From the NCBI RefSeq assembly GCF_030064675.1, contig NZ_CP116413.1, positions 281,001 to 345,000 of the forward strand: DNA of 64,000 bases, given 5' to 3'. The translations under genes and the position numbers were made by a program. The notes beneath the pieces were generated by a model, which made no database searches, had not been told where the DNA came from, and saw only the letters and a list, made by a program, of their open reading frames with translations. Shown in pieces: positions 1 through 64,000 of the stretch; positions within the stretch are counted from its first letter, which is position 1, and every line of letters begins with the position of its first letter. The DNA comes from Crossiella sp. CA-258035 (GTDB taxonomy: Bacteria; Actinomycetota; Actinomycetes; Mycobacteriales; Pseudonocardiaceae).

Positions 1-1
1 G

Positions 2-784
2 GGCTCGGCCGTGCTGGGCACCGTGGACGAGGTGATGCCGCAGGCGGGCAAGGACCTCTCCGGCGAGCTGCGGCGGCTGCTCAACGTCTCCGGCTTCCCG
101 ACCATGCTCGACCCGTTCAGCACCACCCCGCGCACCGACGTCGGCCCCGCGGACGCCGCGCTGGGCAACAGCCCGGTGGCCAAGCAGGTCCAGGCCAGCG
201 TGCTCAAGGTCAGGGCGCAGGCCTCTTCGTGTTCCAGGGCGCTGGAGGGCACCGGTTTCGTGGTCGCCCGCGGCCGGGTGATGACCAACGCGCACGTGGT
301 CGCGGGCGCAGACACGGTGGCCGTGGAGGTCGGGCGCGGACAGTTCGACGCCACCGTGGTGCACTACGACCCGCAGACCGACCTGGCCGTGCTGGACGTG
401 CCCGACCTGACCGCCGCGGCGCTGCCCTTCGCCTCCGCCGACGCCAAGTCCGGCCAGGACGGCATCGTGCTGGGCTACCCGCTGGACGGCCCGTACACCG
501 CCACCGCGGCCCGCGTGCGGGACCGGATCCAGCTGCGCGGCCCGGACATCTACGAGTCCCGCACGGTGACCAGGGACGTCTACACCGTGCGCGGCACCGT
601 GCGCAGCGGCAACTCCGGCGGCCCGTTGGTCGACCCGCAGGGCCGGGTGCTCGGCGTGGTCTTCGGCGCGGCCGTGGACGACCAGGAGACCGGGTTCGTG
701 CTCACCGCGGACGAGGTCGCCGACGAGGTCAAGAACGCGCCGAGCATGACCCGGCGGGTCTCCACCGGGGCCTGCGCCCGCTGA
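2..784 (+). CDS. marP: MarP-type periplasmic serine protease, 5' end outside window
   Basis: Chymotrypsin-fold serine protease, the C-terminal domain of a MarP-type membrane protease. The reading frame is open to the window edge, so the N-terminal membrane part (colicin V production-like in this family) lies upstream. The triad is visible: His in TNAHVV, Asp in TDLAVLDV and Ser in RSGNSGGPLV. One Cys sits just before the protease core (SSCSRALEG) and one at the extreme C terminus (GACAR), matching the disulfide known to lock M. tuberculosis MarP. MarP is known to support acid and oxidative stress resistance by cleaving periplasmic targets. The gene converges on the next gene, with the two stop codons abutting. 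Family assignment is firm; the physiological role is inferred. Confidence 0.9.
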   Translation, partial: GSAVLGTVDEVMPQAGKDLSGELRRLLNVSGFPTMLDPFSTTPRTDVGPADAALGNSPVAKQVQASVLKVRAQASSCSRALEGTGFVVARGRVMTNAHVVAGADTVAVEVGRGQFDATVVHYDPQTDLAVLDVPDLTAAALPFASADAKSGQDGIVLGYPLDGPYTATAARVRDRIQLRGPDIYESRTVTRDVYTVRGTVRSGNSGGPLVDPQGRVLGVVFGAAVDDQETGFVLTADEVADEVKNAPSMTRRVSTGACAR

Positions 785-1297
785 TCAGGCGGTCTGCTGC
801 TCTTCCCCGCCACCGCGGCGGGGGAGCAGCTGCGAGGTGTCCTTGAGCGTCTCGATGGTCCGCTCGGGGCCGCGGATGGTGCGCACCCTGCGGTAGCCGA
901 GGAAGCCGAACAGGCCCGCGGTGACCAGCATCAGCACGAACACGATGCCGAACCCGCCCCAGCGCGGCAGCCACACCGACAGCAGCTCGCCAAGGGTGAA
1001 GAACAGGAAGAACAGGCTGAAGGCGAGCACGGCCAGGGCGAGGATGAAGTACACGCTGCCCTTGACGCCCTTCTTCACCTCCGCGCCCAGCTCGGTCTTG
1101 GCGAGCTCCAGCTCGCTGCGGATCAGTGTCGACAGGTGTGTGGTCGCCTCGCGGACCAGGCCGCCGATCGACTGCTCACCTGGCGCGGCCTCGAAGTCCG
1201 ACAGCGGGATGGACGGGACGGGCGGCAGCCCGGCGCCGTCGGGGCTGCCGCTGGCGTTGTGCTGGGCGCGGGTCACGCCCGACATGTTGCCATGCAC
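785..1297 (-). CDS. Phage holin-X / DUF1469-like membrane protein
   Basis: Small membrane protein of 170 residues at most. About 50 polar residues are followed by an amphipathic helix (LIRSELELAKTELGAEVKKG) and two hydrophobic segments (roughly residues 80-105 and 110-135), then a short basic and acidic tail. This is the layout of the actinobacterial holin-X (PF07332-like) family found beside marP in mycobacteria. Nothing shows a lytic role; in chromosomal settings the function is unknown. A GTG start at 1297 sits 4 bases after the nhaA stop, and an ATG at 1285 is equally possible, since neither has a strong ribosome site. It is probably co-transcribed with nhaA. Confidence 0.75.
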   Translation of the reverse strand: MHGNMSGVTRAQHNASGSPDGAGLPPVPSIPLSDFEAAPGEQSIGGLVREATTHLSTLIRSELELAKTELGAEVKKGVKGSVYFILALAVLAFSLFFLFFTLGELLSVWLPRWGGFGIVFVLMLVTAGLFGFLGYRRVRTIRGPERTIETLKDTSQLLPRRGGGEEQQTA

Positions 1298-1301
1298 CCG
1301 C

Positions 1302-2510
1302 TCAGTCCACAGTTTCCGTGTCCCGGTGTGCCTTGCTCCGGCGCACCAGCATCAGCGCGGCCAGCAGCGCGGCCAGCGCGGAGGCCACCAGCACCGCGGC
1401 CTTGGCCACCTCGGCCTCGGCCGGTGGCAGCGCCAGCTCGGCGATGAGCAGGCTCACCGTGAACCCGACCCCGCCGAGCATGGCCACCGCGGCCATGTCC
1501 CGCCAGGTCAGCTCCTCCGGTTTGCTGGCCAGCTTCAGCTTCACCGCCACGTAGGAGAAGCCGAAGATGCCCAGCAGCTTGCCCGCCAGCAGCCCGGCGA
1601 TCACCGCCAGCGCGATCGGGTCCTCGGTGAGCATCCGCAGCGCGTCCGCGCCGATCGGCACCCCGGCGGCGAAGAGCGCGAACACCGGCACCGCCAGCCC
1701 GGCCGAGTAGGGCTGCAACCGGTGCTCCAGCCGCAGCGCGGGGGCCTCGTCCTCCTCCGGGTCCGGCCGGACCCTGGTCAGCAGGCCCAGCGCCACCCCG
1801 GCGATGGTGGCGTGGATGCCGGAGGCGTGCACCGCGTACCAGGTGAGCAGGCCGATCGGCACGTACAGCCAGGAGCTGCGGATCCGCTTGTGCTGCAAGA
1901 ACGCGTACAGCGCGCAGAGCAGCAGGGCCGCGCCGAAGGCGAGCAGGTCGAACTTGGCGGTGAACCCGATCGCGATCACCGCGATGGCGCCCAGGTCGTC
2001 CACCACGGCCAGGCTGAGCAGGAAGATCCGCGCGCTGCTGGGCATGCCGGAGCCGGTCAGCGCGAGCACGCCGAGGGCGAAGGCGATGTCGGTGGCCACC
2101 GGGATCGCCCAGGCCGAGTCCGCGCCGGGCGAACCGGCCGAGACCGCCAGCGCGATCATGGCGGGCACCAGCATGCCGCCTGCCGCGGCGATCACCGGCA
2201 GCAGTGCCGAGCGCACGTCGGCCAGCTCGCCCACCACCAGTTCGCGCTTGAGCTCCAGGCCGACCACGAAGAAGAACAGCGCGAGCAGCCCGTCCTTGGC
2301 CCACTCACCCACGGTCAGGTTGAGGTGCAGGGCCTCCAGACCGATCTCGAGGTCGCGCAGCGCCCGGAAGGACTCGCCCCACGGCGAGTTGGCCCACAGC
2401 AGGGCGATCGCGGTGGCGGCCAGCAGCACAAAACCACCGACGGTCTCGGTGCGCAGGTAGCGGGCGAACTCGGCGGCGGCGGCCTTGGAACGGGGCAGGC
2501 GAGCAAGCAC
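1302..2510 (-). CDS. nhaA: Na+/H+ antiporter NhaA
   Basis: Twelve-helix sodium/proton antiporter of the inner membrane, 402 residues, about the usual NhaA length. Family hallmarks are LLWANSPWGESFRAL near the N terminus, FFFVVGLELKRELVVGEL, the paired-Asp core in AWAIPVATDIAFALGVLAL and LSLAVVDDLGAIAVIAIGF, and GVGFTVSLLIAELA near the end. It would exchange cytoplasmic Na+ for protons in pH and salt homeostasis. The frame is open far upstream, but GTG at 2510 is chosen because GGAG lies 6 bases before it and the conserved N terminus begins there. The holin-like gene follows immediately. Confidence 0.93.
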   Translation of the reverse strand: MLARLPRSKAAAAEFARYLRTETVGGFVLLAATAIALLWANSPWGESFRALRDLEIGLEALHLNLTVGEWAKDGLLALFFFVVGLELKRELVVGELADVRSALLPVIAAAGGMLVPAMIALAVSAGSPGADSAWAIPVATDIAFALGVLALTGSGMPSSARIFLLSLAVVDDLGAIAVIAIGFTAKFDLLAFGAALLLCALYAFLQHKRIRSSWLYVPIGLLTWYAVHASGIHATIAGVALGLLTRVRPDPEEDEAPALRLEHRLQPYSAGLAVPVFALFAAGVPIGADALRMLTEDPIALAVIAGLLAGKLLGIFGFSYVAVKLKLASKPEELTWRDMAAVAMLGGVGFTVSLLIAELALPPAEAEVAKAAVLVASALAALLAALMLVRRSKAHRDTETVD

Positions 2511-2672
2511 GGGCGGCTCCAGAGGGGTCGACGAATACTGTCGCCGACCAGACTTCCCGGCACACCCTGATGGAATCTTAACGCCCCGACCGGGCGAAAT
2601 ATAGGTGCTTAGCACAACGAAGTGACCCAAAGCACCAGGACAGGGCCGGTGCGGCCTGCCTAGGGTCGGGAG

Positions 2673-3467
2673 GTGCCGCCGAAGCAGTCCGAGCGCCCGC
2701 AAGCCCTGCGGCTGATCCTCATCGGCCTGGCCGCCGGGGTGCTCGCCGGGCTGTTCGGGGTGGGCGGCGGCATGGTGATCGTGCCCGCGCTGACCGCGCT
2801 GTGCGGCCGGGACCAGCGGCAGGCGGTGGGCACCTCGGTGATGGCCATCGGCCCGCTGGCCATCTCCGGCACGGCCGGCTACCTGGCCGCGGGCGAGGTG
2901 GACCTCTTCGTCGCGGTGCCGCTGGCGCTGGGCACCATGATCGGCGCCTGGCTGGGCGCGGCGCTGCTGGACCGCTTCCCCCTGGCCCTGCTGCGCTGGC
3001 TGTACGCGGTGCTCGCGCTGGCCACCGCGATCCGCTTCCTCACCGGCCCCGGCATCGCCGCCGGCCAGGTCGAGCACGGCCTGCTCGCGCTGTCCCTGCT
3101 CATCCCGATCGGCGTGCCCATCGGCGTGCTGGCCGGGCTGACCGGCATCGGCGGCAGCACCGCGATGGTGCCGGTGATGCAGCTGGGCTACGGCCTCGGC
3201 TCGGCCATGGCCAAGGGAACCTCGCTGCTGGTGGTGCTGCCCTCCTCGGTGCTGGGCGCCTGGCGCAACGTGCGCAACGGCAACGGCTCACTGCGCGACG
3301 CGGGCTGGATCGGCGGCGCGGGCGTGACCACCGCGGTCGCCACCAGCTTCGTCTCGGTGGCACTTGATCCCAGATTGTCCGATTTGCTCTTCGGTGGGCT
3401 GCTGGTGCTGGTTTCGATTCGGACAGTTTGGCCGGATATCCGGCGGATGTGCACTCGTTCGGGCTAG
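2673..3467 (+). CDS. TauE/SafE family sulfite exporter-like permease
   Basis: Polytopic membrane protein of 264 residues with about eight hydrophobic segments. The two glycine-rich repeats typical of TauE/SafE (PF01925) are present: [19 protein letters not shown] near residue 20 and [19 protein letters not shown] near residue 150. Family members move sulfite, sulfoacetate or other small organosulfur anions; the substrate here cannot be read from sequence. The GTG start lies 6 bases after a TAGGGT -10-like hexamer (2661-2666), suggesting a leaderless transcript. It is divergent from nhaA. Confidence 0.85.
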
Positions 3468-3558
3468 CCTGCGCGGCTGATGGGTTCGGTGGAACGGATG
3501 GGCGGTCCGCTGCGTCGACTCCTTCGACCGGGCCAGCGAGTGACTGGGGAAGACCAAG

Positions 3559-4245
3559 ATGAAGAGCATTGTCCGCTGGGTCGTGGTGGCGGGAATCGGG
3601 ATCGTGATGCTGATCGTGGGGATCAGCGAGATGAACGCGACCGAGGTCACCTGCGGCAGCAAGGTGATGAAGCCGGGTGACACCTGCACCACCACCGCAC
3701 GCCGCAGCCGGACCACGACCACCAGGACCTACGCCGAGCAGAAGGAGTCCGACCAGACCTTCGGCCTGGTGATGACCATCATCGGCCCGATCCTGATCCT
3801 CGGCGGTGGCCTGATGACGCTGCTCGTGGTCAACAAGAACAACCGGCTCAAGGCCGAAGCGGCCGCCGGTGGCGCCTACCCGCAGCCCGGTCAGGGTGGG
3901 TTCCCGCCGCCGGAGCAGCAGGGCTACCCGCAGCCCGGCCAGCAGCCCGGCTACCCGCCGCAGGGCTACCCGCAGACCGGGCCCCAGCCGCAGCAGGGTT
4001 ACCCGCAGACCGGTTCGCAGCCGCAGCAGGGTTATCCGCAGACCGGCCCGCAGCCGCAGCCCGGGTTCCAGCAGCCCGGCTACCCGCCGCAGCAGCCGCA
4101 GTGGGGCCAGCCGCAGCCCGGCTACCAGCCCCAGCCCGGCGGCTACCCGCCGCCCGGCCCGCAGGCGCCGCCGGCCTACCAGCAGCCGCAGCCCGGCCAG
4201 TACCCGCCCGGCTACCAGCCGCCCGCGCCGTACCAGTCCTCCTGA
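3559..4245 (+). CDS. Membrane protein with Pro/Gln/Tyr-rich repeat tail
   Basis: Not a recognised family. The 228-residue protein has a transmembrane helix at about residues 5-23, a short polar loop with two cysteines ([13 protein letters not shown]), a Thr/Arg-rich stretch, a second helix at about 72-94, and then about 120 residues of low-complexity repeats built on YPQPGQQPG and [11 protein letters not shown]. The topology suggests a two-helix anchor with a loop that may carry a disulfide and a disordered tail. Such P/Q/G/Y tails occur in actinobacterial envelope and cell-division proteins, but no role can be assigned. GAAGA precedes the ATG. A strong hairpin follows the stop. Confidence 0.7.
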
Positions 4246-4251
4246 ACAGCG

Positions 4252-4290
4252 CGAAGGCGCCGTTCCCCAGCCCGGGGAACGGCGCCTTCG
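4252..4290. terminator. Bidirectional terminator hairpin
   Basis: Perfect 17-bp inverted repeat (4252-4268 and 4274-4290) with a 5-base loop, lying between two convergent genes. It has no long T tract, as is usual in this group. It probably serves both the repeat-tail membrane protein and acs. Confidence 0.85.
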
Positions 4291-4297
4291 GCGTTTG

Positions 4298-6289
4298 TCA
4301 GTCCTCGCTGGCCGAGCCCTTCTGCAGGCCCGCGCTGATCAGGTTCATCACCGTGGAGTCCGCCAGCGTGGTGACGTCGCCGACCTGCCGGTTCTCCGCG
4401 ACGTCGCGCAGCAGGCGGCGCATGATCTTGCCGGAGCGGGTCTTGGGCAGCTCCGGCACGACCATGATCTGCCGCGGCTTGGCGATCGGGCCGATCTCCT
4501 TGGCCACGTGGTTGCGCAGCGCCTGCACGGCCTCGTCGCCACCGTCCACGGCGTTCCCGCGCAGGATCACGAAGGCCACGATGCCCTGGCCGGTGGTCGG
4601 GTCGGTCGCGCCGACCACCGCGGCCTCGGCCACGGTCGGGTGCGAGACCAGCGCCGACTCCACCTCGGTGGTGGAGATGCGGTGGCCGGAGACGTTCATG
4701 ACGTCGTCCACCCGGCCCAGCAGCCAGATCGCGCCGTCGGCGTCGTACTTGGCGCCGTCACCGGCGAAGTAGAAGCCCTGGGACTCAAAACGCGACCAGT
4801 AGGTCTCCCGGAAGCGCTGCTCGTCGCCCCAGATCCCGCGCAGCATGGACGGCCACGGCTGGTCCAGCACCAGGTAGCCGCCGCCATCCTTGCCGACCTC
4901 CTCGCCCTGGTCGTCGACCACCTTCGCGCCGATGCCGGGCAGCGGGCCCATCGCCGAACCGGGCTTGGTGCTGGTCACCCCGGGCAGCGGGGAGATCATG
5001 ATCGCGCCGGTCTCGGTCTGCCACCAGGTGTCCACGATCGGCGCCTTGTTGCCGCCCACGTGCTCCCGGTACCACATCCAGGCCTCGGGGTTGATCGGCT
5101 CGCCGACGCTGCCCAGCACGCGCAGCGAGGACAGGTCGTACTTGGCCGGGATGTCCGCGCCCCACTTCATGAAGGTGCGGATCAGCGTGGGCGCGGTGTA
5201 GTAGATGGAGACCTTGTACTTCTGCACGATCTCCCAGTGCCGGCCCTCGTGCGGGGTGTTCGGCGTGCCCTCGTAGACCACCTGGGTCGCGCGGTTGGCC
5301 AGCGGCCCGTAGACGATGTAGGAGTGCCCGGTCACCCAGCCGATGTCCGCGGTGCACCAGTAGACGTCGGTGTCCGGCTTGAGGTCGAAGACGTTGCGGT
5401 GGGTGTAGGCGGCCTGGGTCAGGTAGCCGCCGGAGGTGTGCAGGATGCCCTTGGGCTTACCGGTGGTGCCCGAGGTGTAGAGGATGTAGAGCGGGTGCTC
5501 GGCGTCGAAGGCCTCGGCGGTGTGCTCGGTGGACTGGCCGTCCACCAGCTCGTGCCACCACAGGTCGCGGTCCTGCGTCCAGTCGATCTCCGAACCGGTG
5601 CGGCGCACCACCAGCACGTGCTCCACGCTGGGGTTGCTGGCCACCGCCTCGTCCACGGCCGGCTTGAGCGCGGCCGGGTTGCCCCGCCGGTACTGGCCGT
5701 CGGTGGTGATCACCAGGCGGGCCGAGGCGTCCTCGATCCGGGAGCGCAGCGCCTCGGCGGAGAAGCCGCCGAAGACCACGCTGTGGGTCAGGCCGAGGCG
5801 GGCGCAGGCGAGCATGGCGAAGATCGCCTCGGGCACCATCGGCATGTAGATGGCCACCCGGTCGCCCGCCACCAGGCCGAGCGAGGCCAGCGCGTTGGCC
5901 GCCTTGCTGACCTCGTCCTTGAGGTTGGTGTAGGTGATGGTGCGGGTGTCGCCGGGCTCGCCCTCCCAGTGGATGGCGACCTGCTCGCCGTGCCCGGAGT
6001 CCACGTGCCGGTCCACGCAGTTGTAGGCGACGTTGAGCTTGCCGCCGGTGAACCACTGCGCGAACGGCGCGTTCGACCAGTCGAGGACCTCGGTGAACGG
6101 CGTGTGCCAGTGCAGCTGCCGGGCCTGCTCGGCCCAGAACGCCTCCCGGTCCGCCGCCGCCTGCTCGTACAGGGCGGGCTTGGCGTTGGCCTGGGCGGCG
6201 AACTCGTCGCTTGGCGGGAACGTCCTGCTCTCGGTGAGCAGGTTGTCCAAGGTGTTGCTCGATCCTGCGTCGCCGCTAGGCGGGGTCAT
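4298..6289 (-). CDS. acs: Acetyl-CoA synthetase
   Basis: AMP-forming acetate:CoA ligase, 663 residues, which activates acetate to acetyl-AMP and then acetyl-CoA in the cytoplasm. It shows the adenylate-forming core YTSGTTGKPKG, DTWWQTETG, GRVDDVMNVSGHRIST and the C-terminal PKTRSGKIMRRLLR, whose lysine is the conserved acetylation-regulated residue. The open frame extends to 6352, but ATG at 6289 has AGGGAGGG about 9 bases upstream and gives the usual Acs length. No cognate acetyltransferase fusion is seen; the GNAT gene next door is of the RimJ/RimL type and is probably unrelated to Acs regulation. Confidence 0.95.
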   Translation of the reverse strand: MTPPSGDAGSSNTLDNLLTESRTFPPSDEFAAQANAKPALYEQAAADREAFWAEQARQLHWHTPFTEVLDWSNAPFAQWFTGGKLNVAYNCVDRHVDSGHGEQVAIHWEGEPGDTRTITYTNLKDEVSKAANALASLGLVAGDRVAIYMPMVPEAIFAMLACARLGLTHSVVFGGFSAEALRSRIEDASARLVITTDGQYRRGNPAALKPAVDEAVASNPSVEHVLVVRRTGSEIDWTQDRDLWWHELVDGQSTEHTAEAFDAEHPLYILYTSGTTGKPKGILHTSGGYLTQAAYTHRNVFDLKPDTDVYWCTADIGWVTGHSYIVYGPLANRATQVVYEGTPNTPHEGRHWEIVQKYKVSIYYTAPTLIRTFMKWGADIPAKYDLSSLRVLGSVGEPINPEAWMWYREHVGGNKAPIVDTWWQTETGAIMISPLPGVTSTKPGSAMGPLPGIGAKVVDDQGEEVGKDGGGYLVLDQPWPSMLRGIWGDEQRFRETYWSRFESQGFYFAGDGAKYDADGAIWLLGRVDDVMNVSGHRISTTEVESALVSHPTVAEAAVVGATDPTTGQGIVAFVILRGNAVDGGDEAVQALRNHVAKEIGPIAKPRQIMVVPELPKTRSGKIMRRLLRDVAENRQVGDVTTLADSTVMNLISAGLQKGSASED

Positions 6290-6420
6290 CGCGTGCGCCC
6301 TCCCTGCATCGTCGGTGCTGGCTGCGGGGCAAACGGTAGTGTCCGCCGTCACCCGCGAGTAGCCCTCCCCCTACAAAGGTATAGACCACTCCAGCCATGC
6401 TCACTCCAAAGAGTGGCTAG

Positions 6421-7035
6421 TCAGACGGGTGCGGGGGCGTCGGCGAGCCGCTTGCGCAACGCCGCGCGCGCGTCCGGCCACTCACCGGCGAGCATCGAGT
6501 ACTGCACGGTGTCGCGCAAGGTCCCGTCCGGCCGGATCCGGTGCTGCCGGAGCAGGCCCTCCCGTTGCGCGCCAAGGCGTTCGATCGCCCGCTGGGAGCG
6601 CTCGTTGCGCACGTCGGTGTGCCAGACCACCCGCAGCGCGGCCAGCTGCTCGAAGGCCCGGCCCAGCAGCAGCAGCTTGGCCTCGGTGTTCAGCGCGGTG
6701 CGCTGGAACTCCGTGCCGATCCAGGTGTGCCCGATGGCCAGCGCCCGGTGCGCGGGCACGATCTCGTAGTAGGAGGTGACCCCGGCGACCCGGCCGGTGG
6801 CCAGGTCGATCTGCGCGTAGACCAGCCGGTCGCCGTCGGCCTGGGCGGCCAGGTGCGACTGCACGAAGGCGGTGGTGGCGACCAGGTCGCTGGGCCAGCG
6901 GTGGGACAGGTGCGTCCACACCGAGGGGTCGCGGCCCGCGGCGTGCAGGCCGGGCGCGTGCTCCAGGGTCAGCGGTTCCAGGCGCACGTGGTTGCCGGTC
7001 AGGGTCGGTTGGCGCCACCAGTCGATGTTGTCCAC
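6421..7035 (-). CDS. GNAT N-acetyltransferase, RimJ/RimL type
   Basis: Acetyl-CoA-dependent N-acetyltransferase of 204 residues. It begins with the family-typical WWRQPTLTGNHVRLEPLTLEH and continues through IDLATGRVAGVTSYYEI and IGHTWIGTEFQRTALNTEAK, the acetyl-CoA binding strand and loop, to WHTDVRNERSQRAIERLGAQ. The substrate is unknown; relatives acetylate protein N termini or small amines. The GTG start at 7035 is chosen because an ORF-wide extension upstream is not GNAT-like and a TACCGT -10-like box (7043-7048, minus strand) lies 7 bases away, implying a leaderless message. It is divergent from the Fic-like gene. Confidence 0.85.
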   Translation of the reverse strand: MDNIDWWRQPTLTGNHVRLEPLTLEHAPGLHAAGRDPSVWTHLSHRWPSDLVATTAFVQSHLAAQADGDRLVYAQIDLATGRVAGVTSYYEIVPAHRALAIGHTWIGTEFQRTALNTEAKLLLLGRAFEQLAALRVVWHTDVRNERSQRAIERLGAQREGLLRQHRIRPDGTLRDTVQYSMLAGEWPDARAALRKRLADAPAPV

Positions 7036-7139
7036 GCGGTTGACGGTAGGAGCCCGCAGTGGCCTGCCAAACGGCCACCAGGAAGCGATTCCGGCAGGCC
7101 AATTCGAGTTGTCGGCTCCGGCGGGTACGCTCCGCCGTC

Positions 7140-7895
7140 GTGAGTCCGCTCGCCACCGATCCGTTGCGTCCACTGCTCGAGCTGCCCGGCGTGGCCGAGG
7201 CGGTGGAGTCCTCGCGGTTCGCCATCGCCGAGGTGCACCGGCACCCGACCAACCGGCGCGGCTGGCCCACCACGGCCGCCGAGGCATCCGTGCGCGCGGC
7301 CAGGGCCTCGGCCGTGCTGGACGGCGGCAGCGCGGAGATCCCGGCCGCGGGCGAGGTGAGCGACCCGGTGCTGGCCGGTTCGCTGCGGGTGGCCGAGTCC
7401 GTCGGCCTGCTGCTGACCACCTGGCAGCGCGCCCCGTTGCAGGCGCTGGCCCGGATGCACGTGCTGGCCGCCACCGACCTGGTGCCGGGCGGAGATCCCG
7501 AGCTGCTGGGCCGCCCCACCGCCGACCCCGCGGTCACCGCCCGGCTGGACCTGCTGGCCCAGCTGGTGGCGGGCGGCAGCAAGGTGCCCGGCCCGGTGGT
7601 CGCCGCGGTGGTGCACGGCGAGCTGCTCACCCTGGTGCCCTTCGCCGAGGCCAACGGCGTGATCGCGCGCGCGGCCGCCCGGCTCACCTGCATCGCCACC
7701 GGCCTGGACATGAAGGGCCTCGGCGTGCCCGAGGTGTCCTGGATGCGGCGCCAGGAGGCCTACCTGGCCGCCGCCCGCGGCTTCGCCTCCGGCGAGCCGG
7801 ACGGGGTCGCGGCCTGGATCGTGCACTGCTGCCAGGCCCTGGAAGCCGGCGCCAAGGAAGCCACCTCGATCGCCGAGGCGGCCGCGGCCGGCTGA
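7140..7895 (+). CDS. Fic-like protein with degenerate active-site motif
   Basis: Helical 251-residue protein whose C-terminal half aligns by eye with the Fic fold. Where an active Fic enzyme has HPFxxGNGRxxR, this protein reads LVPFAEANGVIARAAARL: the catalytic His is Val and the GNGR loop is ANGV. The following helix (LGVPEVSWMRRQEAYLAAA) and a long N-terminal helical part resemble Fic proteins. AMP transfer is therefore unlikely; a structural, regulatory or altered-substrate role is possible. The GTG start lies 8 bases after TACGCT (7126-7131), suggesting leaderless expression. I recall a similar-size gene at this syntenic position in mycobacteria but cannot verify the family. Confidence 0.65.
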   Translation: MSPLATDPLRPLLELPGVAEAVESSRFAIAEVHRHPTNRRGWPTTAAEASVRAARASAVLDGGSAEIPAAGEVSDPVLAGSLRVAESVGLLLTTWQRAPLQALARMHVLAATDLVPGGDPELLGRPTADPAVTARLDLLAQLVAGGSKVPGPVVAAVVHGELLTLVPFAEANGVIARAAARLTCIATGLDMKGLGVPEVSWMRRQEAYLAAARGFASGEPDGVAAWIVHCCQALEAGAKEATSIAEAAAAG

Positions 7896-7910
7896 GCCGC
7901 GGCCCCGGCG

Positions 7911-8843
7911 TTACGCGGTGGCCGCCCGCAGGCTGTCCAGCGCGTGCCGGACGTGCCCGCTGCTGGCCCGCAGCGCCTGGTTGGCCGCCGCGGTGTCCAC
8001 CCCGGAGAGCAGGCACACCAGCGCGGTCTTGACCTCGCCGTCGGCGGCCAGCAGCGCCGCCGAACAGGTCTTCTCGTCCAGCCCGGTCGCCTCGCCGAGG
8101 ATGACCAGCGAACGGCCGCGCAGCTTGGCGTTGGTGGCCTTCATGCTGACCATCAGGTTCGAGTAGGTCCGGCCCAGCCGCACCATCACCGCGGTGGAGA
8201 AGGCGGTCAGCACCAGCTTCTGCGCGGTGCCCGCCTTCATCCTGGTGGAGCCCGCGATGGCCTCCGGGCCGGTGTCCACGGCCAGCCGCACGTCCACGTC
8301 CACCCCGGCGATCGCCGCCGGGTTGGCCGAGACCAGCCCGGTGCGCGCGCCCAGCCGCCGGGCCGCGGCCAGTGCGGAGAGCACGAACGGGGTGCGGCCG
8401 GAGGCGGCCAGGCCGAGCACGAAGTCCTTGGGGGAGGCGTGTTCCTCGATCACCGCGGCGCCGGCCGCCACGTTGTCCTCGGCGTCCTCCACCGCCTGCC
8501 GCAGCGCGGCCGCGCCACCGGCGTGGTGGGCCATGAACCAGTCCGGCGGGGTGCTGAAGGTGGGCACCAGCTCGGCCGCGTCCAGCGTGGCCAGCCGGCC
8601 CGAGGTGCCCGCGCCCACGTAGTGCACCCGGCCGCCCGAGCGCAGCGCCTCCACCGCGAAGTCCACCGCCCTGGCCAGCTCCGGCAGCACCTCCGCGACC
8701 GCGCCGGGCACCAGCTGGTCCTCGGCGTTGATCATGCGCAGCACGTCCACCGTGGGCAGCTGGTCGAGCTCGTGCGTGCGGGGGTTGCGGCGCTCCGTTG
8801 GCGAGTCCACCCGGACCGAGGGGCGCGGTGCGGGAAAGCTCAT
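7911..8843 (-). CDS. murQ: N-acetylmuramic acid 6-phosphate etherase
   Basis: Cytoplasmic SIS-domain lyase of 310 residues that splits the lactyl ether of MurNAc-6-phosphate to give GlcNAc-6-phosphate and D-lactate. Recognisable segments are TERRNPRTHELDQLPTVDVL, the SIS motif GAGTSGRLATLDAAEL and STRMKAGTAQKLVLTAFSTA. The final about 60 residues form the usual helical cap. The ATG overlaps the murR stop as ATGA, so translation is probably coupled. It is the end point of the salvage pathway encoded by the genes to the right. Confidence 0.95.
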   Translation of the reverse strand: MSFPAPRPSVRVDSPTERRNPRTHELDQLPTVDVLRMINAEDQLVPGAVAEVLPELARAVDFAVEALRSGGRVHYVGAGTSGRLATLDAAELVPTFSTPPDWFMAHHAGGAAALRQAVEDAEDNVAAGAAVIEEHASPKDFVLGLAASGRTPFVLSALAAARRLGARTGLVSANPAAIAGVDVDVRLAVDTGPEAIAGSTRMKAGTAQKLVLTAFSTAVMVRLGRTYSNLMVSMKATNAKLRGRSLVILGEATGLDEKTCSAALLAADGEVKTALVCLLSGVDTAAANQALRASSGHVRHALDSLRAATA

Positions 8844-9775
8844 TTGCCGGTCTCCCGCTGACGGCGCCTGCCGTCGGGGCGCGGTCCGAGCCGGTGCCCG
8901 CTGACCGCCTCGAAGGTGACCTCCAGGGCCGCCGTGGCCGACTCGTGGTGGCGCTGGGCCACCCCGACGAACAGGCAGTCGATCACGGTGAGCTGGGCGA
9001 TCCGGCTGGCGGTCGCGCCGGAGCGGAAGGTGGTCTCCCTGGCCGCGGTGGTCAGCACGTAGTCGGCGACCTCGGCGATCGGCGAGCGCGGGAAGTTGGT
9101 CAGCGCGACCGTGGTCGCGCCCCGGCCGCGGGCCACCCGCAGCGCCTCCACGGTGTCCGCGGTGGCTCCGGTGTGCGAGATGCCCACCGCGACATCGCCC
9201 TTGGACAGCACCGCGGCCGAGGTCAGCGCTATGTGCGTGTCGCTCCAGGCGAAGCTGATCCGGCCGATCCGGTGCAGCTTCTGCTGCAGGTCCATCGCGA
9301 CGAAGGCGCTGGCGCCCACGCCGTAGACGTCCACCCGGCCGGCGGCCGACATCGCCTCCACGACCTTCTCCAGTTCGACCACGTCCAGCTGGTCCGCGGT
9401 CTCCTCGACCGCGCGGGCGTCGGCGAAGGAGACCTTGCTGACCACCTGGCGCAGGTCGTCGCCCTGGCCGATGTCGCTGCCGAGGTCCCGGTCGGCGCGG
9501 GCCGCGGTGCGCGCGGTGTCCGCGGCCAGCGCGATGCGCAGGTCCGGGTAGCCGCCGACGCCGATGGCCTTGCAGAAGCGGGTGACGGTGGTCTCGCTGG
9601 TGCCCGCGGCCTCAGCGACCTCCGTGATGGAGCGGTGCGCGACCACGGCGGGGTCGCCGAGCACCACCTGGGCCACTCGCTGCTCGGCCCGTGCGAGTCC
9701 CGGGAACAGGGAGCGGATCCGTACCAACGGACTCGCGTCAGCGATGTCCGGGGCCGAGCCAAGGGAAGAGGCCAT
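8840..9775 (-). CDS. murR: RpiR/MurR family transcriptional regulator
   Basis: 311-residue regulator with an N-terminal RpiR helix-turn-helix (RSITEVAEAAGTSETTVTRF at about residues 55-75) and a C-terminal SIS sugar-phosphate sensor (VDVYGVGASAFVAMDLQQK, GISHTGATADTVEALRVARG). By analogy with MurR of Escherichia coli and Bacillus subtilis it should repress MurNAc catabolism until MurNAc-6-phosphate is bound; this is inferred from the fused murQ. The ATG at 9775 lies 6 bases from a strong promoter containing a palindrome, which suggests autoregulation. Confidence 0.9.
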   Translation of the reverse strand: MASSLGSAPDIADASPLVRIRSLFPGLARAEQRVAQVVLGDPAVVAHRSITEVAEAAGTSETTVTRFCKAIGVGGYPDLRIALAADTARTAARADRDLGSDIGQGDDLRQVVSKVSFADARAVEETADQLDVVELEKVVEAMSAAGRVDVYGVGASAFVAMDLQQKLHRIGRISFAWSDTHIALTSAAVLSKGDVAVGISHTGATADTVEALRVARGRGATTVALTNFPRSPIAEVADYVLTTAARETTFRSGATASRIAQLTVIDCLFVGVAQRHHESATAALEVTFEAVSGHRLGPRPDGRRRQRETGK

Positions 9776-9781
9776 GTCGGA

Positions 9782-9810
9782 AACTTACTAACAGTTAGGC
9801 GGAGAATCAA
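9782..9810 (-). promoter_or_regulatory. murR-murQ promoter with overlapping palindrome
   Basis: On the minus strand: TTGATT (9805-9810), an exact 17-bp spacer, TAAGTT (9782-9787), then 6 bases to the murR ATG, so the transcript would be leaderless. The spacer holds the perfect palindrome CTAACTGTTAG (9788-9798), abutting the -10 box, a good position for a repressor. Confidence 0.7.
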
Positions 9811-10197
9811 CAGGTCATCTGGTGTCTTCCTGCCGTCTCACCCCACTGTAACCCCGTTACTGCGGGATGTTGAGGAAGAACTTTCGGTAACTGAAAAAGG
9901 GCAAAATGTCACCGATGTCCTTCGATCGAACGACACCGCGGATTCATGTTCGATCGCAGGTCAGGGTGGCTGACCGGGCCCTCGAATGTCAGATCTTCCT
10001 TAAGTCTGCCAAGATCATCGGCCTGGTGCACACAATGCCCCGCCGGACTCCGTTCGGAGTAGTCGGCCAACCGGATTAGGCCGTTCGTGACTCCGAATCG
10101 TTACGCCCCGGTGTCACCCCCGGGACCAGGGGTTGACGTGCCCGAACCCGTTCCGACACCGGTACGTGTTGTGCCCGGTGCGGACGGGTCGGGGAAG
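9811..10197. other. Intergenic region upstream of murR
   Basis: No convincing gene. Short open frames here lack ribosome sites and recognisable products. Small palindromes are visible: TTCGATCGAA near 9920 and ACTCCG-TT-CGGAGT at 10047-10060. The stretch separates the murRQ unit from the amiE end of the larger salvage operon. Confidence 0.5.
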
Positions 10198-10216
10198 GTG
10201 GTGAGTGCTTCACCAC
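10198..10216 (-). terminator. Weak hairpin downstream of amiE
   Basis: A 7-bp perfect stem (GTGGTGA with TCACCAC) and a 5-base loop just past the amiE stop. There is no T tract, so the assignment is tentative. Confidence 0.35.
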
Positions 10217-10220
10217 ATCG

Positions 10221-11960
10221 TCATCGGCTGACCGCGCTCCAGCCCCGCGCGGAGAGCTGCTCGGGGTGCCGTTCGCCGTCCAGCAGCAGGCCCCGGTGGT
10301 CGCTGACCCGGATGCCGTCCAGGAACACGCCCCGGCCGGTGTACTGCTTGTCGCTGGCGTAGCGCCAGCGCAGGGTCACCGAGGCGGCCTCGGGCAGCGT
10401 GGCGGAGATCCGCCACCAGGCCCGGTGGCCCGAACCGGCCAGCGCGGTCACCGCCCCCGCCGGCGCGCCGGGGCCGCTCGCGGTCAGGCTCAGCGGCTGC
10501 CAGCTCGCCCCGCCGTCCACGCTGGCCTCCACGGTCAGCTTGTCAGTGGCCTCGGTGTCGACGAACGCGCTGAAGCCCAGCCGGGCCGGGCCGCGCTGGT
10601 AGAGCGCGGGGCCGCGCAGCTCGGCGGACTGCTCCTCGCTGACCGCGGCGAACCAGGCGTCCGCGCCGTGCCTGGGCCTGACCGCCAGCGACTGGGCGAA
10701 GCCCTGGGCCAGCGCGCGGCGGGCCGGGTTGTTCGAGCCCCAGGCCCGCGACGGGTGCACCCGGTTGGACAGCAGCACCGCCACCGACCGGGACACCGGG
10801 TCGATGACCAGCGAGGTGCCGGTGAACCCGGTGTGCCCCGCGGTGCGCGGGCTGGACAGGCCCTCCATGTACCAGCGCTGGTCCAGCTCGAAGCCCAGGC
10901 CGTGCGCGTTGTCCGGGAAGCCGGTGTTGTGGTTGGTCATCATCTGCCGCAGCGTGCGTTCGCGCAGGATCCGGTGCCCCCGGTAGGTGCCGCCGTTGAG
11001 GATGGCCTGGCCCAGCACCGCGAGGTCGTCGGCGGTGCCGAAGACCCCGGCGTGCCCGGCGACCCCGCCGAGGGACCAGGCGTTCTCGTCGTGCACCTCA
11101 CCGCGCACCATGCCGCGGGCCGGCACGGTCATGAACTCCGTGGCCGCGGTGCGGTCCCTGGCCGCCGGGTTGTAGCCGGTGTCCCGCATGCCCAGCGGTC
11201 CGGTGATCCCCTTGCGCACCAGCACATCCAGGGGGTCGCCGGTGACCTTCTCCACCAGCACGCCGAGGGCGATCAGGTTCAGGTCGGAGTAGATGTAGGC
11301 CTTGCCGGGCGGCTGCTGGAGCTTCGCGGTGAGCGCGGCCAGGATCCGGCTCGGCTTGTCCGGGTGGTCCCGCCACAGCGGCAGGAACGGCGGCAGCCCC
11401 GAGGTGTGCGTGAGCAGCTGCTCGACCGTGATCGTGGCCTTGCCGTTGGCCGCGAACTCGGGCAGGTAGCTGGCCACCGTGCGGGCCAGGTCCACCCGGC
11501 CGGCCTCGACCTGCTGCATCACCACGATCGAGGTGAACAGCTTGGAGATCGAGGCCAGGTCGAAGATCGTGTCGGTGCGCATCGGCGCCTGCTGCTCCGG
11601 CGGCAGCTCGGTCCCGGCGCCGTCGGCGTAGCGCAGCGCCTGGCCGGTGGCGGTCCTGGTGACGATCCGCCCGTCGTGCGCCAGCAGCGTCACCGCGCCC
11701 GCGAACAGCGGTTTCGCCGCGCCCTGCGGCTGCGTCCAGCCCTTGATCTTGGCCAGCGCGGCGTTGATCGGCGCCGGGTCCAGCCCCGCGCGCTCCGGGG
11801 CAGACTCGCGCAGGGTGGTCCAGACGGGCGCGAAGCCCGGATGCGGGCGGTCGAAGCGGCCGGACACCCCGCCACCCTCGCCCACCGGCCCGGCCGAGGC
11901 CGGTAGACCCGCGGTGAGCAGCGCGAGCAGCAGCGCGGGCACGATCATCCGGCGACGCAT
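10221..11960 (-). CDS. Secreted serine amidase of the beta-lactamase fold (AmiE-like)
   Basis: 579 residues with a Sec signal peptide (MRRRMIVPALLLALLTAGLP, cut near ASA). The class C beta-lactamase/PBP domain has S137-I-S-K140 in the SxxK motif, YSDLNLIALG as the Tyr motif, and HTGFTGTS as the third motif. About 140 extra C-terminal residues look like a beta-sandwich. In Bacillus subtilis the matching gene of the mur-nagZ-namZ cluster, amiE (ybbE), removes the stem peptide from MurNAc after NagZ has acted. The position directly behind namZ (9-base gap) supports that role, which is inferred; a generic esterase is the alternative. Confidence 0.8.
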   Translation of the reverse strand: MRRRMIVPALLLALLTAGLPASAGPVGEGGGVSGRFDRPHPGFAPVWTTLRESAPERAGLDPAPINAALAKIKGWTQPQGAAKPLFAGAVTLLAHDGRIVTRTATGQALRYADGAGTELPPEQQAPMRTDTIFDLASISKLFTSIVVMQQVEAGRVDLARTVASYLPEFAANGKATITVEQLLTHTSGLPPFLPLWRDHPDKPSRILAALTAKLQQPPGKAYIYSDLNLIALGVLVEKVTGDPLDVLVRKGITGPLGMRDTGYNPAARDRTAATEFMTVPARGMVRGEVHDENAWSLGGVAGHAGVFGTADDLAVLGQAILNGGTYRGHRILRERTLRQMMTNHNTGFPDNAHGLGFELDQRWYMEGLSSPRTAGHTGFTGTSLVIDPVSRSVAVLLSNRVHPSRAWGSNNPARRALAQGFAQSLAVRPRHGADAWFAAVSEEQSAELRGPALYQRGPARLGFSAFVDTEATDKLTVEASVDGGASWQPLSLTASGPGAPAGAVTALAGSGHRAWWRISATLPEAASVTLRWRYASDKQYTGRGVFLDGIRVSDHRGLLLDGERHPEQLSARGWSAVSR

Positions 11961-11969
11961 GGATCCCCC

Positions 11970-13238
11970 TCAGCGGTACAGCAGGTACTGGGCGCGGTGC
12001 TTGCGGAACTCGGCCTGCTCCTGCGCGTAGGAGCCGACGATCTCCGCGGTGCCCGCGCCGCGGTCGACCATGTCCTTGAGCCGCTCGGTGCCCCAGAGCT
12101 TGTGGATGAAGTTGTCCGGCCGCCAGCCGAACAGCCCCGGGTACAGCCGCTTGGCCTCCACGATCATGGCCACCCCGGCCCGGATCGGGTCGAAGGCGCG
12201 CGGATCGGTGATGACCAGCTGCACGCCGCCGCAGCTGACGTTGACGTGCTTGTTGAAGGTGGGCACGAAGTAGTTCTCGCGGAACACCACGCCCCGCAGG
12301 CCCAGCGCGTTGAGCGCCTCCGCCCACTTCCAGTCGATCTTGGGCAGGCCGATGGTCTCGAACGGCCGCGTGGTGCCCCTGCCCTCCGAGAGCAGCGTGC
12401 CCTCGAACAGGCAGGTGCCCGGGTAGACCAGCGCGGTCTCCGGCGTGGGCATGTTCGGGCTCGGCGGCACCCAGGGCAGGCCGGTGCCGGCGAACAGCGT
12501 CTCCCGCCGCCAGTTCCGAACCTGGACGACGTCGAGCTGCTCGACCCGCTTGCCGGTCTCGGCGGGCAGGAAGGTGTCATTGTACAGCCGGGCCAGCTCG
12601 CCCATGGTCATGCCGTGCCGCAGCGCGATCGGCTTGCGGCCCACCCCGGAGGCGTGCTTCGGGTCCAGCTGCGGGCCGTGCGCCTGCCCACCGATCGGGT
12701 TGGGCCGGTCCAGCACCAGCACCGCCGCGCCGGTGAGCACGGCGGCGTGCATCGCGGTGTAGAGCATCCAGATGTAGGTGTAGAACCGCACACCCACGTC
12801 GGCGATGTCGAAGACCACCACCTCGACGTTGGCCTTGCGGTACATCTCGGCCAGCTTCACCGCGGTCGCCCCGTAGGCGTCGTAGACCCGGACCCCGGTG
12901 CGCGGATCGTCGTACTCGCCCTCGGAGCCACCGGCCTGCGCGGTGCCGCGGAAACCGTGCTCGGGGCCGAACACGCCGACCAGGTTCACCGAACCCGAGG
13001 TCACCATGGCGTCCACCAGGTGCCCGAGCCCGTCGGAGAGCACCCCGGTCGGGTTGGTCACCACCCCGACCCTGCGACCCTTCAGCTGGGCGAAGTCGTT
13101 GTCCGCCAACCGGTCCGCCCCGGTCCGCACCCGCCCCCGGCCGCCGCCCTCGGGCTCGGCCAGCGCGGATCCGGCGGTCAGCAGCGGCACCGACAGGGCC
13201 GAGGCGGCTAAGAAACCGCGTCTGCTCACACCGTCCAT
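11970..13238 (-). CDS. namZ: Exo-beta-N-acetylmuramidase NamZ (DUF1343)
   Basis: Tat-exported DUF1343 protein of 422 residues that, in characterised relatives, releases MurNAc from the non-reducing end of glycan chains. The signal is SRRGFLAASALSVPLLTAG, a twin-arginine leader. DUF1343 marks are LKGRRVGVVTNPTGV, GVFGPEHGFRGTAQAG, VVVFDIADVGVRFYTYIWML, LVLDRPNPIGG and LPWVPPSPNMPT. ATG at 13238 has GGGAGA upstream and puts the twin Arg at residues 6-7. A GTG at 13259 overlapping the nagZ stop (GTGA) is an alternative that would add 7 residues. It lies between nagZ and amiE in one operon. Confidence 0.9.
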   Translation of the reverse strand: MDGVSRRGFLAASALSVPLLTAGSALAEPEGGGRGRVRTGADRLADNDFAQLKGRRVGVVTNPTGVLSDGLGHLVDAMVTSGSVNLVGVFGPEHGFRGTAQAGGSEGEYDDPRTGVRVYDAYGATAVKLAEMYRKANVEVVVFDIADVGVRFYTYIWMLYTAMHAAVLTGAAVLVLDRPNPIGGQAHGPQLDPKHASGVGRKPIALRHGMTMGELARLYNDTFLPAETGKRVEQLDVVQVRNWRRETLFAGTGLPWVPPSPNMPTPETALVYPGTCLFEGTLLSEGRGTTRPFETIGLPKIDWKWAEALNALGLRGVVFRENYFVPTFNKHVNVSCGGVQLVITDPRAFDPIRAGVAMIVEAKRLYPGLFGWRPDNFIHKLWGTERLKDMVDRGAGTAEIVGSYAQEQAEFRKHRAQYLLYR

Positions 13239-13255
13239 TGTGGAGTCTTCTCCCG

Positions 13256-15034
13256 TCACCAGCTGAGGCCGAAACCGAACGGGTACTTGGTCTGCGCCGG
13301 GTTGCCGACCACCGGCACGCTCACCGGCAGCTTGCCGCTGGGCGCGATCTCGCCGAAGAGCACCTTGGTCAGCGACTCCATCGACACCGCGGTGGTGGAG
13401 TAGGTGGTCAGCCAGGTCCTGGCGTCCTCGATGGCCACGTCGTACGGGTCGCGCACGGCCACCCCGATGATCGGCTTCCCGGTCGCGGCAAGGCGTTTGA
13501 CCAGCTCCCGCTGCTGCGCGTCGGTGGTCGCCCGGTTGGTCAGCACCACGACCAGGTCCTGGCCCTGCGCCGCGGCCACCGCCTTGGCGATGGTCGCCTC
13601 GGCCGGCTTCTCCCCGGTGACCTGCACCGTCGGCGTCACCCCGCGCGCGGCCAGCCGCGGCGCGAGCGCGTTCGCCGTACTCCAGCCGGTCACCAGCACC
13701 TTGCCCGGCTTGGCCGTCAGCGGCAGCAGGTTCGCCTCGTTGCGCACCGCGGTCACCGTGCGGTCGGTGACCTGCTGCGCGGTGGCCAGGTGCTCGGGGA
13801 TGCCCACGATCGAGTCCACCTTGGACTCATCCACCAGCGGGTGGGTCAGCGCGCCGCGCTTGAGCTTGAGCAGCAGCACCCGCAGCAGGCTCTCGTCGAT
13901 CCGCCGCTCGCTGATCTCCCCGCTGCGCACCGCCTTGAGCACCGCGTTGATCGCCACGTCCAGGTTCTTCGGCATCAGCAGCACGTCCACGCCGGCCTTG
14001 AGCGCCATCACCGGGATCTCGGCGTCGGGGTGCTTGAGCCGCACCGCCTCCATCTGCAGCGAGTCGGTGATGATCACGCCGCGGTAGCCGAGCTTGCCGC
14101 GCAGGGTGTCGGTGAGCATCTTCTTCGACAGCGTGGCCGGCTCACCCGAGTCGTCCAGCTTCGGCGTCACGATGTGCGCGCTCATGATCGAGTCCACGCC
14201 CGCCTTGATCGCGGCCTGGAACGGCGGCGCGTCCAGCGCGGCCCACTGCTCCGGGGTGTGGTTGATCTCCGGCAGCACGTAGTGGCTGTCCTGGTTGGTG
14301 TCGCCGTGGCCGGGGAAGTGCTTCACCGTGGCCGAGACGTTCTGCCCGAGCCAGCCCTGCTGGTAGCCCTTGACCTGCGCGGTCACCTGCTGCGAGACCA
14401 GGCTCGGGTCGCTGGAGAAGCTGCGCACCCCGATCACCGGGTTGGCCGGGTTGACGTTGACATCGGCATCCGGCGCGAAGTTCTGGTTGATCCCGACCGC
14501 GCGCAGCTCCCGCCCGGTGATCGCGGCGGCCTGCCTGGCCAGCTCGGCGTCCCTGGTCGCGCCCAGCGCCATGCTGCCGGGGAACAGCGTCGCGGGGGAG
14601 CCCAGGCGGGTGACCACGCCCTGCTCCTGGTCAGTGGAGATCAGCAGCGGCAACCGCGCCCCGCTGCTCATCGCCGCCCGCTGCAACCCGTTGGACAGCG
14701 CGGCGACCTGCTTCGGGTTGACGAAGCTGTCCGTCCAGTTGAAGTAGATGACCCCGCCCAGGTGGTACTTGCGCACCACCTCCGCGGGCGTGTCCACGCC
14801 GAACTCGGTCCGGTTCTTCGGGTGCGGGGAGTCCGCGTTCGGTCCGTAGGCATAGGTGACGAAGAGCTGCCCGACCTTCTCCTCCAGGGACATGCCGCGC
14901 ATCCGCGCCGCCGCGGCCTGTTCCCCGGTGGCCTGCGCCGAGTCCGGTGCCGCGCTCGCGGGGAAGACCCCCATGACGGTGACCGCGGTCAGCGCCGACA
15001 GCGCCGCCGCGAGGGGCCGGCGTACCTGGTGCAC
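13256..15034 (-). CDS. nagZ: Secreted beta-N-acetylglucosaminidase NagZ (GH3)
   Basis: 592-residue family 3 glycoside hydrolase with a Sec signal (RRPLAAALSALTAVTVMGVF). The NagZ signature VKHFPGHGDTNQDSHYVLP contains the Asp-His dyad used by this subfamily, and the nucleophile Asp lies in VIITDSLQMEAV. A C-terminal GH3 domain follows from about residue 390, as in the two-domain secreted NagZ of Bacillus subtilis. It removes terminal GlcNAc from muropeptides outside the cell. The GTG start has AGGGAGG upstream. The stop overlaps the possible upstream namZ start. Confidence 0.92.
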   Translation of the reverse strand: MHQVRRPLAAALSALTAVTVMGVFPASAAPDSAQATGEQAAAARMRGMSLEEKVGQLFVTYAYGPNADSPHPKNRTEFGVDTPAEVVRKYHLGGVIYFNWTDSFVNPKQVAALSNGLQRAAMSSGARLPLLISTDQEQGVVTRLGSPATLFPGSMALGATRDAELARQAAAITGRELRAVGINQNFAPDADVNVNPANPVIGVRSFSSDPSLVSQQVTAQVKGYQQGWLGQNVSATVKHFPGHGDTNQDSHYVLPEINHTPEQWAALDAPPFQAAIKAGVDSIMSAHIVTPKLDDSGEPATLSKKMLTDTLRGKLGYRGVIITDSLQMEAVRLKHPDAEIPVMALKAGVDVLLMPKNLDVAINAVLKAVRSGEISERRIDESLLRVLLLKLKRGALTHPLVDESKVDSIVGIPEHLATAQQVTDRTVTAVRNEANLLPLTAKPGKVLVTGWSTANALAPRLAARGVTPTVQVTGEKPAEATIAKAVAAAQGQDLVVVLTNRATTDAQQRELVKRLAATGKPIIGVAVRDPYDVAIEDARTWLTTYSTTAVSMESLTKVLFGEIAPSGKLPVSVPVVGNPAQTKYPFGFGLSW

Positions 15035-15055
15035 CGTTGCCTCCCTGGTCAGATC

Positions 15056-15070
15056 GAGTTTGGGAAACTC
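15056..15070. promoter_or_regulatory. Palindrome upstream of nagZ
   Basis: Perfect inverted repeat GAGTTT-GGG-AAACTC in the 104-base gap between the permease gene and nagZ. Position and symmetry suggest an operator for an internal promoter; the binding protein is unknown. Confidence 0.4.
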
Positions 15071-15138
15071 TTCACAAAAAGGACTGGATTGCCTGCAAGT
15101 TACTGACGTGATCCGAACGGGTCAACGCCCGTACGGCC

Positions 15139-15993
15139 TCATTTGAACCCGGTCTGTGCGATGCCCTGCACGATTTGCCGCTGCATCAACAGGAAAACCA
15201 CCAACACGGGTGCCATTGTCACCACACTCATCGCCATGATCAGGTTGACCGGGACCACCTCCTCCGCGGCGAAGCGCGCCAGCGCCACCTGCAAGGTGTA
15301 GGTGTGCTCGTCCTGGGCCACCACCAGCGGCCACAGGAAGTCGTTCCACCGCCACACCACCGAGAAGATCGCCACCACCGCCAGCGCCGGGCGGCACAGC
15401 GGCAGCACCACCCGGAGGAAGATCCGCAGCTCCCCGGCCCCGTCGATGCGGGCCGCCTCGATCAGCTCGTCCGGGATGGTCAGCATGTACTGCCGCAGCA
15501 GGAACACCCCGGTCGGCGTGGCCACCGCCGGGATGATCAGGCCCCACAACGAGTTCACCAGCCCCAGGTCGGCCACCACCTGGTAGACCGGGATGAAGAT
15601 GACCTGCAACGGCACCATGATCGTGCCCAGGATGACCAGGAACAGCGTGGTCCGGCCGCGGAAGTTGTACTTGGCCAGCGCGTAGGCCGCCATCGTGTTG
15701 ACCACCAGCGTCAGCACCGTCGCCGCCACCGTGACCAGCACGCTGTTGCGCAGGTAGATGACGAAGTTGAAGCGCCCCAGCGCGTCCACGTAGTTGTCCG
15801 GCCGGAAGCTCTCCGGCAGCAGCCGCGGCGGCCGCAACGCCAGCTCGGTGCTGGTCTTGAACGAGGACAACACCGTCCACACCACCGGCGCCAGCACCAC
15901 CAGCGCCAGCGCGACCAGCCCCGCGTAGGCGAACACCCGCCCCACCGCAGGCGCCGGCCGCGCGCCCACCCCGGTCCAGCGCGGCCTGCTCAC
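15139..15993 (-). CDS. Carbohydrate ABC transporter permease, MalG type
   Basis: 284-residue inner-membrane permease with six helices. It has the cytoplasmic EAA loop EAARIDGAGELRIFLRVVLP that docks with the ATPase and the CUT1-type ending RQIVQGIAQTGFK. The GTG start overlaps the stop of the other permease (GTGA). With the adjacent permease and lipoprotein it forms an importer that, given the neighbours, probably takes up MurNAc, GlcNAc-MurNAc or another glycan fragment. No ATP-binding subunit is encoded nearby, so a shared MsiK-like ATPase elsewhere is expected. Confidence 0.92.
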   Translation of the reverse strand: MSRPRWTGVGARPAPAVGRVFAYAGLVALALVVLAPVVWTVLSSFKTSTELALRPPRLLPESFRPDNYVDALGRFNFVIYLRNSVLVTVAATVLTLVVNTMAAYALAKYNFRGRTTLFLVILGTIMVPLQVIFIPVYQVVADLGLVNSLWGLIIPAVATPTGVFLLRQYMLTIPDELIEAARIDGAGELRIFLRVVLPLCRPALAVVAIFSVVWRWNDFLWPLVVAQDEHTYTLQVALARFAAEEVVPVNLIMAMSVVTMAPVLVVFLLMQRQIVQGIAQTGFK

Positions 15994-16826
15994 ACCGCCT
16001 CCCTGCGCCGGGCCAGCCCGAACTGCACCAGCGTGACCAGCAAGATCACCAGGAACAGCAGCACCGACCCGGCCGAGGCCAGCCCGTAGCTCACCGGCGG
16101 CTCGAACCCGCGCCGGTAGATGTACTGCACGATCAGCGTGGTCGCGCCCAGCGGACCACCGCCGGTGAGGCTGTACAGGAAGTCGAAGGACTGGAACCCG
16201 GCGATGGTGGCCAGCACCAGCACCACCAGCGTGGTCGGCCGCAACAACGGCACCGTGAGCAGCCGGAACCGCTGCCAGGCCCCGGCCCCGTCCAGCGCGG
16301 CCGCCTCGTGCAGGTGCGGATCGATCGCCTGCAACCCGGCCAGCAGGATCAACGTGTAGAAGCCCAGGTGGATCCACACCCCGACGCCGACCGCGGCGAC
16401 CATCGCCAGCACCGGGTCGACCAGCCAGCCGCGCCCCTCCAGCAGCCAGCCCCACACCAGGCCGACCACCACCGGGGAGAGCACCATCGGCAGGAAGAAG
16501 GTCGCCCGGAAGAACCCCCGGCCCCGCAGCCGCCGGTTGAGCAGCATCGCCAGCCCCAGCGCGGCCAGCACCGAGATCAGCACGTAGGCCAGCACGAACA
16601 CCACCGTGTTCTGCACCGCGGCCCAGAACTGGTCATCGGAGAGCAGCCGCCGGTAGTTCTCCAGGCCCACCGGGCGGAAGGTGCGGCCGTTGCGGCTGTC
16701 GTAGAAGCTGATGTTGACGCTGTTCAGCGCCGGGTAGATGGTGAAGACCCCGAAGATCAGCAGGTTCGGCAGCAGGAACAGGTACGGCGCGAGCCGCTGC
16801 CCCCACCCGACCCGCCGCCCGGTCAC
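15990..16826 (-). CDS. Carbohydrate ABC transporter permease, MalF type
   Basis: 278 residues with six helices beginning LAPYLFLLPNLLIFGVFTIY. The EAA loop is HEAAALDGAGAWQRFRLLTV. It partners the downstream MalG-type permease. The GTG start overlaps the stop of the lipoprotein gene (GTGA), so all three importer genes are translationally coupled. Confidence 0.92.
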   Translation of the reverse strand: MTGRRVGWGQRLAPYLFLLPNLLIFGVFTIYPALNSVNISFYDSRNGRTFRPVGLENYRRLLSDDQFWAAVQNTVVFVLAYVLISVLAALGLAMLLNRRLRGRGFFRATFFLPMVLSPVVVGLVWGWLLEGRGWLVDPVLAMVAAVGVGVWIHLGFYTLILLAGLQAIDPHLHEAAALDGAGAWQRFRLLTVPLLRPTTLVVLVLATIAGFQSFDFLYSLTGGGPLGATTLIVQYIYRRGFEPPVSYGLASAGSVLLFLVILLVTLVQFGLARRREAV

Positions 16827-18121
16827 CGCCCACTGACCTCCGCATACGCTTGCTCGCTGACCAGGCGCACGGTCCGCGCCGCGTCATCCGGCGAGCTCCG
16901 CCCGGCCAGCATCTTGCCGACCTCGTCCCGCAACGCGTTCGCCGTGCGCACGAACGCCGCCGAGGAGTTCGTCGTGTACGCCTCCGCCGGCACCAGTTTC
17001 GCCTCGGCCAGGAAGACCCGCATGTCGTCCACCCGCTCCGGATAGCTGATCCCCGGCGTCACCAGGTCCTTGCGGGTGGGCAGGAACTGGGCCTTGGCCG
17101 CCAGCTCCCGCTGCCGCTGCGCCCCGTTCATCCACTCGATGAACGCCACCGCCGCCGCCGGATGCTTGGCCTGCTTGAACGAGACCATGAACTTGCCGCC
17201 GGGGAAGCCGCCGCAGCGCGCCGCACACGGGTTCGGCGCGGCGGCCCAGCGGAACTGGCTGGTCTTGGCGAACTGGCTGACCTGCCAGTTCCCGGACAGG
17301 TACACCGGGGCGTGCTGGGCGAGGAAGATCTCGTTGGCGCCCTTGTACCTGCTGCCGGACTCCAGCCAGAAGTCCGTCGGCATCGAACCCCTGGCGTGCA
17401 GCTCGGCGAACAGCTTCAACGCCTCCGCCGCCCGCTCCACCGCCAGCGCGGGACGGCCTTCCAGATCGAAGAAGGTGGTGCCGAACTGACTGAGCATGGT
17501 GGAGAGCCGGTGCCCCGACTTGTCCATCGCGATGGCGTACGGCGTGCCGGTCGCCTTGCGCACCTTCTCCGCCGCGTCCACCAGCTCGGTCCAGCTCCAC
17601 CGCTCCGGCACCGGCACCCCGGCCTTGGCGAACAGGTCCAGGTTCACGAACGGCCCGTTCAACGTCAGATCGCTGGGCGCCCCCAGGAACTCCCCGCCAG
17701 GACCGCGCACCGCACGGGTGGCATCGGGCAGGAACGCCTCCGGGAAGGTCGGATCGGCCAGGTAGGGCCGCAGATCGAGCAGGTCCGCGCGGTAGGGGTT
17801 GAGGTCCTGGGTGCGCGCCACATCAGGGGCGTTGCCACCGGAGATCCGCGCCTGCAACGTGCGTTCCAGGTCGGCGTAGGCGACCAGCTGCAGGTTCACC
17901 CGCGCGCCGGTGGCGATCTCGAACTTCTCAATCGTTTGCCGAGTGGCGATCTCATCGGCCCCGTCGGTGAAGTACAGGTAGTCCAGCTCCACCCCGCGCA
18001 ACTGGTCCGGACTCGCCGGCCGGGCGTCGGTGGGCGCGGTCGCCTCAGGCACGCCCGGCGCGCAGGCGCACAGCACGAGCAGCACCGCGAACAGGGCGCC
18101 GATCCCGCGCACCGACCGCAT
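16823..18121 (-). CDS. Sugar-binding lipoprotein of ABC importer
   Basis: Extracellular solute-binding protein of family 1, 432 residues. The start at 18121 gives a lipoprotein signal (RSVRGIGALFAVLLVLCAC) with lipidation at the Cys after LCA, and GGGGGAGG sits about 5 bases upstream; the longer open frame to 18244 would bury this signal. Typical segments are FEIATGARVNLQLVAYADLE, ARISGGNAPDVARTQDLNPY and FPGGKFMVSFKQAKHPAAAV. It is the first gene of the salvage operon, so the ligand is probably a peptidoglycan-derived amino sugar; this is inference from context. Confidence 0.9.
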   Translation of the reverse strand: MRSVRGIGALFAVLLVLCACAPGVPEATAPTDARPASPDQLRGVELDYLYFTDGADEIATRQTIEKFEIATGARVNLQLVAYADLERTLQARISGGNAPDVARTQDLNPYRADLLDLRPYLADPTFPEAFLPDATRAVRGPGGEFLGAPSDLTLNGPFVNLDLFAKAGVPVPERWSWTELVDAAEKVRKATGTPYAIAMDKSGHRLSTMLSQFGTTFFDLEGRPALAVERAAEALKLFAELHARGSMPTDFWLESGSRYKGANEIFLAQHAPVYLSGNWQVSQFAKTSQFRWAAAPNPCAARCGGFPGGKFMVSFKQAKHPAAAVAFIEWMNGAQRQRELAAKAQFLPTRKDLVTPGISYPERVDDMRVFLAEAKLVPAEAYTTNSSAAFVRTANALRDEVGKMLAGRSSPDDAARTVRLVSEQAYAEVSGR

Positions 18122-18605
18122 CCCGCCTCCCCCAGTCCCGCCTGTCGTGGCGGACGCTAGAGAAGCCGCGGCGGTTGTGGCTACGCCCATCCGAGCGGTG
18201 TCCCCCGAATTCCGTTTTCCTTCGAACGCGATGGTGGCGCCCAACGGCTTCCGCCGAGGGCGCCACCAACTGCGTGAACAGACAGGTTACCAAGCGTGCA
18301 TCTCGTGTCGTACAAACCTGAGCTCGACGTCCGGCGTCCCGGTACGTAGCCCCTAGACGACAAGCCTCCCGCGGCGTGCTGCGCGTGGGTGCCCGCTGTT
18401 CACGCACGGAGCCCAGTGGGGTGGCTGGTACTTCTCTTCGTATCAGCCCTGGCCAGTTGAGGTCCGCACCTCCATGTGTAGTCCGTGAGGGCGGTCACAG
18501 CAAGGGCTCAGACGGGTGCACCGTTTCAGAGCCGGGGATAAACGGAAGGTGTCGGACACCCGCCCCGTTGCGGCCCATCAGGCGCAGGTCAATCCCCGAG
18601 GCGGA
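18122..18605. other. Promoter region of the MurNAc salvage operon
   Basis: No gene recognised. It must hold the promoter for the importer operon. A 10-bp perfect inverted repeat (18233-18242 and 18258-18267) flanks a 15-base centre. The 3' end borders the HAD gene stop. I looked for riboswitch-like conserved blocks and found none convincing. Confidence 0.5.
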
Positions 18606-19460
18606 TCAGTCGCCGGACTCAGTATTGCCGGCCCGCCCACGCCGGTGCCGCCGTATCCCGTACCAGGCCGCACCCGCCGCCGCGACCACCCCGAGCCCCA
18701 CCGCCGCGGCCGCCACCGTGGTGCCCGAAGGCGTCGGGATCCGGGCCCGCAACGACACCGGATCGGAGAAGGTCAACACCGGCCAGCCCCGCTGCGCGGC
18801 CAGTTTCCGCAGCGCACGGTCCGGGTTCACCACCGTCGGATGCCCAACGGCCTCCAGCAGCGGCAGATCGGTGATCGAGTCGGAGTAGGCGTGACAGGCG
18901 CTCAGGTCGTACCCGTGCACCTCGGCCAGCTCCCGCACCGAGACGGCCTTGTTCTCGCCGTAGCAGTAGAAGTCGACATCTCCAGAGTAGCGACCCTCGG
19001 TAACCACCATCCGGGTACCGACCGAGTGCGTGGCCCCCACCATCTTCGCGATCGGCGCCACGATCTCCGCACCAGAAGCGGACACGACCACCACGTCATG
19101 CCCCTCCTGCTTGTGCTCCCCGATCAGCTGCGTCGCCTCGGCGTAGACCAGCGGATCGACGATGTCGTGCAAGGTCTCGTCCACGATCGACCGGACCTGC
19201 TCCACATCCCACCCGGTGCACAACGCGGTGATGTGCGCCCGCATCCGGTCCATCTGGTCCGCATCCGCCCCAGCCAGCATGAACACGAACTGCGCGTACG
19301 CGCTCTTGAGCACCGCCCGCCGATTGATCAACCCCTCCTGGAAGAAGGGCCTGCTGAAGGCAAGCGTGCTGGACTTCGCGATAACCGTCTTGTCCAGGTC
19401 GAAGAACGCGGCAACCCGCTTGCCAGCAGCGCTGATGCCATTGCCACGAGGTTCGGTCAC
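18606..19460 (-). CDS. HAD-IB family phosphatase with C-terminal membrane anchor
   Basis: 284-residue SerB-like HAD hydrolase. Motif I is AAFFDLDKTVIAKSS, motif II lies in VVVSASGAEIVAPIAK and motif III/IV in CHAYSDSITDLPLLEAVGHP. A hydrophobic C-terminal segment followed by Arg/His (WYGIRRHRRGR) should anchor it to the membrane. The syntenic mycobacterial gene, next to ssd, is of the same type. The substrate is unknown. GTG at 19460 is preferred over the longer frame because TATGCT (19467-19472, minus strand) is 6 bases away, a leaderless arrangement. Confidence 0.85.
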   Translation of the reverse strand: MTEPRGNGISAAGKRVAAFFDLDKTVIAKSSTLAFSRPFFQEGLINRRAVLKSAYAQFVFMLAGADADQMDRMRAHITALCTGWDVEQVRSIVDETLHDIVDPLVYAEATQLIGEHKQEGHDVVVVSASGAEIVAPIAKMVGATHSVGTRMVVTEGRYSGDVDFYCYGENKAVSVRELAEVHGYDLSACHAYSDSITDLPLLEAVGHPTVVNPDRALRKLAAQRGWPVLTFSDPVSLRARIPTPSGTTVAAAAVGLGVVAAAGAAWYGIRRHRRGRAGNTESGD

Positions 19461-19611
19461 CCGACCAGCATAGGTGTCAGCCAGATAGCGATGCGGTTGC
19501 GAGCCGTGTCGCTCGAACGGACGAGAAGCATCACCCACCCACGGGGGGATACAGTAGACGCGTCCGGCTGAGCCGGATGAGTTCAGTCCGACCCCCCGGG
19601 GCTGAACTCCT

Positions 19612-19647
19612 GACGACCCCCGTCCCTCCCCCCTGGCGGGGGTCGTC
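19612..19647 (+). terminator. Strong GC hairpin in the ssd leader region
   Basis: Perfect 11-bp arms (19612-19622 and 19637-19647) with a 14-base loop. It could be a terminator or a leader structure; it sits about 785 bases before ssd. Confidence 0.4.
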
Positions 19648-20110
19648 CCATGTCCGGACCCGGTTCCGCACAGTGACCACCCAAGTCACTCTCCAACTTG
19701 CCAGAACCCGGCCCCCACCGCACACCCGCGCCCCGCGCCCCGCTGCGCCGCCTGACGTCACGCCGCGCTCCTGCGCCCGCCGCGCCTCGCCACCCAGCGC
19801 CCCGGGCCCGTCTAGCCGCAGGCCGCGTCACCACACGACGCGGCTCACCGCCCCGCGCCCCGTCACCGCTTGGCCAAACCACCCCGTCACCACGCATCCG
19901 GCCTGCCCCGTCTCGCGTCACCACCGCCCCGACGCACGCCGCCTGCCATCGCCCCGCCGCACGACCCACCTCACCCGCCCTGCCGCCGCCACCGTTCCGT
20001 GGCACGTGCCTCGCCCACGACCCTCACCCCCGCCACGCCCGCCCCCCGCCTGCGCCGCCCCCCAGCCGCGCAGCCCTGCCCTTCCCGCTTCCCTCCCAGC
20101 ACCCCACCCC

Positions 20111-20170
20111 AGCCCGGCCCCGCCCCAGCCCGCCCCGCCCCAGCCCGCCCCGCCCCAGCCCGCCCCGCGC
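20111..20170 (+). repeat. 15-bp tandem repeat, about four copies
   Basis: Unit AGCCCGCCCCGCCCC repeated almost perfectly, with one extra base in the first copy and a truncated last copy. It lies in non-coding C-rich DNA. Confidence 0.8.
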
Positions 20171-20431
20171 TGGCTCGCCCTGCCTAACCCACCCCGTCCC
20201 GCTTGCCCCCACCCCGCCACCTCATCTACCGCCCGCCCGCGCGCGAGGGGATCCCCACTTCCAGCCTGCCCCACCCCACGCCCCCAACCAGCCAAAATCC
20301 CCTCCAAGATCGCGACTTATCCCCAACACCCCACCTATCCACAGCCCCCAACCCACCCGCTGGATCCCGCCCCCCAACCCCGCCACGGTGGACCCACACC
20401 CGCAACCCGCGGCACCACCCCAGGGGGACAC

Positions 20432-21496
20432 ATGCCAGAAACCCGCCCGTTGGTCATGGTCAACGAGGACACCCTGCTCGACGAGGTCCTCCGCGTGGCG
20501 GCCGCCGCCGGCCGCGACGTCGAATGCGTCCCCGACCTCACCGCCGCCCGCCAGCGCTGGGCCCGAGCCCCGCTGGTCGTGCTCGACGACGACGGCCTCA
20601 CCCAGTGCGCCACCGCTGGCATGCCCCGCCGCAACGGCATCTACGTCCTCTGCCGCACCGACCCGCCGCCGGACATCTGGGCCCGCGCCCTGGCCGTCGG
20701 CGCCGAACAGGTCAGCTGCCTCACCGAAGCCGAACCCTGGCTCTCCGCCGCACTGGCCCGAGCCGACGAGGTCGAGGACGAACCGGACGGCCGCGTCATC
20801 GCCGTGCTCGGCGGCCGCGGCGGCGCAGGTGCCTCGGTGTTCGCCGCCGCCCTCGCCCTCACCGCCGCCGACCGCGGCAACCCGTCCATGCTGCTGGACT
20901 GCGACCCGCTCGGCGGCGGCCTCGAACTCGTGCTCGGCGGCGAGAAACGCGAGGGCGTCCGCTGGTCCGGCATCACGGTGAACCGCGGCAACCTCGCCAG
21001 CACCACCCTCCGCAAAGCCCTGCCCCGCTTCGGCCGTAACCAGCTCACCGTGCTCTCCTGCGACGACCAGACCGCCGAACTGGAACCACAGGCCGTCGAC
21101 CAGGTGCTAGAGGCTGGCCGCCGCGGCGGCGGCACCGTCGTCTGCGACCTGCCCCGCCACTTCGACCAGGCCTCCCGCACCGTCCTGGACACCGCCGACC
21201 TGGCCGTGCTCGTCGTCCCCGCCGAGGTCCGCGCGTGCACCGCCGCGGCCCGCGTCGCCGAGCGCGCCAGGCAGCGCGGCACCCCGCTGGCCATGGTCGT
21301 CCGTGGCCCGGCGCCCACCGGCCTGTCCGTCCGCGATGTCGAAGCCGCCGTCCGGCTCCCCGCCCTGGTCACCATGCGGCCCTTCAGCGGCCTGGAAGCC
21401 GCCCTGGACACCGGCGGCCTGCCCCACCGGCCCCGCGGCCCACTGGCCCGCGCCGCCCGCCGGGTCCTCGACCGCGCCGAGGACGGCCGAGACTGA
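20432..21496 (+). CDS. ssd: Septum site-determining / CpaE-like ATPase Ssd
   Basis: 354-residue MinD/ParA-superfamily protein. The N-terminal about 120 residues resemble a receiver-like domain (LVMVNEDTLLDEVLRVAAAA). A deviant Walker A follows (GGRGGAGASVFAAALALTA) with the switch VLLDCDPLGGG-like segment MLLDCDPLGGGLELVLGG. CpaE-type ATPases direct Tad pilus assembly, and M. tuberculosis Ssd (Rv3660c) has been linked to septum regulation. The ATG is preceded by CAGGGGGA. It is the first gene of the tad operon, 1 base from tadA. Confidence 0.9.
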   Translation: MPETRPLVMVNEDTLLDEVLRVAAAAGRDVECVPDLTAARQRWARAPLVVLDDDGLTQCATAGMPRRNGIYVLCRTDPPPDIWARALAVGAEQVSCLTEAEPWLSAALARADEVEDEPDGRVIAVLGGRGGAGASVFAAALALTAADRGNPSMLLDCDPLGGGLELVLGGEKREGVRWSGITVNRGNLASTTLRKALPRFGRNQLTVLSCDDQTAELEPQAVDQVLEAGRRGGGTVVCDLPRHFDQASRTVLDTADLAVLVVPAEVRACTAAARVAERARQRGTPLAMVVRGPAPTGLSVRDVEAAVRLPALVTMRPFSGLEAALDTGGLPHRPRGPLARAARRVLDRAEDGRD

Positions 21497-21497
21497 C

Positions 21498-22655
21498 ATG
21501 GAAGTCGATCCGGGCCTCATCGACCGGGTGCGCACCAGGGTCGCCCGCCTCGGCGGCGCCCTCACCCCGGCCTCCCTCGCCGACGCCGTCCGCGCCGAGA
21601 CCGGCGGTCTGGTCACCGACGCCGATCTGCTCGACACCCTCCGCCTGCTCGATCGCGAACTCATCGGCGCCGGCCCGCTGGAACCGTTGCTGCGCCTGGA
21701 AGGCACCACCGACGTGCTGGTCACCGGCCCTGGCCGGGTGTGGGTCGACCGCGGCCACGGACTGACCCGCACCGAGGTCGTGCTCCCCGACGAGGACGCC
21801 GTCCGCCGCCTGGCCCAGCGACTGGCACTGGCCGCGGGCCGCCGCCTGGACGACGCCCAACCGTTCGTCGACGGCTGGCTCCCCGGCGGTGTCCGGCTGC
21901 ACGCCGCCCTGTTCCCGATCGCCGCCGGCGGCACCTGCATCTCACTCCGCGCGCTGAAACCCGCCACGCACGACCTCACCACCCTGCGCGAGCTCGGCAC
22001 CGTCGACGAACCCACCGAGAACCTGTTGCGCCGCATGGTCAAAGCCCGCCTGAGCTTCCTCATCACCGGCGGCACCGGCTCCGGCAAGAGCACCCTGCTC
22101 AACGCATTGCTCGGCTGCGTCGACCGAGGCGAACGAATAGTCACCGTCGAGGAAGCCGAAGAACTGCACCCCGCCCACCCACACGTGGTCCGCCTGGTTG
22201 CCCGCCCACCCAACATCGAGGGAGCGGGCGAGATCACCCTGCACGAGCTGGTCCGCCAAGCCCTGCGCATGCGCCCCGACCGCCTGGTCCTCGGCGAGGC
22301 CCGCGGCGCCGAAGTCGCCGATCTGCTCGCGGCCATGAACACCGGCCACGAGGGTTGCGCCGGCACCCTGCACGCCAACTCACCCACCGAGGTCCCCGCC
22401 CGCCTGGAAGCCCTCGCCGCGCTCGGCGGCCTGTCCCGCCCGGCCCTGCACAGCCAGCTGAGCGCCGCCCTGCAGGTAGTCCTGCACCTGCGCCGCGACG
22501 ACCAGGGCAACCGAGTTCTCGCGGCCATCGGCGTCCTGGACCGCGCCGACGACTACATCCGCATAGTGCCCGCCTGGCAACAAAACCAAGGCTGGTCGGC
22601 CGCCAAAACCCGCCTCACCACTCTGCTCCGCACCCGAGAACCGGCAACCGCATGA
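21498..22655 (+). CDS. tadA: Tad/CpaF secretion ATPase
   Basis: 385-residue VirB11/CpaF-type hexameric ATPase powering Flp pilin polymerisation at the inner membrane. Walker A is ITGGTGSGKSTLLNALLG; the Asp box, His box and Walker B follow (VTVEEAEELHP, RMRPDRLVLGEARGAE). The arginine and glycine-rich end GHEGCAGTLHANSPTEVP is typical. The ATG lies 1 base after the ssd stop; earlier in-frame starts lie inside ssd and are rejected. Confidence 0.95.
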   Translation: MEVDPGLIDRVRTRVARLGGALTPASLADAVRAETGGLVTDADLLDTLRLLDRELIGAGPLEPLLRLEGTTDVLVTGPGRVWVDRGHGLTRTEVVLPDEDAVRRLAQRLALAAGRRLDDAQPFVDGWLPGGVRLHAALFPIAAGGTCISLRALKPATHDLTTLRELGTVDEPTENLLRRMVKARLSFLITGGTGSGKSTLLNALLGCVDRGERIVTVEEAEELHPAHPHVVRLVARPPNIEGAGEITLHELVRQALRMRPDRLVLGEARGAEVADLLAAMNTGHEGCAGTLHANSPTEVPARLEALAALGGLSRPALHSQLSAALQVVLHLRRDDQGNRVLAAIGVLDRADDYIRIVPAWQQNQGWSAAKTRLTTLLRTREPATA

Positions 22656-23482
22656 CCCCAGCCGCAGCCCTCTGCCTAGCCCTCGCCGTCCTGCTCTGGC
22701 CCCCCAGAACCAGCCACCACCGCCTGGCCCAACTCCACCCACCCCCGCCCCGGCAACGCCGAATCCACCCCACCCGCCCGCTCCTGCTGATCCCACCCGT
22801 CCTGGCAACCCTGCTCGCTGGAATCGGCGGCCTGCTGGCCGCAACAGCCCTCACCTGGACCTTGCACCGCCACCACACCCGCACCCGCGAGCACCGCAAG
22901 GCCCGCCACATCGACACCGCCCGAGCCGACACCCTCAACCTGCTGGTGACCCAGCTCCGCACCGGTACCCACCCAGCCCTGGCCGCCGAAGCAGTCGCCA
23001 AGGAAGCCGACCCAGTCGTCATCCCCACCCTGACCGCCCTGGCCACCGCTGCCCGGTTGGGCGCTCACCCCAGTCACACCGACAACCGCCTGCTCCGCGC
23101 CTGGAACACCGCCCACAACCACGGCATCCCGCTGGCCGAACTGCTGGACGCCGAACGCCGAGACCTGGAACAGCGAACCCGCTTCACCGCTCAGGTCGAG
23201 GCCCGCCTGGCAGGCGCCAGAGCAACCGCCACCATCCTCGCCACCCTGCCCGCGCTCGGAATCCTGTTGGGCGAAGCCATGAACGCCCACCCCCTGCACG
23301 TCCTCACCGCAACCCCAGCAGGCCAGTTCCTGCTCCCCATAGGCGCCCTGCTGATCTGCACCGGCCTGGAATGGAGCGCCCGCCTGACCAGCAACACCAC
23401 CCACCCCATCCCGCCCCAACCCAGAAACCCACCATGCCAACCCACGCCGCAGCAGCACTCCTCCTCGCCCTCGCCCTCCTGA
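22652..23482 (+). CDS. tadB: TadB-like pilus assembly membrane protein
   Basis: Type II secretion F-domain protein of 276 residues. N-terminal hydrophobic helices (PLLLIPPVLATLLAGIGGLL), a cytoplasmic helical bundle with LRTGTHPALAAEAVA and HGIPLAELLDAERRDLEQRT, and two C-terminal membrane segments. The start overlaps the tadA stop as ATGA. The last about 30 residues are low-complexity (Pro, Gln, Ser) and overlap the next gene. Usage is C-rich. Confidence 0.88.
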   Translation: MTPAAALCLALAVLLWPPRTSHHRLAQLHPPPPRQRRIHPTRPLLLIPPVLATLLAGIGGLLAATALTWTLHRHHTRTREHRKARHIDTARADTLNLLVTQLRTGTHPALAAEAVAKEADPVVIPTLTALATAARLGAHPSHTDNRLLRAWNTAHNHGIPLAELLDAERRDLEQRTRFTAQVEARLAGARATATILATLPALGILLGEAMNAHPLHVLTATPAGQFLLPIGALLICTGLEWSARLTSNTTHPIPPQPRNPPCQPTPQQHSSSPSPS

Positions 23483-24138
23483 CCCTGCCACCCCGCCCCA
23501 ACCACCGAGCCCGCCTCAACCTCCCACCCACACCCCGTCAAACCCGCCGAATCCCACTCCTACCAACACTTCTAGCCCTCGCAACCGCAACCACGGCGTT
23601 CCTCATCGGCCTCCACCCAGCCCTGAGCCTCCCCCTGTCCGCCACAGTCGCACTGATCAGCCACGCCCTCCACAACCGCGCCACCCAACCCCCACCCCAA
23701 GACCCCCTGTCCCTGGCCACCGCCTGCGACCTGCTGGCCGCCTGCCTCCGCGCCGGCCTCCCCATCCCACAAGCCCTGCGCCTCTCCGCCGCCGAACTGA
23801 CCGGCCCACCCGCCACCGCCCTCAACGACACCGCCGCCCTCCTCACCCTGGGCGCCACCCCCGACCAGGCCTGGACCCCAGCCACCCACCTCCCAGCCCT
23901 GTCCCGCCTCGCCCGCGCCGCCCGCCACACCGCCCGCTCCGGCGCCGCCCTCGCCGACACGGCAACCAACCTCGCCACCCAAATCCGCACCGAAACCGAA
24001 CACCAAGCCGAAGCCCGAGCCCAGCGCGCCACCGTCCTCATCACCGCCCCCCTGGCCCTCTGCTTCCTCCCCGCCTTCCTCTGCCTAGGCATAGCCCCCA
24101 CCGTCCTAGGCCTAGCCCAAACCCTCTTCTCCCCGTAA
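23434..24138 (+). CDS. tadC: TadC-like pilus assembly membrane protein
   Basis: Second F-domain protein, 234 residues, partner of TadB in the inner-membrane platform. It has PQALRLSAAELTGPPA and RLARAARHTARSGAALADT in the cytoplasmic part and ends with ITAPLALCFLPAFLCLGIAP plus VLGLAQTLF. The ATG at 23434 overlaps the tadB tail by 49 bases; a GTG/ATG further upstream would overlap more. The operon appears to end here, before an 850-base gap. Confidence 0.85.
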   Translation: MPTHAAAALLLALALLTLPPRPNHRARLNLPPTPRQTRRIPLLPTLLALATATTAFLIGLHPALSLPLSATVALISHALHNRATQPPPQDPLSLATACDLLAACLRAGLPIPQALRLSAAELTGPPATALNDTAALLTLGATPDQAWTPATHLPALSRLARAARHTARSGAALADTATNLATQIRTETEHQAEARAQRATVLITAPLALCFLPAFLCLGIAPTVLGLAQTLFSP

Positions 24139-24986
24139 CTCCAAAGCCCCACCCGCGCGACCACACCGGAACAGGCCCACCTCCATCGCCCCTTCCCGCG
24201 GCACTCAAGCTCCGCCAAGCAGTCCGTTGACACGTCGGTGGTCCCACACGTCACTTAGCGGGCACCCACCCGCTCAGCGCCGCGCCACAGCGTTCCCGGC
24301 AGCACCAACTCCCCACACCGGACAGCACGCCGAGGCACACCAGCACACCGATGCCCACGTCCAACTGCACCGCGCCCCCACTCGAACTCGCACCCACTCC
24401 TTAAGCCAACCGCAAACCTCGCACCCCACGCGCTCAGCCCTGGCGCTCCGGCCTCTGCGCCCCGGCTCGGCCCCACGTCTCTCGTCCGGCCCACGCACGA
24501 GCCCCACGCAGCGAGCCTGCAAGGCGCTTCACGCCCCAAACCCAAGCCCAGGCCCCGCCCACAAAGTCCAGGCCTCACAAGCACCCCCGCACACCGCACA
24601 CCGGGCACCGGGTCTCACACGCCCAGCCCACGACCGCCGGCCTGCCTGCCGCAGCCGCCATGCCCGTCCCGCCCCGCCCTGTTCGCTCCGCTCCAGTCCG
24701 CCCTGGCCCGGCTCCGATCCACACCAACTTCGTTCGTCCCACCCTCCCCGCCCGCGCGCCTCCCCGCCCGCGCGCGACCGGGGGTCCCCCCAAATTCCAT
24801 TCTTCCAGCCAGCGAAGACAATTCCGCCGCCCAGCGCCCCAGTGATCGCGAGTTATCCACATCGACTCCGGCTATCCACAGATCGTCCCGAGCGGTCATA
24901 TGGCAGTGCTAAACGCGAGCAAGGTGGGAGCTGCCGCACCAGCGGCGACCGCCCGTCCCCAGTGGACAAGTTACTCGGAGGCAAGC
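24139..24986. other. C-rich intergenic region between tadC and the pilin gene
   Basis: No gene supported. Open frames are products of C-rich, stop-poor sequence. The last about 150 bases return to normal composition and should hold the pilin promoter; GGAGG lies 6 bases before the pilin GTG. Confidence 0.6.
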
Positions 24987-25187
24987 GTGCTACCTGAGAC
25001 ATTCCTTCTGCCCAAGCCCTTTCCGCGCTTCTGCCAGGCCGACGACGGAACGGTCTCGGTTGAGTACGCGTTGTCCATGACTGTCGCCGCAGTGCTCGCC
25101 GGGGGTCTGCTCTTCGTCTGCAAGCAAGATTGGGTGGTCGATCTGATCACCGACTTGGTTCGAGGATCGTTGACGGTGGACAAGTGA
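24987..25187 (+). CDS. DUF4244 / Flp-type pilin
   Basis: 66-residue small pilin. A short leader is followed by DDGTVSVEYALSMTVAAVLA, a type IVb/Flp-like processing site with Glu at +5 after the Gly, then a single hydrophobic helix and a short tail. This is the DUF4244 family found in the mycobacterial tad locus. GTG at 24987 with GGAGG 6 bases upstream is preferred over the longer frame from 24900. The stop overlaps the TadE start (GTGA). No prepilin peptidase gene is in the window. Confidence 0.85.
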   Translation: MLPETFLLPKPFPRFCQADDGTVSVEYALSMTVAAVLAGGLLFVCKQDWVVDLITDLVRGSLTVDK

Positions 25188-25897
25188 CCCGTCGGCGACT
25201 GAACGGTGATCGCGGATCGGTCACCATTGAGTCGGCTATCGCCATCGGGGCCATCTTTCTGGTGGTTGGGCTTGCGATTGCCGGTTTCCAGGCGGTCCTG
25301 ACGCAGTTGCGGTGTGTGGACGCGGCGCAGGAGGCGGCACGGCTGATCGCGCGCGGTGAACCGGAGCGCGCCGAGCAAGTGGTGCGGACGATGGTGCCGA
25401 ACGAGGTGCAGCTGTCCACGCGGTTCGAGGGCGATGCGGTCCGGGTGGAGGTTGTGGCGCGACCACTCGGCAAGCTGTTGCCGTTCCCGTTGCGAGGCAC
25501 TGCCTTCGCGTTGCTGGAACAGCCCGCTGAGCAGACCGGTGACGAGATACCTGCGGGACGATTACCCGCTTCCGGTAGCGACCAGGGAGGCGACGCCTCA
25601 CCCGCTGGGACGCTCGCCCCGGCGTATCCGGGCATCGCGAACACAGACACACGTGCACTCATATCGTCGTGCAGAATCGCTCTCACTTGTGCGGGCACCC
25701 GCACGCTCGCGAACCCATGGCTACCCGATCTCCCGGACGCGCATCCACCCGCGAGCCAGCGCGCGCACGCGTGCCTGCCCGCGCGCACCCACCCGCGCGC
25801 CCAACCAACGACGAACTGCTCCAGCACATCTCCGGACACCAGCCCATCCGCTCCGCCACTGCCACCGCCCTTCCCGACCACCGGCTGGCCGCAGTGA
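25184..25897 (+). CDS. TadE-like pilin with long C-terminal extension
   Basis: 237 residues. Residues 1-125 match a TadE-like minor pilin: leader ending GDRGSVTIESAIAIGAIFLV, then QLRCVDAAQEAARLIARGEP and a beta-rich part ending near LRGTAFALLEQPAEQ. Mycobacterial relatives stop there. About 110 further residues (Pro, Thr, Ala, Arg-rich with Cys pairs) have no counterpart I know. The frame is supported by GTGA overlaps at both ends: with the pilin gene before it and with the next TadE/G-like gene at 25894. The extension may be recently captured non-coding DNA. Confidence 0.7.
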   Translation: MTRRRLNGDRGSVTIESAIAIGAIFLVVGLAIAGFQAVLTQLRCVDAAQEAARLIARGEPERAEQVVRTMVPNEVQLSTRFEGDAVRVEVVARPLGKLLPFPLRGTAFALLEQPAEQTGDEIPAGRLPASGSDQGGDASPAGTLAPAYPGIANTDTRALISSCRIALTCAGTRTLANPWLPDLPDAHPPASQRAHACLPARTHPRAQPTTNCSSTSPDTSPSAPPLPPPFPTTGWPQ

Positions 25898-26525
25898 GTG
25901 GTCGACCACACCGCTGGCCCGCCCGCTGCGGCGACCCACGCGCCCGCCGTGGCAGCCTCCGCCCCCGCAGCGATGACCAGCACACCCGCGGCGATGACCA
26001 GCACACCCGCGGCAGCGACCAACACATCCGCGACGGCGGCGAACGCGCCCGCGGGGGCCAACACGCCTGCGGCGGGAACGAACGCGCTCGCCGTGACCTA
26101 CGCACTTGCGGCAGTGGCGAACAAGCCCGCGGTGGCCGAGGCACCCGTGGCAGCGACGGACTCGCCCTCGGCGATCAGAGCACCCGTGGCGGCGACCAAG
26201 GAGTCGCGACTGTGCTCGCGGTGGCGTTGGTGGTGGTGTTGCTGGCTGCGGCGGTGGTTGTGGTGCATCTGGGGGCGGTGGTGGTTGCTCGGCGGCGGGC
26301 GGAGGCGGCGGCTGATCTTGCTGCCCTTGGTGGCGCTGGGCAGGTGGTGGCGGGGCGGGGATGTGCGGCGGCGGGGCGGGTGGCGGGGGAGATGGGGGTC
26401 GGTTGGCGGAGTGTGCGGTGGACGGATGGGTGGTGACGGTGCGGGTGGAGGTGGAGTTGCCTGGAGTGTTGTCGATGTTCGGCGCGACGAGCGCGCGGGC
26501 GCGGGCTGGTCCGGCCGAAGTGTGA
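25894..26525 (+). pseudogene. TadE/TadG-like protein with repeat leader, frameshifted
   Basis: GTG at 25894 overlaps the TadE stop (GTGA). About 105 residues of 6-7-residue repeats lead into the recognisable core GGDQGVATVLAVALVVVLLA and VVARRRAEAAADLAALGGAG, the TadE-like family that accompanies DECH helicases. The frame then stops at 26436, but shifting at the G run 26394-26398 (adding one G) restores the expected end: RLAECAVDGWVVTVRVEVEL through to a TGA at 26523-26525. So either the gene is broken by a 1-base deletion, the assembly is short by one G, or slippage occurs. Confidence 0.65.
25909..26208 (+). repeat. Degenerate in-frame 18/21-bp tandem repeat
   Basis: About 14-15 units, each 21 or 18 bases and most ending in CCCGC or CCCGT. 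The clearest are 25969-25989 and 25990-26010, which differ at one base. In the TadG-like frame they encode peptides such as SDDQHTR, GDDQHTR, GSDQHIR and GGNERAR. The last unit encodes GGDQGVA, the normal leader end of the pilin. All unit lengths are multiples of three. Confidence 0.8.
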
Positions 26526-26750
26526 ACGGCGCCGGCTGCGATGAGCGGTCATCGAGCGGCGATGAGCGGGCAATCGGCGCCATTACACGGGTTTGTGGGT
26601 CGCGGTCAACGGTGGAGGGCGGGTTCCGTCCTGCTTGTGGTCTGCGTTACTCGCCGTGCCGTACCGACCGGTGGTCGACTTCGCGGTTACGTCCACTGGG
26701 GGTGGTGCCGTTTCTTGTAGGTGAAGGCTTTGGTTGCAGTAGGAGGCGAC

Positions 26751-27377
26751 ATGGACTGGTCGGATAGTTGGCGCAGCGCATTCCGGATCGAGTTGCGGGC
26801 GGAGGCCATCGGTCTCGCGTTCCGCGGCTGGCCGGTGCTGCCCGGCACCTATCCGGCGGGCTCGCAGTGGGCGGGCCGCGATGGTGTGCAGGCCGAGGGA
26901 CCGGTGCCGGTGCACCGCGACTGGCAGGAGCGGATCGGCACCAAGGCCGACCAGGTCGCCTCGTGGTGGACCGGGCGTCCCTACTCGCTGCTGCTGGCCA
27001 CGGGTGTCGTGCTGGACGCCATCGAGGTCGACGCGGAGCTGGGTCGCCGGGCGGCCACGGCGCTGCGGGTGGCCGGTGGGCCGGTGCCGATCGCGGCCAC
27101 GCCGACCGGGAAGTGGCTGTTCCTGACCACCGCCGGGGAGCCGCTGCGGGACGCGCTGGCCGAGCGGTCCGACATCGCGCTGCTGGGCAAGGGCAGCTGG
27201 ATCCCGCTGCCGCCCTCGCCGTTCCAGCACGGCGTGGTGCACTGGCGGGTCAAGCCGCAGATCTGCAACTGGAACCTGCCCGAGTCCCGCGTCGTGCAGG
27301 ACGCCATCACCGAAGCCCTTCGTGACGACATGCTTGCCGGGGTCGCCGAGCTGGTCAGCTCGGAACGGTCCCACTGA
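26751..27377 (+). CDS. Bifunctional DNA primase/polymerase N-domain protein
   Basis: 208-residue protein resembling the PrimPol N-terminal domain (PF09250-like): early AIGLAFRGWPVLPGTYPAG, then ASWWTGRPYSLLLATGVVLD and the acidic DAIEVDAELG, which would correspond to the metal-binding strand. It lacks a helicase domain, so it is a stand-alone PrimPol-like protein; whether it is catalytic is not clear. A textbook AGGAGG lies 4 bases before the ATG. It converges with the helicase gene and overlaps its stop region by 23 bases. Confidence 0.75.
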   Translation: MDWSDSWRSAFRIELRAEAIGLAFRGWPVLPGTYPAGSQWAGRDGVQAEGPVPVHRDWQERIGTKADQVASWWTGRPYSLLLATGVVLDAIEVDAELGRRAATALRVAGGPVPIAATPTGKWLFLTTAGEPLRDALAERSDIALLGKGSWIPLPPSPFQHGVVHWRVKPQICNWNLPESRVVQDAITEALRDDMLAGVAELVSSERSH

Positions 27378-29784
27378 CTGGGGTGGCCGACGGGACGTCG
27401 TGGGGCAGCACTCCCAGTACGGCGTCCAGCACGGCCACCGCGCCCGCCTTGTCCAGCGGTTCATTACCGTTGCCGCACTTCGGCGACTGGACACAGGATG
27501 GGCAACCAGCCGGGCACTCGCAGGCAGCGATTGCCTCCCGCGTAGCGATCAACCACGGGACCACCGCGGCAAAGCCGCGATCGGCGAAACCGGCTCCTCC
27601 GGGATGCCCATCGTGCACGAACACCGTTGCCTCCCCGGTGTCAGCGTGCAGAGCGGTGGACACGCCGCCGATGTCCCAACGGTCACAGGTCGCGAACAGC
27701 GGTAGCAGGCCGATCGCAGCGTGCTCGGCTGCATGCAGCGCACCGGGGATGCGCGCCGGATCGAGACCGGCGCCCCCCGGTGCGCTGCTCCGAAGCAGCT
27801 CATCGGAGACCGTGTACCAGACCGCCCTGGTGGGCAGGGACTGCGCGGGCAGGTCGAGGGGCACCCGGTCGATCACCTCGCCGGAAGGGCGGCGGCGCAG
27901 GTAGCCGACGACCTGGGCGGTGACCTCCACCTCGCCGAGGCAGACCCGCACCCCGCTCGCCGCGGAAGCGCTCGCGGGGGCCGGGAAGTGGCGCTGCTCC
28001 AAGGTGCGGACCACCGTGATCTCGACCGTCGTGCTCGCCATTGTGGTCCAGTCAGGGGACTCGGCGTGCACCAGCGCCAGGTGGTTGTCCAGGTCCAGCT
28101 CGTCGACCACGTAGGACTGGCCCTGGTGCAGGTACAGGGCGCCGGGGTGCACCACCGCGCAGGCGGAGTCCGGGTCGACGGTGCCGAGCAGGCGGCCGGA
28201 GTCGGCCTCCACCACCGAGATCTTGTCGCCGCCGGAGCCGCGGATGTCCACCTCGCTGTGCGGTGGGCGGACGTCGGCGTAGTACCAACCGGCCGGGCGG
28301 CGGCGGAGGTGGCCGTCGGCGACCAGGGAGTCGATCACCTGGCGGGCGGTCTCGCCGCCGAAGGCGGGCAGGCAGTCCTCGGTGAGGGGTTGTTCGGCGG
28401 CGGCGCAGACCAGTTGCGGGGCAAGGACGTACGGGTTCGCCGGGTCCAGGACCGTGGCCTCCACCGGGCGGGAGAGCATCGCTTCGGGGTGGTGCACCAG
28501 GTAGGTGTCCAGCGGGTCGTCGTTGGCGACGAAGACGACCAGCGCGCCCTGGCCGTCGCGGCCCGCGCGGCCCGCCTGCTGCCAGAACGAGGCCAGCGTG
28601 CCGGGGTAGCCCGCGATCAGCACCGCGTCCAGGCCCGCGATGTCCACGCCCAGCTCCAGGGCGTTGGTGGTGGCGACCGCGAGCAGGTCGCCGGTGCTCA
28701 GCGCGGTTTCCAGGGCCCGGCGTTCCTCCGGGAGGTAGCCGCCGCGGTAGGCGGCGACCCTGGCCGCGGAGTCCATGTCGATGTCGGCGAGGTGGCGGCG
28801 GGCGGCCATCGCGGTCAGCTCGGCGCCCCGGCGGGAGCGCACGAACGCCAGTGTGCGAGCGCCGGCCAGGACCAGGTCGGCCATGATCCGGGCCGACTCG
28901 GCGCCCGCGGAGCGGCGGACCGGGGCGCCGTTCTCACCGGCCAGTTCGGGCAGCAGCGGGGGCTCCCACAGCGCGATCGTGCGCGGGCCGGCCGGGGAGG
29001 CGTCCTCGGTGACGCCGGCGCAGGGCAGGCCGGTGAGCCTGCCCGCCGAGGCGGCCGGGTCGGAGACCGTGGCCGAGGCGAGCACGAAGGTCGGGTTCGC
29101 GCCGTAGCGGGCCGCGATCCGGCGCAGGCGGCGCAGCAGCAGTGCCACGTGCGAGCCGAACAGGCCGCGGTAGCTGTGGCACTCGTCGATCACCACGAAG
29201 GACAGCCTGCGGAAGAACGCGCGCCAGCGCTGGTGCCCCGGCAGGATGCCGCGGTGGATCATGTCCGGGTTGGTGAAGATCCATCTGGCGTGCGCGCGGA
29301 CCCAGTCCCGCTCGACCATCGGGGTGTCCCCGTCGAAGGAGGCCGGGCGCACCCCCGGCAGGTCCAGCTCCTTCACCGCACGTAACTGGTCCGCGCCCAG
29401 CGCCTTGGTCGGGGACAGGTACAGCGCGGTCGCTTTCGGGTCGGCGAGCAACCGGGACAGCACCGGCAGCTGGTAGGCCAGCGACTTGCCGGAGGCGGTG
29501 CCGGTGGCGATCACCACATGCCTGCCCGACCACGCCAGCTCCGCCGCCTCCGCCTGGTGCGACCACGGTCGCGGCACCCCGCAGTCGGTCAGCTTCTCGA
29601 TCAACGGCCGGGCCGCCCAGTCCGGCCAGTCCGTATGCGCGGCAACGCGTTCCGGCAGTTCGGCCACATGGGTCAACGGCGAGGACTCCATCGGGAGGCC
29701 ACCGGCCACCCGGTCCAGCAGTCCGCCGCCGCGACCGTGCCGCCGCCCGGTCTCCGCCGCCCGCTCCGTTCCCGCGCCCACCAC
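27355..29784 (-). CDS. DECH-box ATP-dependent helicase with DUF1998-like C terminus
   Basis: 809-residue superfamily 2 helicase. Walker A is ATGTASGKSLAYQLP, motif II is VIDECHSYRG (DECH), motif III is LASATVSDP, motif VI is QQAGRAGRDGQG. The C-terminal part ends with a cysteine cluster CECPAGCPSCVQSPKCGNGN typical of DUF1998 helicases. Close relatives act on DNA damage or 3'-tailed substrates, but the role is not established. GTG at 29784 is chosen because residues matching the conserved GRGGGLLDRV region must be included; starts at 29781 or 29883 are possible. This family neighbours tad genes in many actinobacteria. Confidence 0.9.
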   Translation of the reverse strand: MVGAGTERAAETGRRHGRGGGLLDRVAGGLPMESSPLTHVAELPERVAAHTDWPDWAARPLIEKLTDCGVPRPWSHQAEAAELAWSGRHVVIATGTASGKSLAYQLPVLSRLLADPKATALYLSPTKALGADQLRAVKELDLPGVRPASFDGDTPMVERDWVRAHARWIFTNPDMIHRGILPGHQRWRAFFRRLSFVVIDECHSYRGLFGSHVALLLRRLRRIAARYGANPTFVLASATVSDPAASAGRLTGLPCAGVTEDASPAGPRTIALWEPPLLPELAGENGAPVRRSAGAESARIMADLVLAGARTLAFVRSRRGAELTAMAARRHLADIDMDSAARVAAYRGGYLPEERRALETALSTGDLLAVATTNALELGVDIAGLDAVLIAGYPGTLASFWQQAGRAGRDGQGALVVFVANDDPLDTYLVHHPEAMLSRPVEATVLDPANPYVLAPQLVCAAAEQPLTEDCLPAFGGETARQVIDSLVADGHLRRRPAGWYYADVRPPHSEVDIRGSGGDKISVVEADSGRLLGTVDPDSACAVVHPGALYLHQGQSYVVDELDLDNHLALVHAESPDWTTMASTTVEITVVRTLEQRHFPAPASASAASGVRVCLGEVEVTAQVVGYLRRRPSGEVIDRVPLDLPAQSLPTRAVWYTVSDELLRSSAPGGAGLDPARIPGALHAAEHAAIGLLPLFATCDRWDIGGVSTALHADTGEATVFVHDGHPGGAGFADRGFAAVVPWLIATREAIAACECPAGCPSCVQSPKCGNGNEPLDKAGAVAVLDAVLGVLPHDVPSATPVSGTVPS

Positions 29785-30053
29785 AGCAGCCTGACACAGC
29801 ACACCGTCGGTTCGCGCCGATCCCCGAACGGACCAAGATCCACAGCTCAGGCCACTTGAACGGTCTAGCGAGACCCTCGCCAAGTGACTCTAGGTATTTG
29901 ACAAGGGACGCCCCGCAAGGCCCTGTGACCTTGCCAATAGACTCCGCCTCCGTCGCACCGCCGCGATGGTGGCGCGCGTGACTCACCACGCGTCAGAGCG
30001 GACGCACATGCCCGGCTCCTGGCGCAACGGACCACGGAGAAGCAGGAGGACGG

Positions 30054-32378
30054 ATGTCCCCCCACAGCCTCGCCCAGGGCAACTGGGCGGCGGAGCTGGT
30101 GCTCACCGGGGGCGAACGCGGCATTGTCGCGATCGTCGCGGTAGTCGCCCTCGCCGCCCTAGTCATTGGGTACGTCCTGCTCCGCGAGGTCTTGGCCGCA
30201 GGCCAGGGCACCGTGAAGATGCAGGAGATCGCCAAAGCGGTGCAGGAAGGAGCAGCGGCCTACCTGAACCGGCAGTTCAGGACCCTTGGCATCTTTGTCG
30301 TCTTGGTGTTCCTGCTGCTGTTCGCGCTGCCCGCGGAGGACTGGACCGAGCGGTTCGGCCGCTCGTTGTTCTTCATCATCGGCGCGGTGTTCTCCGCGGC
30401 GATCGGCTACCTCGGCATGTGGTTGTCGACCCGCGCGAACGTCCGGGTCGCGGCCGCGGCCAACGAGGGCGCCGGTGGCCGGGAGAAGGCCACCAAGATC
30501 GCCTTCCGCACTGGCGGCGTGGTCGGCATGATGACCGTCGGCCTCGGCCTGTTCGGGGCCGCGCTGGTCGTGCTGGTGTACGTGGGCCAGGCCCCGAAGG
30601 TGTTGGAGGGCTTCGGGTTCGGCGCCGCGCTGCTGGCCATGTTCATGCGTGTCGGCGGCGGCATCTTCACCAAGGCCGCCGACGTCGGCGCCGACCTGGT
30701 CGGCAAGGTCGAGCAGAACATCCCCGAGGACGACCCGCGCAACGCCGCCACCATCGCGGACAACGTGGGCGACAACGTCGGTGACTGCGCCGGTATGGCC
30801 GCCGACCTGTTCGAGTCCTACGCGGTGACCCTGGTCGCCGCGCTGATCCTGGGCACCGCGGCCTTCGGCTCGCAGGGCCTGCTGTTCCCGCTGATCGTGC
30901 CCGCCATCGGCGTGCTCACCGCGGTGCTCGGCGTCTACATCACCAAGGCCAGGGCGGGGGAGAGCGGGCTGACCGCGATCAACCGGTCCTTCTACATCTC
31001 CGCGATCATCTCCGCGGTGCTGTGCACGATCGCGGCCTTCGCGTTCCTGCCCAGCAGCTTCACCGGCCTCACCGGCGTCTCCGAGGAGATCGCGGCCACC
31101 GCGGGCAACCCGGCCATGGTCGCGGCCATCGCGGTGATCATCGGCATCGTGCTCGCCGGGGTCATCCTGTGGCTGACCGGCTACTTCACCGGCACCGAGT
31201 ACCGCCCGGTCAAGGACGTCGGCAAGACCTCGCTCACCGGCGCGGCCACCGTGATCCTGGCCGGCATCTCGGTCGGCTTCGAGTCCGCGGTCTACACCGC
31301 CATCGTCATCGGCGGCGCGGTCTACGGCGCGTTCCTGCTCTCCGGCTCCATCACGGTCGCGCTGTTCGCGATCGCGCTGGCCGGCTGCGGTCTGCTGACC
31401 ACCGTCGGCGTCATCGTCGCGATGGACACCTTCGGCCCGGTCTCGGACAACGCCCAGGGCATCGCCGAGATGTCCGGCGACGTGCACGGCGAGGGCGCGC
31501 AGATCCTCACCGAGTTGGACGCGGTGGGCAACACCACCAAGGCGATCACCAAGGGCATCGCGATCGCGACCGCGGTACTCGCCGCGACCGCGCTGTTCGG
31601 CTCCTACACCGATGCGATCAAGCAGGCGCTCGCCGGCGCCGGGCAGGCCTTCGCGGAGGTGGACTTCGTCGTCTTCGGCCCCGGCATCCTGGTCGGCCTG
31701 ATCATCGGCGCGGCCGTGGTGTTCATGTTCTCCGGCCTGGCTGTCAACGCGGTCACCAGGGCCGCGGGCGCGATCGTGTTCGAGGTGCGCCGCCAGTTCC
31801 GGGAGAACCCCGGGATCATGGACGGCACCACCAAGCCGGAGTACGGCAAGGTCGTGGACATCTGCACCAGGGACTCGCTGCGTGAGCTGGCCACCCCCGG
31901 CCTGCTCGCGGTGCTGGCCCCGATCGCGGTCGGCTTCGGCCTCGGTGTCGGCCCGCTGGCCGGCTACCTGGCGGGCGCCATCGCCTCCGGCACGCTGATG
32001 GCGGTGTTCCTGGCCAACTCCGGTGGCGCATGGGACAACGCGAAGAAGCTGGTCGAGGACGGCCACCACGGTGGCAAGGGCTCCGACGCGCACGCCGCGA
32101 CGGTCATCGGCGACACCGTCGGCGACCCGTTCAAGGACACCGCGGGCCCGGCGATCAACCCGCTGATCAAGGTGATGAACCTGGTCGCGGTGCTCATCGC
32201 CCCGGCGATCATCACCCTGTCCGTGGGCGCGGACGCCTCCCCGGCCATCCGGGCGGCGATCGCGATCGTGGCCGTGGTGATCATCGTGGCCGCGGTGGTC
32301 GTGTCCAAGCGGCGCGGCACCGCCATCGCCGAGGACAGCCCGGCCGACGGCGAGAAGGTCGCCAACGGCACCGTTTGA
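30054..32378 (+). CDS. hppA: Membrane proton-translocating pyrophosphatase
   Basis: 774-residue H+-PPase with about 16 membrane helices that couples pyrophosphate hydrolysis to proton export. Substrate motifs are visible: DVGADLVGKVEQNIPEDDPR, DNVGDNVGDCAGMAADLFES and NSGGAWDNAKKLVEDG. In the helix-12 region it reads GNTTKAITKG, with Lys at the position that is Ala in potassium-dependent enzymes, so it should be the K+-independent type. AGGAGG lies 4 bases before the ATG. A TTGACA box at 29898-29903 may belong to the upstream promoter. Together with ppa in this window the cell has both soluble and membrane pyrophosphatases. Confidence 0.95.
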   Translation: MSPHSLAQGNWAAELVLTGGERGIVAIVAVVALAALVIGYVLLREVLAAGQGTVKMQEIAKAVQEGAAAYLNRQFRTLGIFVVLVFLLLFALPAEDWTERFGRSLFFIIGAVFSAAIGYLGMWLSTRANVRVAAAANEGAGGREKATKIAFRTGGVVGMMTVGLGLFGAALVVLVYVGQAPKVLEGFGFGAALLAMFMRVGGGIFTKAADVGADLVGKVEQNIPEDDPRNAATIADNVGDNVGDCAGMAADLFESYAVTLVAALILGTAAFGSQGLLFPLIVPAIGVLTAVLGVYITKARAGESGLTAINRSFYISAIISAVLCTIAAFAFLPSSFTGLTGVSEEIAATAGNPAMVAAIAVIIGIVLAGVILWLTGYFTGTEYRPVKDVGKTSLTGAATVILAGISVGFESAVYTAIVIGGAVYGAFLLSGSITVALFAIALAGCGLLTTVGVIVAMDTFGPVSDNAQGIAEMSGDVHGEGAQILTELDAVGNTTKAITKGIAIATAVLAATALFGSYTDAIKQALAGAGQAFAEVDFVVFGPGILVGLIIGAAVVFMFSGLAVNAVTRAAGAIVFEVRRQFRENPGIMDGTTKPEYGKVVDICTRDSLRELATPGLLAVLAPIAVGFGLGVGPLAGYLAGAIASGTLMAVFLANSGGAWDNAKKLVEDGHHGGKGSDAHAATVIGDTVGDPFKDTAGPAINPLIKVMNLVAVLIAPAIITLSVGADASPAIRAAIAIVAVVIIVAAVVVSKRRGTAIAEDSPADGEKVANGTV

Positions 32379-32411
32379 CCAGCACAGCCTGAGCGGCACA
32401 GCTAGAGAGAT

Positions 32412-32443
32412 GCGGCCCGTCCCCGGTATCGGGGGCGGGCCGC
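32412..32443 (+). terminator. Terminator hairpin after hppA
   Basis: 13-bp stem with one G-T pair and a 6-base loop (GGTATC), 33 bases after the hppA stop, without a T tract. Confidence 0.75.
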
Positions 32444-32505
32444 ACCTCGTGCTCACCGGGCTTCGCCTAACGTCGGCTGGCGACCCCAGCGAACAAGGAG
32501 TGCAC

Positions 32506-33204
32506 ATGGCCCGCCGTACCCCCGCCGGCGTCCTGGCCGCGGCTGCCGGTCTCACCCTCGTCCTGGCCGCCTGTGGCTCCGGCGGCGACACGCCGGGTGT
32601 CCAGGGTGCCGACACGCCGTCCAGCGACTCCAGCGCCACCTCAGCCCCGCAGAACAGCCCCAGCAGCAGCCCTGGTGCCGAGCCCGGCTCACCGGCGCCC
32701 GGCGGCAGCGGCGGGTCCGGCGGCGCCGCGGCCGACCCGGTGCGGTGGAACGACGCGCTCTGCAAGGGCCTCGGCGGCTCCATGCGGGCCATGCTCACCG
32801 CGCTCAAGAGCAGCGCGCCGGACCGCCAGCCCGAGGCCCGCAAGCAGGCCACCGCCAGCTACCTCGACGCCACCGAGACCGCCCTCGGCACCGCACGGGC
32901 CGACCTGGAACGCCTCGGCCACCCGGCCGCGCTGCGCCAGGACACGCACGCCGAGGTGGTCGGCTACCTGGGCAAGGCGGTGGAGGTGGTGAAGCAGAAG
33001 AAGCCGGAGATCGCCGCGCTGGACGTCAAGGACCCGCGGTTCGAGGAGAAGCTCCAGCCCTTCGCCGCCGAGGAGCTGGACCCGGCCCGGCTGCTGGCCA
33101 AGTTCGAGGAGGTCCGCACCGCGCCCGGCATGGCGGAGGCCTACCGCAAGGCGCCCGAGTGCCAGCGCATGGTCAAGGACACCGAGGGCGCCTTCGGCGG
33201 CTGA
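32506..33204 (+). CDS. Lipoprotein of unknown function
   Basis: 232-residue exported lipoprotein: signal RRTPAGVLAAAAGLTLVLAA with lipidated Cys in LAACGSGG. About 60 residues of Ser/Pro/Gly linker follow, then a helical domain of about 150 residues (ALCKGLGGSMRAMLTALKSS, ATETALGTARADLERLG-like helices) and a conserved-looking final Cys (APECQRMVKDTEGAF). No family is recognised. The ATG at 32506 has AAGGAG 5 bases upstream; the longer frame would place the signal internally. Confidence 0.75.
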   Translation: MARRTPAGVLAAAAGLTLVLAACGSGGDTPGVQGADTPSSDSSATSAPQNSPSSSPGAEPGSPAPGGSGGSGGAAADPVRWNDALCKGLGGSMRAMLTALKSSAPDRQPEARKQATASYLDATETALGTARADLERLGHPAALRQDTHAEVVGYLGKAVEVVKQKKPEIAALDVKDPRFEEKLQPFAAEELDPARLLAKFEEVRTAPGMAEAYRKAPECQRMVKDTEGAFGG

Positions 33205-33297
33205 GGCGGCGATGGAGCGGTCGACACCGCTCAAAGTTCACACCATCGGGTGAAGCTGGGCGTCGCTCCAGTCGAACATGTGTTCTACGCTGCACCC

Positions 33298-33879
33298 GTG
33301 GGACAGCTGTCCTTCTACTCCGCGGAGGCCAGGCAACCCAGGGTTGCCGACCTGGCCGGGCTGCTGTGCGGGCCGGGACAGGCGGTCGGGTTCGGGCGGG
33401 GCGCCGCGGCCAAGGTGACCGTGGAGCTGGCCGAGTCCTGGCGGGCGCACGCGGTGGTGCTGGCCTGCGCCGAGCGCGGGGTGCAGGCCGAGGCCGGTGT
33501 CACCGAGGACGGGCGCAGGCAGCTGCGCACCGCCTTCCGCCGCGACCTCGCGCCGCTGGCCACCGCCTGGCTGCGCGGCGCGGAGAAGACCGTGCCCGAG
33601 GACCTGGAGCTGGACGGTCCGGCGCTGCGGATCTGGGCGCTGACCGCGGGCCAGCCGGAGACCAGCGGTTACTCACTCGGCCTGGACCCGCTCGCCCCGC
33701 ACACGTATCCGCAGCTCACCGCGGCCCTGTTGCGGCTGGGCCTGGCCGGCAGCCTGCTCGGCGCCAAAGCGGGCGGGCCCGCGCTGCGCTTCACCGGGCG
33801 ACGGCGGCTGGCCCGCCTCGCCGAACTGGTCGGGCCCACGCCGGTGGCGGCCGAGCACAGCTACTGGCCGGCCGCCTGA
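33298..33879 (+). CDS. Conserved actinobacterial hypothetical protein
   Basis: 193 residues, soluble. It begins VGQLSFYSAEARQPRVADLA and contains AESWRAHAVVLACAERGVQA, DGPALRIWALTAGQ and a final HSYWPAA. This resembles a conserved protein of Pseudonocardiales genomes, but I know no function or fold for it. The GTG start is 6 bases after TACGCT (33286-33291), a leaderless arrangement; an upstream GTG at 33250 would include the promoter in the coding sequence and is rejected. Confidence 0.7.
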   Translation: MGQLSFYSAEARQPRVADLAGLLCGPGQAVGFGRGAAAKVTVELAESWRAHAVVLACAERGVQAEAGVTEDGRRQLRTAFRRDLAPLATAWLRGAEKTVPEDLELDGPALRIWALTAGQPETSGYSLGLDPLAPHTYPQLTAALLRLGLAGSLLGAKAGGPALRFTGRRRLARLAELVGPTPVAAEHSYWPAA

Positions 33880-33898
33880 GTGCCGGCCAGTGCGAAGG

Positions 33899-33945
33899 CG
33901 AAGGGGCCGTTGCGGGCACTCCCACCGTGCGCAACGGCCCCTTCG
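33899..33945. terminator. Bidirectional terminator hairpin
   Basis: 16-bp perfect stem (33899-33914 and 33930-33945) with a 15-base loop, between convergent genes. Confidence 0.85.
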
Positions 33946-33960
33946 ACCCCTACGTGTGGC

Positions 33961-34788
33961 TCAGCGCCGAGGCTTGGGCAACGTGCAGCCCGCCTTGTTC
34001 GGGTCGATGTTGTTGCCCGCGGTGACACAGGCGTTGACCTGGAAGGTCTGCTGCCCGTAGTTGATGCCGCGGCGCACCGTCACGTTGCCGGCCGCGTCCA
34101 CCTCGCACGGGTTGTTCTGGGTGCACCGGCCGCCGTCCTCGTTGCCGGTGTTGTTCACCCCGACCACGCTGCCGTCCGCGGTGTCGATGATCGGCGAGCC
34201 CGAGGTGCCGCCGATGGTCTTGCACTCCGGCGTGTAGCGAATGGAGTCCTTCCAGGTCCAGCTCGCCTCCTTCACCTGGTGCACGAAGGCGTCGATCTTG
34301 CAGGAGTAGATCCGCTTCCAGTAGCCGGAGACCACCCTGATGTCCGCGCCCTGCCTCGGGTGCGCGGTGTTGAGGGTCAGCGCCTTGGTCCGGTACCGGC
34401 TCTCGATGTCGGCGTAGCTCTCCTTGAGCTGGTAGAGCGCCAGGTCGGTGTCGGTCATGGTGGCGTAGGCCAGCTTGGTCGCGGTCAGCGTGCCCAGGTT
34501 CTGCGCCGAGGGGTTCAGCAGGGTGAAGGTGCGCTGCGAGGGCTGGTTCACGATCACCTCGCCCGCGGCCATGAACTTCACGCAGTGCCCGTTGGTCAGC
34601 ACCAGCGCCTTGTCCGTGTTCGCCACCCCGGCGGGCCGGACAAGTGAGCCGGAACAATTGTTCAACGCCACGATCGCGGTGTAGTCCACCGCGTTCGCCG
34701 AGGCCGCCGCCGGGACGGCGGTGAGGGTTCCCATGATCGTCAACGCGGTTCCCGCAGCCGCGAGAAAACCGACAGAACGCCTGGTCAT
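33961..34788 (-). CDS. Secreted trypsin-like serine protease
   Basis: 275 residues with a Sec signal (RRSVGFLAAAGTALTIMGTL, cut near ASA). Triad: His in VLTNGHCVKF, Asp in DTDLALYQL and Ser in IGGTSGSPIIDT. Six or more cysteines in the mature part (NNCSGS, GHCV, YSCKID, ECKT, RCTQNNPCEV, NACVT, GCTLP) suggest several disulfides. It is a chymotrypsin-fold S1-type protease for the cell exterior. GGAG lies 8 bases before the ATG at 34788; the longer frame is unsupported. Confidence 0.88.
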   Translation of the reverse strand: MTRRSVGFLAAAGTALTIMGTLTAVPAAASANAVDYTAIVALNNCSGSLVRPAGVANTDKALVLTNGHCVKFMAAGEVIVNQPSQRTFTLLNPSAQNLGTLTATKLAYATMTDTDLALYQLKESYADIESRYRTKALTLNTAHPRQGADIRVVSGYWKRIYSCKIDAFVHQVKEASWTWKDSIRYTPECKTIGGTSGSPIIDTADGSVVGVNNTGNEDGGRCTQNNPCEVDAAGNVTVRRGINYGQQTFQVNACVTAGNNIDPNKAGCTLPKPRR

Positions 34789-35066
34789 CCGGGTTCTCCT
34801 TCGAGCAGGGCGAAGCGGACTGTGCCGTTCGAGCACATCCTGTCGGACCGGTGGCCGCCACCCCCGGAAGTCGGCGGCGAAACACTGGAAGTGAACGGTC
34901 TTACCGGCTGTTGAACGGGGTGCCCGGAGCGCCCTGTGACCACGTCGGCGTGGGAGACCGCCCGTGGCGGCTGTCATGATGGGTCATTGCACGGGGGTTC
35001 AAGCGGCAAGCTGGGGGGCCCGGCCGGGTGGACGGGCAGATCGGTCAGACAAGGAAGCAGGCGCGC

Positions 35067-37937
<2,871 letters not shown>

Positions 37938-37995
37938 TGATTCACCCGGCCACCTCCCGGAACCGGCGTTAACCTGGTTCCAGGAGGTGGCTCCC

Positions 37996-38439
37996 GTGGC
38001 CAAGGACGCGCTCTCCGGTGGTGACGGCACCCAGTCCCCGTCGCCCCTGCCGCCGATGTCCGACCCGCTGCTCCCGCCCCGCAACCCGGCGGGGGAGGAG
38101 CCGACGACCACCAGACCCGAGGTGCCCTCCGCACCCGGCGACCCGGAACAGCTGCGCGCCGCGATCGAGGCCGCGCTCGCCGCCGACGGGGCTGCCCCGC
38201 CGCCCGGCTACGCCCAGGCCACTCCGTTCCACCAGCAGGTCGATCCGCTGCCCCGCCGCCGGTTCGTGCCCAAGGCCCGGATCCCGCGACCCCGCATGCC
38301 GGACATGCGCCGGGCCCTGCCCGCGGGCGGCATCACCCCGGCCACCCTCGGCTTCCTCGCGCTGATCCTGCTCACCCTGGTGCTGGTGTACGCGTTCCTG
38401 TCCAGCTTCATCAGCTGGTTCTCCGGCCTCTTCAGTTAG
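37996..38439 (+). CDS. Small protein with C-terminal membrane helix
   Basis: 147 residues, no family recognised. About 100 Pro-rich residues contain an Ala-rich helix (PEQLRAAIEAALAADG) and a basic Pro/Arg stretch (RRRFVPKARIPRPRMPDMRR), followed by one transmembrane helix (TLGFLALILLTLVLVYAFLS) at the end. It looks like a tail-anchored protein facing the cytoplasm. AGGAGG sits 8 bases before the GTG. It lies between topA and the MFS-Tmk fusion, probably in one transcript. Confidence 0.7.
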   Translation: MAKDALSGGDGTQSPSPLPPMSDPLLPPRNPAGEEPTTTRPEVPSAPGDPEQLRAAIEAALAADGAAPPPGYAQATPFHQQVDPLPRRRFVPKARIPRPRMPDMRRALPAGGITPATLGFLALILLTLVLVYAFLSSFISWFSGLFS

Positions 38440-38470
38440 CTCCCGGCTACCCTGGGCCCCGTTCGGGGAC

Positions 38471-40492
38471 GTGAACGCCAGCGCGAGCGAGGTGAGCAGG
38501 ATCCGGCAGGAACCAGCCGAGTCGTCGGCCTCGACCGTGCACCGGGTGCGCAGCGTGCTGGCCATCGGCCCGTTCCGCAGGCTGTGGGCGGTCAACTCGC
38601 TGTGCAGCGTCGGCGACTGGCTCGCCCTGCTGGCCACCACCGCGCTGGCCACCAACCTGACCACCGGCTACCAGGCGCAGAGCTTCGCCTTCGGCGGCGT
38701 GGTGGCGATCAAGCTGCTGCCCGCGCTGCTGCTGGCCCCGCTGGCCGGGGCGCTGGCTGACAAGTTCGACCGGCGCAGGCTGATGGTGGTCTGCGACGTG
38801 CTGCGCTGCCTGGTGCTGCTGAGCATCCCGCTGGCCGGCTCGCTGTGGTGGCTGTTCGTGGCCACCTTCCTGCTGGAGCTGTGCACGCTGTTCTGGGTGC
38901 CGGCCAAGGACGCCTCGATCCCCAACCTGCTGCGCCGTCCGGACCAGGTGGAGACGGCCAACCAGCTGTCCATGGTGATGACCTACGGCGTGTCCGTGGT
39001 GACCGCCTCCGGGCTGTTCACCGCGCTGACCGTGCTCGGCCCGACCCTGTTCCTGCCGCTGACCCCCACCCAGATCGTCTACTTCGCACTGGTGCTCAAC
39101 GGGCTGATCTACCTCTCCACCGCGATCACCGTGGCCACCCGCATCCCGGAGGTCTCCGGCCGGGCCGGCCCCGGCGCGGAGCAGGCGCGCGGGGCCAGCG
39201 TGCTCGCCCTGGTCCGGGACGGGCTGCGGTTCGTCGGCACCACCCCGCTGATCCGCGGCCTGGTGATCGGCATCGCCGGCGCCTTCACCGCCGGTGGCGC
39301 GGTGATCGCCTGTGCCAAGCTGTACGCGGTCAGCCTCAAGGGCGGCGACGCCAGCTACGGCCTGCTGTTCGTCTCGATCTTCCTCGGTCTGGGCAGCGGC
39401 ATGGTCATCGCGCCCAAGCTGTCCCAGCGCATCCCGCACAACCGGCTCTTCGGCGCGGCCATCGTCGGCGCGGGCGCGGTGCTGCTGCTGGTCGCGCTGG
39501 CCCCGCACCTGTGGCTGGCGCTGCTCACCGTCCTCGGCGTCGGCGCCTCCGCCGGGGTGGCCTTCCTGACCGGCATGACCATCATCGGCGCCAAGGTCGA
39601 GGACGCCATCCGCGGCCGCACCGTGGCCTTCATGCAGTCCCTGGTCCGGCTGGTGCTGATGGGCTCGATGGCGCTGGTCCCGGTGCTGGTCGGCCTGCTG
39701 CCGCCGCGGACCTGGCACGTCTTCGGCGCGGAGCTGACCGTGGACGGCACCCGGCCGATCCTCTTCGGCGCCGGGATCATCGCCGCGGTGCTCGGCGTGG
39801 TGGCCTACCGGCAGATGGACGACCGGCGCAGCGGGCCAATCCTGTCCGACCTGATGTCCGTGCTGCGCCGTCAGCGTCGCAGCAGCGGGCTGTTGATCGC
39901 GGTGGAAGGCGACACCGTGGCCGACACCTCCGCGCAGTCCCAGCGGCTGGCCGAGTGGCTGCGCGCCGAGGGCCAGGAGGTGGTGCTGGCCGCCGATCCC
40001 GCGGAGGAGGAGCGGCGGCTGCTGGCCGAGGCCGGGCTGCACAGCCCGAGGGCGCACGTGCTGATGTCCGCCGCGGTCCGCGCCGACCTGGTGGAACAGG
40101 TGGTCAAGCCCGCGCTGGCGGCCGGCGCGGTGGTGGTGCTGGAGCGCTCGGTGCACGGCCCGCTGGCCGAGCTGGGCGCCAGCGCCGGGATGGACGCCGC
40201 CGAGTTGGAGGGCCTCGCCGAGTTCTCCACCGGCAGGCTGGCCGCCGATGTCACCGTGCTGCTGGACAAGGACCCGGCCACCCCCTCGGCGAACCTGGCC
40301 GAACAGCCGTGGCGGATGCACCGGCTGCTCACCGAGATGGCCGCCGCCGAACCCGACCGCTACGTGGTGGTGGAGGCCGGTGGCGGGGTCGAGGAGGTGG
40401 CCGAACGGGTGCGCGAGGCGGTCCGCCCGGTGCTGGCCAACCGCCAGCAGGGCACGCCGGAACCGGGATTGTCGGCCGCCGGGGCAGGATAG
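38471..40492 (+). CDS. MFS transporter fused to a degenerate thymidylate kinase domain
   Basis: 673 residues. Residues about 25-455 form an MFS membrane domain (GPFRRLWAVNSLCSVGDWLA, ADKFDRRRLMVVCDVLRCL). From about 470 the sequence follows thymidylate kinase: LLIAVEGDTVADTSAQSQRL where an active enzyme has EGGDGAGKST, then LAEWLRAEGQEVVLAADP, VVVLERSVHGPLAELGASAG in place of the DRY segment, and VTVLLDKDP. The Walker A lysine and the DR motif are lost, so kinase activity is improbable. Active versions of this fusion are known beside holB in Streptomyces; the tmk-holB pairing is widespread. Confidence 0.85.
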   Translation: MNASASEVSRIRQEPAESSASTVHRVRSVLAIGPFRRLWAVNSLCSVGDWLALLATTALATNLTTGYQAQSFAFGGVVAIKLLPALLLAPLAGALADKFDRRRLMVVCDVLRCLVLLSIPLAGSLWWLFVATFLLELCTLFWVPAKDASIPNLLRRPDQVETANQLSMVMTYGVSVVTASGLFTALTVLGPTLFLPLTPTQIVYFALVLNGLIYLSTAITVATRIPEVSGRAGPGAEQARGASVLALVRDGLRFVGTTPLIRGLVIGIAGAFTAGGAVIACAKLYAVSLKGGDASYGLLFVSIFLGLGSGMVIAPKLSQRIPHNRLFGAAIVGAGAVLLLVALAPHLWLALLTVLGVGASAGVAFLTGMTIIGAKVEDAIRGRTVAFMQSLVRLVLMGSMALVPVLVGLLPPRTWHVFGAELTVDGTRPILFGAGIIAAVLGVVAYRQMDDRRSGPILSDLMSVLRRQRRSSGLLIAVEGDTVADTSAQSQRLAEWLRAEGQEVVLAADPAEEERRLLAEAGLHSPRAHVLMSAAVRADLVEQVVKPALAAGAVVVLERSVHGPLAELGASAGMDAAELEGLAEFSTGRLAADVTVLLDKDPATPSANLAEQPWRMHRLLTEMAAAEPDRYVVVEAGGGVEEVAERVREAVRPVLANRQQGTPEPGLSAAGAG

Positions 40493-40497
40493 GACCC

Positions 40498-41739
40498 GTG
40501 ACGCTGACCCGAGAGGACATCGAGCAGGCGCCGACCAGCGGGGTGTGGGGCGACGTGGTCGGCCAGCCCGGCGTGGCCCTGGTGCTGGCCACCGCCGCGC
40601 GCGCCGCCGCTGACCTGGTCGAAGGCCGTCCGATCCAGCCCGGCTCGATGACCCACGCCTGGCTGTTCACCGGCCCGCCCGGCTCCGGCCGCTCGGTGGC
40701 CGCCCGCGCCTTCGCCGCCGCCCTGCAGTGCGCGCAGCCCAGCGGCGACGGGATCTGGGGCTGTGGACAGTGCCGCCCCTGCCACACCGTGCTCAGCGGC
40801 ACGCACGCCGACGTGCGGGTGGTGGCGCCGGAGGGGCTGTCCATCGCGGTGGCCGAGATGCGCGCGCTGGTGCAGATCGCCGCCCGCCGCCCCACCGCGG
40901 GCCGCTGGCAGGTGGTGATCATCGAGGACGCCGACCGGCTCACCGAGGGCGCGGCCAACGCGCTGCTCAAGGCGGTCGAGGAACCCCCGTCGCGGACGGT
41001 GTTCCTGCTCTGCGCGCCCTCGGACCACCCGGAGGACGTCTCGGTCACCATCCGCTCCCGCTGCCGGGTGCTGGCCCTGGGCACGCCGACGGTAGCCGCG
41101 ATCGAGGACGTGCTGCGCCGCCGCGACGGCATCCCGGCCGACCTGGCCGCCTGGGCCGCCTCGGTCTGCGGCGGCCACGTGGGCCGGGCCCGCAGGCTGG
41201 CCACCGACCCGGAGGCCCGCGCCCGCCGGGAGTCCGTGCTGCGCATCCCCACCGGCCTGCGCCGCCCCAACGACGTGTTCACCAGCGCTGACGACCTGGT
41301 CAAGGCGGCCGAGTCGGAGGCGGCCGCGGTCAGCGAGGCCAAGGACGGCGCCGAGCGGGACGCGCTGGAGACCGCGCTCGGCGGTGGCGGCACCGGCAAG
41401 GGCGTGGCCGCGGCGGCTCGCGGCGCCAAGTCCGCGCTCAAGGACCTGGAGAAGCGGCAGAAGTCCAGGGCCACCCGCACCCAGCGGGACGCCCTGGACC
41501 TGGCCCTGGTCGACCTGGCCGGGTTCTACCGGGACGTGCTCACCGCGCGGCTGGGCGCCGAGGTGCCGCTCAACCACCCCGACCGCGCCGCCGACATCCG
41601 CACCGCGGCCGCCAGCTGGACCCCGGAGGCCACCCTGCGGCGGCTGGAGGCGGTGCTGTCCTGCCGGGAGGCGCTGGGCCTCAACGTCAAGCCGCGGATC
41701 GCGATCGAGGCCATGGTGACCACGCTGTACCACGGCTGA
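40498..41739 (+). CDS. holB: DNA polymerase III clamp-loader subunit delta prime
   Basis: 413-residue clamp-loader subunit. It has GVWGDVVGQPGVALVLATAA, a P-loop variant FTGPPGSGRSVAARAF (Arg in place of the usual Lys), the zinc cysteines CGQCRPCHTVLSGTHADVRV, and VIIEDADRLTEGAANALLKA with VEEPPSRTVFLLCAPS and a sensor RSRC. The C-terminal collar domain is helical. GTG at 40498 is preceded by CAGGAT and 7 bases. It probably shares a transcript with the MFS-Tmk fusion. Confidence 0.93.
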   Translation: MTLTREDIEQAPTSGVWGDVVGQPGVALVLATAARAAADLVEGRPIQPGSMTHAWLFTGPPGSGRSVAARAFAAALQCAQPSGDGIWGCGQCRPCHTVLSGTHADVRVVAPEGLSIAVAEMRALVQIAARRPTAGRWQVVIIEDADRLTEGAANALLKAVEEPPSRTVFLLCAPSDHPEDVSVTIRSRCRVLALGTPTVAAIEDVLRRRDGIPADLAAWAASVCGGHVGRARRLATDPEARARRESVLRIPTGLRRPNDVFTSADDLVKAAESEAAAVSEAKDGAERDALETALGGGGTGKGVAAAARGAKSALKDLEKRQKSRATRTQRDALDLALVDLAGFYRDVLTARLGAEVPLNHPDRAADIRTAAASWTPEATLRRLEAVLSCREALGLNVKPRIAIEAMVTTLYHG

Positions 41740-41742
41740 GGC

Positions 41743-42501
41743 TCAGCCCGGCTCCGGAGCGCCGAAGGCCGAGGAGACCTCCCTGGCCGCGCGCAGCACC
41801 CTCGGCGCGTGCGCCACCAGCTCGGCCAGCTCCTGTTCCAGCGCCAGCGCGGACACGCTGACCCCGCCGACCACCGCGCCGGTGTGGTCGCGCACCACCG
41901 CGCCGACGCAGCGCACGCCTGGCTCGTTCTCCTCGTCGTCCACCGCGAACCCGGTGGCGCGCGCCCCGGCCAGCCGGTCCCGCAGCGCGGCCGGGCTGAC
42001 CGCGGTCCTGGGCGTGCGCGCCGTCAGCCGCAACCGGCCCAGCAGTGGGGCCAGCTCCACCTCGGGCAGCGCGGCCAGCACCGCCTTGCCGATCGCGCTG
42101 GAGTGCAGCGGCAGGCTCATGCCGACCCTGGAGGCCATCCGGTACGGCTTGTCGCCCTCGACCTTGTCCACGTACACCAGCTCCGCGCCCAGCAGCATGG
42201 CGAAGTGCACCGCGCAGCCGGTCTCGCCCTGCAACGCGGCCAGCGCGGGCCGGGCTCGCCGGGCCGGGTCCAGCCGTTGCAGCACCCGCCCGGCCAGCGC
42301 CAGCACCTTCGGCCCGGCCAGGTAGTTGCCCTGCCGGTCGGCCAGCGCGAAACCCTGCTCCGCCAAGGTCTGCAGCACCCGGTGCACGGTCGACTTGGGC
42401 AGCCCGGTGGCCCGCGCCAGCTCGGTGACCCTGCTGTGCTCGGCCAGCGCGTCCAGCACCGCCAGCGCCTTCTCCACCGCGCCGCCGGGGCCCTCGGTCA
42501 C
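41743..42501 (-). CDS. IclR family transcriptional regulator
   Basis: 252 residues. The N-terminal winged helix is ALAEHSRVTELARATGLPKS plus TVHRVLQTLAEQGF, and the C-terminal effector domain has SRVGMSLPLHSSAIGKAVLA and FAVDDEENEPGVRCVGAVV. The GTG overlaps the SDR stop (GTGA). As the third gene of kduI-kduD-iclR it is the likely KdgR-type regulator of this uronate locus, perhaps binding the divergent promoter region at 44124-44262; this is inferred from position. Confidence 0.9.
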   Translation of the reverse strand: MTEGPGGAVEKALAVLDALAEHSRVTELARATGLPKSTVHRVLQTLAEQGFALADRQGNYLAGPKVLALAGRVLQRLDPARRARPALAALQGETGCAVHFAMLLGAELVYVDKVEGDKPYRMASRVGMSLPLHSSAIGKAVLAALPEVELAPLLGRLRLTARTPRTAVSPAALRDRLAGARATGFAVDDEENEPGVRCVGAVVRDHTGAVVGGVSVSALALEQELAELVAHAPRVLRAAREVSSAFGAPEPG

Positions 42502-43265
42502 CGGCCCATCCAGCCGCCGTCGACCACCAGCACGTGCCCGTTGACGTAGTCGGAGGCAGGCGAGGCCAGGAACACCGCCGCGCCCACCAGGTCCTCGGGG
42601 TCGCCCCAGCGCCTGGCCGGGATGCGCGCCCGGATGGCCGGCTCGCGGGCCGGGTCCGCGCGCAGCGCCGCGGTGTTGCTGGTGCTGATGTAGCCCGGCG
42701 CGATCGCGTTGACCTGCACGCCGTGCGCGGCCCACTCGTTGGCCAGCGCCGAGGTCAGCCCGGCCACCGCGTGCTTGCTCGCGGTGTAGGCGGGCACCAG
42801 GATGCCGCCCTGGAAGCTGAGCAGCGAGGCGATGTTGACGATCTTGCCGGAGCCGCGCGCGACCATCTGCCGCCCGGCCAGTTGGCAGAGCGCGAACACC
42901 GAGTCCAGGTTGACGCTGAGCACCCGCCGCCAGTCCGCCAGCGGCACGTCCGCGGCGGCCTGGCGGTGGATGGTGCCCGCGTTGTTGACCAGGACGTCGA
43001 TCTCCTGATCCGCCAGCAGCGCGCCGACCTCCCGCTGCACACCGTCCACATCGGACAGATCGACGAGCAGGCTGCGCGCGCTGACCCCGTGCCCCCTGAT
43101 CTCGGCCTCGACCTCGGCGAGGTCACCGCCGCGGCCCAGCAGCACCAGGTCGGCCCCGGCGCTGGCCAGGCCGTTGGCGATGGCCCGGCCGATGCCGGTG
43201 CGCGCGCCGGTCACCAGCGCGGTCCGGCCGCGCAGCGAGAACAACCGCTGGACTGCCCCGTTCAC
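42498..43265 (-). CDS. kduD: SDR oxidoreductase, KduD-like
   Basis: Short-chain dehydrogenase of 255 residues: NAD-binding TGARTGIGRAIANGLASAGA, VLVNNAGTIHR, catalytic Ser in IVNIASLLSFQGG and YTASKHAVAGLTSALA. With kduI next to it the likely reaction is reduction of 2,5-diketo-3-deoxygluconate to KDG. GTG at 43265 has GAGGAGG 5 bases upstream; the longer frame to 43283 has no ribosome site. Confidence 0.88.
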   Translation of the reverse strand: MNGAVQRLFSLRGRTALVTGARTGIGRAIANGLASAGADLVLLGRGGDLAEVEAEIRGHGVSARSLLVDLSDVDGVQREVGALLADQEIDVLVNNAGTIHRQAAADVPLADWRRVLSVNLDSVFALCQLAGRQMVARGSGKIVNIASLLSFQGGILVPAYTASKHAVAGLTSALANEWAAHGVQVNAIAPGYISTSNTAALRADPAREPAIRARIPARRWGDPEDLVGAAVFLASPASDYVNGHVLVVDGGWMGR

Positions 43266-43292
43266 CCCGGCCTCCTCGTTCACCCTGTCGAC

Positions 43293-44123
43293 TCAGCGCA
43301 GCTCGGTCAGCGCGACCGGGTCCATGTCGTCGTAGGCCTGGTTCTCCCCGCCCATGGCCCAGACGAAGGAGTAGGCGTGCGTGCCCGCGCCGCTGTGCAC
43401 CGACCAGCTCGGCGAGATCACCGCCTGCTCGTTGGCCACCACCAGGTTCCTGGTCGCGGCAGGCTCACCGAGCAGGTGGACCACCCGCTGGTCCTCGGGC
43501 AGGTCGAAGTAGAGGTAGCACTCGGTGCGCCGGTCGTGCGTGTGCGGCGGCATCGTGTTCCACACACTGCCCTCGGCGAGGGTGGTGATACCGAGTACCA
43601 ACTGGCACGACTTGATTCCATTCACATGGATGAACTTTCGGATGGATCGGACGTTCGCGGTCCGCGGCTCGCCCAATTCCAGAATGTCCACATCCGTGAA
43701 CCGCGCCAATTCCGTCGGATGGCTGGTATGGGCCGGGGTGGAGAACAGGTAGAAATGCGGGGAGTCCGTCTCATCCGATTCGAACACGACGTCGACCGCG
43801 CCGCGGCCGACGTAGAGGCAGTCCCGATGCGCCAACCGATACGCCGTGCCGTCCACGGTCACGGTGCCGCCGCCGCGCACCGCCACCACCGCCAACTCGC
43901 GCCGGGCCAGGAAGTTCTCCGCCCGCAACGGGTCGGCCGAGGGCAGCCGGAGCGGCTCGCCGGGCTTGGGCACGGCGCCGCCGAGCACGGTCCGGTCCTC
44001 GTGCGAGTACACCGTGTGCACCTGTCCCGGTTCGAAAAGATCCGCTACCAGGTAGTGCGCGCGGAGCTGCTCGGTGTCGAAACCGGCGATCTGCGCGGGA
44101 TTTGTCGCGTGCCTAACCTGCAT
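43293..44123 (-). CDS. kduI: 5-dehydro-4-deoxy-D-glucuronate isomerase
   Basis: 276-residue KduI cupin, which isomerises 4-deoxy-L-threo-5-hexosulose uronate from pectin or glycosaminoglycan lyase products. It begins MQVRHATNPAQIAGFDTEQL; the zinc cupin motif is MPPHTHDRRTECYLYFDLPE, and HSGAGTHAYSFVWAMGGENQ near the end is characteristic. ATG at 44123 has GGGAGG 6 bases upstream. It heads the minus-strand unit kduI-kduD-iclR. Confidence 0.95.
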   Translation of the reverse strand: MQVRHATNPAQIAGFDTEQLRAHYLVADLFEPGQVHTVYSHEDRTVLGGAVPKPGEPLRLPSADPLRAENFLARRELAVVAVRGGGTVTVDGTAYRLAHRDCLYVGRGAVDVVFESDETDSPHFYLFSTPAHTSHPTELARFTDVDILELGEPRTANVRSIRKFIHVNGIKSCQLVLGITTLAEGSVWNTMPPHTHDRRTECYLYFDLPEDQRVVHLLGEPAATRNLVVANEQAVISPSWSVHSGAGTHAYSFVWAMGGENQAYDDMDPVALTELR

Positions 44124-44205
44124 GAATTGCCTCCCGTGCGGGCCCATGCGCTGGATGGCCCTTTACGTTTCGGACTGGGCGGTGTCACGATGTGGCCGCT
44201 TGCCA

Positions 44206-44231
44206 TGGAACACCGTTCTGACAAACGGAAC
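44206..44231. promoter_or_regulatory. Candidate operator between kduI and the permease gene
   Basis: In the 139-base divergent region, GGAAC occurs at 44207-44211 and 44227-44231, exactly 20 bases apart, with an inverted GTTC between them; the first forms TGGAAC-ACC-GTTCTG, similar in layout to KdgR-type sites. This is a likely IclR target. Confidence 0.4.
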
Positions 44232-44262
44232 AAGTCCGCGAACAGGCGAGGAGGCAGCCCCC

Positions 44263-45867
44263 GTGTACCAGCAGGATCCGAACCCCACGGGGTCGCTGTT
44301 GCTCTCCGCGTTGCTCGCGCTGCTGCCGCTGGTGGTGCTGCTCGTGCTGCTCGGCGTCTTCCGCTGGCAGGCGCACTGGGCCGGGCTGACCACACTGGCG
44401 CTGTCCCTGGCGATCGCGGTGCTCGGCTACTCGATGCCGCTGGGGCTGGCGCTCAACTCCGCCGCCTACGGCGCGGGGCAGAGCGTGCTGGTGGTCCTGT
44501 GGATCACCTTCAACGCGATCTGGATCTACAACCTGACCGTGCACAGCGGGCACTTCGCGGTGCTGCGCCGGGCGTTCAGCTCGATCAGTGACGACCCGCG
44601 CACCCAGGCGATCGTCATCGCGTTCTCCTTCGGCGCGCTGCTGGAAGCGCTTGCCGGGGGCGGCGGACCGGTGGCGATCTGCTCGGTGATGCTCATCGCG
44701 CTGGGCGTGCACCCGCTCAAGGCGGCCACGCTGGCCCTGGTCGCGGACACCGCGCCGGTGGCCTTCGGCGGCATGGGCAACCCGATCACCGTGCTCAGCT
44801 CGGTCACCGGCCTCTCCGCCGATGCCTACGGCGCGATGGCCGGGCGGCAGGTCTCCATCCTGGCCGTGCTGATCCCGTTCCTGCTGGTCTTCATCGTCGA
44901 CGGCAGGCGGGGGCTGCGCGAGGCATGGCCGGTGGCGCTGGCCGCCGGGCTGTCCTTCGGCCTCGCCCAGTTCGTGGTCTCCAACTACATCTCCTACCGG
45001 CTCTGCGACATCATCGCCGCGATCGTCTCGGTCGGCGCGGTGCTGGTGGTGACCAAGCTCCGCCGCACCGCGCCGGTGACCGTCGGCGGCGGTGACGGCC
45101 CTGACGAGCGACCGGTGCCGGACTCCCGCCGGGACCGGGCGGTCGCCTTCGCCCCGTACGCGATCATCGTGGCGGTCTTCTCGCTGGCCCAGTTCGACGC
45201 GGTGAAGTCGGTGCTGAACCAGGCCACCTGGGTGTTCCAGTGGCCGGGCCTGCAAGTGGCCGCGGCCTCTGGGAAAGCGGTATCCACCAGCTACACCTTC
45301 AACATCGGCTCGGCCACCGGCACCCTGCTGCTGATCTCCGGCCTGCTGGCCCTGCCGGTGCTGCGCATCTCCCCGCTGACGGCGCTGCGCGTCTACGGCC
45401 GGACCATCCGCCAGTTCGGCTGGGCGATCCTGGCCATCCTCAGCGTGTTCGCGCTCTCCTACGTGATGAACCTGTCCGGCCAGATCATCACCCTCGGCGT
45501 GGGGCTGGCCGGCACCGGCGCGTTCTTCGCCTTCCTGTCCCCGATCGTCGGCTGGTTCGGCGTCACCATCACCGGCACCGACGCCGGCGCCAACGCCCTC
45601 TTCGGCGGGTTGCAGACCACCGCGGCCCAGCAGGTCGGCGCCTCGCCGATCCTGTTCGGCGCGAGCAACTCCTCCGGCGGCGTGATGGCCAAGATGATCT
45701 CGCCGCAGAACCTGGCCATCGGCACCGCCGCGGTCGGCCTGGTGGGCAAGGAGGGCGAGGTGTTCCGCCGGGTGTTCGGCTGGAGCCTGTTGCTGCTGCT
45801 GGCCATGTGCGTCCTCAGCTACCTGCAGTCGACCCCCGTGCTGGGCTGGATGGTCCCCAGCCCCTAA
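44263..45867 (+). CDS. L-lactate permease (LldP/LctP) family transporter
   Basis: 534-residue membrane protein with at least 12 helices. Family marks are FNAIWIYNLTVHSGHFAVLR, FSFGALLEALAGGGGPVAIC, FGGMGNPITVLSSVTGL, ITGTDAGANALFGGLQTTAA and ILFGASNSSGGVMAKMISPQ. Characterised members carry lactate or glycolate with protons. Here it sits with GH88 and KduI/KduD, so the real substrate may be an unsaturated or keto uronate. GTG at 44263 has GAGGAGG 8 bases upstream. Confidence 0.88.
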   Translation: MYQQDPNPTGSLLLSALLALLPLVVLLVLLGVFRWQAHWAGLTTLALSLAIAVLGYSMPLGLALNSAAYGAGQSVLVVLWITFNAIWIYNLTVHSGHFAVLRRAFSSISDDPRTQAIVIAFSFGALLEALAGGGGPVAICSVMLIALGVHPLKAATLALVADTAPVAFGGMGNPITVLSSVTGLSADAYGAMAGRQVSILAVLIPFLLVFIVDGRRGLREAWPVALAAGLSFGLAQFVVSNYISYRLCDIIAAIVSVGAVLVVTKLRRTAPVTVGGGDGPDERPVPDSRRDRAVAFAPYAIIVAVFSLAQFDAVKSVLNQATWVFQWPGLQVAAASGKAVSTSYTFNIGSATGTLLLISGLLALPVLRISPLTALRVYGRTIRQFGWAILAILSVFALSYVMNLSGQIITLGVGLAGTGAFFAFLSPIVGWFGVTITGTDAGANALFGGLQTTAAQQVGASPILFGASNSSGGVMAKMISPQNLAIGTAAVGLVGKEGEVFRRVFGWSLLLLLAMCVLSYLQSTPVLGWMVPSP

Positions 45868-45917
45868 GACCCTGGGCGCCACCCCTTCCCTGTGCGGCAA
45901 CCCCGAGAGGAACAACG

Positions 45918-47141
45918 ATGACAGCGCTATCCCGACGTGTGCTGCTCACCGGCGCGGCGGCGACCGCCGGCGCACTGGCCATGCCGCCAGGCGCGGCGCT
46001 GGCCGCCCCGGCGGAGGCGGCGTTCGCGCCGAACCCGGCCCGGCTGCGCCAGACCCTGGACTACGCGGTCGCCAAGCTGCGCAAGACCGCGCCGACCGTG
46101 GCCACGTTCCCCGAGGAGACCAAGTTCGAGAAGTGGATCCCGGTCAACGACGGCGGCTGGGTCGGCGGCTTCTGGCCCGGCCTGCTCTGGCTGGGCTTCG
46201 TGGACAGCAGGGACCCGCAGTTCGAGAAGTGGGCCCGCGAGGCCGCGCTGCGGCTGACCCCGCGCATCCCGGACACCGGCACCCACGACATGGGCTTCCT
46301 GTTCTACCCGTCCTGGGTCACCGCCTACCGGCTCACCGGGGAGACCTCCTGGCGGGACGGCGCGGTGCGGGCGGCGGAGTCGCTGAGCAAGCGGTACAAC
46401 ACCGCGGGCAGGTTCATCAGGGCCTGGGGCTCGCTGGGCTCCACCGGCAACGCGGGCCGCACCATCATCGACACGATGATGAACCTGGACCTGCTGTACT
46501 GGGCCACCGAGGTCAGCGGGAACGGCAAGTACGCCGAGATCGCCTCCAGCCACGCCCGCACCACGATCAAGCACTTCATCCGGCCGGACGGCTCCACCCC
46601 GCACGTGTTCGACTTCGACCCGGTCAGCGGCGCGGCGATCGGCCCGAACACGGTGCAGGGCTACAGCCCCACCTCCTGCTGGTCGCGCGGGCAGGCGTGG
46701 GGGATCTACGGGTTCACCACCGCCTACCGGCGCACCAAGGACCGCGAGTTCCTCACCGCGGCGACCAGGATGGCCGACCACGTGCTGCCGTACCTGGCGG
46801 AGAGCCCGGTGCCGATCTGGGACTACCGCTCCCCGCTGGCGCCGCACGACATCAGGGACTCCTCGGCGGGCGCGATCACCGCCTGCGCGCTGCTGGACCT
46901 GGCCAGGATCACCGGCAACCCGCGCTACCAGAGCACGGCGCTGACCGTGCTGGACGCGCTGTCCCGGACCTGCCTGACCACCAGGTCGGAGCGGCACGAC
47001 GCGGTGCTGGCCCGCGGCACCAAGAACCGGCGCGCTGAGAACGGCATCGAGGTGTCGCTGCCCTACGGCGACTACTACCTGATGGAGGCCATCCTCCGCG
47101 TGCTCAAGCCCAGGGAGATCGCCAAGGCCATCGGCCTCTGA
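45918..47141 (+). CDS. Exported GH88 unsaturated glucuronyl hydrolase
   Basis: 407-residue GH88 enzyme, (alpha/alpha)6 barrel, which hydrates and releases the terminal unsaturated uronate from lyase-generated oligosaccharides. Segments: NDGGWVGGFWPGLLWLGF, THDMGFLFYPSW, GRTIIDTMMNLDLLYWATEV (catalytic Asp region), SRGQAWGIYGFTTAYRR and IRDSSAGAITACALLDLA. The leader SRRVLLTGAAATAGALAM is a twin-arginine signal, so it acts outside the cell, whereas most GH88 enzymes are cytoplasmic. GAGAGGAAC precedes the ATG. Confidence 0.93.
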   Translation: MTALSRRVLLTGAAATAGALAMPPGAALAAPAEAAFAPNPARLRQTLDYAVAKLRKTAPTVATFPEETKFEKWIPVNDGGWVGGFWPGLLWLGFVDSRDPQFEKWAREAALRLTPRIPDTGTHDMGFLFYPSWVTAYRLTGETSWRDGAVRAAESLSKRYNTAGRFIRAWGSLGSTGNAGRTIIDTMMNLDLLYWATEVSGNGKYAEIASSHARTTIKHFIRPDGSTPHVFDFDPVSGAAIGPNTVQGYSPTSCWSRGQAWGIYGFTTAYRRTKDREFLTAATRMADHVLPYLAESPVPIWDYRSPLAPHDIRDSSAGAITACALLDLARITGNPRYQSTALTVLDALSRTCLTTRSERHDAVLARGTKNRRAENGIEVSLPYGDYYLMEAILRVLKPREIAKAIGL

Positions 47142-47165
47142 CGCCTTCCCGGTCGCGGTGCCCCG

Positions 47166-48563
47166 TCAGCCGGTCCGGCGGCGGCGGGGCAGCGCGGCGA
47201 CCACGATCACCCCGCACAGCAACAGGATCATCCCGGTCCACAGCAGCGGAACCGTGGAGTACGCCGCGTTGGTGTAGGCCAGCGGCGGCGGCGCGTCCTT
47301 GCCCCTGGCCGGCGGCGGCGCGGGCGCGGGAGCGGGTGAGCTGGTCGCGGGCGTCACCGCCTTGCACACGTACCCACCGGCCGGGGCCGCCGCCCGGACC
47401 ACCTGCTCACCCAACGAGATCTGCACCAGCGAGCTCGGCAGACCGGGCAGCTTCAACGCATCCGTGGGCAGCAGCGCGAGGTCCAGTAGCCGCGCCACCG
47501 CGCCCACCGCAGCCCCGTCCCGCTTCTCGTTCACCTGCGCGATGGACAGCCGCAGAATCCCGATGTCCAGCTGCCGCAACGCATCCCCACCCGGCAGCGG
47601 CCCGCTGACCGGCACGTCCAGCTTCGGCGCCGCCGCGTCCAGCTTGCCGAGCTCCTTGCCACCACGGGAGATCCGCAACACCGGAGCCTCGTACTTCACC
47701 GTCGAGGTCTTGGCATCGCCCGTCGAGGTCGCCACCAGCTTCGGCGCGCTGACCACGTCGATCCGCACCTCACCCGGCGTGCCCGCCAGCAACTGGATGC
47801 TCGCCACCTGCACCGTGGAGGTCGCCTGCACCGCTTTCCCTTGCCGCCCAGGCACATCCACCAGCCGAACGGTCGACCGCGCACTCAGCGTGTCCGGCAA
47901 CCGCAACAACGACCCGCCCCCGGGCAACAGCCCCGGAATCGCGGGGATCACGTTCACCGCGGACAAGCTCGCCAACGAGGTCCGGGCATCGGAGATCGGC
48001 TCCACACAGGGCCCGAGCTTCTCATCCCACCGCGCGTGCACACTGCCCTCGAGCAGCCCCAGCTTCACCAGCGCGTCCAGCGGCGAGGCAGGCGGCGTCA
48101 ACCCACCGGTGAGCGGCTTCGGATTGTCCGGGATCGCCATCTGCGCCAACGAGCCGGGCAACCGGGGCGCCCGCCCGTTCACCGCGAACCCGGCAGGCGA
48201 GGACTCCGCGATGGCCCGCTCGAAGAACTGCACCGCCTGCGAGTTCACCTGCGCCGAAGCCAGCCCCAGCCCCAGCTCACCCACGGCCTGCTTGGGCAGC
48301 TTCTTCTCATCCTCATCGGTCAACCCAGGCGAGTTGGTCTGCACCGCCCCCGGCAACACCCGGATGATCCCCAGCCCCGTCCCCGCGTCAGCCACCAACG
48401 GCGGGAACTTGGGCGCGTTCGGATCGGTGAGCGGCGGCTGGTTCGGATCCACCGGCCCCGGCACCGGCGTGGTCGGCGGCGGCGCCGCCCCGGCCACCGG
48501 CCCCAGCGCGAGCAACACAACAGCAGGCAGAGCACAGACAACGGATAGGCGGCGTGCACGCAT
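47166..48563 (-). CDS. Surface protein with signal peptide and C-terminal anchor
   Basis: 465 residues, no named family. Signal (RRLSVVCALPAVVLLALGPV), a Pro-rich start (PPPTTPVPGPVDPNQPPLTD), a beta-rich ectodomain with repeated strands such as STVQVASIQLLAGTPGEVRI and STVKYEAPVLRISRGGKELG, a Pro/Ala linker and a single helix (LLWTGMILLLCGVIVVAALP) ending in Arg. It should be displayed on the membrane exterior with the tail inside. ATG at 48563 has GAGGAGG about 9 bases upstream. It is monocistronic and convergent with the GH88 gene. Confidence 0.75.
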   Translation of the reverse strand: MRARRLSVVCALPAVVLLALGPVAGAAPPPTTPVPGPVDPNQPPLTDPNAPKFPPLVADAGTGLGIIRVLPGAVQTNSPGLTDEDEKKLPKQAVGELGLGLASAQVNSQAVQFFERAIAESSPAGFAVNGRAPRLPGSLAQMAIPDNPKPLTGGLTPPASPLDALVKLGLLEGSVHARWDEKLGPCVEPISDARTSLASLSAVNVIPAIPGLLPGGGSLLRLPDTLSARSTVRLVDVPGRQGKAVQATSTVQVASIQLLAGTPGEVRIDVVSAPKLVATSTGDAKTSTVKYEAPVLRISRGGKELGKLDAAAPKLDVPVSGPLPGGDALRQLDIGILRLSIAQVNEKRDGAAVGAVARLLDLALLPTDALKLPGLPSSLVQISLGEQVVRAAAPAGGYVCKAVTPATSSPAPAPAPPPARGKDAPPPLAYTNAAYSTVPLLWTGMILLLCGVIVVAALPRRRRTG

Positions 48564-48800
48564 CAGCCCGGGTCCTCCTCGCGGCAGCACAGGCGACGCG
48601 GCCGATGAGACCGGCGTCACGCAAGGCCTAACGACGGGGGGTACTGCGGGTAACGCAACCGACCAACTCGATCACCCACGCGCTGGTGCGCGGACGACGG
48701 GGCACCCAGCGGCGCCGAGCTGCGGAAACCCAGTCTGATCTGGGAAGATCGGACCTGGCTTGGGAGTGCCGGACAGCTACCGCTAGACTCTGCTTGTCTC

Positions 48801-48874
48801 GCCGCCTTAGCTCAGTCGGCTAGAGCGACGCACTCGTAATGCGTAGGTCAAGGGTTCGACTCCCTTAGGCGGCT
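48801..48874 (+). tRNA. tRNA-Thr (anticodon CGT)
   Basis: 74-base cloverleaf: acceptor GCCGCCT pairing with AGGCGGC, D arm with GCTCAGTCGGCTAGAGC, anticodon loop CTCGTAA (48833-48839, anticodon 48835-48837) and T arm AGGGTTCGACTCCCT; CCA is not encoded. Its 3' half is the integration target of the element that follows. Confidence 0.95.
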
Positions 48875-48875
48875 C
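48837..48875 (+). repeat. Left attachment-site repeat (attL core)
   Basis: 39 bases running from the anticodon loop to one base past the tRNA-Thr 3' end, identical to 52594-52632. The preceding bases differ, so the repeat edge is sharp. Confidence 0.9.
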
Positions 48876-48883
48876 GCGAGATG

Positions 48884-48917
48884 ACCAGGGCGTTTCCGGT
48901 TCCGGAGGCGCCCTGGT
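48884..48917 (+). terminator. Element-borne terminator after tRNA-Thr
   Basis: 9-bp perfect arms ACCAGGGCG and CGCCCTGGT around a 16-base centre, 10 bases after the tRNA. The element seems to bring its own terminator, since the original one is now at 52639-52677. Confidence 0.6.
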
Positions 48918-49036
48918 CTGCGCCTGGGGTTGCAGTTCGGCCGGTCCGTCGCCGTTCAGTCCTACAGGGCTGACCCCATCCGCCCCGCCCCGTCTCGCTT
49001 CGTCAGGTCGCTGACATGGGTGTAGTTCTGCGTGAT

Positions 49037-49056
49037 TCACCTAGTCGTCTAGGTGA
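49037..49056. promoter_or_regulatory. Perfect palindrome TCACCTAG-TCGT-CTAGGTGA
   Basis: 8-bp arms and a 4-base centre, followed within 40 bases by AGAGGAG but by no gene in the plus direction. It is probably an operator whose gene was deleted. A related sequence (GACGGCTAGATGAGT) occurs in the GntR-NUDIX intergenic region at about 49913-49927. Confidence 0.5.
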
Positions 49057-49118
49057 GTCTCAAAGCAAACAGAAGTCTAGAGGAGTGCAACTAGTCATCG
49101 CTTCCGCAACCACGAAGT

Positions 49119-49896
49119 TCAGTCGGTCGGGATGTCGTACTCCAGCACATGGACGTGCGCGATCTTCACGGTGTCGCACACCTCCACAGCCCGCTCCGAC
49201 TGGTCAAACGCCGTGCGCAGCAACGTGATCACCGGAACACCAGGCCCGATCTCCAACACCTTCCGCTCCTCCGGCGTCGGCATCCGGGCCGAGATCTCCT
49301 CCTTCACGTGCGCGAGCTCGCGCCCGGCCTCCGCCAGTCGCGCGTAGATGTCACCGGGCCTGGGGCTGGCCTCCGTGACGGCAGTCCCGGCCGCCACCTT
49401 CTCCGGGATGTACGACGTGGCGACCTCGATCGGTCGACCGTCCGCAAGGTAGCGCCGTGACCGCACGATGACCCGTTCCGAGGCGAGATCTCCAGCCGCT
49501 CAGCGATGTCCGCGGAGACAGTCTCGTTGGTTACGCGGATCTGATCAACACCGATTGAGTAGGCCGCGGCTTCGGCCTCCACGAGGAACGCCGGCTTTCC
49601 TTGCTCCCGGTGCTTCCTGGAGAACCGATCCGAAGCCAGCCGCCGCACGGGCGGAGCCGACCGCGCGAAAACACCCTTGCCATGTTCCGCGACGACCAGG
49701 CCTCACTACGCAGTTCCTGTATCGCCTGCCGAACCGTCATCCGAGCAACGCCGAAGTGCTCGATGAGCGCACTCTCCGAAGGGAGCTTTTCGCTCGCCGG
49801 GATTCGCCCAAGCTTGATTTGCTCACGCAGGAGATCGGCTATCTGACGGTAAGGTGAGCGATCGTCCGACCGATTGACAGTACCGAGATCCAGCAC
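49119..49896 (-). pseudogene. GntR (HutC/KorSA-like) regulator with two frameshifts
   Basis: Three consecutive frames give one GntR protein: winged helix SPYRQIADLLREQIKLGRIP with PSESALIEHFGVARMTVRQA; then, in another frame, GLVVAEHGKGVFARSAPPVR to VTNETVSADIAERLE; then RSRRYLADGRPIEVATSYIP to HVLEYDIPTD, a UTRA-type effector domain. One base is missing near 49701 (GAGGCC for an expected GAGGGCC on the minus strand) and one near 49485. If real, the repressor is dead. It probably controlled the element's transfer or maintenance genes. Confidence 0.85.
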
Positions 49897-49903
49897 AGCT
49901 CAC

Positions 49904-49943
49904 TCTCTCATAGACGGCTAGATGAGTTCTGTCTCTCATAGAC
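49904..49943. promoter_or_regulatory. Direct repeats in GntR-NUDIX divergent promoter
   Basis: TCTCTCATAGAC occurs at 49904-49915 and 49932-49943; the second copy extends to the imperfect palindrome GTCT-CTCAT-AGAC. These are likely binding sites for the GntR repressor. Confidence 0.5.
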
Positions 49944-49967
49944 CACCCTCGAAGGAAAGTGGAGGGC

Positions 49968-50396
49968 ATGACCGACACGCACAAGTACTCAGTCAGCGTC
50001 GCCGGAATCGTCGTCACCGACCGCGACCGCGTGCTGGTCATCCGACGCGGGGACAACGGCCATTGGGAGCCGCCAGGTGGAGTACTCGAACATGACGAGA
50101 CGTTCGAGGAGGGGATAATGCGAGAAGTGCAAGAGGAGACCAGAATGCTGGTTCACGTTGGCAACCTTACCGGTGTCTATAAGAATATGGCTCAAGACAT
50201 TGCCGCCCTGACATTCCGGTCTCTCCCCATTTCTGCTGACGTTAAGGGTGCGGATGAAGCTGCGGACGTTCGCTGGATGACATTGCCTGAGATTGAGTCA
50301 GTTATGGCCCCAGTTCGCGCCGTGAGGGTTACGGATTCTATCCGTAGCCATGATAGATTCAATCATTCAATTTGTCTCTTGCACTCTAGGTTGTAA
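49968..50396 (+). CDS. NUDIX hydrolase
   Basis: 142-residue NUDIX-fold pyrophosphohydrolase. The box reads GGVLEHDETFEEGIMREVQE with ET following, matching Gx5Ex7REUxEE. The substrate (nucleoside diphosphate derivative) cannot be told. It is divergent from the GntR pseudogene, the arrangement seen in pSAM2-like elements. The 5' half has host-like composition and the last third is AT-richer. The ATG at 49968 is near GGAGGG; a GTG at 49959 is an alternative start. Confidence 0.88.
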   Translation: MTDTHKYSVSVAGIVVTDRDRVLVIRRGDNGHWEPPGGVLEHDETFEEGIMREVQEETRMLVHVGNLTGVYKNMAQDIAALTFRSLPISADVKGADEAADVRWMTLPEIESVMAPVRAVRVTDSIRSHDRFNHSICLLHSRL

Positions 50397-50407
50397 TGAG
50401 TGTGGAG

Positions 50408-51853
50408 CTATTTGCTATCTTTCTTCTTTCGTGTGAAAGTCTTCTTCTCTGGAGCTTCCGGAGCGCTTGTACCGGTAAACTTTTGCCAGGCTGCTGATCC
50501 GCCGCCCTTGCCGGGTACGCGTTCAATCTGCTGTCTGCCGGCAAGTCGGTAGAATAGTGTCTTGACGGTGTTTTCTGATCCGATCCCGGTGAGTTGTCGG
50601 ACTGTCTTGTTGGTAATTTCCGGAAATTTATCCAGATAATCCATAATCATCTGCTCGGGCGAGGCAAGCTTCTGATGCTTAATTTCAACGATAACAGAGT
50701 GGGCTGACTCGCGAATAATTGGCTGCTTTAGCTTAAGTTTCTTCATGGCCGCAAAAGCAGTGTTGAGACCCTCGCCGATATCCTTGTTTGGCGGATCGGG
50801 AAACTTGTTGATCCAGCGAACAATGCTGCCATTTCGGGAGTAGCGTTCACTCAGGATATTCTCTGCGGTAATGTGTGCTGGTAGTTTCCCAGGGCTTTCG
50901 ATCTCAACTCTGTTGTCGAAGATTCGCACGTGGACGTCGTCGGCTGTGCCGTAATCCCGATGCAAGACAGCATTTGTGATGATCTCATGCAGGGTTTCTT
51001 TCGGATACTCGATGTACTCAAGCCCGGAAGGACCAAGAAGCTGGATTTCTTGGATCAGCTCAGTCGTCTTCTCTACCGCTGCGTAGATCTGCTTGTATAG
51101 GCAGCCTTCAATTGTGATTGGCGAGAAGGCAAGGTTCTCGCGCGAGCCCTCTTGGTCGGTCGTTTTATATCGATAAATCTTGATGGCTGAGCGCTTTGGT
51201 AACGCCGCTTGTGGTTCGTCGCCAAAAAGCAGAACTGCCGCTACTGTCGGCTTTTCTCCGTGTCTGAGAAGTTGCTTGCCGAGAAATATTTCCGGCTCAA
51301 CAATAGGGACAATCGAAAGCATGAACTCAATTATCGTTTCAGAGTTGCTTACGAAGTTCAGCGGGACGGAAACGGTCTCAGTTTCAAATGATGTGATCCC
51401 CTTATTTCGGTTCAGTACTTGAAGCGCTTCTTCGGTCCTTACGGGGATATTCTGGGCACCTCGACGAATAAATGGATTTCCGTCTGTTGCCTTTTTGATA
51501 TCTTTGGACTTCTGGATGTTTACTCGAAGTACTAGGCCATCTCTGCCGGATGCCTTCTTTAGGAACTCGTAACTGAAGTATTGGCCAAGCGGGAAAAGGT
51601 CCTCGAAAGCTTGTATGTGACCGTTTGCATCCTCAATCTGTGAGAATCCTCGCCACTTCCTCTTGTTCTCCCCCTTGTCTTCGTCAATTCCTATGTATAG
51701 TTCTCCTCCGTCGGTATTGGCAAACGCAGCAATTGATCTACTCAGTTTCGACGGAGCAACTTCGATGGCCTTCAGGTCAGCAAAGTGACCCTCTTCAAGG
51801 GTGAGAACTCTAGTTATCTCGCCCTGGGTCACTGTGGTGACTTGGATTGACAT
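50408..51853 (-). CDS. Schlafen AlbA_2 domain ATP-binding protein, low GC
   Basis: 481 residues. The N-terminal part is an AlbA_2/Schlafen-type domain (EEGHFADLKAIEVAPSKLSR, IAAFANTDGGELYIGIDEDK), then a central part with FIRRGAQNIPV, then an HATPase_c_4-like domain (YPKETLHEIITNAVLHRDYG, VRIFDNRVEIESPGKLPAHI) and a winged helix near MIMDYLDKFPEITNKTVRQL; the tail is Lys-rich. Such proteins act as regulators or, in islands, as putative defence factors. The codon use is AT-rich, with codons such as AAA, ATT and GAA rare elsewhere here, so it is foreign even to the element. The start could be ATG at 51853 or TTG at 51859. Confidence 0.85.
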   Translation of the reverse strand: MSIQVTTVTQGEITRVLTLEEGHFADLKAIEVAPSKLSRSIAAFANTDGGELYIGIDEDKGENKRKWRGFSQIEDANGHIQAFEDLFPLGQYFSYEFLKKASGRDGLVLRVNIQKSKDIKKATDGNPFIRRGAQNIPVRTEEALQVLNRNKGITSFETETVSVPLNFVSNSETIIEFMLSIVPIVEPEIFLGKQLLRHGEKPTVAAVLLFGDEPQAALPKRSAIKIYRYKTTDQEGSRENLAFSPITIEGCLYKQIYAAVEKTTELIQEIQLLGPSGLEYIEYPKETLHEIITNAVLHRDYGTADDVHVRIFDNRVEIESPGKLPAHITAENILSERYSRNGSIVRWINKFPDPPNKDIGEGLNTAFAAMKKLKLKQPIIRESAHSVIVEIKHQKLASPEQMIMDYLDKFPEITNKTVRQLTGIGSENTVKTLFYRLAGRQQIERVPGKGGGSAAWQKFTGTSAPEAPEKKTFTRKKKDSK

Positions 51854-52593
51854 AGGCAAGATCCTGTCATGAATAGGGTGTTGGAACTAGTGCTTCTTGC
51901 TCGGCCTGCCGAGTGAGTAACTGGCAAGTGCGTGTTGCCGAATTCGACTCTATGGGACCAAGGCGCGCCGCCGGGCGGCGCGCGGTGGGTGCGCTCGGCG
52001 TGCGCCAGGCGCACCCACCCGGACAAGGCCGCCATCCGCTTCGCTGCGGCGGCCGGTCTGTCGCCGCGCCCGGCGACGCGGGCAGTTCCTCTCGCACCGG
52101 TAGCCGCGCCGTCCAAGAACCGATCTGCCAGCCGGGGCCAGGCCGTCACGGTCGCCCGCCGGGTGACCCGCCTGAGCTGGTTCGGGCGATCGACGCCCGA
52201 CGACGCTCGGCGCCGACGGCCAACGAGTATCGGCAGACGCTCAGCGCAGCGGCTCAACGCCAGTGGCTGACGGAGCCAGGTCGACTCATCCGGGCGCGCG
52301 CAGCGCAGCCGCCAGCAGTGGCTCGGAGCCTTGTCGACGGGCGGTTCGGCGGTCATGCCCGTTCGTCGAACGGCCCGGCCTAGGCGTGTCGCGTGTGGAC
52401 GAAGATGCGCCGGATGGAGACGTGAACGTTACCGCTCCGACGCTGGTGAGGGCGGCTCAGTGGCTGCGGTCAGGGTTGCAGTTCGAGTTAAAGTTCGGGG
52501 CGATCCGACGCCGTTCGCGGTTGTCCGTCCAACCCCGCAGACCGGCAATGCGAACCAGGTCGAACCCCGGCGGACTGGGCTTGACCTGACCCC
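51854..52593. other. Non-coding right end of the element
   Basis: No gene supported in six frames; open frames here give Arg/Ala-rich translations without motifs, and no recombinase His-x-x-Arg...Tyr pattern was seen. It holds two adjacent strong inverted repeats at 51965-52019 and returns to high GC. It may be decayed transfer or replication DNA. Confidence 0.6.
51965..52019. repeat. Two adjacent inverted repeats
   Basis: First, GCGCCGCC-G-GGCGGCGC (51965-51981). Second, 11-bp perfect arms GGTGGGTGCGC (51984-51994) and GCGCACCCACC (52009-52019) with a 14-base loop. They may form a terminator for the AlbA-type gene's upstream neighbour, or an origin or processing site. Confidence 0.7.
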
Positions 52594-52632
52594 TAATGCG
52601 TAGGTCAAGGGTTCGACTCCCTTAGGCGGCTC
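52594..52632 (+). repeat. Right attachment-site repeat (attR core)
   Basis: 39-base copy of 48837-48875: the 3' half of tRNA-Thr without its 5' half. It marks the original chromosomal end of the tRNA gene. Confidence 0.9.
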
Positions 52633-52638
52633 AGCAAG

Positions 52639-52677
52639 CAGAAGACCTAGGTCAGCACATGTGACCTGGGTCTTCTG
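52639..52677 (+). terminator. Original tRNA-Thr terminator, now displaced
   Basis: 16-bp stem (two G-T pairs) with a 7-base loop directly after attR. It is 3.76 kb from the intact tRNA because of the insertion. Confidence 0.8.
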
Positions 52678-52722
52678 CCGTTCGGGGCCCGGTTCTGTCG
52701 GGGTGATCCGGAAGATGGCGGG

Positions 52723-53028
52723 GTGACTTCAGCGATGGCGCGATGCGAACGTTGTGACCTGCCCGTGGGCCAGTGTCCGCACACCCGGCGGCGGGTCGTG
52801 GTGCGCACCGAACCGGATCTCATCCTGGTGAGCCGGACCAACACCGCGCACCTGCCCGGCGCCTGCAACCACGACGCCCCGCCCGACTACCGGGGCTGGG
52901 GCGAGATCCGCGGGGTGCCGCGGGCCTGGGAGCGGTTGGGCAACGCCGAGGCCATTCCCGCGACCGGTGGGGACAATCCCGCGCGGGTGGCGGACAAGCG
53001 GTGCCGGCACTGTGCCGCCTCGAGTTGA
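52723..53028 (+). CDS. Small protein with cysteine pairs
   Basis: 101 residues, no named family. The N terminus has a zinc-ribbon-like MARCERCDLPVGQCPH, the C terminus KRCRHCAASS, so two Cys pairs could bind one metal. Between them are a beta-like stretch and Pro/Gly turns. GGAAGA lies 7 bases before GTG 52723; ATG 52735 is an alternative start. Confidence 0.6.
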   Translation: MTSAMARCERCDLPVGQCPHTRRRVVVRTEPDLILVSRTNTAHLPGACNHDAPPDYRGWGEIRGVPRAWERLGNAEAIPATGGDNPARVADKRCRHCAASS

Positions 53029-53032
53029 GGCT

Positions 53033-53120
53033 GGTCAGCCCATCGACTTCTGGCCGTCGAGGGACTCGCGGATGATGTCCGCGTGGCCGGCGTGCTGGGC
53101 GGTTTCGGCGATCAGGTGGG
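53033..53120 (+). repeat. 88-bp direct repeat, copy 1
   Basis: Identical to 53543-53630, covering the 3' ends of the two DinB genes, while their 5' parts are clearly diverged. Confidence 0.85.
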
Positions 53121-53538
53121 TGATCACCCGGCGGGCGGTCCACGAGCCCTTCTCGAACCAGGGGGCCTCGGGCAGGGGGTGGGCCACGTCCAGGGTGGGC
53201 AGGGTGGCGATGAGGGCGTCGGTGCGCTGGGCGGTTTCGGTGTAGCGGGCCAGCAGCGCCGCCAGGGTCTCGCCGGGCTTGGGGGTGAAGGTGTCGGTCC
53301 AGGTCTCGCCTGCTTCCTCGTCCCAGGTCATCACCTCCTGGCCGTGCTGGATGAAGTGGGCCCAGCCCGCTTCGGCGCCGTCGACGTGCTTGATCAGGCC
53401 GGCCAGGGTGAGCTCGCTGGCGGTGGTGCGCTGGGTGGCCTGCTCGTCGGTGAGGTTCTGGGTGGTCAGGCGGAGGAAGTTCCGGGCGTTGGCGAGCGCG
53501 TCGAGCAGGTCGGCGCGCTCGCCCGTCGGCGTGGTCAT
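53035..53538 (-). CDS. DinB / DUF664 family protein, copy 1
   Basis: 167-residue four-helix DinB-like protein (mycothiol-dependent enzyme superfamily). It starts ERADLLDALANARNFLRLTT, has LIKHVDGAEAGWAHFIQHG with the first metal His, and HLIAETAQHAGHADIIRESL with the other two His. The role could be a thiol-dependent transferase or isomerase; the substrate is unknown. The 3' end is identical in DNA to the neighbouring paralogue. Confidence 0.88.
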   Translation of the reverse strand: MTTPTGERADLLDALANARNFLRLTTQNLTDEQATQRTTASELTLAGLIKHVDGAEAGWAHFIQHGQEVMTWDEEAGETWTDTFTPKPGETLAALLARYTETAQRTDALIATLPTLDVAHPLPEAPWFEKGSWTARRVITHLIAETAQHAGHADIIRESLDGQKSMG

Positions 53539-53542
53539 CTCG

Positions 53543-53630
53543 GGTCAGCCCATCGACTTCTGGCCGTCGAGGGACTCGCGGATGATGTCCGCGTGGCCGG
53601 CGTGCTGGGCGGTTTCGGCGATCAGGTGGG
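53543..53630 (+). repeat. 88-bp direct repeat, copy 2
   Basis: Partner of 53033-53120, offset 510 bases. Confidence 0.85.
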
Positions 53631-54069
53631 CGAAGACCCGGCGGGCGGACCAGGCGGCGCCCGGCTCGAACCAGGGGGCCTCGGGCAGGGGGTGGGCCAG
53701 GTCGAGGCTGGGCAGGGTGGCGATCAGCTCGTCGGTGCGCTGGGCGATCTCGGCGTAGCGGGCCAGCAGCACCTCCAGGGTCTCCGCCTCGCTGATGTTC
53801 CAGGCCTCGGCCCAGTCGGTCTCCTCCATCGCCATGGCCGAGGGGCCTTCCAGGATGAAGTCGACCCAGCCCTTCTCGGTGTTCGCCACGTGCTTGATCA
53901 GCTTGGCGATGGTCAGCTCGCTGACGGTGGTGTTCTTGTTCGCCTGCTCGTCGGTCAGCCCCTGCGCGGTGTGCCGGAGGAAGAACCGGGTCTTGCCCAG
54001 GGTCTCCAGCAGGTCGGCGCGCTCGCCGGTCAGAGTGGTGTCGGTGCTGATCGGTGCGGAGCTGGTCAT
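53545..54069 (-). CDS. DinB / DUF664 family protein, copy 2
   Basis: 174-residue paralogue of the preceding gene: ERADLLETLGKTRFFLRHTA, LIKHVANTEKGWVDFILEG, and the same C-terminal HLIAETAQHAGHADIIRESL. It lies 6 bases upstream of copy 1 in the same direction, probably one operon. GAGGAAGG precedes the ATG. Confidence 0.88.
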   Translation of the reverse strand: MTSSAPISTDTTLTGERADLLETLGKTRFFLRHTAQGLTDEQANKNTTVSELTIAKLIKHVANTEKGWVDFILEGPSAMAMEETDWAEAWNISEAETLEVLLARYAEIAQRTDELIATLPSLDLAHPLPEAPWFEPGAAWSARRVFAHLIAETAQHAGHADIIRESLDGQKSMG

Positions 54070-54186
54070 CGGATCTGCCTTCCTCGTTTGGGCTGCTGGG
54101 GACTACGTTATGAGCCCTATAGGTCAGCTACGGTCCTAATTTGGAAACAAGTTTGGGGACGTTTTCCGGCGGGGCATGCTGGGGTG

Positions 54187-54642
54187 GTGACCACCGCCGC
54201 GGTGACCGAGCCGACCGGGCGCAGGCTGACCGTGGCCGGTGTGGCCGGGGTGCTGCCCGGACTGGTGATGTGGCTGGTCAACGCGCTGATCACCGGTCAG
54301 GTGCTGTGCACCAACCAGGGCTTCAACTGCCTCGGCGTGGCGCTGCTGGCCTTCCCGCTGGGCGTGGTGGCTGGGGCGGGGCTGGCCTGGCTGGCGCTGC
54401 ACCTGGCCGGGGTCGAGCGGGCGTGGCGGATCGCGCTGCTCGGGCCGGTCGGGATCTGGGCGGCCGGCCGGGTGCTGACCGAGCTGTCCGTGCCGCTGCC
54501 GCAGCCGGTGTTGTTGCTGCTCTACGGGGTGCTCGGGTACCTGGTCGCCGCTTTCGCCACCGCGTCCAGGGTGGCCTGGCCGTGGCGGCTCGGGGTGGCG
54601 TTGCTGGTGCTGGTGCCCGCGCTGCTGCTGAGCGTGGGCTGA
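54187..54642 (+). CDS. Four-helix membrane protein
   Basis: 151 residues with about four hydrophobic segments (LTVAGVAGVLPGLVMWLVNA, LGVALLAFPLGVVAGAGLAW, PVLLLLYGVLGYLVAAFATA, LGVALLVLVPALLLS) and one loop with two cysteines (VLCTNQGFNCLG). No family is recognised. GTG at 54187 is 6 bases after CATGCT, suggesting a leaderless message. Confidence 0.65.
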   Translation: MTTAAVTEPTGRRLTVAGVAGVLPGLVMWLVNALITGQVLCTNQGFNCLGVALLAFPLGVVAGAGLAWLALHLAGVERAWRIALLGPVGIWAAGRVLTELSVPLPQPVLLLLYGVLGYLVAAFATASRVAWPWRLGVALLVLVPALLLSVG

Positions 54643-54646
54643 GCGC

Positions 54647-55045
54647 TCAGGGCAGCAGGCGGAAGCGCATGCAGACCACCTCGGTCTGGTCCCCGACCTC
54701 GGCGCCGGCCTCGGTCCAGAACTTGGCGTGTACTCTCCGCCAGTGCTCGATCGAGGTGAAGCCCTCACCCTCGGCCTGGGCGAACTCCCAGCTGACCTCG
54801 GCGAAGGGCACCACCTCGACCTTGGTCACCTCGGCGGTGCCGATCCGCTTGCTCTCGCTGTCCACCAGCGCCAGCAGTTCGCCGACGTGCTCCACCGGCT
54901 CGCCCTCGGCCTGGTAGTCGGCCACCAGCAGGCCCGCGGTGGCCCGCTTGTCGCCCCTGAGCACGCACTCGTTGAGCCAGTCCCGCATCTCGCCGGGCGT
55001 GCCCAGCTCCAGCACCCGCAGGCCGTCCAGCCGGTCCCAGGTCAT
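54647..55045 (-). CDS. ASCH domain protein
   Basis: 132 residues of the ASCH/PUA-like fold. The conserved GxKxxT-type loop is LRGDKRATAGLLVADY, followed by VTKVEVVPFAEVSWEFAQAE and EHWRRVHAKFW, typical of single-domain ASCH proteins, which may bind RNA or hydrolyse modified nucleosides. The ATG lies 1 base after the stop of the CNNM/CorC gene, so it is co-transcribed. Confidence 0.85.
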   Translation of the reverse strand: MTWDRLDGLRVLELGTPGEMRDWLNECVLRGDKRATAGLLVADYQAEGEPVEHVGELLALVDSESKRIGTAEVTKVEVVPFAEVSWEFAQAEGEGFTSIEHWRRVHAKFWTEAGAEVGDQTEVVCMRFRLLP

Positions 55046-55046
55046 C

Positions 55047-56330
55047 TCAGCTCTCCCCGCGCTTGGTCTTGGGGCGCAAGTGGACCTGGGTGATGGCGTG
55101 CCGGTCCACCGCTTTTACCTCGATCACCCAGTCGGCCAGCTCCACCCGGTCGCCCGGCTGGTCGGGGATGCGGCGCAGCGCGATCAGCGCCAGGCCGGCG
55201 ATGGTCGTGTAGTCGCCCTCCGGCGCGTCGGTCAGCTCGACGCCCAGGTCCTCCAGGTCGTGCACCGGGAAGGTGCCGGGCAGCAGCATGGAGCCGTCCG
55301 GCTCGGTGCGCACGGACAGGATGTCCCGGTCGGTTTCGTCGTAGATCTCGCCGACGATCTCCTCCAGCAGGTCCTCCAGCGTGACGATGCCGTCCACCGC
55401 GCCGCGCTCGTCGACCACCAGCGCGAACTGCTGGTGGCTGGCCTTGAACTGCCGCAGGGCGTCGGAGACGCGCAGGCTGTCCGGGAAGATCGTCGCCGGG
55501 CGGGCCGCGGCCAGCACGGTGCCGCCGTCGTCGAGCAGGTCGCGCAGGTGCACGATGCCGGCCACGTCGTCCAGGTGGCCGGAGCGGACCACCGGCGCCC
55601 TGGAGTGCCCGGACTCCGCCAGCACCGCCCTGGCCTGTGCCACGGTGGCATCGGCGGCCACGGTGACCACCGCGCGGCGCGGCACCAGCACGTGCCGGAG
55701 CAGCCGCTCGTGGATCTCCAGCGCGCCGGTGATGATCATCCGCTGCTCGGCGTTGAGGCCGCGGTGCCCGGCCACCAGGTCGCGCAGCTCCGCCGGGCTC
55801 AGCTGCTCGGACCCGGCGTCGGGGTTGCCGCCGAACAGGCGCACCACCAGGTTCGTGGACCGGCTCAGCGCCCAGATCGCCGGGCGGGCGATGCTCGCGA
55901 TCAGGTCCAGCGGCCGGGCCACCAGCATTGCCCAGCGGTGCGCGTACTGCATGGCCAGCCGCTTGGGCGCGAGCTCGCCGAAGACCAGGGTGAAGAAGGT
56001 CAGCACCAGCGTCACCAGCGCCACCGCCAGCGGACCGGCCGCGGTGCCGGCGAAGGACAGCGCCGGGATCAGCGGCTGGGCCAGGGTCACCGCGGCGGTG
56101 GCCGAGGCGAGCGCGCCGGAGAGGGTGATCGCCAGCTGGATCGCGGCCAGGAACCGGTTCGGGTCCCTGGTCAGCCGCAGCAGCACCGTGGCGGTCCGGC
56201 CACCGCGCCGTTCCAGCTGCCGCAACTGCCCTTCCCGCAACGAGATCAGCGCGATCTCGCTGCCCGCGAACAGGGCGTTGACCAGGATCAGGAACGCGAC
56301 GAGCGCGAGGTTGAGCCAGTAACCGTCCAT
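55047..56330 (-). CDS. CNNM/CorC-type hemolysin family protein
   Basis: 427 residues: an N-terminal DUF21 membrane domain (NALFAGSEIALISLREGQLR, FGELAPKRLAMQYAHRW), a CBS pair (ESGHSRAPVVRSGHLDDVAG, FALVVDERGAVDGIVTLEDL) and a C-terminal CorC/HlyC domain (EGDYTTIAGLALIALRRIPD). Relatives export Mg2+ or Co2+. ATG at 56330 is preferred; GTG at 56342 is possible. It is divergent from a small gene at 56366. Confidence 0.9.
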   Translation of the reverse strand: MDGYWLNLALVAFLILVNALFAGSEIALISLREGQLRQLERRGGRTATVLLRLTRDPNRFLAAIQLAITLSGALASATAAVTLAQPLIPALSFAGTAAGPLAVALVTLVLTFFTLVFGELAPKRLAMQYAHRWAMLVARPLDLIASIARPAIWALSRSTNLVVRLFGGNPDAGSEQLSPAELRDLVAGHRGLNAEQRMIITGALEIHERLLRHVLVPRRAVVTVAADATVAQARAVLAESGHSRAPVVRSGHLDDVAGIVHLRDLLDDGGTVLAAARPATIFPDSLRVSDALRQFKASHQQFALVVDERGAVDGIVTLEDLLEEIVGEIYDETDRDILSVRTEPDGSMLLPGTFPVHDLEDLGVELTDAPEGDYTTIAGLALIALRRIPDQPGDRVELADWVIEVKAVDRHAITQVHLRPKTKRGES

Positions 56331-56365
56331 GGTGCCGGACACAGTAGTGGCGCACTATGCGGGAT

Positions 56366-56845
56366 ATGCACCCGGAAGCCGACGAGCACGCGCGGGCCCG
56401 CGGTCAGGCCGTCGCGCTGCTGCTCGCCTTGCGGGCGCACGACCTGGAGCGGACCAGGCAGGTGCTGGCGGAGAACGCGCGGGCCGGCCGGGACCGGCTG
56501 GTCGAGCTGCTCTACGTGCTGGTGCGCGGGGCCACCGCGATGCTGCACGAGGTCGGCTGGGACATCGCGGGCACGCTGGCCGTGCGGCTGGAGTCCCGCC
56601 CCGGCCCGGCCCCGGTGGACGCCGAGGTGCGGCGGGCGCGGGCGCTGGTGCTGGCCTCGGTGCAGCTGGAGGCCGACGGCGACGCGGCGGGGGCCGAGCT
56701 GGCCGCCGGGCAGGTGGTGGACGCCGAGCCGAGCGTGGTCCTGGTGTGGGGACTGGTCACCGCGGCCGAGCTGATCGAGCAGTTGCTGGTGGTCTGCCGG
56801 GACCGCGGGGTGCCGGTGCCGGCCTGGCTGGAACCGGTGCGATAA
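56366..56845 (+). CDS. Hypothetical helical protein
   Basis: 159 residues, mostly predicted helix, Ala/Leu/Arg-rich (QAVALLLALRAHDLERTRQV, LVELLYVLVRGATAMLHEVG). No motif or signal is seen. A CACTAT box (56353-56358) lies 7 bases before ATG 56366, suggesting a leaderless start; ATG 56357 is less likely. Confidence 0.55.
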   Translation: MHPEADEHARARGQAVALLLALRAHDLERTRQVLAENARAGRDRLVELLYVLVRGATAMLHEVGWDIAGTLAVRLESRPGPAPVDAEVRRARALVLASVQLEADGDAAGAELAAGQVVDAEPSVVLVWGLVTAAELIEQLLVVCRDRGVPVPAWLEPVR

Positions 56846-57140
56846 CGGAGCGTAAGGCGCTCTAAAGCGGAAGATTCACCTGGACAGCCGATGTACTTCC
56901 GTACTCTCCGCTGACCATAACGGACCCACAGTGTTCTGGATCACTCTCGTTATGTGGATCTCTCCTCGAGAGAGCGGTTCTGCGCTACGCTTTGCTAGTC
57001 GTAGTCAGCTTTGCCTTGAGCGCCCGTGGGCTTGTGACCACGGGTTTTCTTGTATGCCGAACCCTTCGGGGAAAGGGCGGATCTGGACCGCGACCACGCC
57101 TCCAACCTGGGCGTGAGATCGGCCCTGCAAGGAGAGAAAA
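56846..57140. promoter_or_regulatory. cspA leader with terminator-like hairpin
   Basis: Long 5' region. A small hairpin CTCTC-CTC-GAGAG lies near 56970, and CCCGTGG (57023-57029) pairs with CCACGGG (57038-57044), followed by TTTT. This is an intrinsic terminator shape about 97 bases before the cspA ATG, with no gene ending upstream that needs it. Possible attenuator or temperature-responsive leader. Confidence 0.55.
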
Positions 57141-57344
57141 ATGGCTTCTGGCACTGTCAAGTGGTTCAACAGCGAGAAGGGCTTCGGCTTCATCGCGCAG
57201 GACGACGGCGGACCGGACGTGTTCGTGCACTACTCGGCGATCGTCGCCAAGGGCTACCGCTCGCTGGAGGAGAACCAGCGGGTGGAGTTCGAGATCACCC
57301 AGGGTCCGAAGGGCCCGCAGGCTGACCAGGTTCGCGCAGTCTGA
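57141..57344 (+). CDS. cspA: Cold-shock protein CspA
   Basis: 67-residue cold-shock domain RNA chaperone. RNP1 is [11 protein letters not shown]2 is DVFVHYSAI, with the usual start [17 protein letters not shown]. It binds single-stranded RNA and melts secondary structure. CAAGGAGAG lies 5 bases before the ATG. Its leader may be regulatory. Confidence 0.96.
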
Positions 57345-57380
57345 TCTTCGCGTTTCTGATCTTGCTCAGTTCCACCTGGC

Positions 57381-57412
57381 GAATGGCCCGCACCACTCGG
57401 TGCGGGCCATTC
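57381..57412 (+). terminator. Terminator after cspA
   Basis: 14-bp perfect stem with ACTC loop (57381-57394 and 57399-57412), followed by a T/C-rich stretch. Confidence 0.85.
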
Positions 57413-57551
57413 GTGTCTCTACCAACTACCGACTGTATTGATTCCGTGTGCAAGATCACCCAAGCGAACCCTTGCGGTTAACCGTTTTCTTCCGCTAAGT
57501 GCACCCATTTGGGTGATTACGCAGCGGAGCTTCGAGGCGAAGACTCCCGTC

Positions 57552-57947
57552 ATGCGTGCTGACCTCGAAGAACACCTAACGGCCGTACCGCGGCGACTCC
57601 GTCTGCGCCACGGCGAGGCCACCCAACTGCTCGACGGACTACTCGGAGCGGGTGAACGGGTCCGTGCGGCGGTGGCCGGGATGCTCTCCGGGGTCGGGCC
57701 GGTGCTGGTGGTCGCGACCAACCGCCGGGTGCTGGCGGCCGGTCGCGACGGATGGAACCTCGCCGTGCTCTACTCGCAGATCTCCAGCGTCGACTCGGGC
57801 GGCTGGCTGGGGCACACCGTGGTCATCCAGTCCGCGGGCACCGTCTACGCGGTGCGCGCCAGCCGGGCGACCCAGCTGTTCACCGCGACCGTGCAGGCCG
57901 GCATTCCCTCCGGTGCGCCCACCGCCAGGCTCGCCACCGCGATCTAG
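57552..57947 (+). CDS. PH-like domain protein
   Basis: 131 residues, resembling the bacterial PH (YokE-like) family: an N-terminal helix (RADLEEHLTAVPRRLRLRHG), then beta strands VLVVATNRRVLAAGRDGWNL, LYSQISSVDSGGWLGHTVVI and a final helix. Function unknown. ATG 57552 is chosen; upstream in-frame sequence overlaps the post-cspA region. Confidence 0.65.
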   Translation: MRADLEEHLTAVPRRLRLRHGEATQLLDGLLGAGERVRAAVAGMLSGVGPVLVVATNRRVLAAGRDGWNLAVLYSQISSVDSGGWLGHTVVIQSAGTVYAVRASRATQLFTATVQAGIPSGAPTARLATAI

Positions 57948-57957
57948 CGCCGGCCGG

Positions 57958-58791
57958 CTACGCGGGCAGCTCCCCGATCACGTGCGGCACCAGCCCGGCC
58001 AGTCGCCGGATCGAGTCGGTGTCCAGCGCGATCGGCTCACTCTGCCCGGCCAGCCGGTGGTTGCCGTGGAAGTCGACGTCCTCTTCTCCCTGCAGGGCGA
58101 CCAGCACACTTCCTGGCACGTACAGCCACTGCGACCCGGTCGCTTCATGCCGGATCAGCCGCGGGCCGCCCATGGGCCATCGACGCAGCTCGTCGACGGC
58201 GGTCTCCAATCGGATCAGCCGGTCCCGGTCGGACTGCTGGAACTGGTCCCCGTTGATCCACTGCGCGACTCCCGCCCGGAAGCCGGTCATGTCGCCGGGC
58301 CACCCGGCCGGATCGATCTTGCGCGAAGGAGCCCACTCCTTGTGCGCGATCGCCCGGTCGACGGCCAGTCGCAGGTGGCGGAGCAGCACGGCGACCCCTC
58401 GCGGGTAGACGTCGAGCTGCGCCTGCGTCCAGTCGCCGCGTCCGGTGGACTCGGCCTCGATGCCGATGATGTGGTTGTTGCCGTTGTCCCGGCCGCACCA
58501 CGCGACGTAGCCCGCGCCCGCGTGGTACGAGCGGCCGGCCGCGATGACGTACCAGGTGCCGTCCCGGGCCAGGCCCAGGTTGGACAGCGGACCGGCCAGG
58601 CCGGGCCTGCCGTTCACGACCACGTCCAGGGACGGGAAGTTCCCGATCGCCGGACCTGCCGTGTGGTGCATCATCACGCCGCGGATGTCCGAGACGTTGC
58701 CGTGGCCGCGGTCCTGCCAGCCGGCCACCTCCTGTACGGACAGCCCGGCTTGCCGGAGCACGGTGGCCATCCAGGTGAGTGCGTGAGCCAT
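57958..58791 (-). CDS. Endolysin-like N-acetylmuramoyl-L-alanine amidase
   Basis: 277-residue amidase_2/PGRP-type enzyme. Zinc ligands lie in VMMHHTAGPAIGNF and AIAHKEWAPSRKIDPAGWPG, with YHAGAGYVAWCGRDNGNNHI between, the layout of mycobacteriophage-type lysins. It has no signal peptide. About 110 C-terminal residues form a separate region (WLYVPGSVLVALQGEEDVDF) that might bind the wall. ATG 58791 follows GGGGTGA. The upstream region holds TAAC-TGAGA-GTTA (58823-58835). Likely a domesticated phage endolysin, or cytoplasmic until lysis. Confidence 0.85.
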   Translation of the reverse strand: MAHALTWMATVLRQAGLSVQEVAGWQDRGHGNVSDIRGVMMHHTAGPAIGNFPSLDVVVNGRPGLAGPLSNLGLARDGTWYVIAAGRSYHAGAGYVAWCGRDNGNNHIIGIEAESTGRGDWTQAQLDVYPRGVAVLLRHLRLAVDRAIAHKEWAPSRKIDPAGWPGDMTGFRAGVAQWINGDQFQQSDRDRLIRLETAVDELRRWPMGGPRLIRHEATGSQWLYVPGSVLVALQGEEDVDFHGNHRLAGQSEPIALDTDSIRRLAGLVPHVIGELPA

Positions 58792-58871
58792 GGCGATCAC
58801 CCCAAGCTCAACGAGAAGTGATAACTGAGAGTTACGAATTGGATGCGCTCGGTTATCTCTAGGGTGTGGTG

Positions 58872-58900
58872 AAAAAACCACCTGGTCTACCACCAAGTGG
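58872..58900 (-). terminator. Intrinsic terminator with T6
   Basis: On the minus strand CCACTTGG pairs with CCAGGTGG (one G-T pair), followed by six T. It terminates the gene at 58913-59569. Confidence 0.85.
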
Positions 58901-58912
58901 GTGAGTGTCCGG

Positions 58913-59569
58913 CTAGTCGAGCAATTCGACGGTGATCAGCTCATCGGTCGGCGCCGCCACCACCTGCGCGCCGCCCCGGAAGCGCACCACCAGGTCGCCG
59001 GAGGCGGTGGCCGCGGTGCCGGAGACCTGGCCGACCGGGCCGAGGCTGCCGTAGAGCCGCGCCCACTGGCCGGGCCGCAGCACCGAGGCCAGCACGGCCG
59101 GACCGGCGGTGAACCGGGAGGCCGGTTGCAGCCAGGAGATCACCAGCTGCCAGCAGCCGAAACCGGCCACCAGGCCGATGGCCAGCCCGAGCCAGCCCAG
59201 CACCGGCGTGAGCACGGCGGCCCCGGCCAGCGCGGTCAGCGCGGGAGTGGGCACCGGGCGGCCGCCGATGATCAGCCAGCCGGTGGTGCGCACCAGGCCG
59301 TCGGCGGACAGCCCGCGCGGGGTCCGGCCGTCCGGCAGCAGCGGCGGCTCCACCTCATCCGGCGGCCGCTCGCCGAGCACCTCGGTGACCAGCACCGGGT
59401 CCACCGGCAGGGTGTGCGCGCACTCCGGGCACACCAGCAGCAGGCCGGAGCCGTTGCGCTTGGGCGCCAGCTCGCCGTGGCCGATCGGGCAGCCGTAGGC
59501 CCGGCCGGGCTCCCGCTGCCACTCGATCAACGCGGTGACCGCCGCGTCCTCGGACTGCTCACCGGTCAC
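58913..59569 (-). CDS. Membrane protein with zinc-ribbon-like N terminus
   Basis: 218 residues. YGCPIGHGELAPKRNGSGLL and VCPECAHTLPV form a Cys/His cluster, then a linker, two membrane helices (ALTALAGAAVLTPVLGWLGL, AIGLVAGFGCWQLVISWL) and a beta-rich C terminus. No family recognised. GTG 59569 overlaps the previous gene's stop by 11 bases; a TTG at 59575 is possible. Confidence 0.65.
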   Translation of the reverse strand: MTGEQSEDAAVTALIEWQREPGRAYGCPIGHGELAPKRNGSGLLLVCPECAHTLPVDPVLVTEVLGERPPDEVEPPLLPDGRTPRGLSADGLVRTTGWLIIGGRPVPTPALTALAGAAVLTPVLGWLGLAIGLVAGFGCWQLVISWLQPASRFTAGPAVLASVLRPGQWARLYGSLGPVGQVSGTAATASGDLVVRFRGGAQVVAAPTDELITVELLD

Positions 59570-60332
59570 AGGCAACCCCGTCGCCGTCCTTGTCCAGCTC
59601 CGCCCGGTAGCCGGGCTGGTCGCGCAGCAGCGGCGCCTTGCCCGCCTTCCGGACCTGCGCGCAGTTCTTGTAGAACGGCTCAGCCGGGGTGGTCTGTTGC
59701 GGTTTCGTCTCCGTGGTCGGCGGCGGACCGGCGCTGGGCGGGGGACCGGCGGTGGTCGGCGCGGTGGGCGTGCTGGTGGCCGCGGCCCGCTGGCAGCCGG
59801 CCAGCCAGTCGGTGAGCAGCCGGGCGTACTCGTGGCCGCCGGTGAACAGCCTGGCCGCCCGGCCCGCCGCGTCCTCGCGCAGGTCCAGCAGGCCGACCTT
59901 CTTGCCCAGCAGCTCCTTCTCGGCGAACCGGGCCGCCTCCGCCGCCGAGCAGCCGGGCTGCGCGCTCGGCTGCGGGGTGCCCACCACCTGCAGGGTCACC
60001 GGGTCGCCGCGCTCGTCGGTGCCGGTGATGGTGCGCTCGTCCACCACCTTGGTCACCGTCAGCACCCGGCTCGGCCAGGCCGGGGTGCGCCCGGCCACCG
60101 GCGGCGCGGTGATGCTCGGCGTGGTCGCGCTGGAGGTGCTCAGCGGCCGCACCACCTCGCCGCCACCGGCCAGCGGGGTGCCCTGGTCCGCGGGCAGCAC
60201 CGGCAGCGAGCCGGCCGCGCTGATCATGGCCACCACGGCCAGCGTGCCGCCGGTGGTGCTGAGCAGTCGCTGCCAGGTCGCGGCCCGCCACCACCAGCGG
60301 CGGAGCGCGGAGACCCTGGGCAACTCACTCAT
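59559..60332 (-). CDS. Membrane-anchored excalibur/SNase-like protein
   Basis: 257 residues. One N-terminal helix (LLSTTGGTLAVVAMISAAGS), a beta domain with thermonuclease-like features (VLTVTKVVDERTITGTDERG, AARFAEKELLGKKVGLLDLR), a Thr/Pro linker, and an excalibur calcium-binding end (FYKNCAQVRKAGKAPLLRDQ ... DKDGDGVACDR). The SNase catalytic Arg/Glu set is not obvious, so nuclease activity is doubtful. GGAGAA precedes the ATG. Confidence 0.8.
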   Translation of the reverse strand: MSELPRVSALRRWWWRAATWQRLLSTTGGTLAVVAMISAAGSLPVLPADQGTPLAGGGEVVRPLSTSSATTPSITAPPVAGRTPAWPSRVLTVTKVVDERTITGTDERGDPVTLQVVGTPQPSAQPGCSAAEAARFAEKELLGKKVGLLDLREDAAGRAARLFTGGHEYARLLTDWLAGCQRAAATSTPTAPTTAGPPPSAGPPPTTETKPQQTTPAEPFYKNCAQVRKAGKAPLLRDQPGYRAELDKDGDGVACDR

Positions 60333-60436
60333 CACTTCTCCTGGCGGACTCGACACGGCTCCGGGCAGTTCACCACTGTTCACCAGCCGTGACAATCCTT
60401 GCACCGATGCCCGCCCCGAACAGGGCGCTCAGACAC

Positions 60437-60477
60437 AAAAAGCCGGACCTGGACACGCAACGCGTGCCAGGTCCGGC
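60437..60477 (-). terminator. Intrinsic terminator of the thioesterase gene
   Basis: GCCGGACCTGG (60442-60452) pairs with 60467-60477, with an inner CACGC/GCGTG stem; on the minus strand it is followed by TTTTT. Confidence 0.85.
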
Positions 60478-60496
60478 CCCGGAAGGGTGGTGAGCG

Positions 60497-60961
60497 CTAC
60501 TTCGAGTGCGGCTTGAGGGTCCAGATGATGTCCAGCGCGCCGGTGACCACGCCCTCGGCGTTGGTGATCTCCACGTGCACCGGGATCTCCGGCCGGGTGC
60601 CCGACTCCAGCTCGGCCACCGCCTCGGCCGCCGGGCGGCCCAGCGTGGCGGTCGCGGTCAGCTGCCCGAGCGCGAGCTTGTAGAAGCCGATCTGGCCTTT
60701 GGTGGGCAGCGGGATCGCGATCGCCAGCTGCTCGGCGAAGGCGGCCAGCACCAGCGCGCCGGAGGCGGTTTCGGCCGCGCCGAACATCATCGCCGCGTGC
60801 GGTCCGCCGACGTGGTTGCGCAGTTCCTCGGCATCGCCGAGGGAGACCACCACGCGGTCGGGGCTGGTCTCGGTGAACTCGATGCCGACGGTGCGCACCC
60901 ACGGCACGACCTGCTTCATCAGCTCGCCGACCTGGCTGGTGTCCACGCTCATGCCCGGCAT
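60497..60961 (-). CDS. PaaI/DUF4442-type thioesterase
   Basis: 154 residues of the hotdog fold: GIEFTETSPDRVVVSLGDAE, NHVGGPHAAMMFGAAETASG (central hotdog helix) and LTATATLGRPAAEAVAELES. It would hydrolyse an acyl-CoA; the substrate is unknown. ATG 60961 abuts a 16-base palindrome; ATG 60952 is an alternative start. Divergent from the marR gene. Confidence 0.82.
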   Translation of the reverse strand: MPGMSVDTSQVGELMKQVVPWVRTVGIEFTETSPDRVVVSLGDAEELRNHVGGPHAAMMFGAAETASGALVLAAFAEQLAIAIPLPTKGQIGFYKLALGQLTATATLGRPAAEAVAELESGTRPEIPVHVEITNAEGVVTGALDIIWTLKPHSK

Positions 60962-60977
60962 GTTACTCACGAGTAAC
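60962..60977. promoter_or_regulatory. Palindrome at the thioesterase start
   Basis: GTTACTC-AC-GAGTAAC, 7-bp perfect arms, directly upstream of ATG 60961. The form is like TetR-family operators. Confidence 0.55.
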
Positions 60978-61081
60978 CGTGTTTGGGAAGCGGTGACCGG
61001 GCGTATGCGCAGCGTGCGGCGAGCCAGCTCACACCGAAAATAGTTTGCGGAATAAGAGTTCTCGCCGCATGCTTGTATGCA

Positions 61082-61109
61082 GCAACTAATTGGATGATGC
61101 AAGCAACTA
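61082..61109. promoter_or_regulatory. Candidate MarR operator
   Basis: GCAACTA at 61082-61088 and 61103-61109, 21 bases apart, within a longer GCTTG...CAAGC inverted repeat just before the marR ATG. Confidence 0.4.
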
Positions 61110-61118
61110 GAGGATCAC

Positions 61119-61610
61119 ATGGACGAGACCGGTCTGGCCCAGGCCAACGAGATCGGCATGGCCCTGGTCCGGCTCAACCGGGCCACGGCCTGCATGGCGG
61201 CACAGAGCGCAAAACTGGGGCTCGACAAGACTTCGTTCACGCTGCTCGCCACGCTGGCGCACACCGGGCCGCTGCGGTCCAGCGCGCTGGCCGAGGCCGT
61301 CCACTCCGATCCATCCACGATCAGCCGTCAGGTGGCCCAACTGGTCAAGGACGGCCTGGTCGAACGAACCGCCGACCCCGTCGATGGCCGGGCCACCCTG
61401 CTGGCCGCCACCGACTCCGGGCGTGAGCTGTTCCTGCGGCACCGCGACCGCCGCAACGAGATGATCGCCAGCATGGTGTCGGACTGGCCGCCGGAGGACC
61501 GGCGGCAGTTCGCCACCCTGCTGCATCGCTTCGTGGGCGCCTACGAGGAGCACATGCCCGGCCTGATCGCCGAACTGGTCGACTACGCCCGTTCGGGAGT
61601 GGAGAAGTAG
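61119..61610 (+). CDS. MarR family transcriptional regulator
   Basis: 163 residues. The winged helix is RSSALAEAVHSDPSTISRQV with AQLVKDGLVERTADPVDGRA forming the wing, flanked by dimerisation helices. The stop abuts the ATG of the efflux gene, so it is the likely repressor of that pump. AGAGGAT precedes the ATG. Confidence 0.93.
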   Translation: MDETGLAQANEIGMALVRLNRATACMAAQSAKLGLDKTSFTLLATLAHTGPLRSSALAEAVHSDPSTISRQVAQLVKDGLVERTADPVDGRATLLAATDSGRELFLRHRDRRNEMIASMVSDWPPEDRRQFATLLHRFVGAYEEHMPGLIAELVDYARSGVEK

Positions 61611-63281
61611 ATGTCAGACACCGCAACCGCGCCAGCCGGCGTTGGCCTGAGCCACCGCCAGATCATGGCCATCATGACCGGTCTGATGATGGGCATGTTC
61701 CTGGCCGCCCTCGACCAGACCATCGTCTCGGCGGCCATGCGCACCATCGCCGACCAGCTGCACGGGCAGACCGTGCAGGCGTGGGCGACCACCGCCTACC
61801 TGATCACCGCCACCATCTCGACCCCGCTGTACGGCAAGCTGTCCGACATCTACGGCCGCAAGCCGATGTACCTGACCGCGATCTCGCTGTTCCTGATCGG
61901 CTCCGCGCTGTGCGGGGTGGCGAACTCGATGTACGAGCTGGCCGCCTTCCGCGCCGTGCAGGGCCTGGGCGCCGGTGGCCTGATGTCCCTGGCGCTGGCG
62001 ATCATCGCCGACGTGCTGCCGCCCCGGGAGCGGGCCCGGTACCAGGGCTTCTTCATGGCCGTCTTCGGCATCTCCAGCGTGGCCGGTCCGGTGGCCGGCG
62101 GCTTCTTCGCCGGGCTGGACAGCTTCATCGGCGTCGAGGGCTGGCGCTGGGTCTTCCTGGTCAACCTGCCGCTGGGCATCGCCGCGCTGGTCGTGGTCAC
62201 CAAGGTGCTCAACATCCCGCACAAGCGGGTCAACCACCGCATCGACTTCCTCGGCGCGGCCGCGCTGACCGTCGGCCTGGTGCCGCTGCTGATCGTGGCC
62301 GAGCAGGGCCGCCACTGGGGCTGGGGTGACCCGCTCACCCTGGGGCTGATCGGGCTGGGCGTGGCCGGGCTGGTGGCCTTCGTGCTCGCCGAGCGGCGGA
62401 TGGGCGATGAGGCGCTGCTGCCGCTGCGGCTGTTCCGCAGCTCGGTGTTCAGCCTGGGCAACGGGCTCAACTTCATCATCGGCATCGGCATGTTCGGCGG
62501 ACTGCTGTCCCTGCCGCTGTACCTGCAGATCGTCAAGGGCATGAGCCCGACCGAGTCCGGCCTGATGATGCTGCCGCTGACCTTCGGCATCCTCTCCGCC
62601 AGCCTGTTCGCCGGCACCAGGACGGCCAAGACCGGGCGGTACAAGTCCTTCCCGATCGTCGGCATCGGCCTGATCGTGGCCGCGCTGCTGCTGTTCAGCA
62701 GCATCGGCTTCAGCACCCCGCTGTGGCTGAGCGCGGTCTACATGGTGCTGATGGGCTGGGGCCTCGGGGCCTGCATGCAGACCCTGGTGCTGGCCGTGCA
62801 GAACGACGTCTCGCCCTCGGACATGGGCGTGGCCACCGCCTCGGTGACCTTCTTCCGGCAGATGGGCGGCACCATCGGCGCCGCGGCCTTCCTGTCCATC
62901 CTGTTCGGGGTGGTCGGCGACCGCATCGCCAGCGCGCTGCGCTCGGCCGCGCTCACCCCGGAGTTCCTGGCCGCGGTGCGCGACCCGGCGGTGCTGGCCA
63001 ACCCGGCCAACAAGCCGGTGCTGGACATGATGGCCAACGGTGGGGTCGGCGCGCCCTCGCTGGACGACACGTCCTTCCTGATCAACCTCGACCCCAGGCT
63101 GGCGCGGCCGTTCCAGGACGGCTTCTCCTCCGCGATGGACACCGTGTTCTTCACCGGCGCGATGGTGATGCTGGTGGCCTTCGTGCTGGTCTGGTTCCTC
63201 AAGGAGAAGCCGCTGTCCAACCAGTCCGGCATGCAGCGCCGGGCTCAGGAGGAGCACGCGGCGGCCGCACTGGCCGGCTGA
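61611..63281 (+). CDS. MFS multidrug efflux transporter (DHA2, EmrB/QacA)
   Basis: 556 residues with 14 membrane helices. DHA2 marks: MFLAALDQTIVSAAMRTIAD, LYGKLSDIYGRKPMYLTAIS, RAVQGLGAGGLMSLALAIIA and the antiporter motif GISSVAGPVAGGFFAG. It exports drugs with protons. It starts immediately after the marR stop; GGAGAA at the end of marR can serve as its ribosome site. Confidence 0.93.
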   Translation: MSDTATAPAGVGLSHRQIMAIMTGLMMGMFLAALDQTIVSAAMRTIADQLHGQTVQAWATTAYLITATISTPLYGKLSDIYGRKPMYLTAISLFLIGSALCGVANSMYELAAFRAVQGLGAGGLMSLALAIIADVLPPRERARYQGFFMAVFGISSVAGPVAGGFFAGLDSFIGVEGWRWVFLVNLPLGIAALVVVTKVLNIPHKRVNHRIDFLGAAALTVGLVPLLIVAEQGRHWGWGDPLTLGLIGLGVAGLVAFVLAERRMGDEALLPLRLFRSSVFSLGNGLNFIIGIGMFGGLLSLPLYLQIVKGMSPTESGLMMLPLTFGILSASLFAGTRTAKTGRYKSFPIVGIGLIVAALLLFSSIGFSTPLWLSAVYMVLMGWGLGACMQTLVLAVQNDVSPSDMGVATASVTFFRQMGGTIGAAAFLSILFGVVGDRIASALRSAALTPEFLAAVRDPAVLANPANKPVLDMMANGGVGAPSLDDTSFLINLDPRLARPFQDGFSSAMDTVFFTGAMVMLVAFVLVWFLKEKPLSNQSGMQRRAQEEHAAAALAG

Positions 63282-63297
63282 TCAGCTGACAACGACG

Positions 63298-63330
63298 ACG
63301 GCCCCGGGCGCACTGCGCGCTCGGGGCCGT
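63298..63330. terminator. Bidirectional terminator hairpin
   Basis: ACGGCCCC (63298-63305) pairs with GGGGCCGT (63323-63330) around a GC-rich inner part, between convergent genes. Confidence 0.75.
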
Positions 63331-63353
63331 TGTGGTGCTCGGTGTGCTGGGCG

Positions 63354-63848
63354 TCAGTGCTGCCCGTCAGCGGTCTTGAGGCGCTCGTAGGAGCGGACGA
63401 CCTCGGCCTCGGCCTCGGTGCGGCCGACCCAGGAGGCGCCCTCCACGCTCTTGCCCGGCTCCAGGTCCTTGTAGACCTCGAAGAAGTGCTGGATCTCCAG
63501 GCGGTGGTACTCCGCCAGGTGGTGGATGTCGCGCAGGTGCTCCGAACGCGGGTCCGCGGCCGGAACGCAGAGCAGCTTGTCGTCGCCGCCCTTCTCGTCG
63601 GTCATCCGGAACATGCCGATGGTGCGGCAGCGGATGAGGCAACCGGGGAAGGTCGGCTCCTGCACGAGCACCAGCGCGTCCAGCGGGTCGCCGTCCTCGC
63701 CGAGCGTGTTGTCCACGAAGCCGTAGTCCGCCGGGTACTGGGTGGCGGTGAACAGGGTGCGGTCCAGCCGGATGCGCCCCGTCTCGTGGTCCATCTCGTA
63801 CTTGTTCCGCACACCCTTGGGGATCTCGATGGTGACGTCGAACTCCAC
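63354..63848 (-). CDS. ppa: Inorganic pyrophosphatase
   Basis: Family I soluble pyrophosphatase, 164 residues, splitting PPi to phosphate. Key residues lie in [40 protein letters not shown] (catalytic Asp cluster DGDPLD) and [20 protein letters not shown]. Length is that of actinobacterial enzymes. GTG 63848 has AGGAA 5 bases upstream. Confidence 0.96.
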
Positions 63849-63912
63849 GCGGTTCCTCGCTCGATTCTTCGGATCGGCACGGCTCCGGCTAGCAGGCGCA
63901 GCGAAGCTGTGT

Positions 63913-63926
63913 CTAGACCCGTCTAG
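63913..63926. promoter_or_regulatory. Palindrome in the ppa upstream region
   Basis: CTAGAC-CC-GTCTAG, 6-bp perfect arms, 65 bases before the ppa start. Possible operator or promoter element. Confidence 0.4.
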
Positions 63927-64000
63927 TGTGGACCACGAGTCGCGCTGAAAGCCCGTCGAGCGGGTCTGGGTCGGTGTGACATTGACCGGGTTTCAGAACT

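Follow-up and report, generated by a model that had tools for sequence, protein, structure and literature searches.

The window, i.e. the whole 64,000-nucleotide stretch of Crossiella sp. CA-258035 DNA analysed here, contains a single tRNA gene, tRNA-Thr(CGT), as determined by ARAGORN over its full length. The original prediction described a 39-bp exact direct repeat of the 3' half of this tRNA bracketing 3.76 kb, and we confirmed both its coordinates and its spacing of 3757, corresponding to a 3.76-kb insert. The two cores (attL and attR) are intact and identical at 39/39 positions, and without gaps the match can be lengthened to 44 nt at 95%. When the genome, a single contig of 9,170,171 bases, was searched with a 36-bp part of the core allowing up to 3 mismatches, only the attL and attR copies were found. 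A second tRNA array as the source of the repeat, which the prediction had itself named as a finding that would speak against it, was thus ruled out, the core being present in just two places of the genome. The GC content is 70.4% for the window, 57.8% for the insert and 48.8% for the AlbA-type gene within it. The features of the locus are as follows.

48801..48875, plus strand: tRNA-Thr (anticodon CGT), the insertion target, whole at the left end (ARAGORN; Rfam tRNA, 70.7 bits)
48837..48875, plus strand: attL core, 39 bp, the tRNA 3' half (exact repeat)
48883..48918, no strand: terminator-like hairpin just inside attL (fold of -36.9 kcal/mol, computed without a shuffled control)
48962..49036, minus strand: truncated tyrosine integrase, final 24 codons with the stop (identical to the tRNA-Thr integrase of genome G029 at 17 of 23 aligned residues, E 9.6e-11)
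49033..49037, no strand: fusion point, where the integrase stub meets pra-korSA intergenic DNA (homology to L042 begins at 49036)
49041..49052, no strand: palindrome CTAGTCGTCTAG, putatively operator-like (same letters twice in the matching part of L042)
49119..49896, minus strand: korSA-like GntR/UTRA repressor gene, broken (Pfam GntR and UTRA; tblastn with the 267-aa L042 relative)
49959..50396, plus strand: pif-like NUDIX gene with an open 145-aa frame (Pfam NUDIX; alignment with 8 relatives)
50408..51859, minus strand: cargo gene, open frame for a Schlafen/AlbA_2 plus HATPase_c_4 protein of 483 aa (Pfam SLFN_AlbA_2 and HATPase_c_4)
51930..52230, plus strand: GC-rich attR-end stretch, conserved in AICEs (homology to AICEs)
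51937..51984, plus strand: core motif of ~48 bp, its second half an inverted repeat, a candidate cis-acting transfer/replication site (pattern searches)
52594..52632, plus strand: attR core, 39 bp, identical to attL (exact repeat)
52638..52678, no strand: terminator-like hairpin right of attR (counterpart directly 3' of the tRNA in genome G002)

Inverted sequences resembling the left-end hairpin come after the core in relatives also. In an Rfam search of 48500-53000 at E up to 1, the only matches were the tRNA itself and, below threshold, an antisense match to it. To the right of the insert, at 53033-54069, lie two adjacent similar genes of 167 and 174 aa, whose DNA repeats are 73-96% identical; the pair is a tandem duplication.

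A GntR gene, a NUDIX gene and a low-GC AlbA-type gene had been predicted in the insert. The latter two were upheld by the Pfam domains in their open frames and, for the AlbA-type gene, by its GC content, while for the first the GntR/UTRA homology is present but the gene is broken. Pfam placed the UTRA half at 49119-49466 and the GntR half at 49531-49896, and the 267-aa GntR protein of L042 matched the window in three frames (tblastn); these frame changes are read from short indels in a single assembly and may include sequencing error. The Nudix box, read against what we take to be its consensus, is REVQEETRM, in which the Gly present in 8/8 aligned relatives is replaced by Arg. The same GntR and NUDIX genes (81% and 62% identical, respectively) are located between pra and the motif in a congener AICE that possesses int, rep and tra, which agrees with the suggestion that they form a pSAM2-like regulatory module; by homology, we identify the pair as a korSA-pif-type module of AICEs. 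Among 150 genomes, the cargo gene has its closest relative (77% identity) in G198, next to int-, rep-, tra- and pra-like genes; in a dN/dS comparison of the two, dS was saturated and no ratio was obtained. PADLOC gave only partial matches to pAgo-linked systems, and such a function was not accepted for the cargo.

Searches of the insert for INT, REP, TRA and PRA (tblastn, E 1e-5; Pfam on the main frames) gave no matches. The earlier observation that no integrase is seen therefore holds for a full integrase, as it does for rep and tra, but not for its last 24 codons and stop, which survive at 48962-49036. The minus strand just inside attL encodes ITQNYTHVSDLTKRDGAGRMGSAL followed by a stop, located 86 bp from the core as compared to 92 bp in G029. 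This stub was compared with 25 integrase frames, 11 resident in the genome and 14 from fetched elements (one of the latter, from L044, duplicates a resident one). Its four best matches were integrases of elements residing in the same tRNA-Thr core, namely those of G029 (E 9.6e-11) and of G101, G045 and G004 (E 7e-7 to 9.9e-7); the next best was a resident integrase at E 0.07, against 0.14 for a reversed-stub control. The four elements are 9-15 kb long and belong to other genera; their matches are not independent, as G101 and G045 are of one genus with integrases 94% identical. Three of the four integrases are ~71% identical to one another. Resident integrases showed 24-30% identity to the tRNA-Thr ones over longer parts and up to 44% over short parts. 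A search of the genome for an integrase using the same core, as had been recommended, retrieved no member of the tRNA-Thr subfamily among the 11 resident tyrosine recombinases (PF00589 matches, serine integrases being outside this search); a resident helper was thereby ruled out among these 11, none of which fits.

Homology of 75% to L042, an AICE of congener G001 carrying int, rep, tra, pra-like, GntR and NUDIX genes and the motif, begins at 49036, which is the end of the stub. The palindrome CTAGTCGTCTAG, a candidate repressor operator, opens the part common to the window and L042. Since the stub ends where the pra-korSA homology starts, a single deletion could account for the absence of int, rep, tra and pra; judged from the gene positions in L042 and L087, its size would be some 6-7 kb.

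The region 51930-52593, unassigned in the original prediction, contains sequence conserved in AICEs. The pattern GCCGAATTTGGCTCTATGGGATCAAGGCGCGCCGCC, allowing up to 3 mismatches, was found at 26 sites, including the window, in 17 of 100 relatives, and the reversed pattern gave no sites in the same relatives at the same threshold. RepSA was nearby at 17 of the 26 sites, and each of the other 9, including the window, was close to one or more matches to AICE-type regulator, NUDIX, pra or integrase genes. Among the RepSA matches listed, a motif site lay within 15 kb in 16 of the 56 scoring 300-360 bits (40 without a site) and in 0 of the 68 scoring at least 414 bits; G058, with a RepSA match of 251 bits, provided a further locus with a motif site. 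Looser matches with 4-5 mismatches were present in L044 and L101. L044 (10634-19998) is a second AICE of this genome, at about 1.842-1.852 Mb, with int, rep, tra, pra-like, regulator and NUDIX genes and a diverged motif; its att repeat was looked for but not found.

The motif was opposite to the rep strand in 20 of 20 loci having both, most of these loci having been picked via the motif. The exact degenerate pattern occurred in 70 stretches of contig records, of which 66 come, by title, from genera that we take to be Pseudonocardiaceae, three from Actinopolyspora (own order) and one from Rhodococcus. With up to 8 kb of sequence each, 45 of the 70 had an AICE gene match beside the motif and 25 had none. 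Stretches matching int, rep, tra or pra were opposite to the motif strand in 94 cases and on the same strand in 0, the 94 stretches not amounting to 94 genes because several queries may match one gene; NUDIX matches were on the same strand in 45 cases and on the opposite strand in 1. Positions -11 to -6, which lie outside the search pattern, were 97-100% conserved in 67 unique copies. At one position the window copy alone has C, whereas the other 70 of 71 exact pattern matches have T.

A reading of the motif region as structured RNA was rejected. RNAalifold on the 67 unique copies gave no covariation and only a 4-pair hairpin that hardly varies, and the fold of the window region was little better than those of shuffled sequences (z -1.66; 14/200 at least as good); the long stem-loops of this GC-rich region may reflect its GC content. 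The pattern was absent from the viral contigs searched. Plasmid records yielded one 83% match over 48 positions outside the core motif, in Roseomonas, which was treated as chance. Three strings of motif letters were not found in the literature searched, most subscription journals being outside its scope.

The site was examined in four kin genomes, G001, G002, G003 and G271. In the congener G002 the tRNA runs directly into the right flank of the window, and a single alignment (85%, 4 gaps) to the joined window flanks starts 55 bp upstream of the tRNA. The empty site expected in a related genome was thus found; to the left, the match reaches no more than 55 bp beyond the tRNA, and ~1 kb of other sequence lies between it and the remaining left flank. 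This site and the integrase stub bear out the predicted tyrosine-recombinase insertion at tRNA-Thr. The insert is absent from G003 and from the same-species G271, which have one core copy each and a hairpin like that of the element's left end following the tRNA; G271, although without the insert, is not a clean empty site. Between its tRNA-Thr and the right flank, G271 (L085 6568-7349) has ~0.78 kb containing a methyltransferase gene (Methyltransf_25, E 4.6e-19) and no second core. The G003 and G271 sites could be older scars that lost attR. In G001 a 36.6-kb element is followed by a second core and, in tandem, by a decayed 2.8-kb insert (L038 18622 to L039 1447). The ends of the 2.8-kb insert are 77% and 79% identical to the window and an internal GC-rich stretch is 66% identical, while its cargo is different; it holds two or three integrase pieces. 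An insert of 4.46 kb in another genus (L134 6286-10778), bracketed by 34 bp of tRNA-Ser, contains a regulator fragment, a NUDIX gene, an HD-domain gene, a 450-aa cargo gene and the motif; integrase, rep and tra were not detected in it.

The core pattern was present in 77 of 390 genomes. We analysed 19 core-to-core intervals from 15 genomes. Thirteen of these genomes have at least two copies on one contig; the other two are G001, in which the tRNA copy differs from the pattern at 4 positions, and G004, in which the copies have diverged further. One more forward-strand pair, in G288, is not among the 19, nor are two genomes whose copies sit on separate contigs. The integrase was a full frame in 9 intervals, a split frame in 1, a fragment only in 6 (window included) and not found in 3, as judged with a home-made profile that missed the window's own stub and may miss distant integrases. 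Full elements occupy the same tRNA-Thr core in G045, G101, G029 and G004. In G029 and G045 the order is int, RepSA-type rep, FtsK-type tra, pra-like gene, regulator, NUDIX, motif and attR; in our search the element of G101 gave no NUDIX match and that of G004 no regulator match. Thus, tRNA-Thr(CGT) is a recurrent AICE site in Pseudonocardiaceae, at which truncated integrases accumulate (6/19 intervals).

The target site, the empty site, the stub, the fusion point, the full-length relatives and the broken frame are directly observed, and on these we base the reading that the 3.76-kb insert is a decayed pSAM2-type AICE which lost int, rep, tra and pra by internal deletion, to which we assign a probability of about 0.92. 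It is flanked by direct repeats at a site that full AICEs also use, it retains 24 codons of an integrase together with the korSA-pif block, and it has lost at least one of int, rep and tra; the combination of Int, Rep and Tra that marks a functional AICE in PMC3218068 is absent. A pSAM2-type AICE of probably ~10 kb would have entered tRNA-Thr(CGT) by integrase recombination, duplicating the 39-bp core. A later internal deletion, presumably one event, would then have run from a point 24 codons short of the integrase stop to one between pra and korSA, taking with it the greater part of int and the whole of rep, tra and pra and leaving behind the korSA-like and pif-like genes, the AlbA-type cargo, the attR-end motif and both att sites. 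Such a remnant should no longer be able to excise, replicate or transfer itself. The repressor and NUDIX genes would have changed since, while the cargo frame remains open. Our searches found no parent combining this integrase with this korSA-pif pair, so the parentage is reconstructed from relatives of two kinds. The identical att cores and the open cargo frame count against decay, as these would also fit an element kept mobile.

The original prediction had left the choice between a decayed remnant and a satellite mobilised in trans. The boldest form of the latter, in which the insert is a cis-mobilisable mini-AICE whose motif is the clt or replication site of Pseudonocardiaceae AICEs, and small inserts with att sites, regulator-NUDIX genes, cargo and motif are a recurrent class moved by full AICEs, is very unlikely. 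It is also very unlikely that the insert is a cis-mobilisable or satellite element that kept its att sites, motif and an immunity-type gene and is mobilised upon entry of a tRNA-Thr AICE into the cell. This explanation retains some weight because both att cores are intact (attL and attR, 39/39); the motif is also still present, the 2.8-kb insert of G001 in tandem with the 36.6-kb element has homologous ends, a related internal stretch and another cargo, and the tRNA-Ser insert retains NUDIX, cargo and motif where integrase, rep and tra were undetected. Against it stand the 0 of 11 resident tyrosine recombinases of the right subfamily, leaving no compatible helper among the PF00589 matches of the genome, the broken repressor gene, the missing Nudix-box Gly and the C for T in the window copy of the motif, and other inserts at the tRNA-Thr site hold integrase fragments that vary in length, which fits repeated random deletion. 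A non-AICE island, with genes acquired in some other way and a tRNA repeat present by coincidence, is hardly credible, as the low GC of the cargo is outweighed by the G002 empty site, the integrase stub, the AICE synteny and the AICE motif. The remnant is therefore clearly favoured over the satellite, given the absence of a helper among the 11 recombinases and the changes in repressor, NUDIX and motif, which answers the earlier question.

The decayed AICE is in itself of a known kind, and the motif is the part worth following; its conservation and strand bias identify it as a strictly oriented DNA element of these AICEs. Whether it serves as their cis-acting transfer (clt) or replication site we consider an even chance. 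A defined candidate makes the DNA recognised by the Tra pump directly testable. CIMEs are cis-mobilisable elements, and the insert resembles them in having two att sites around cargo with no working recombinase; it differs in that no helper was found among the tyrosine recombinases of this genome and the repressor is broken.

In PMC3218068, Pif is a NUDIX protein for conjugal immunity, KorSA is a GntR repressor of pra, and tRNA-Thr is already named as a target of pSE211-type AICE integrases. The insert resembles the pSAM2-type AICEs of that account in its GntR (KorSA) and NUDIX (Pif) genes, tyrosine integrase and tRNA 3'-end target, and its full relatives do so in their RepSA and FtsK-type Tra, but the insert has lost rep, tra, pra and all but 24 codons of int. 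According to PMC9513070, no clt had been described for pSAM2. The same decay is described for decayed AICEs (DAICEs) in Streptomyces (PMC9513070). In contrast to these, the family and target are different here, being tRNA-Thr in Pseudonocardiaceae, and the korSA-like and pif-like genes and the attR-end motif also remain.
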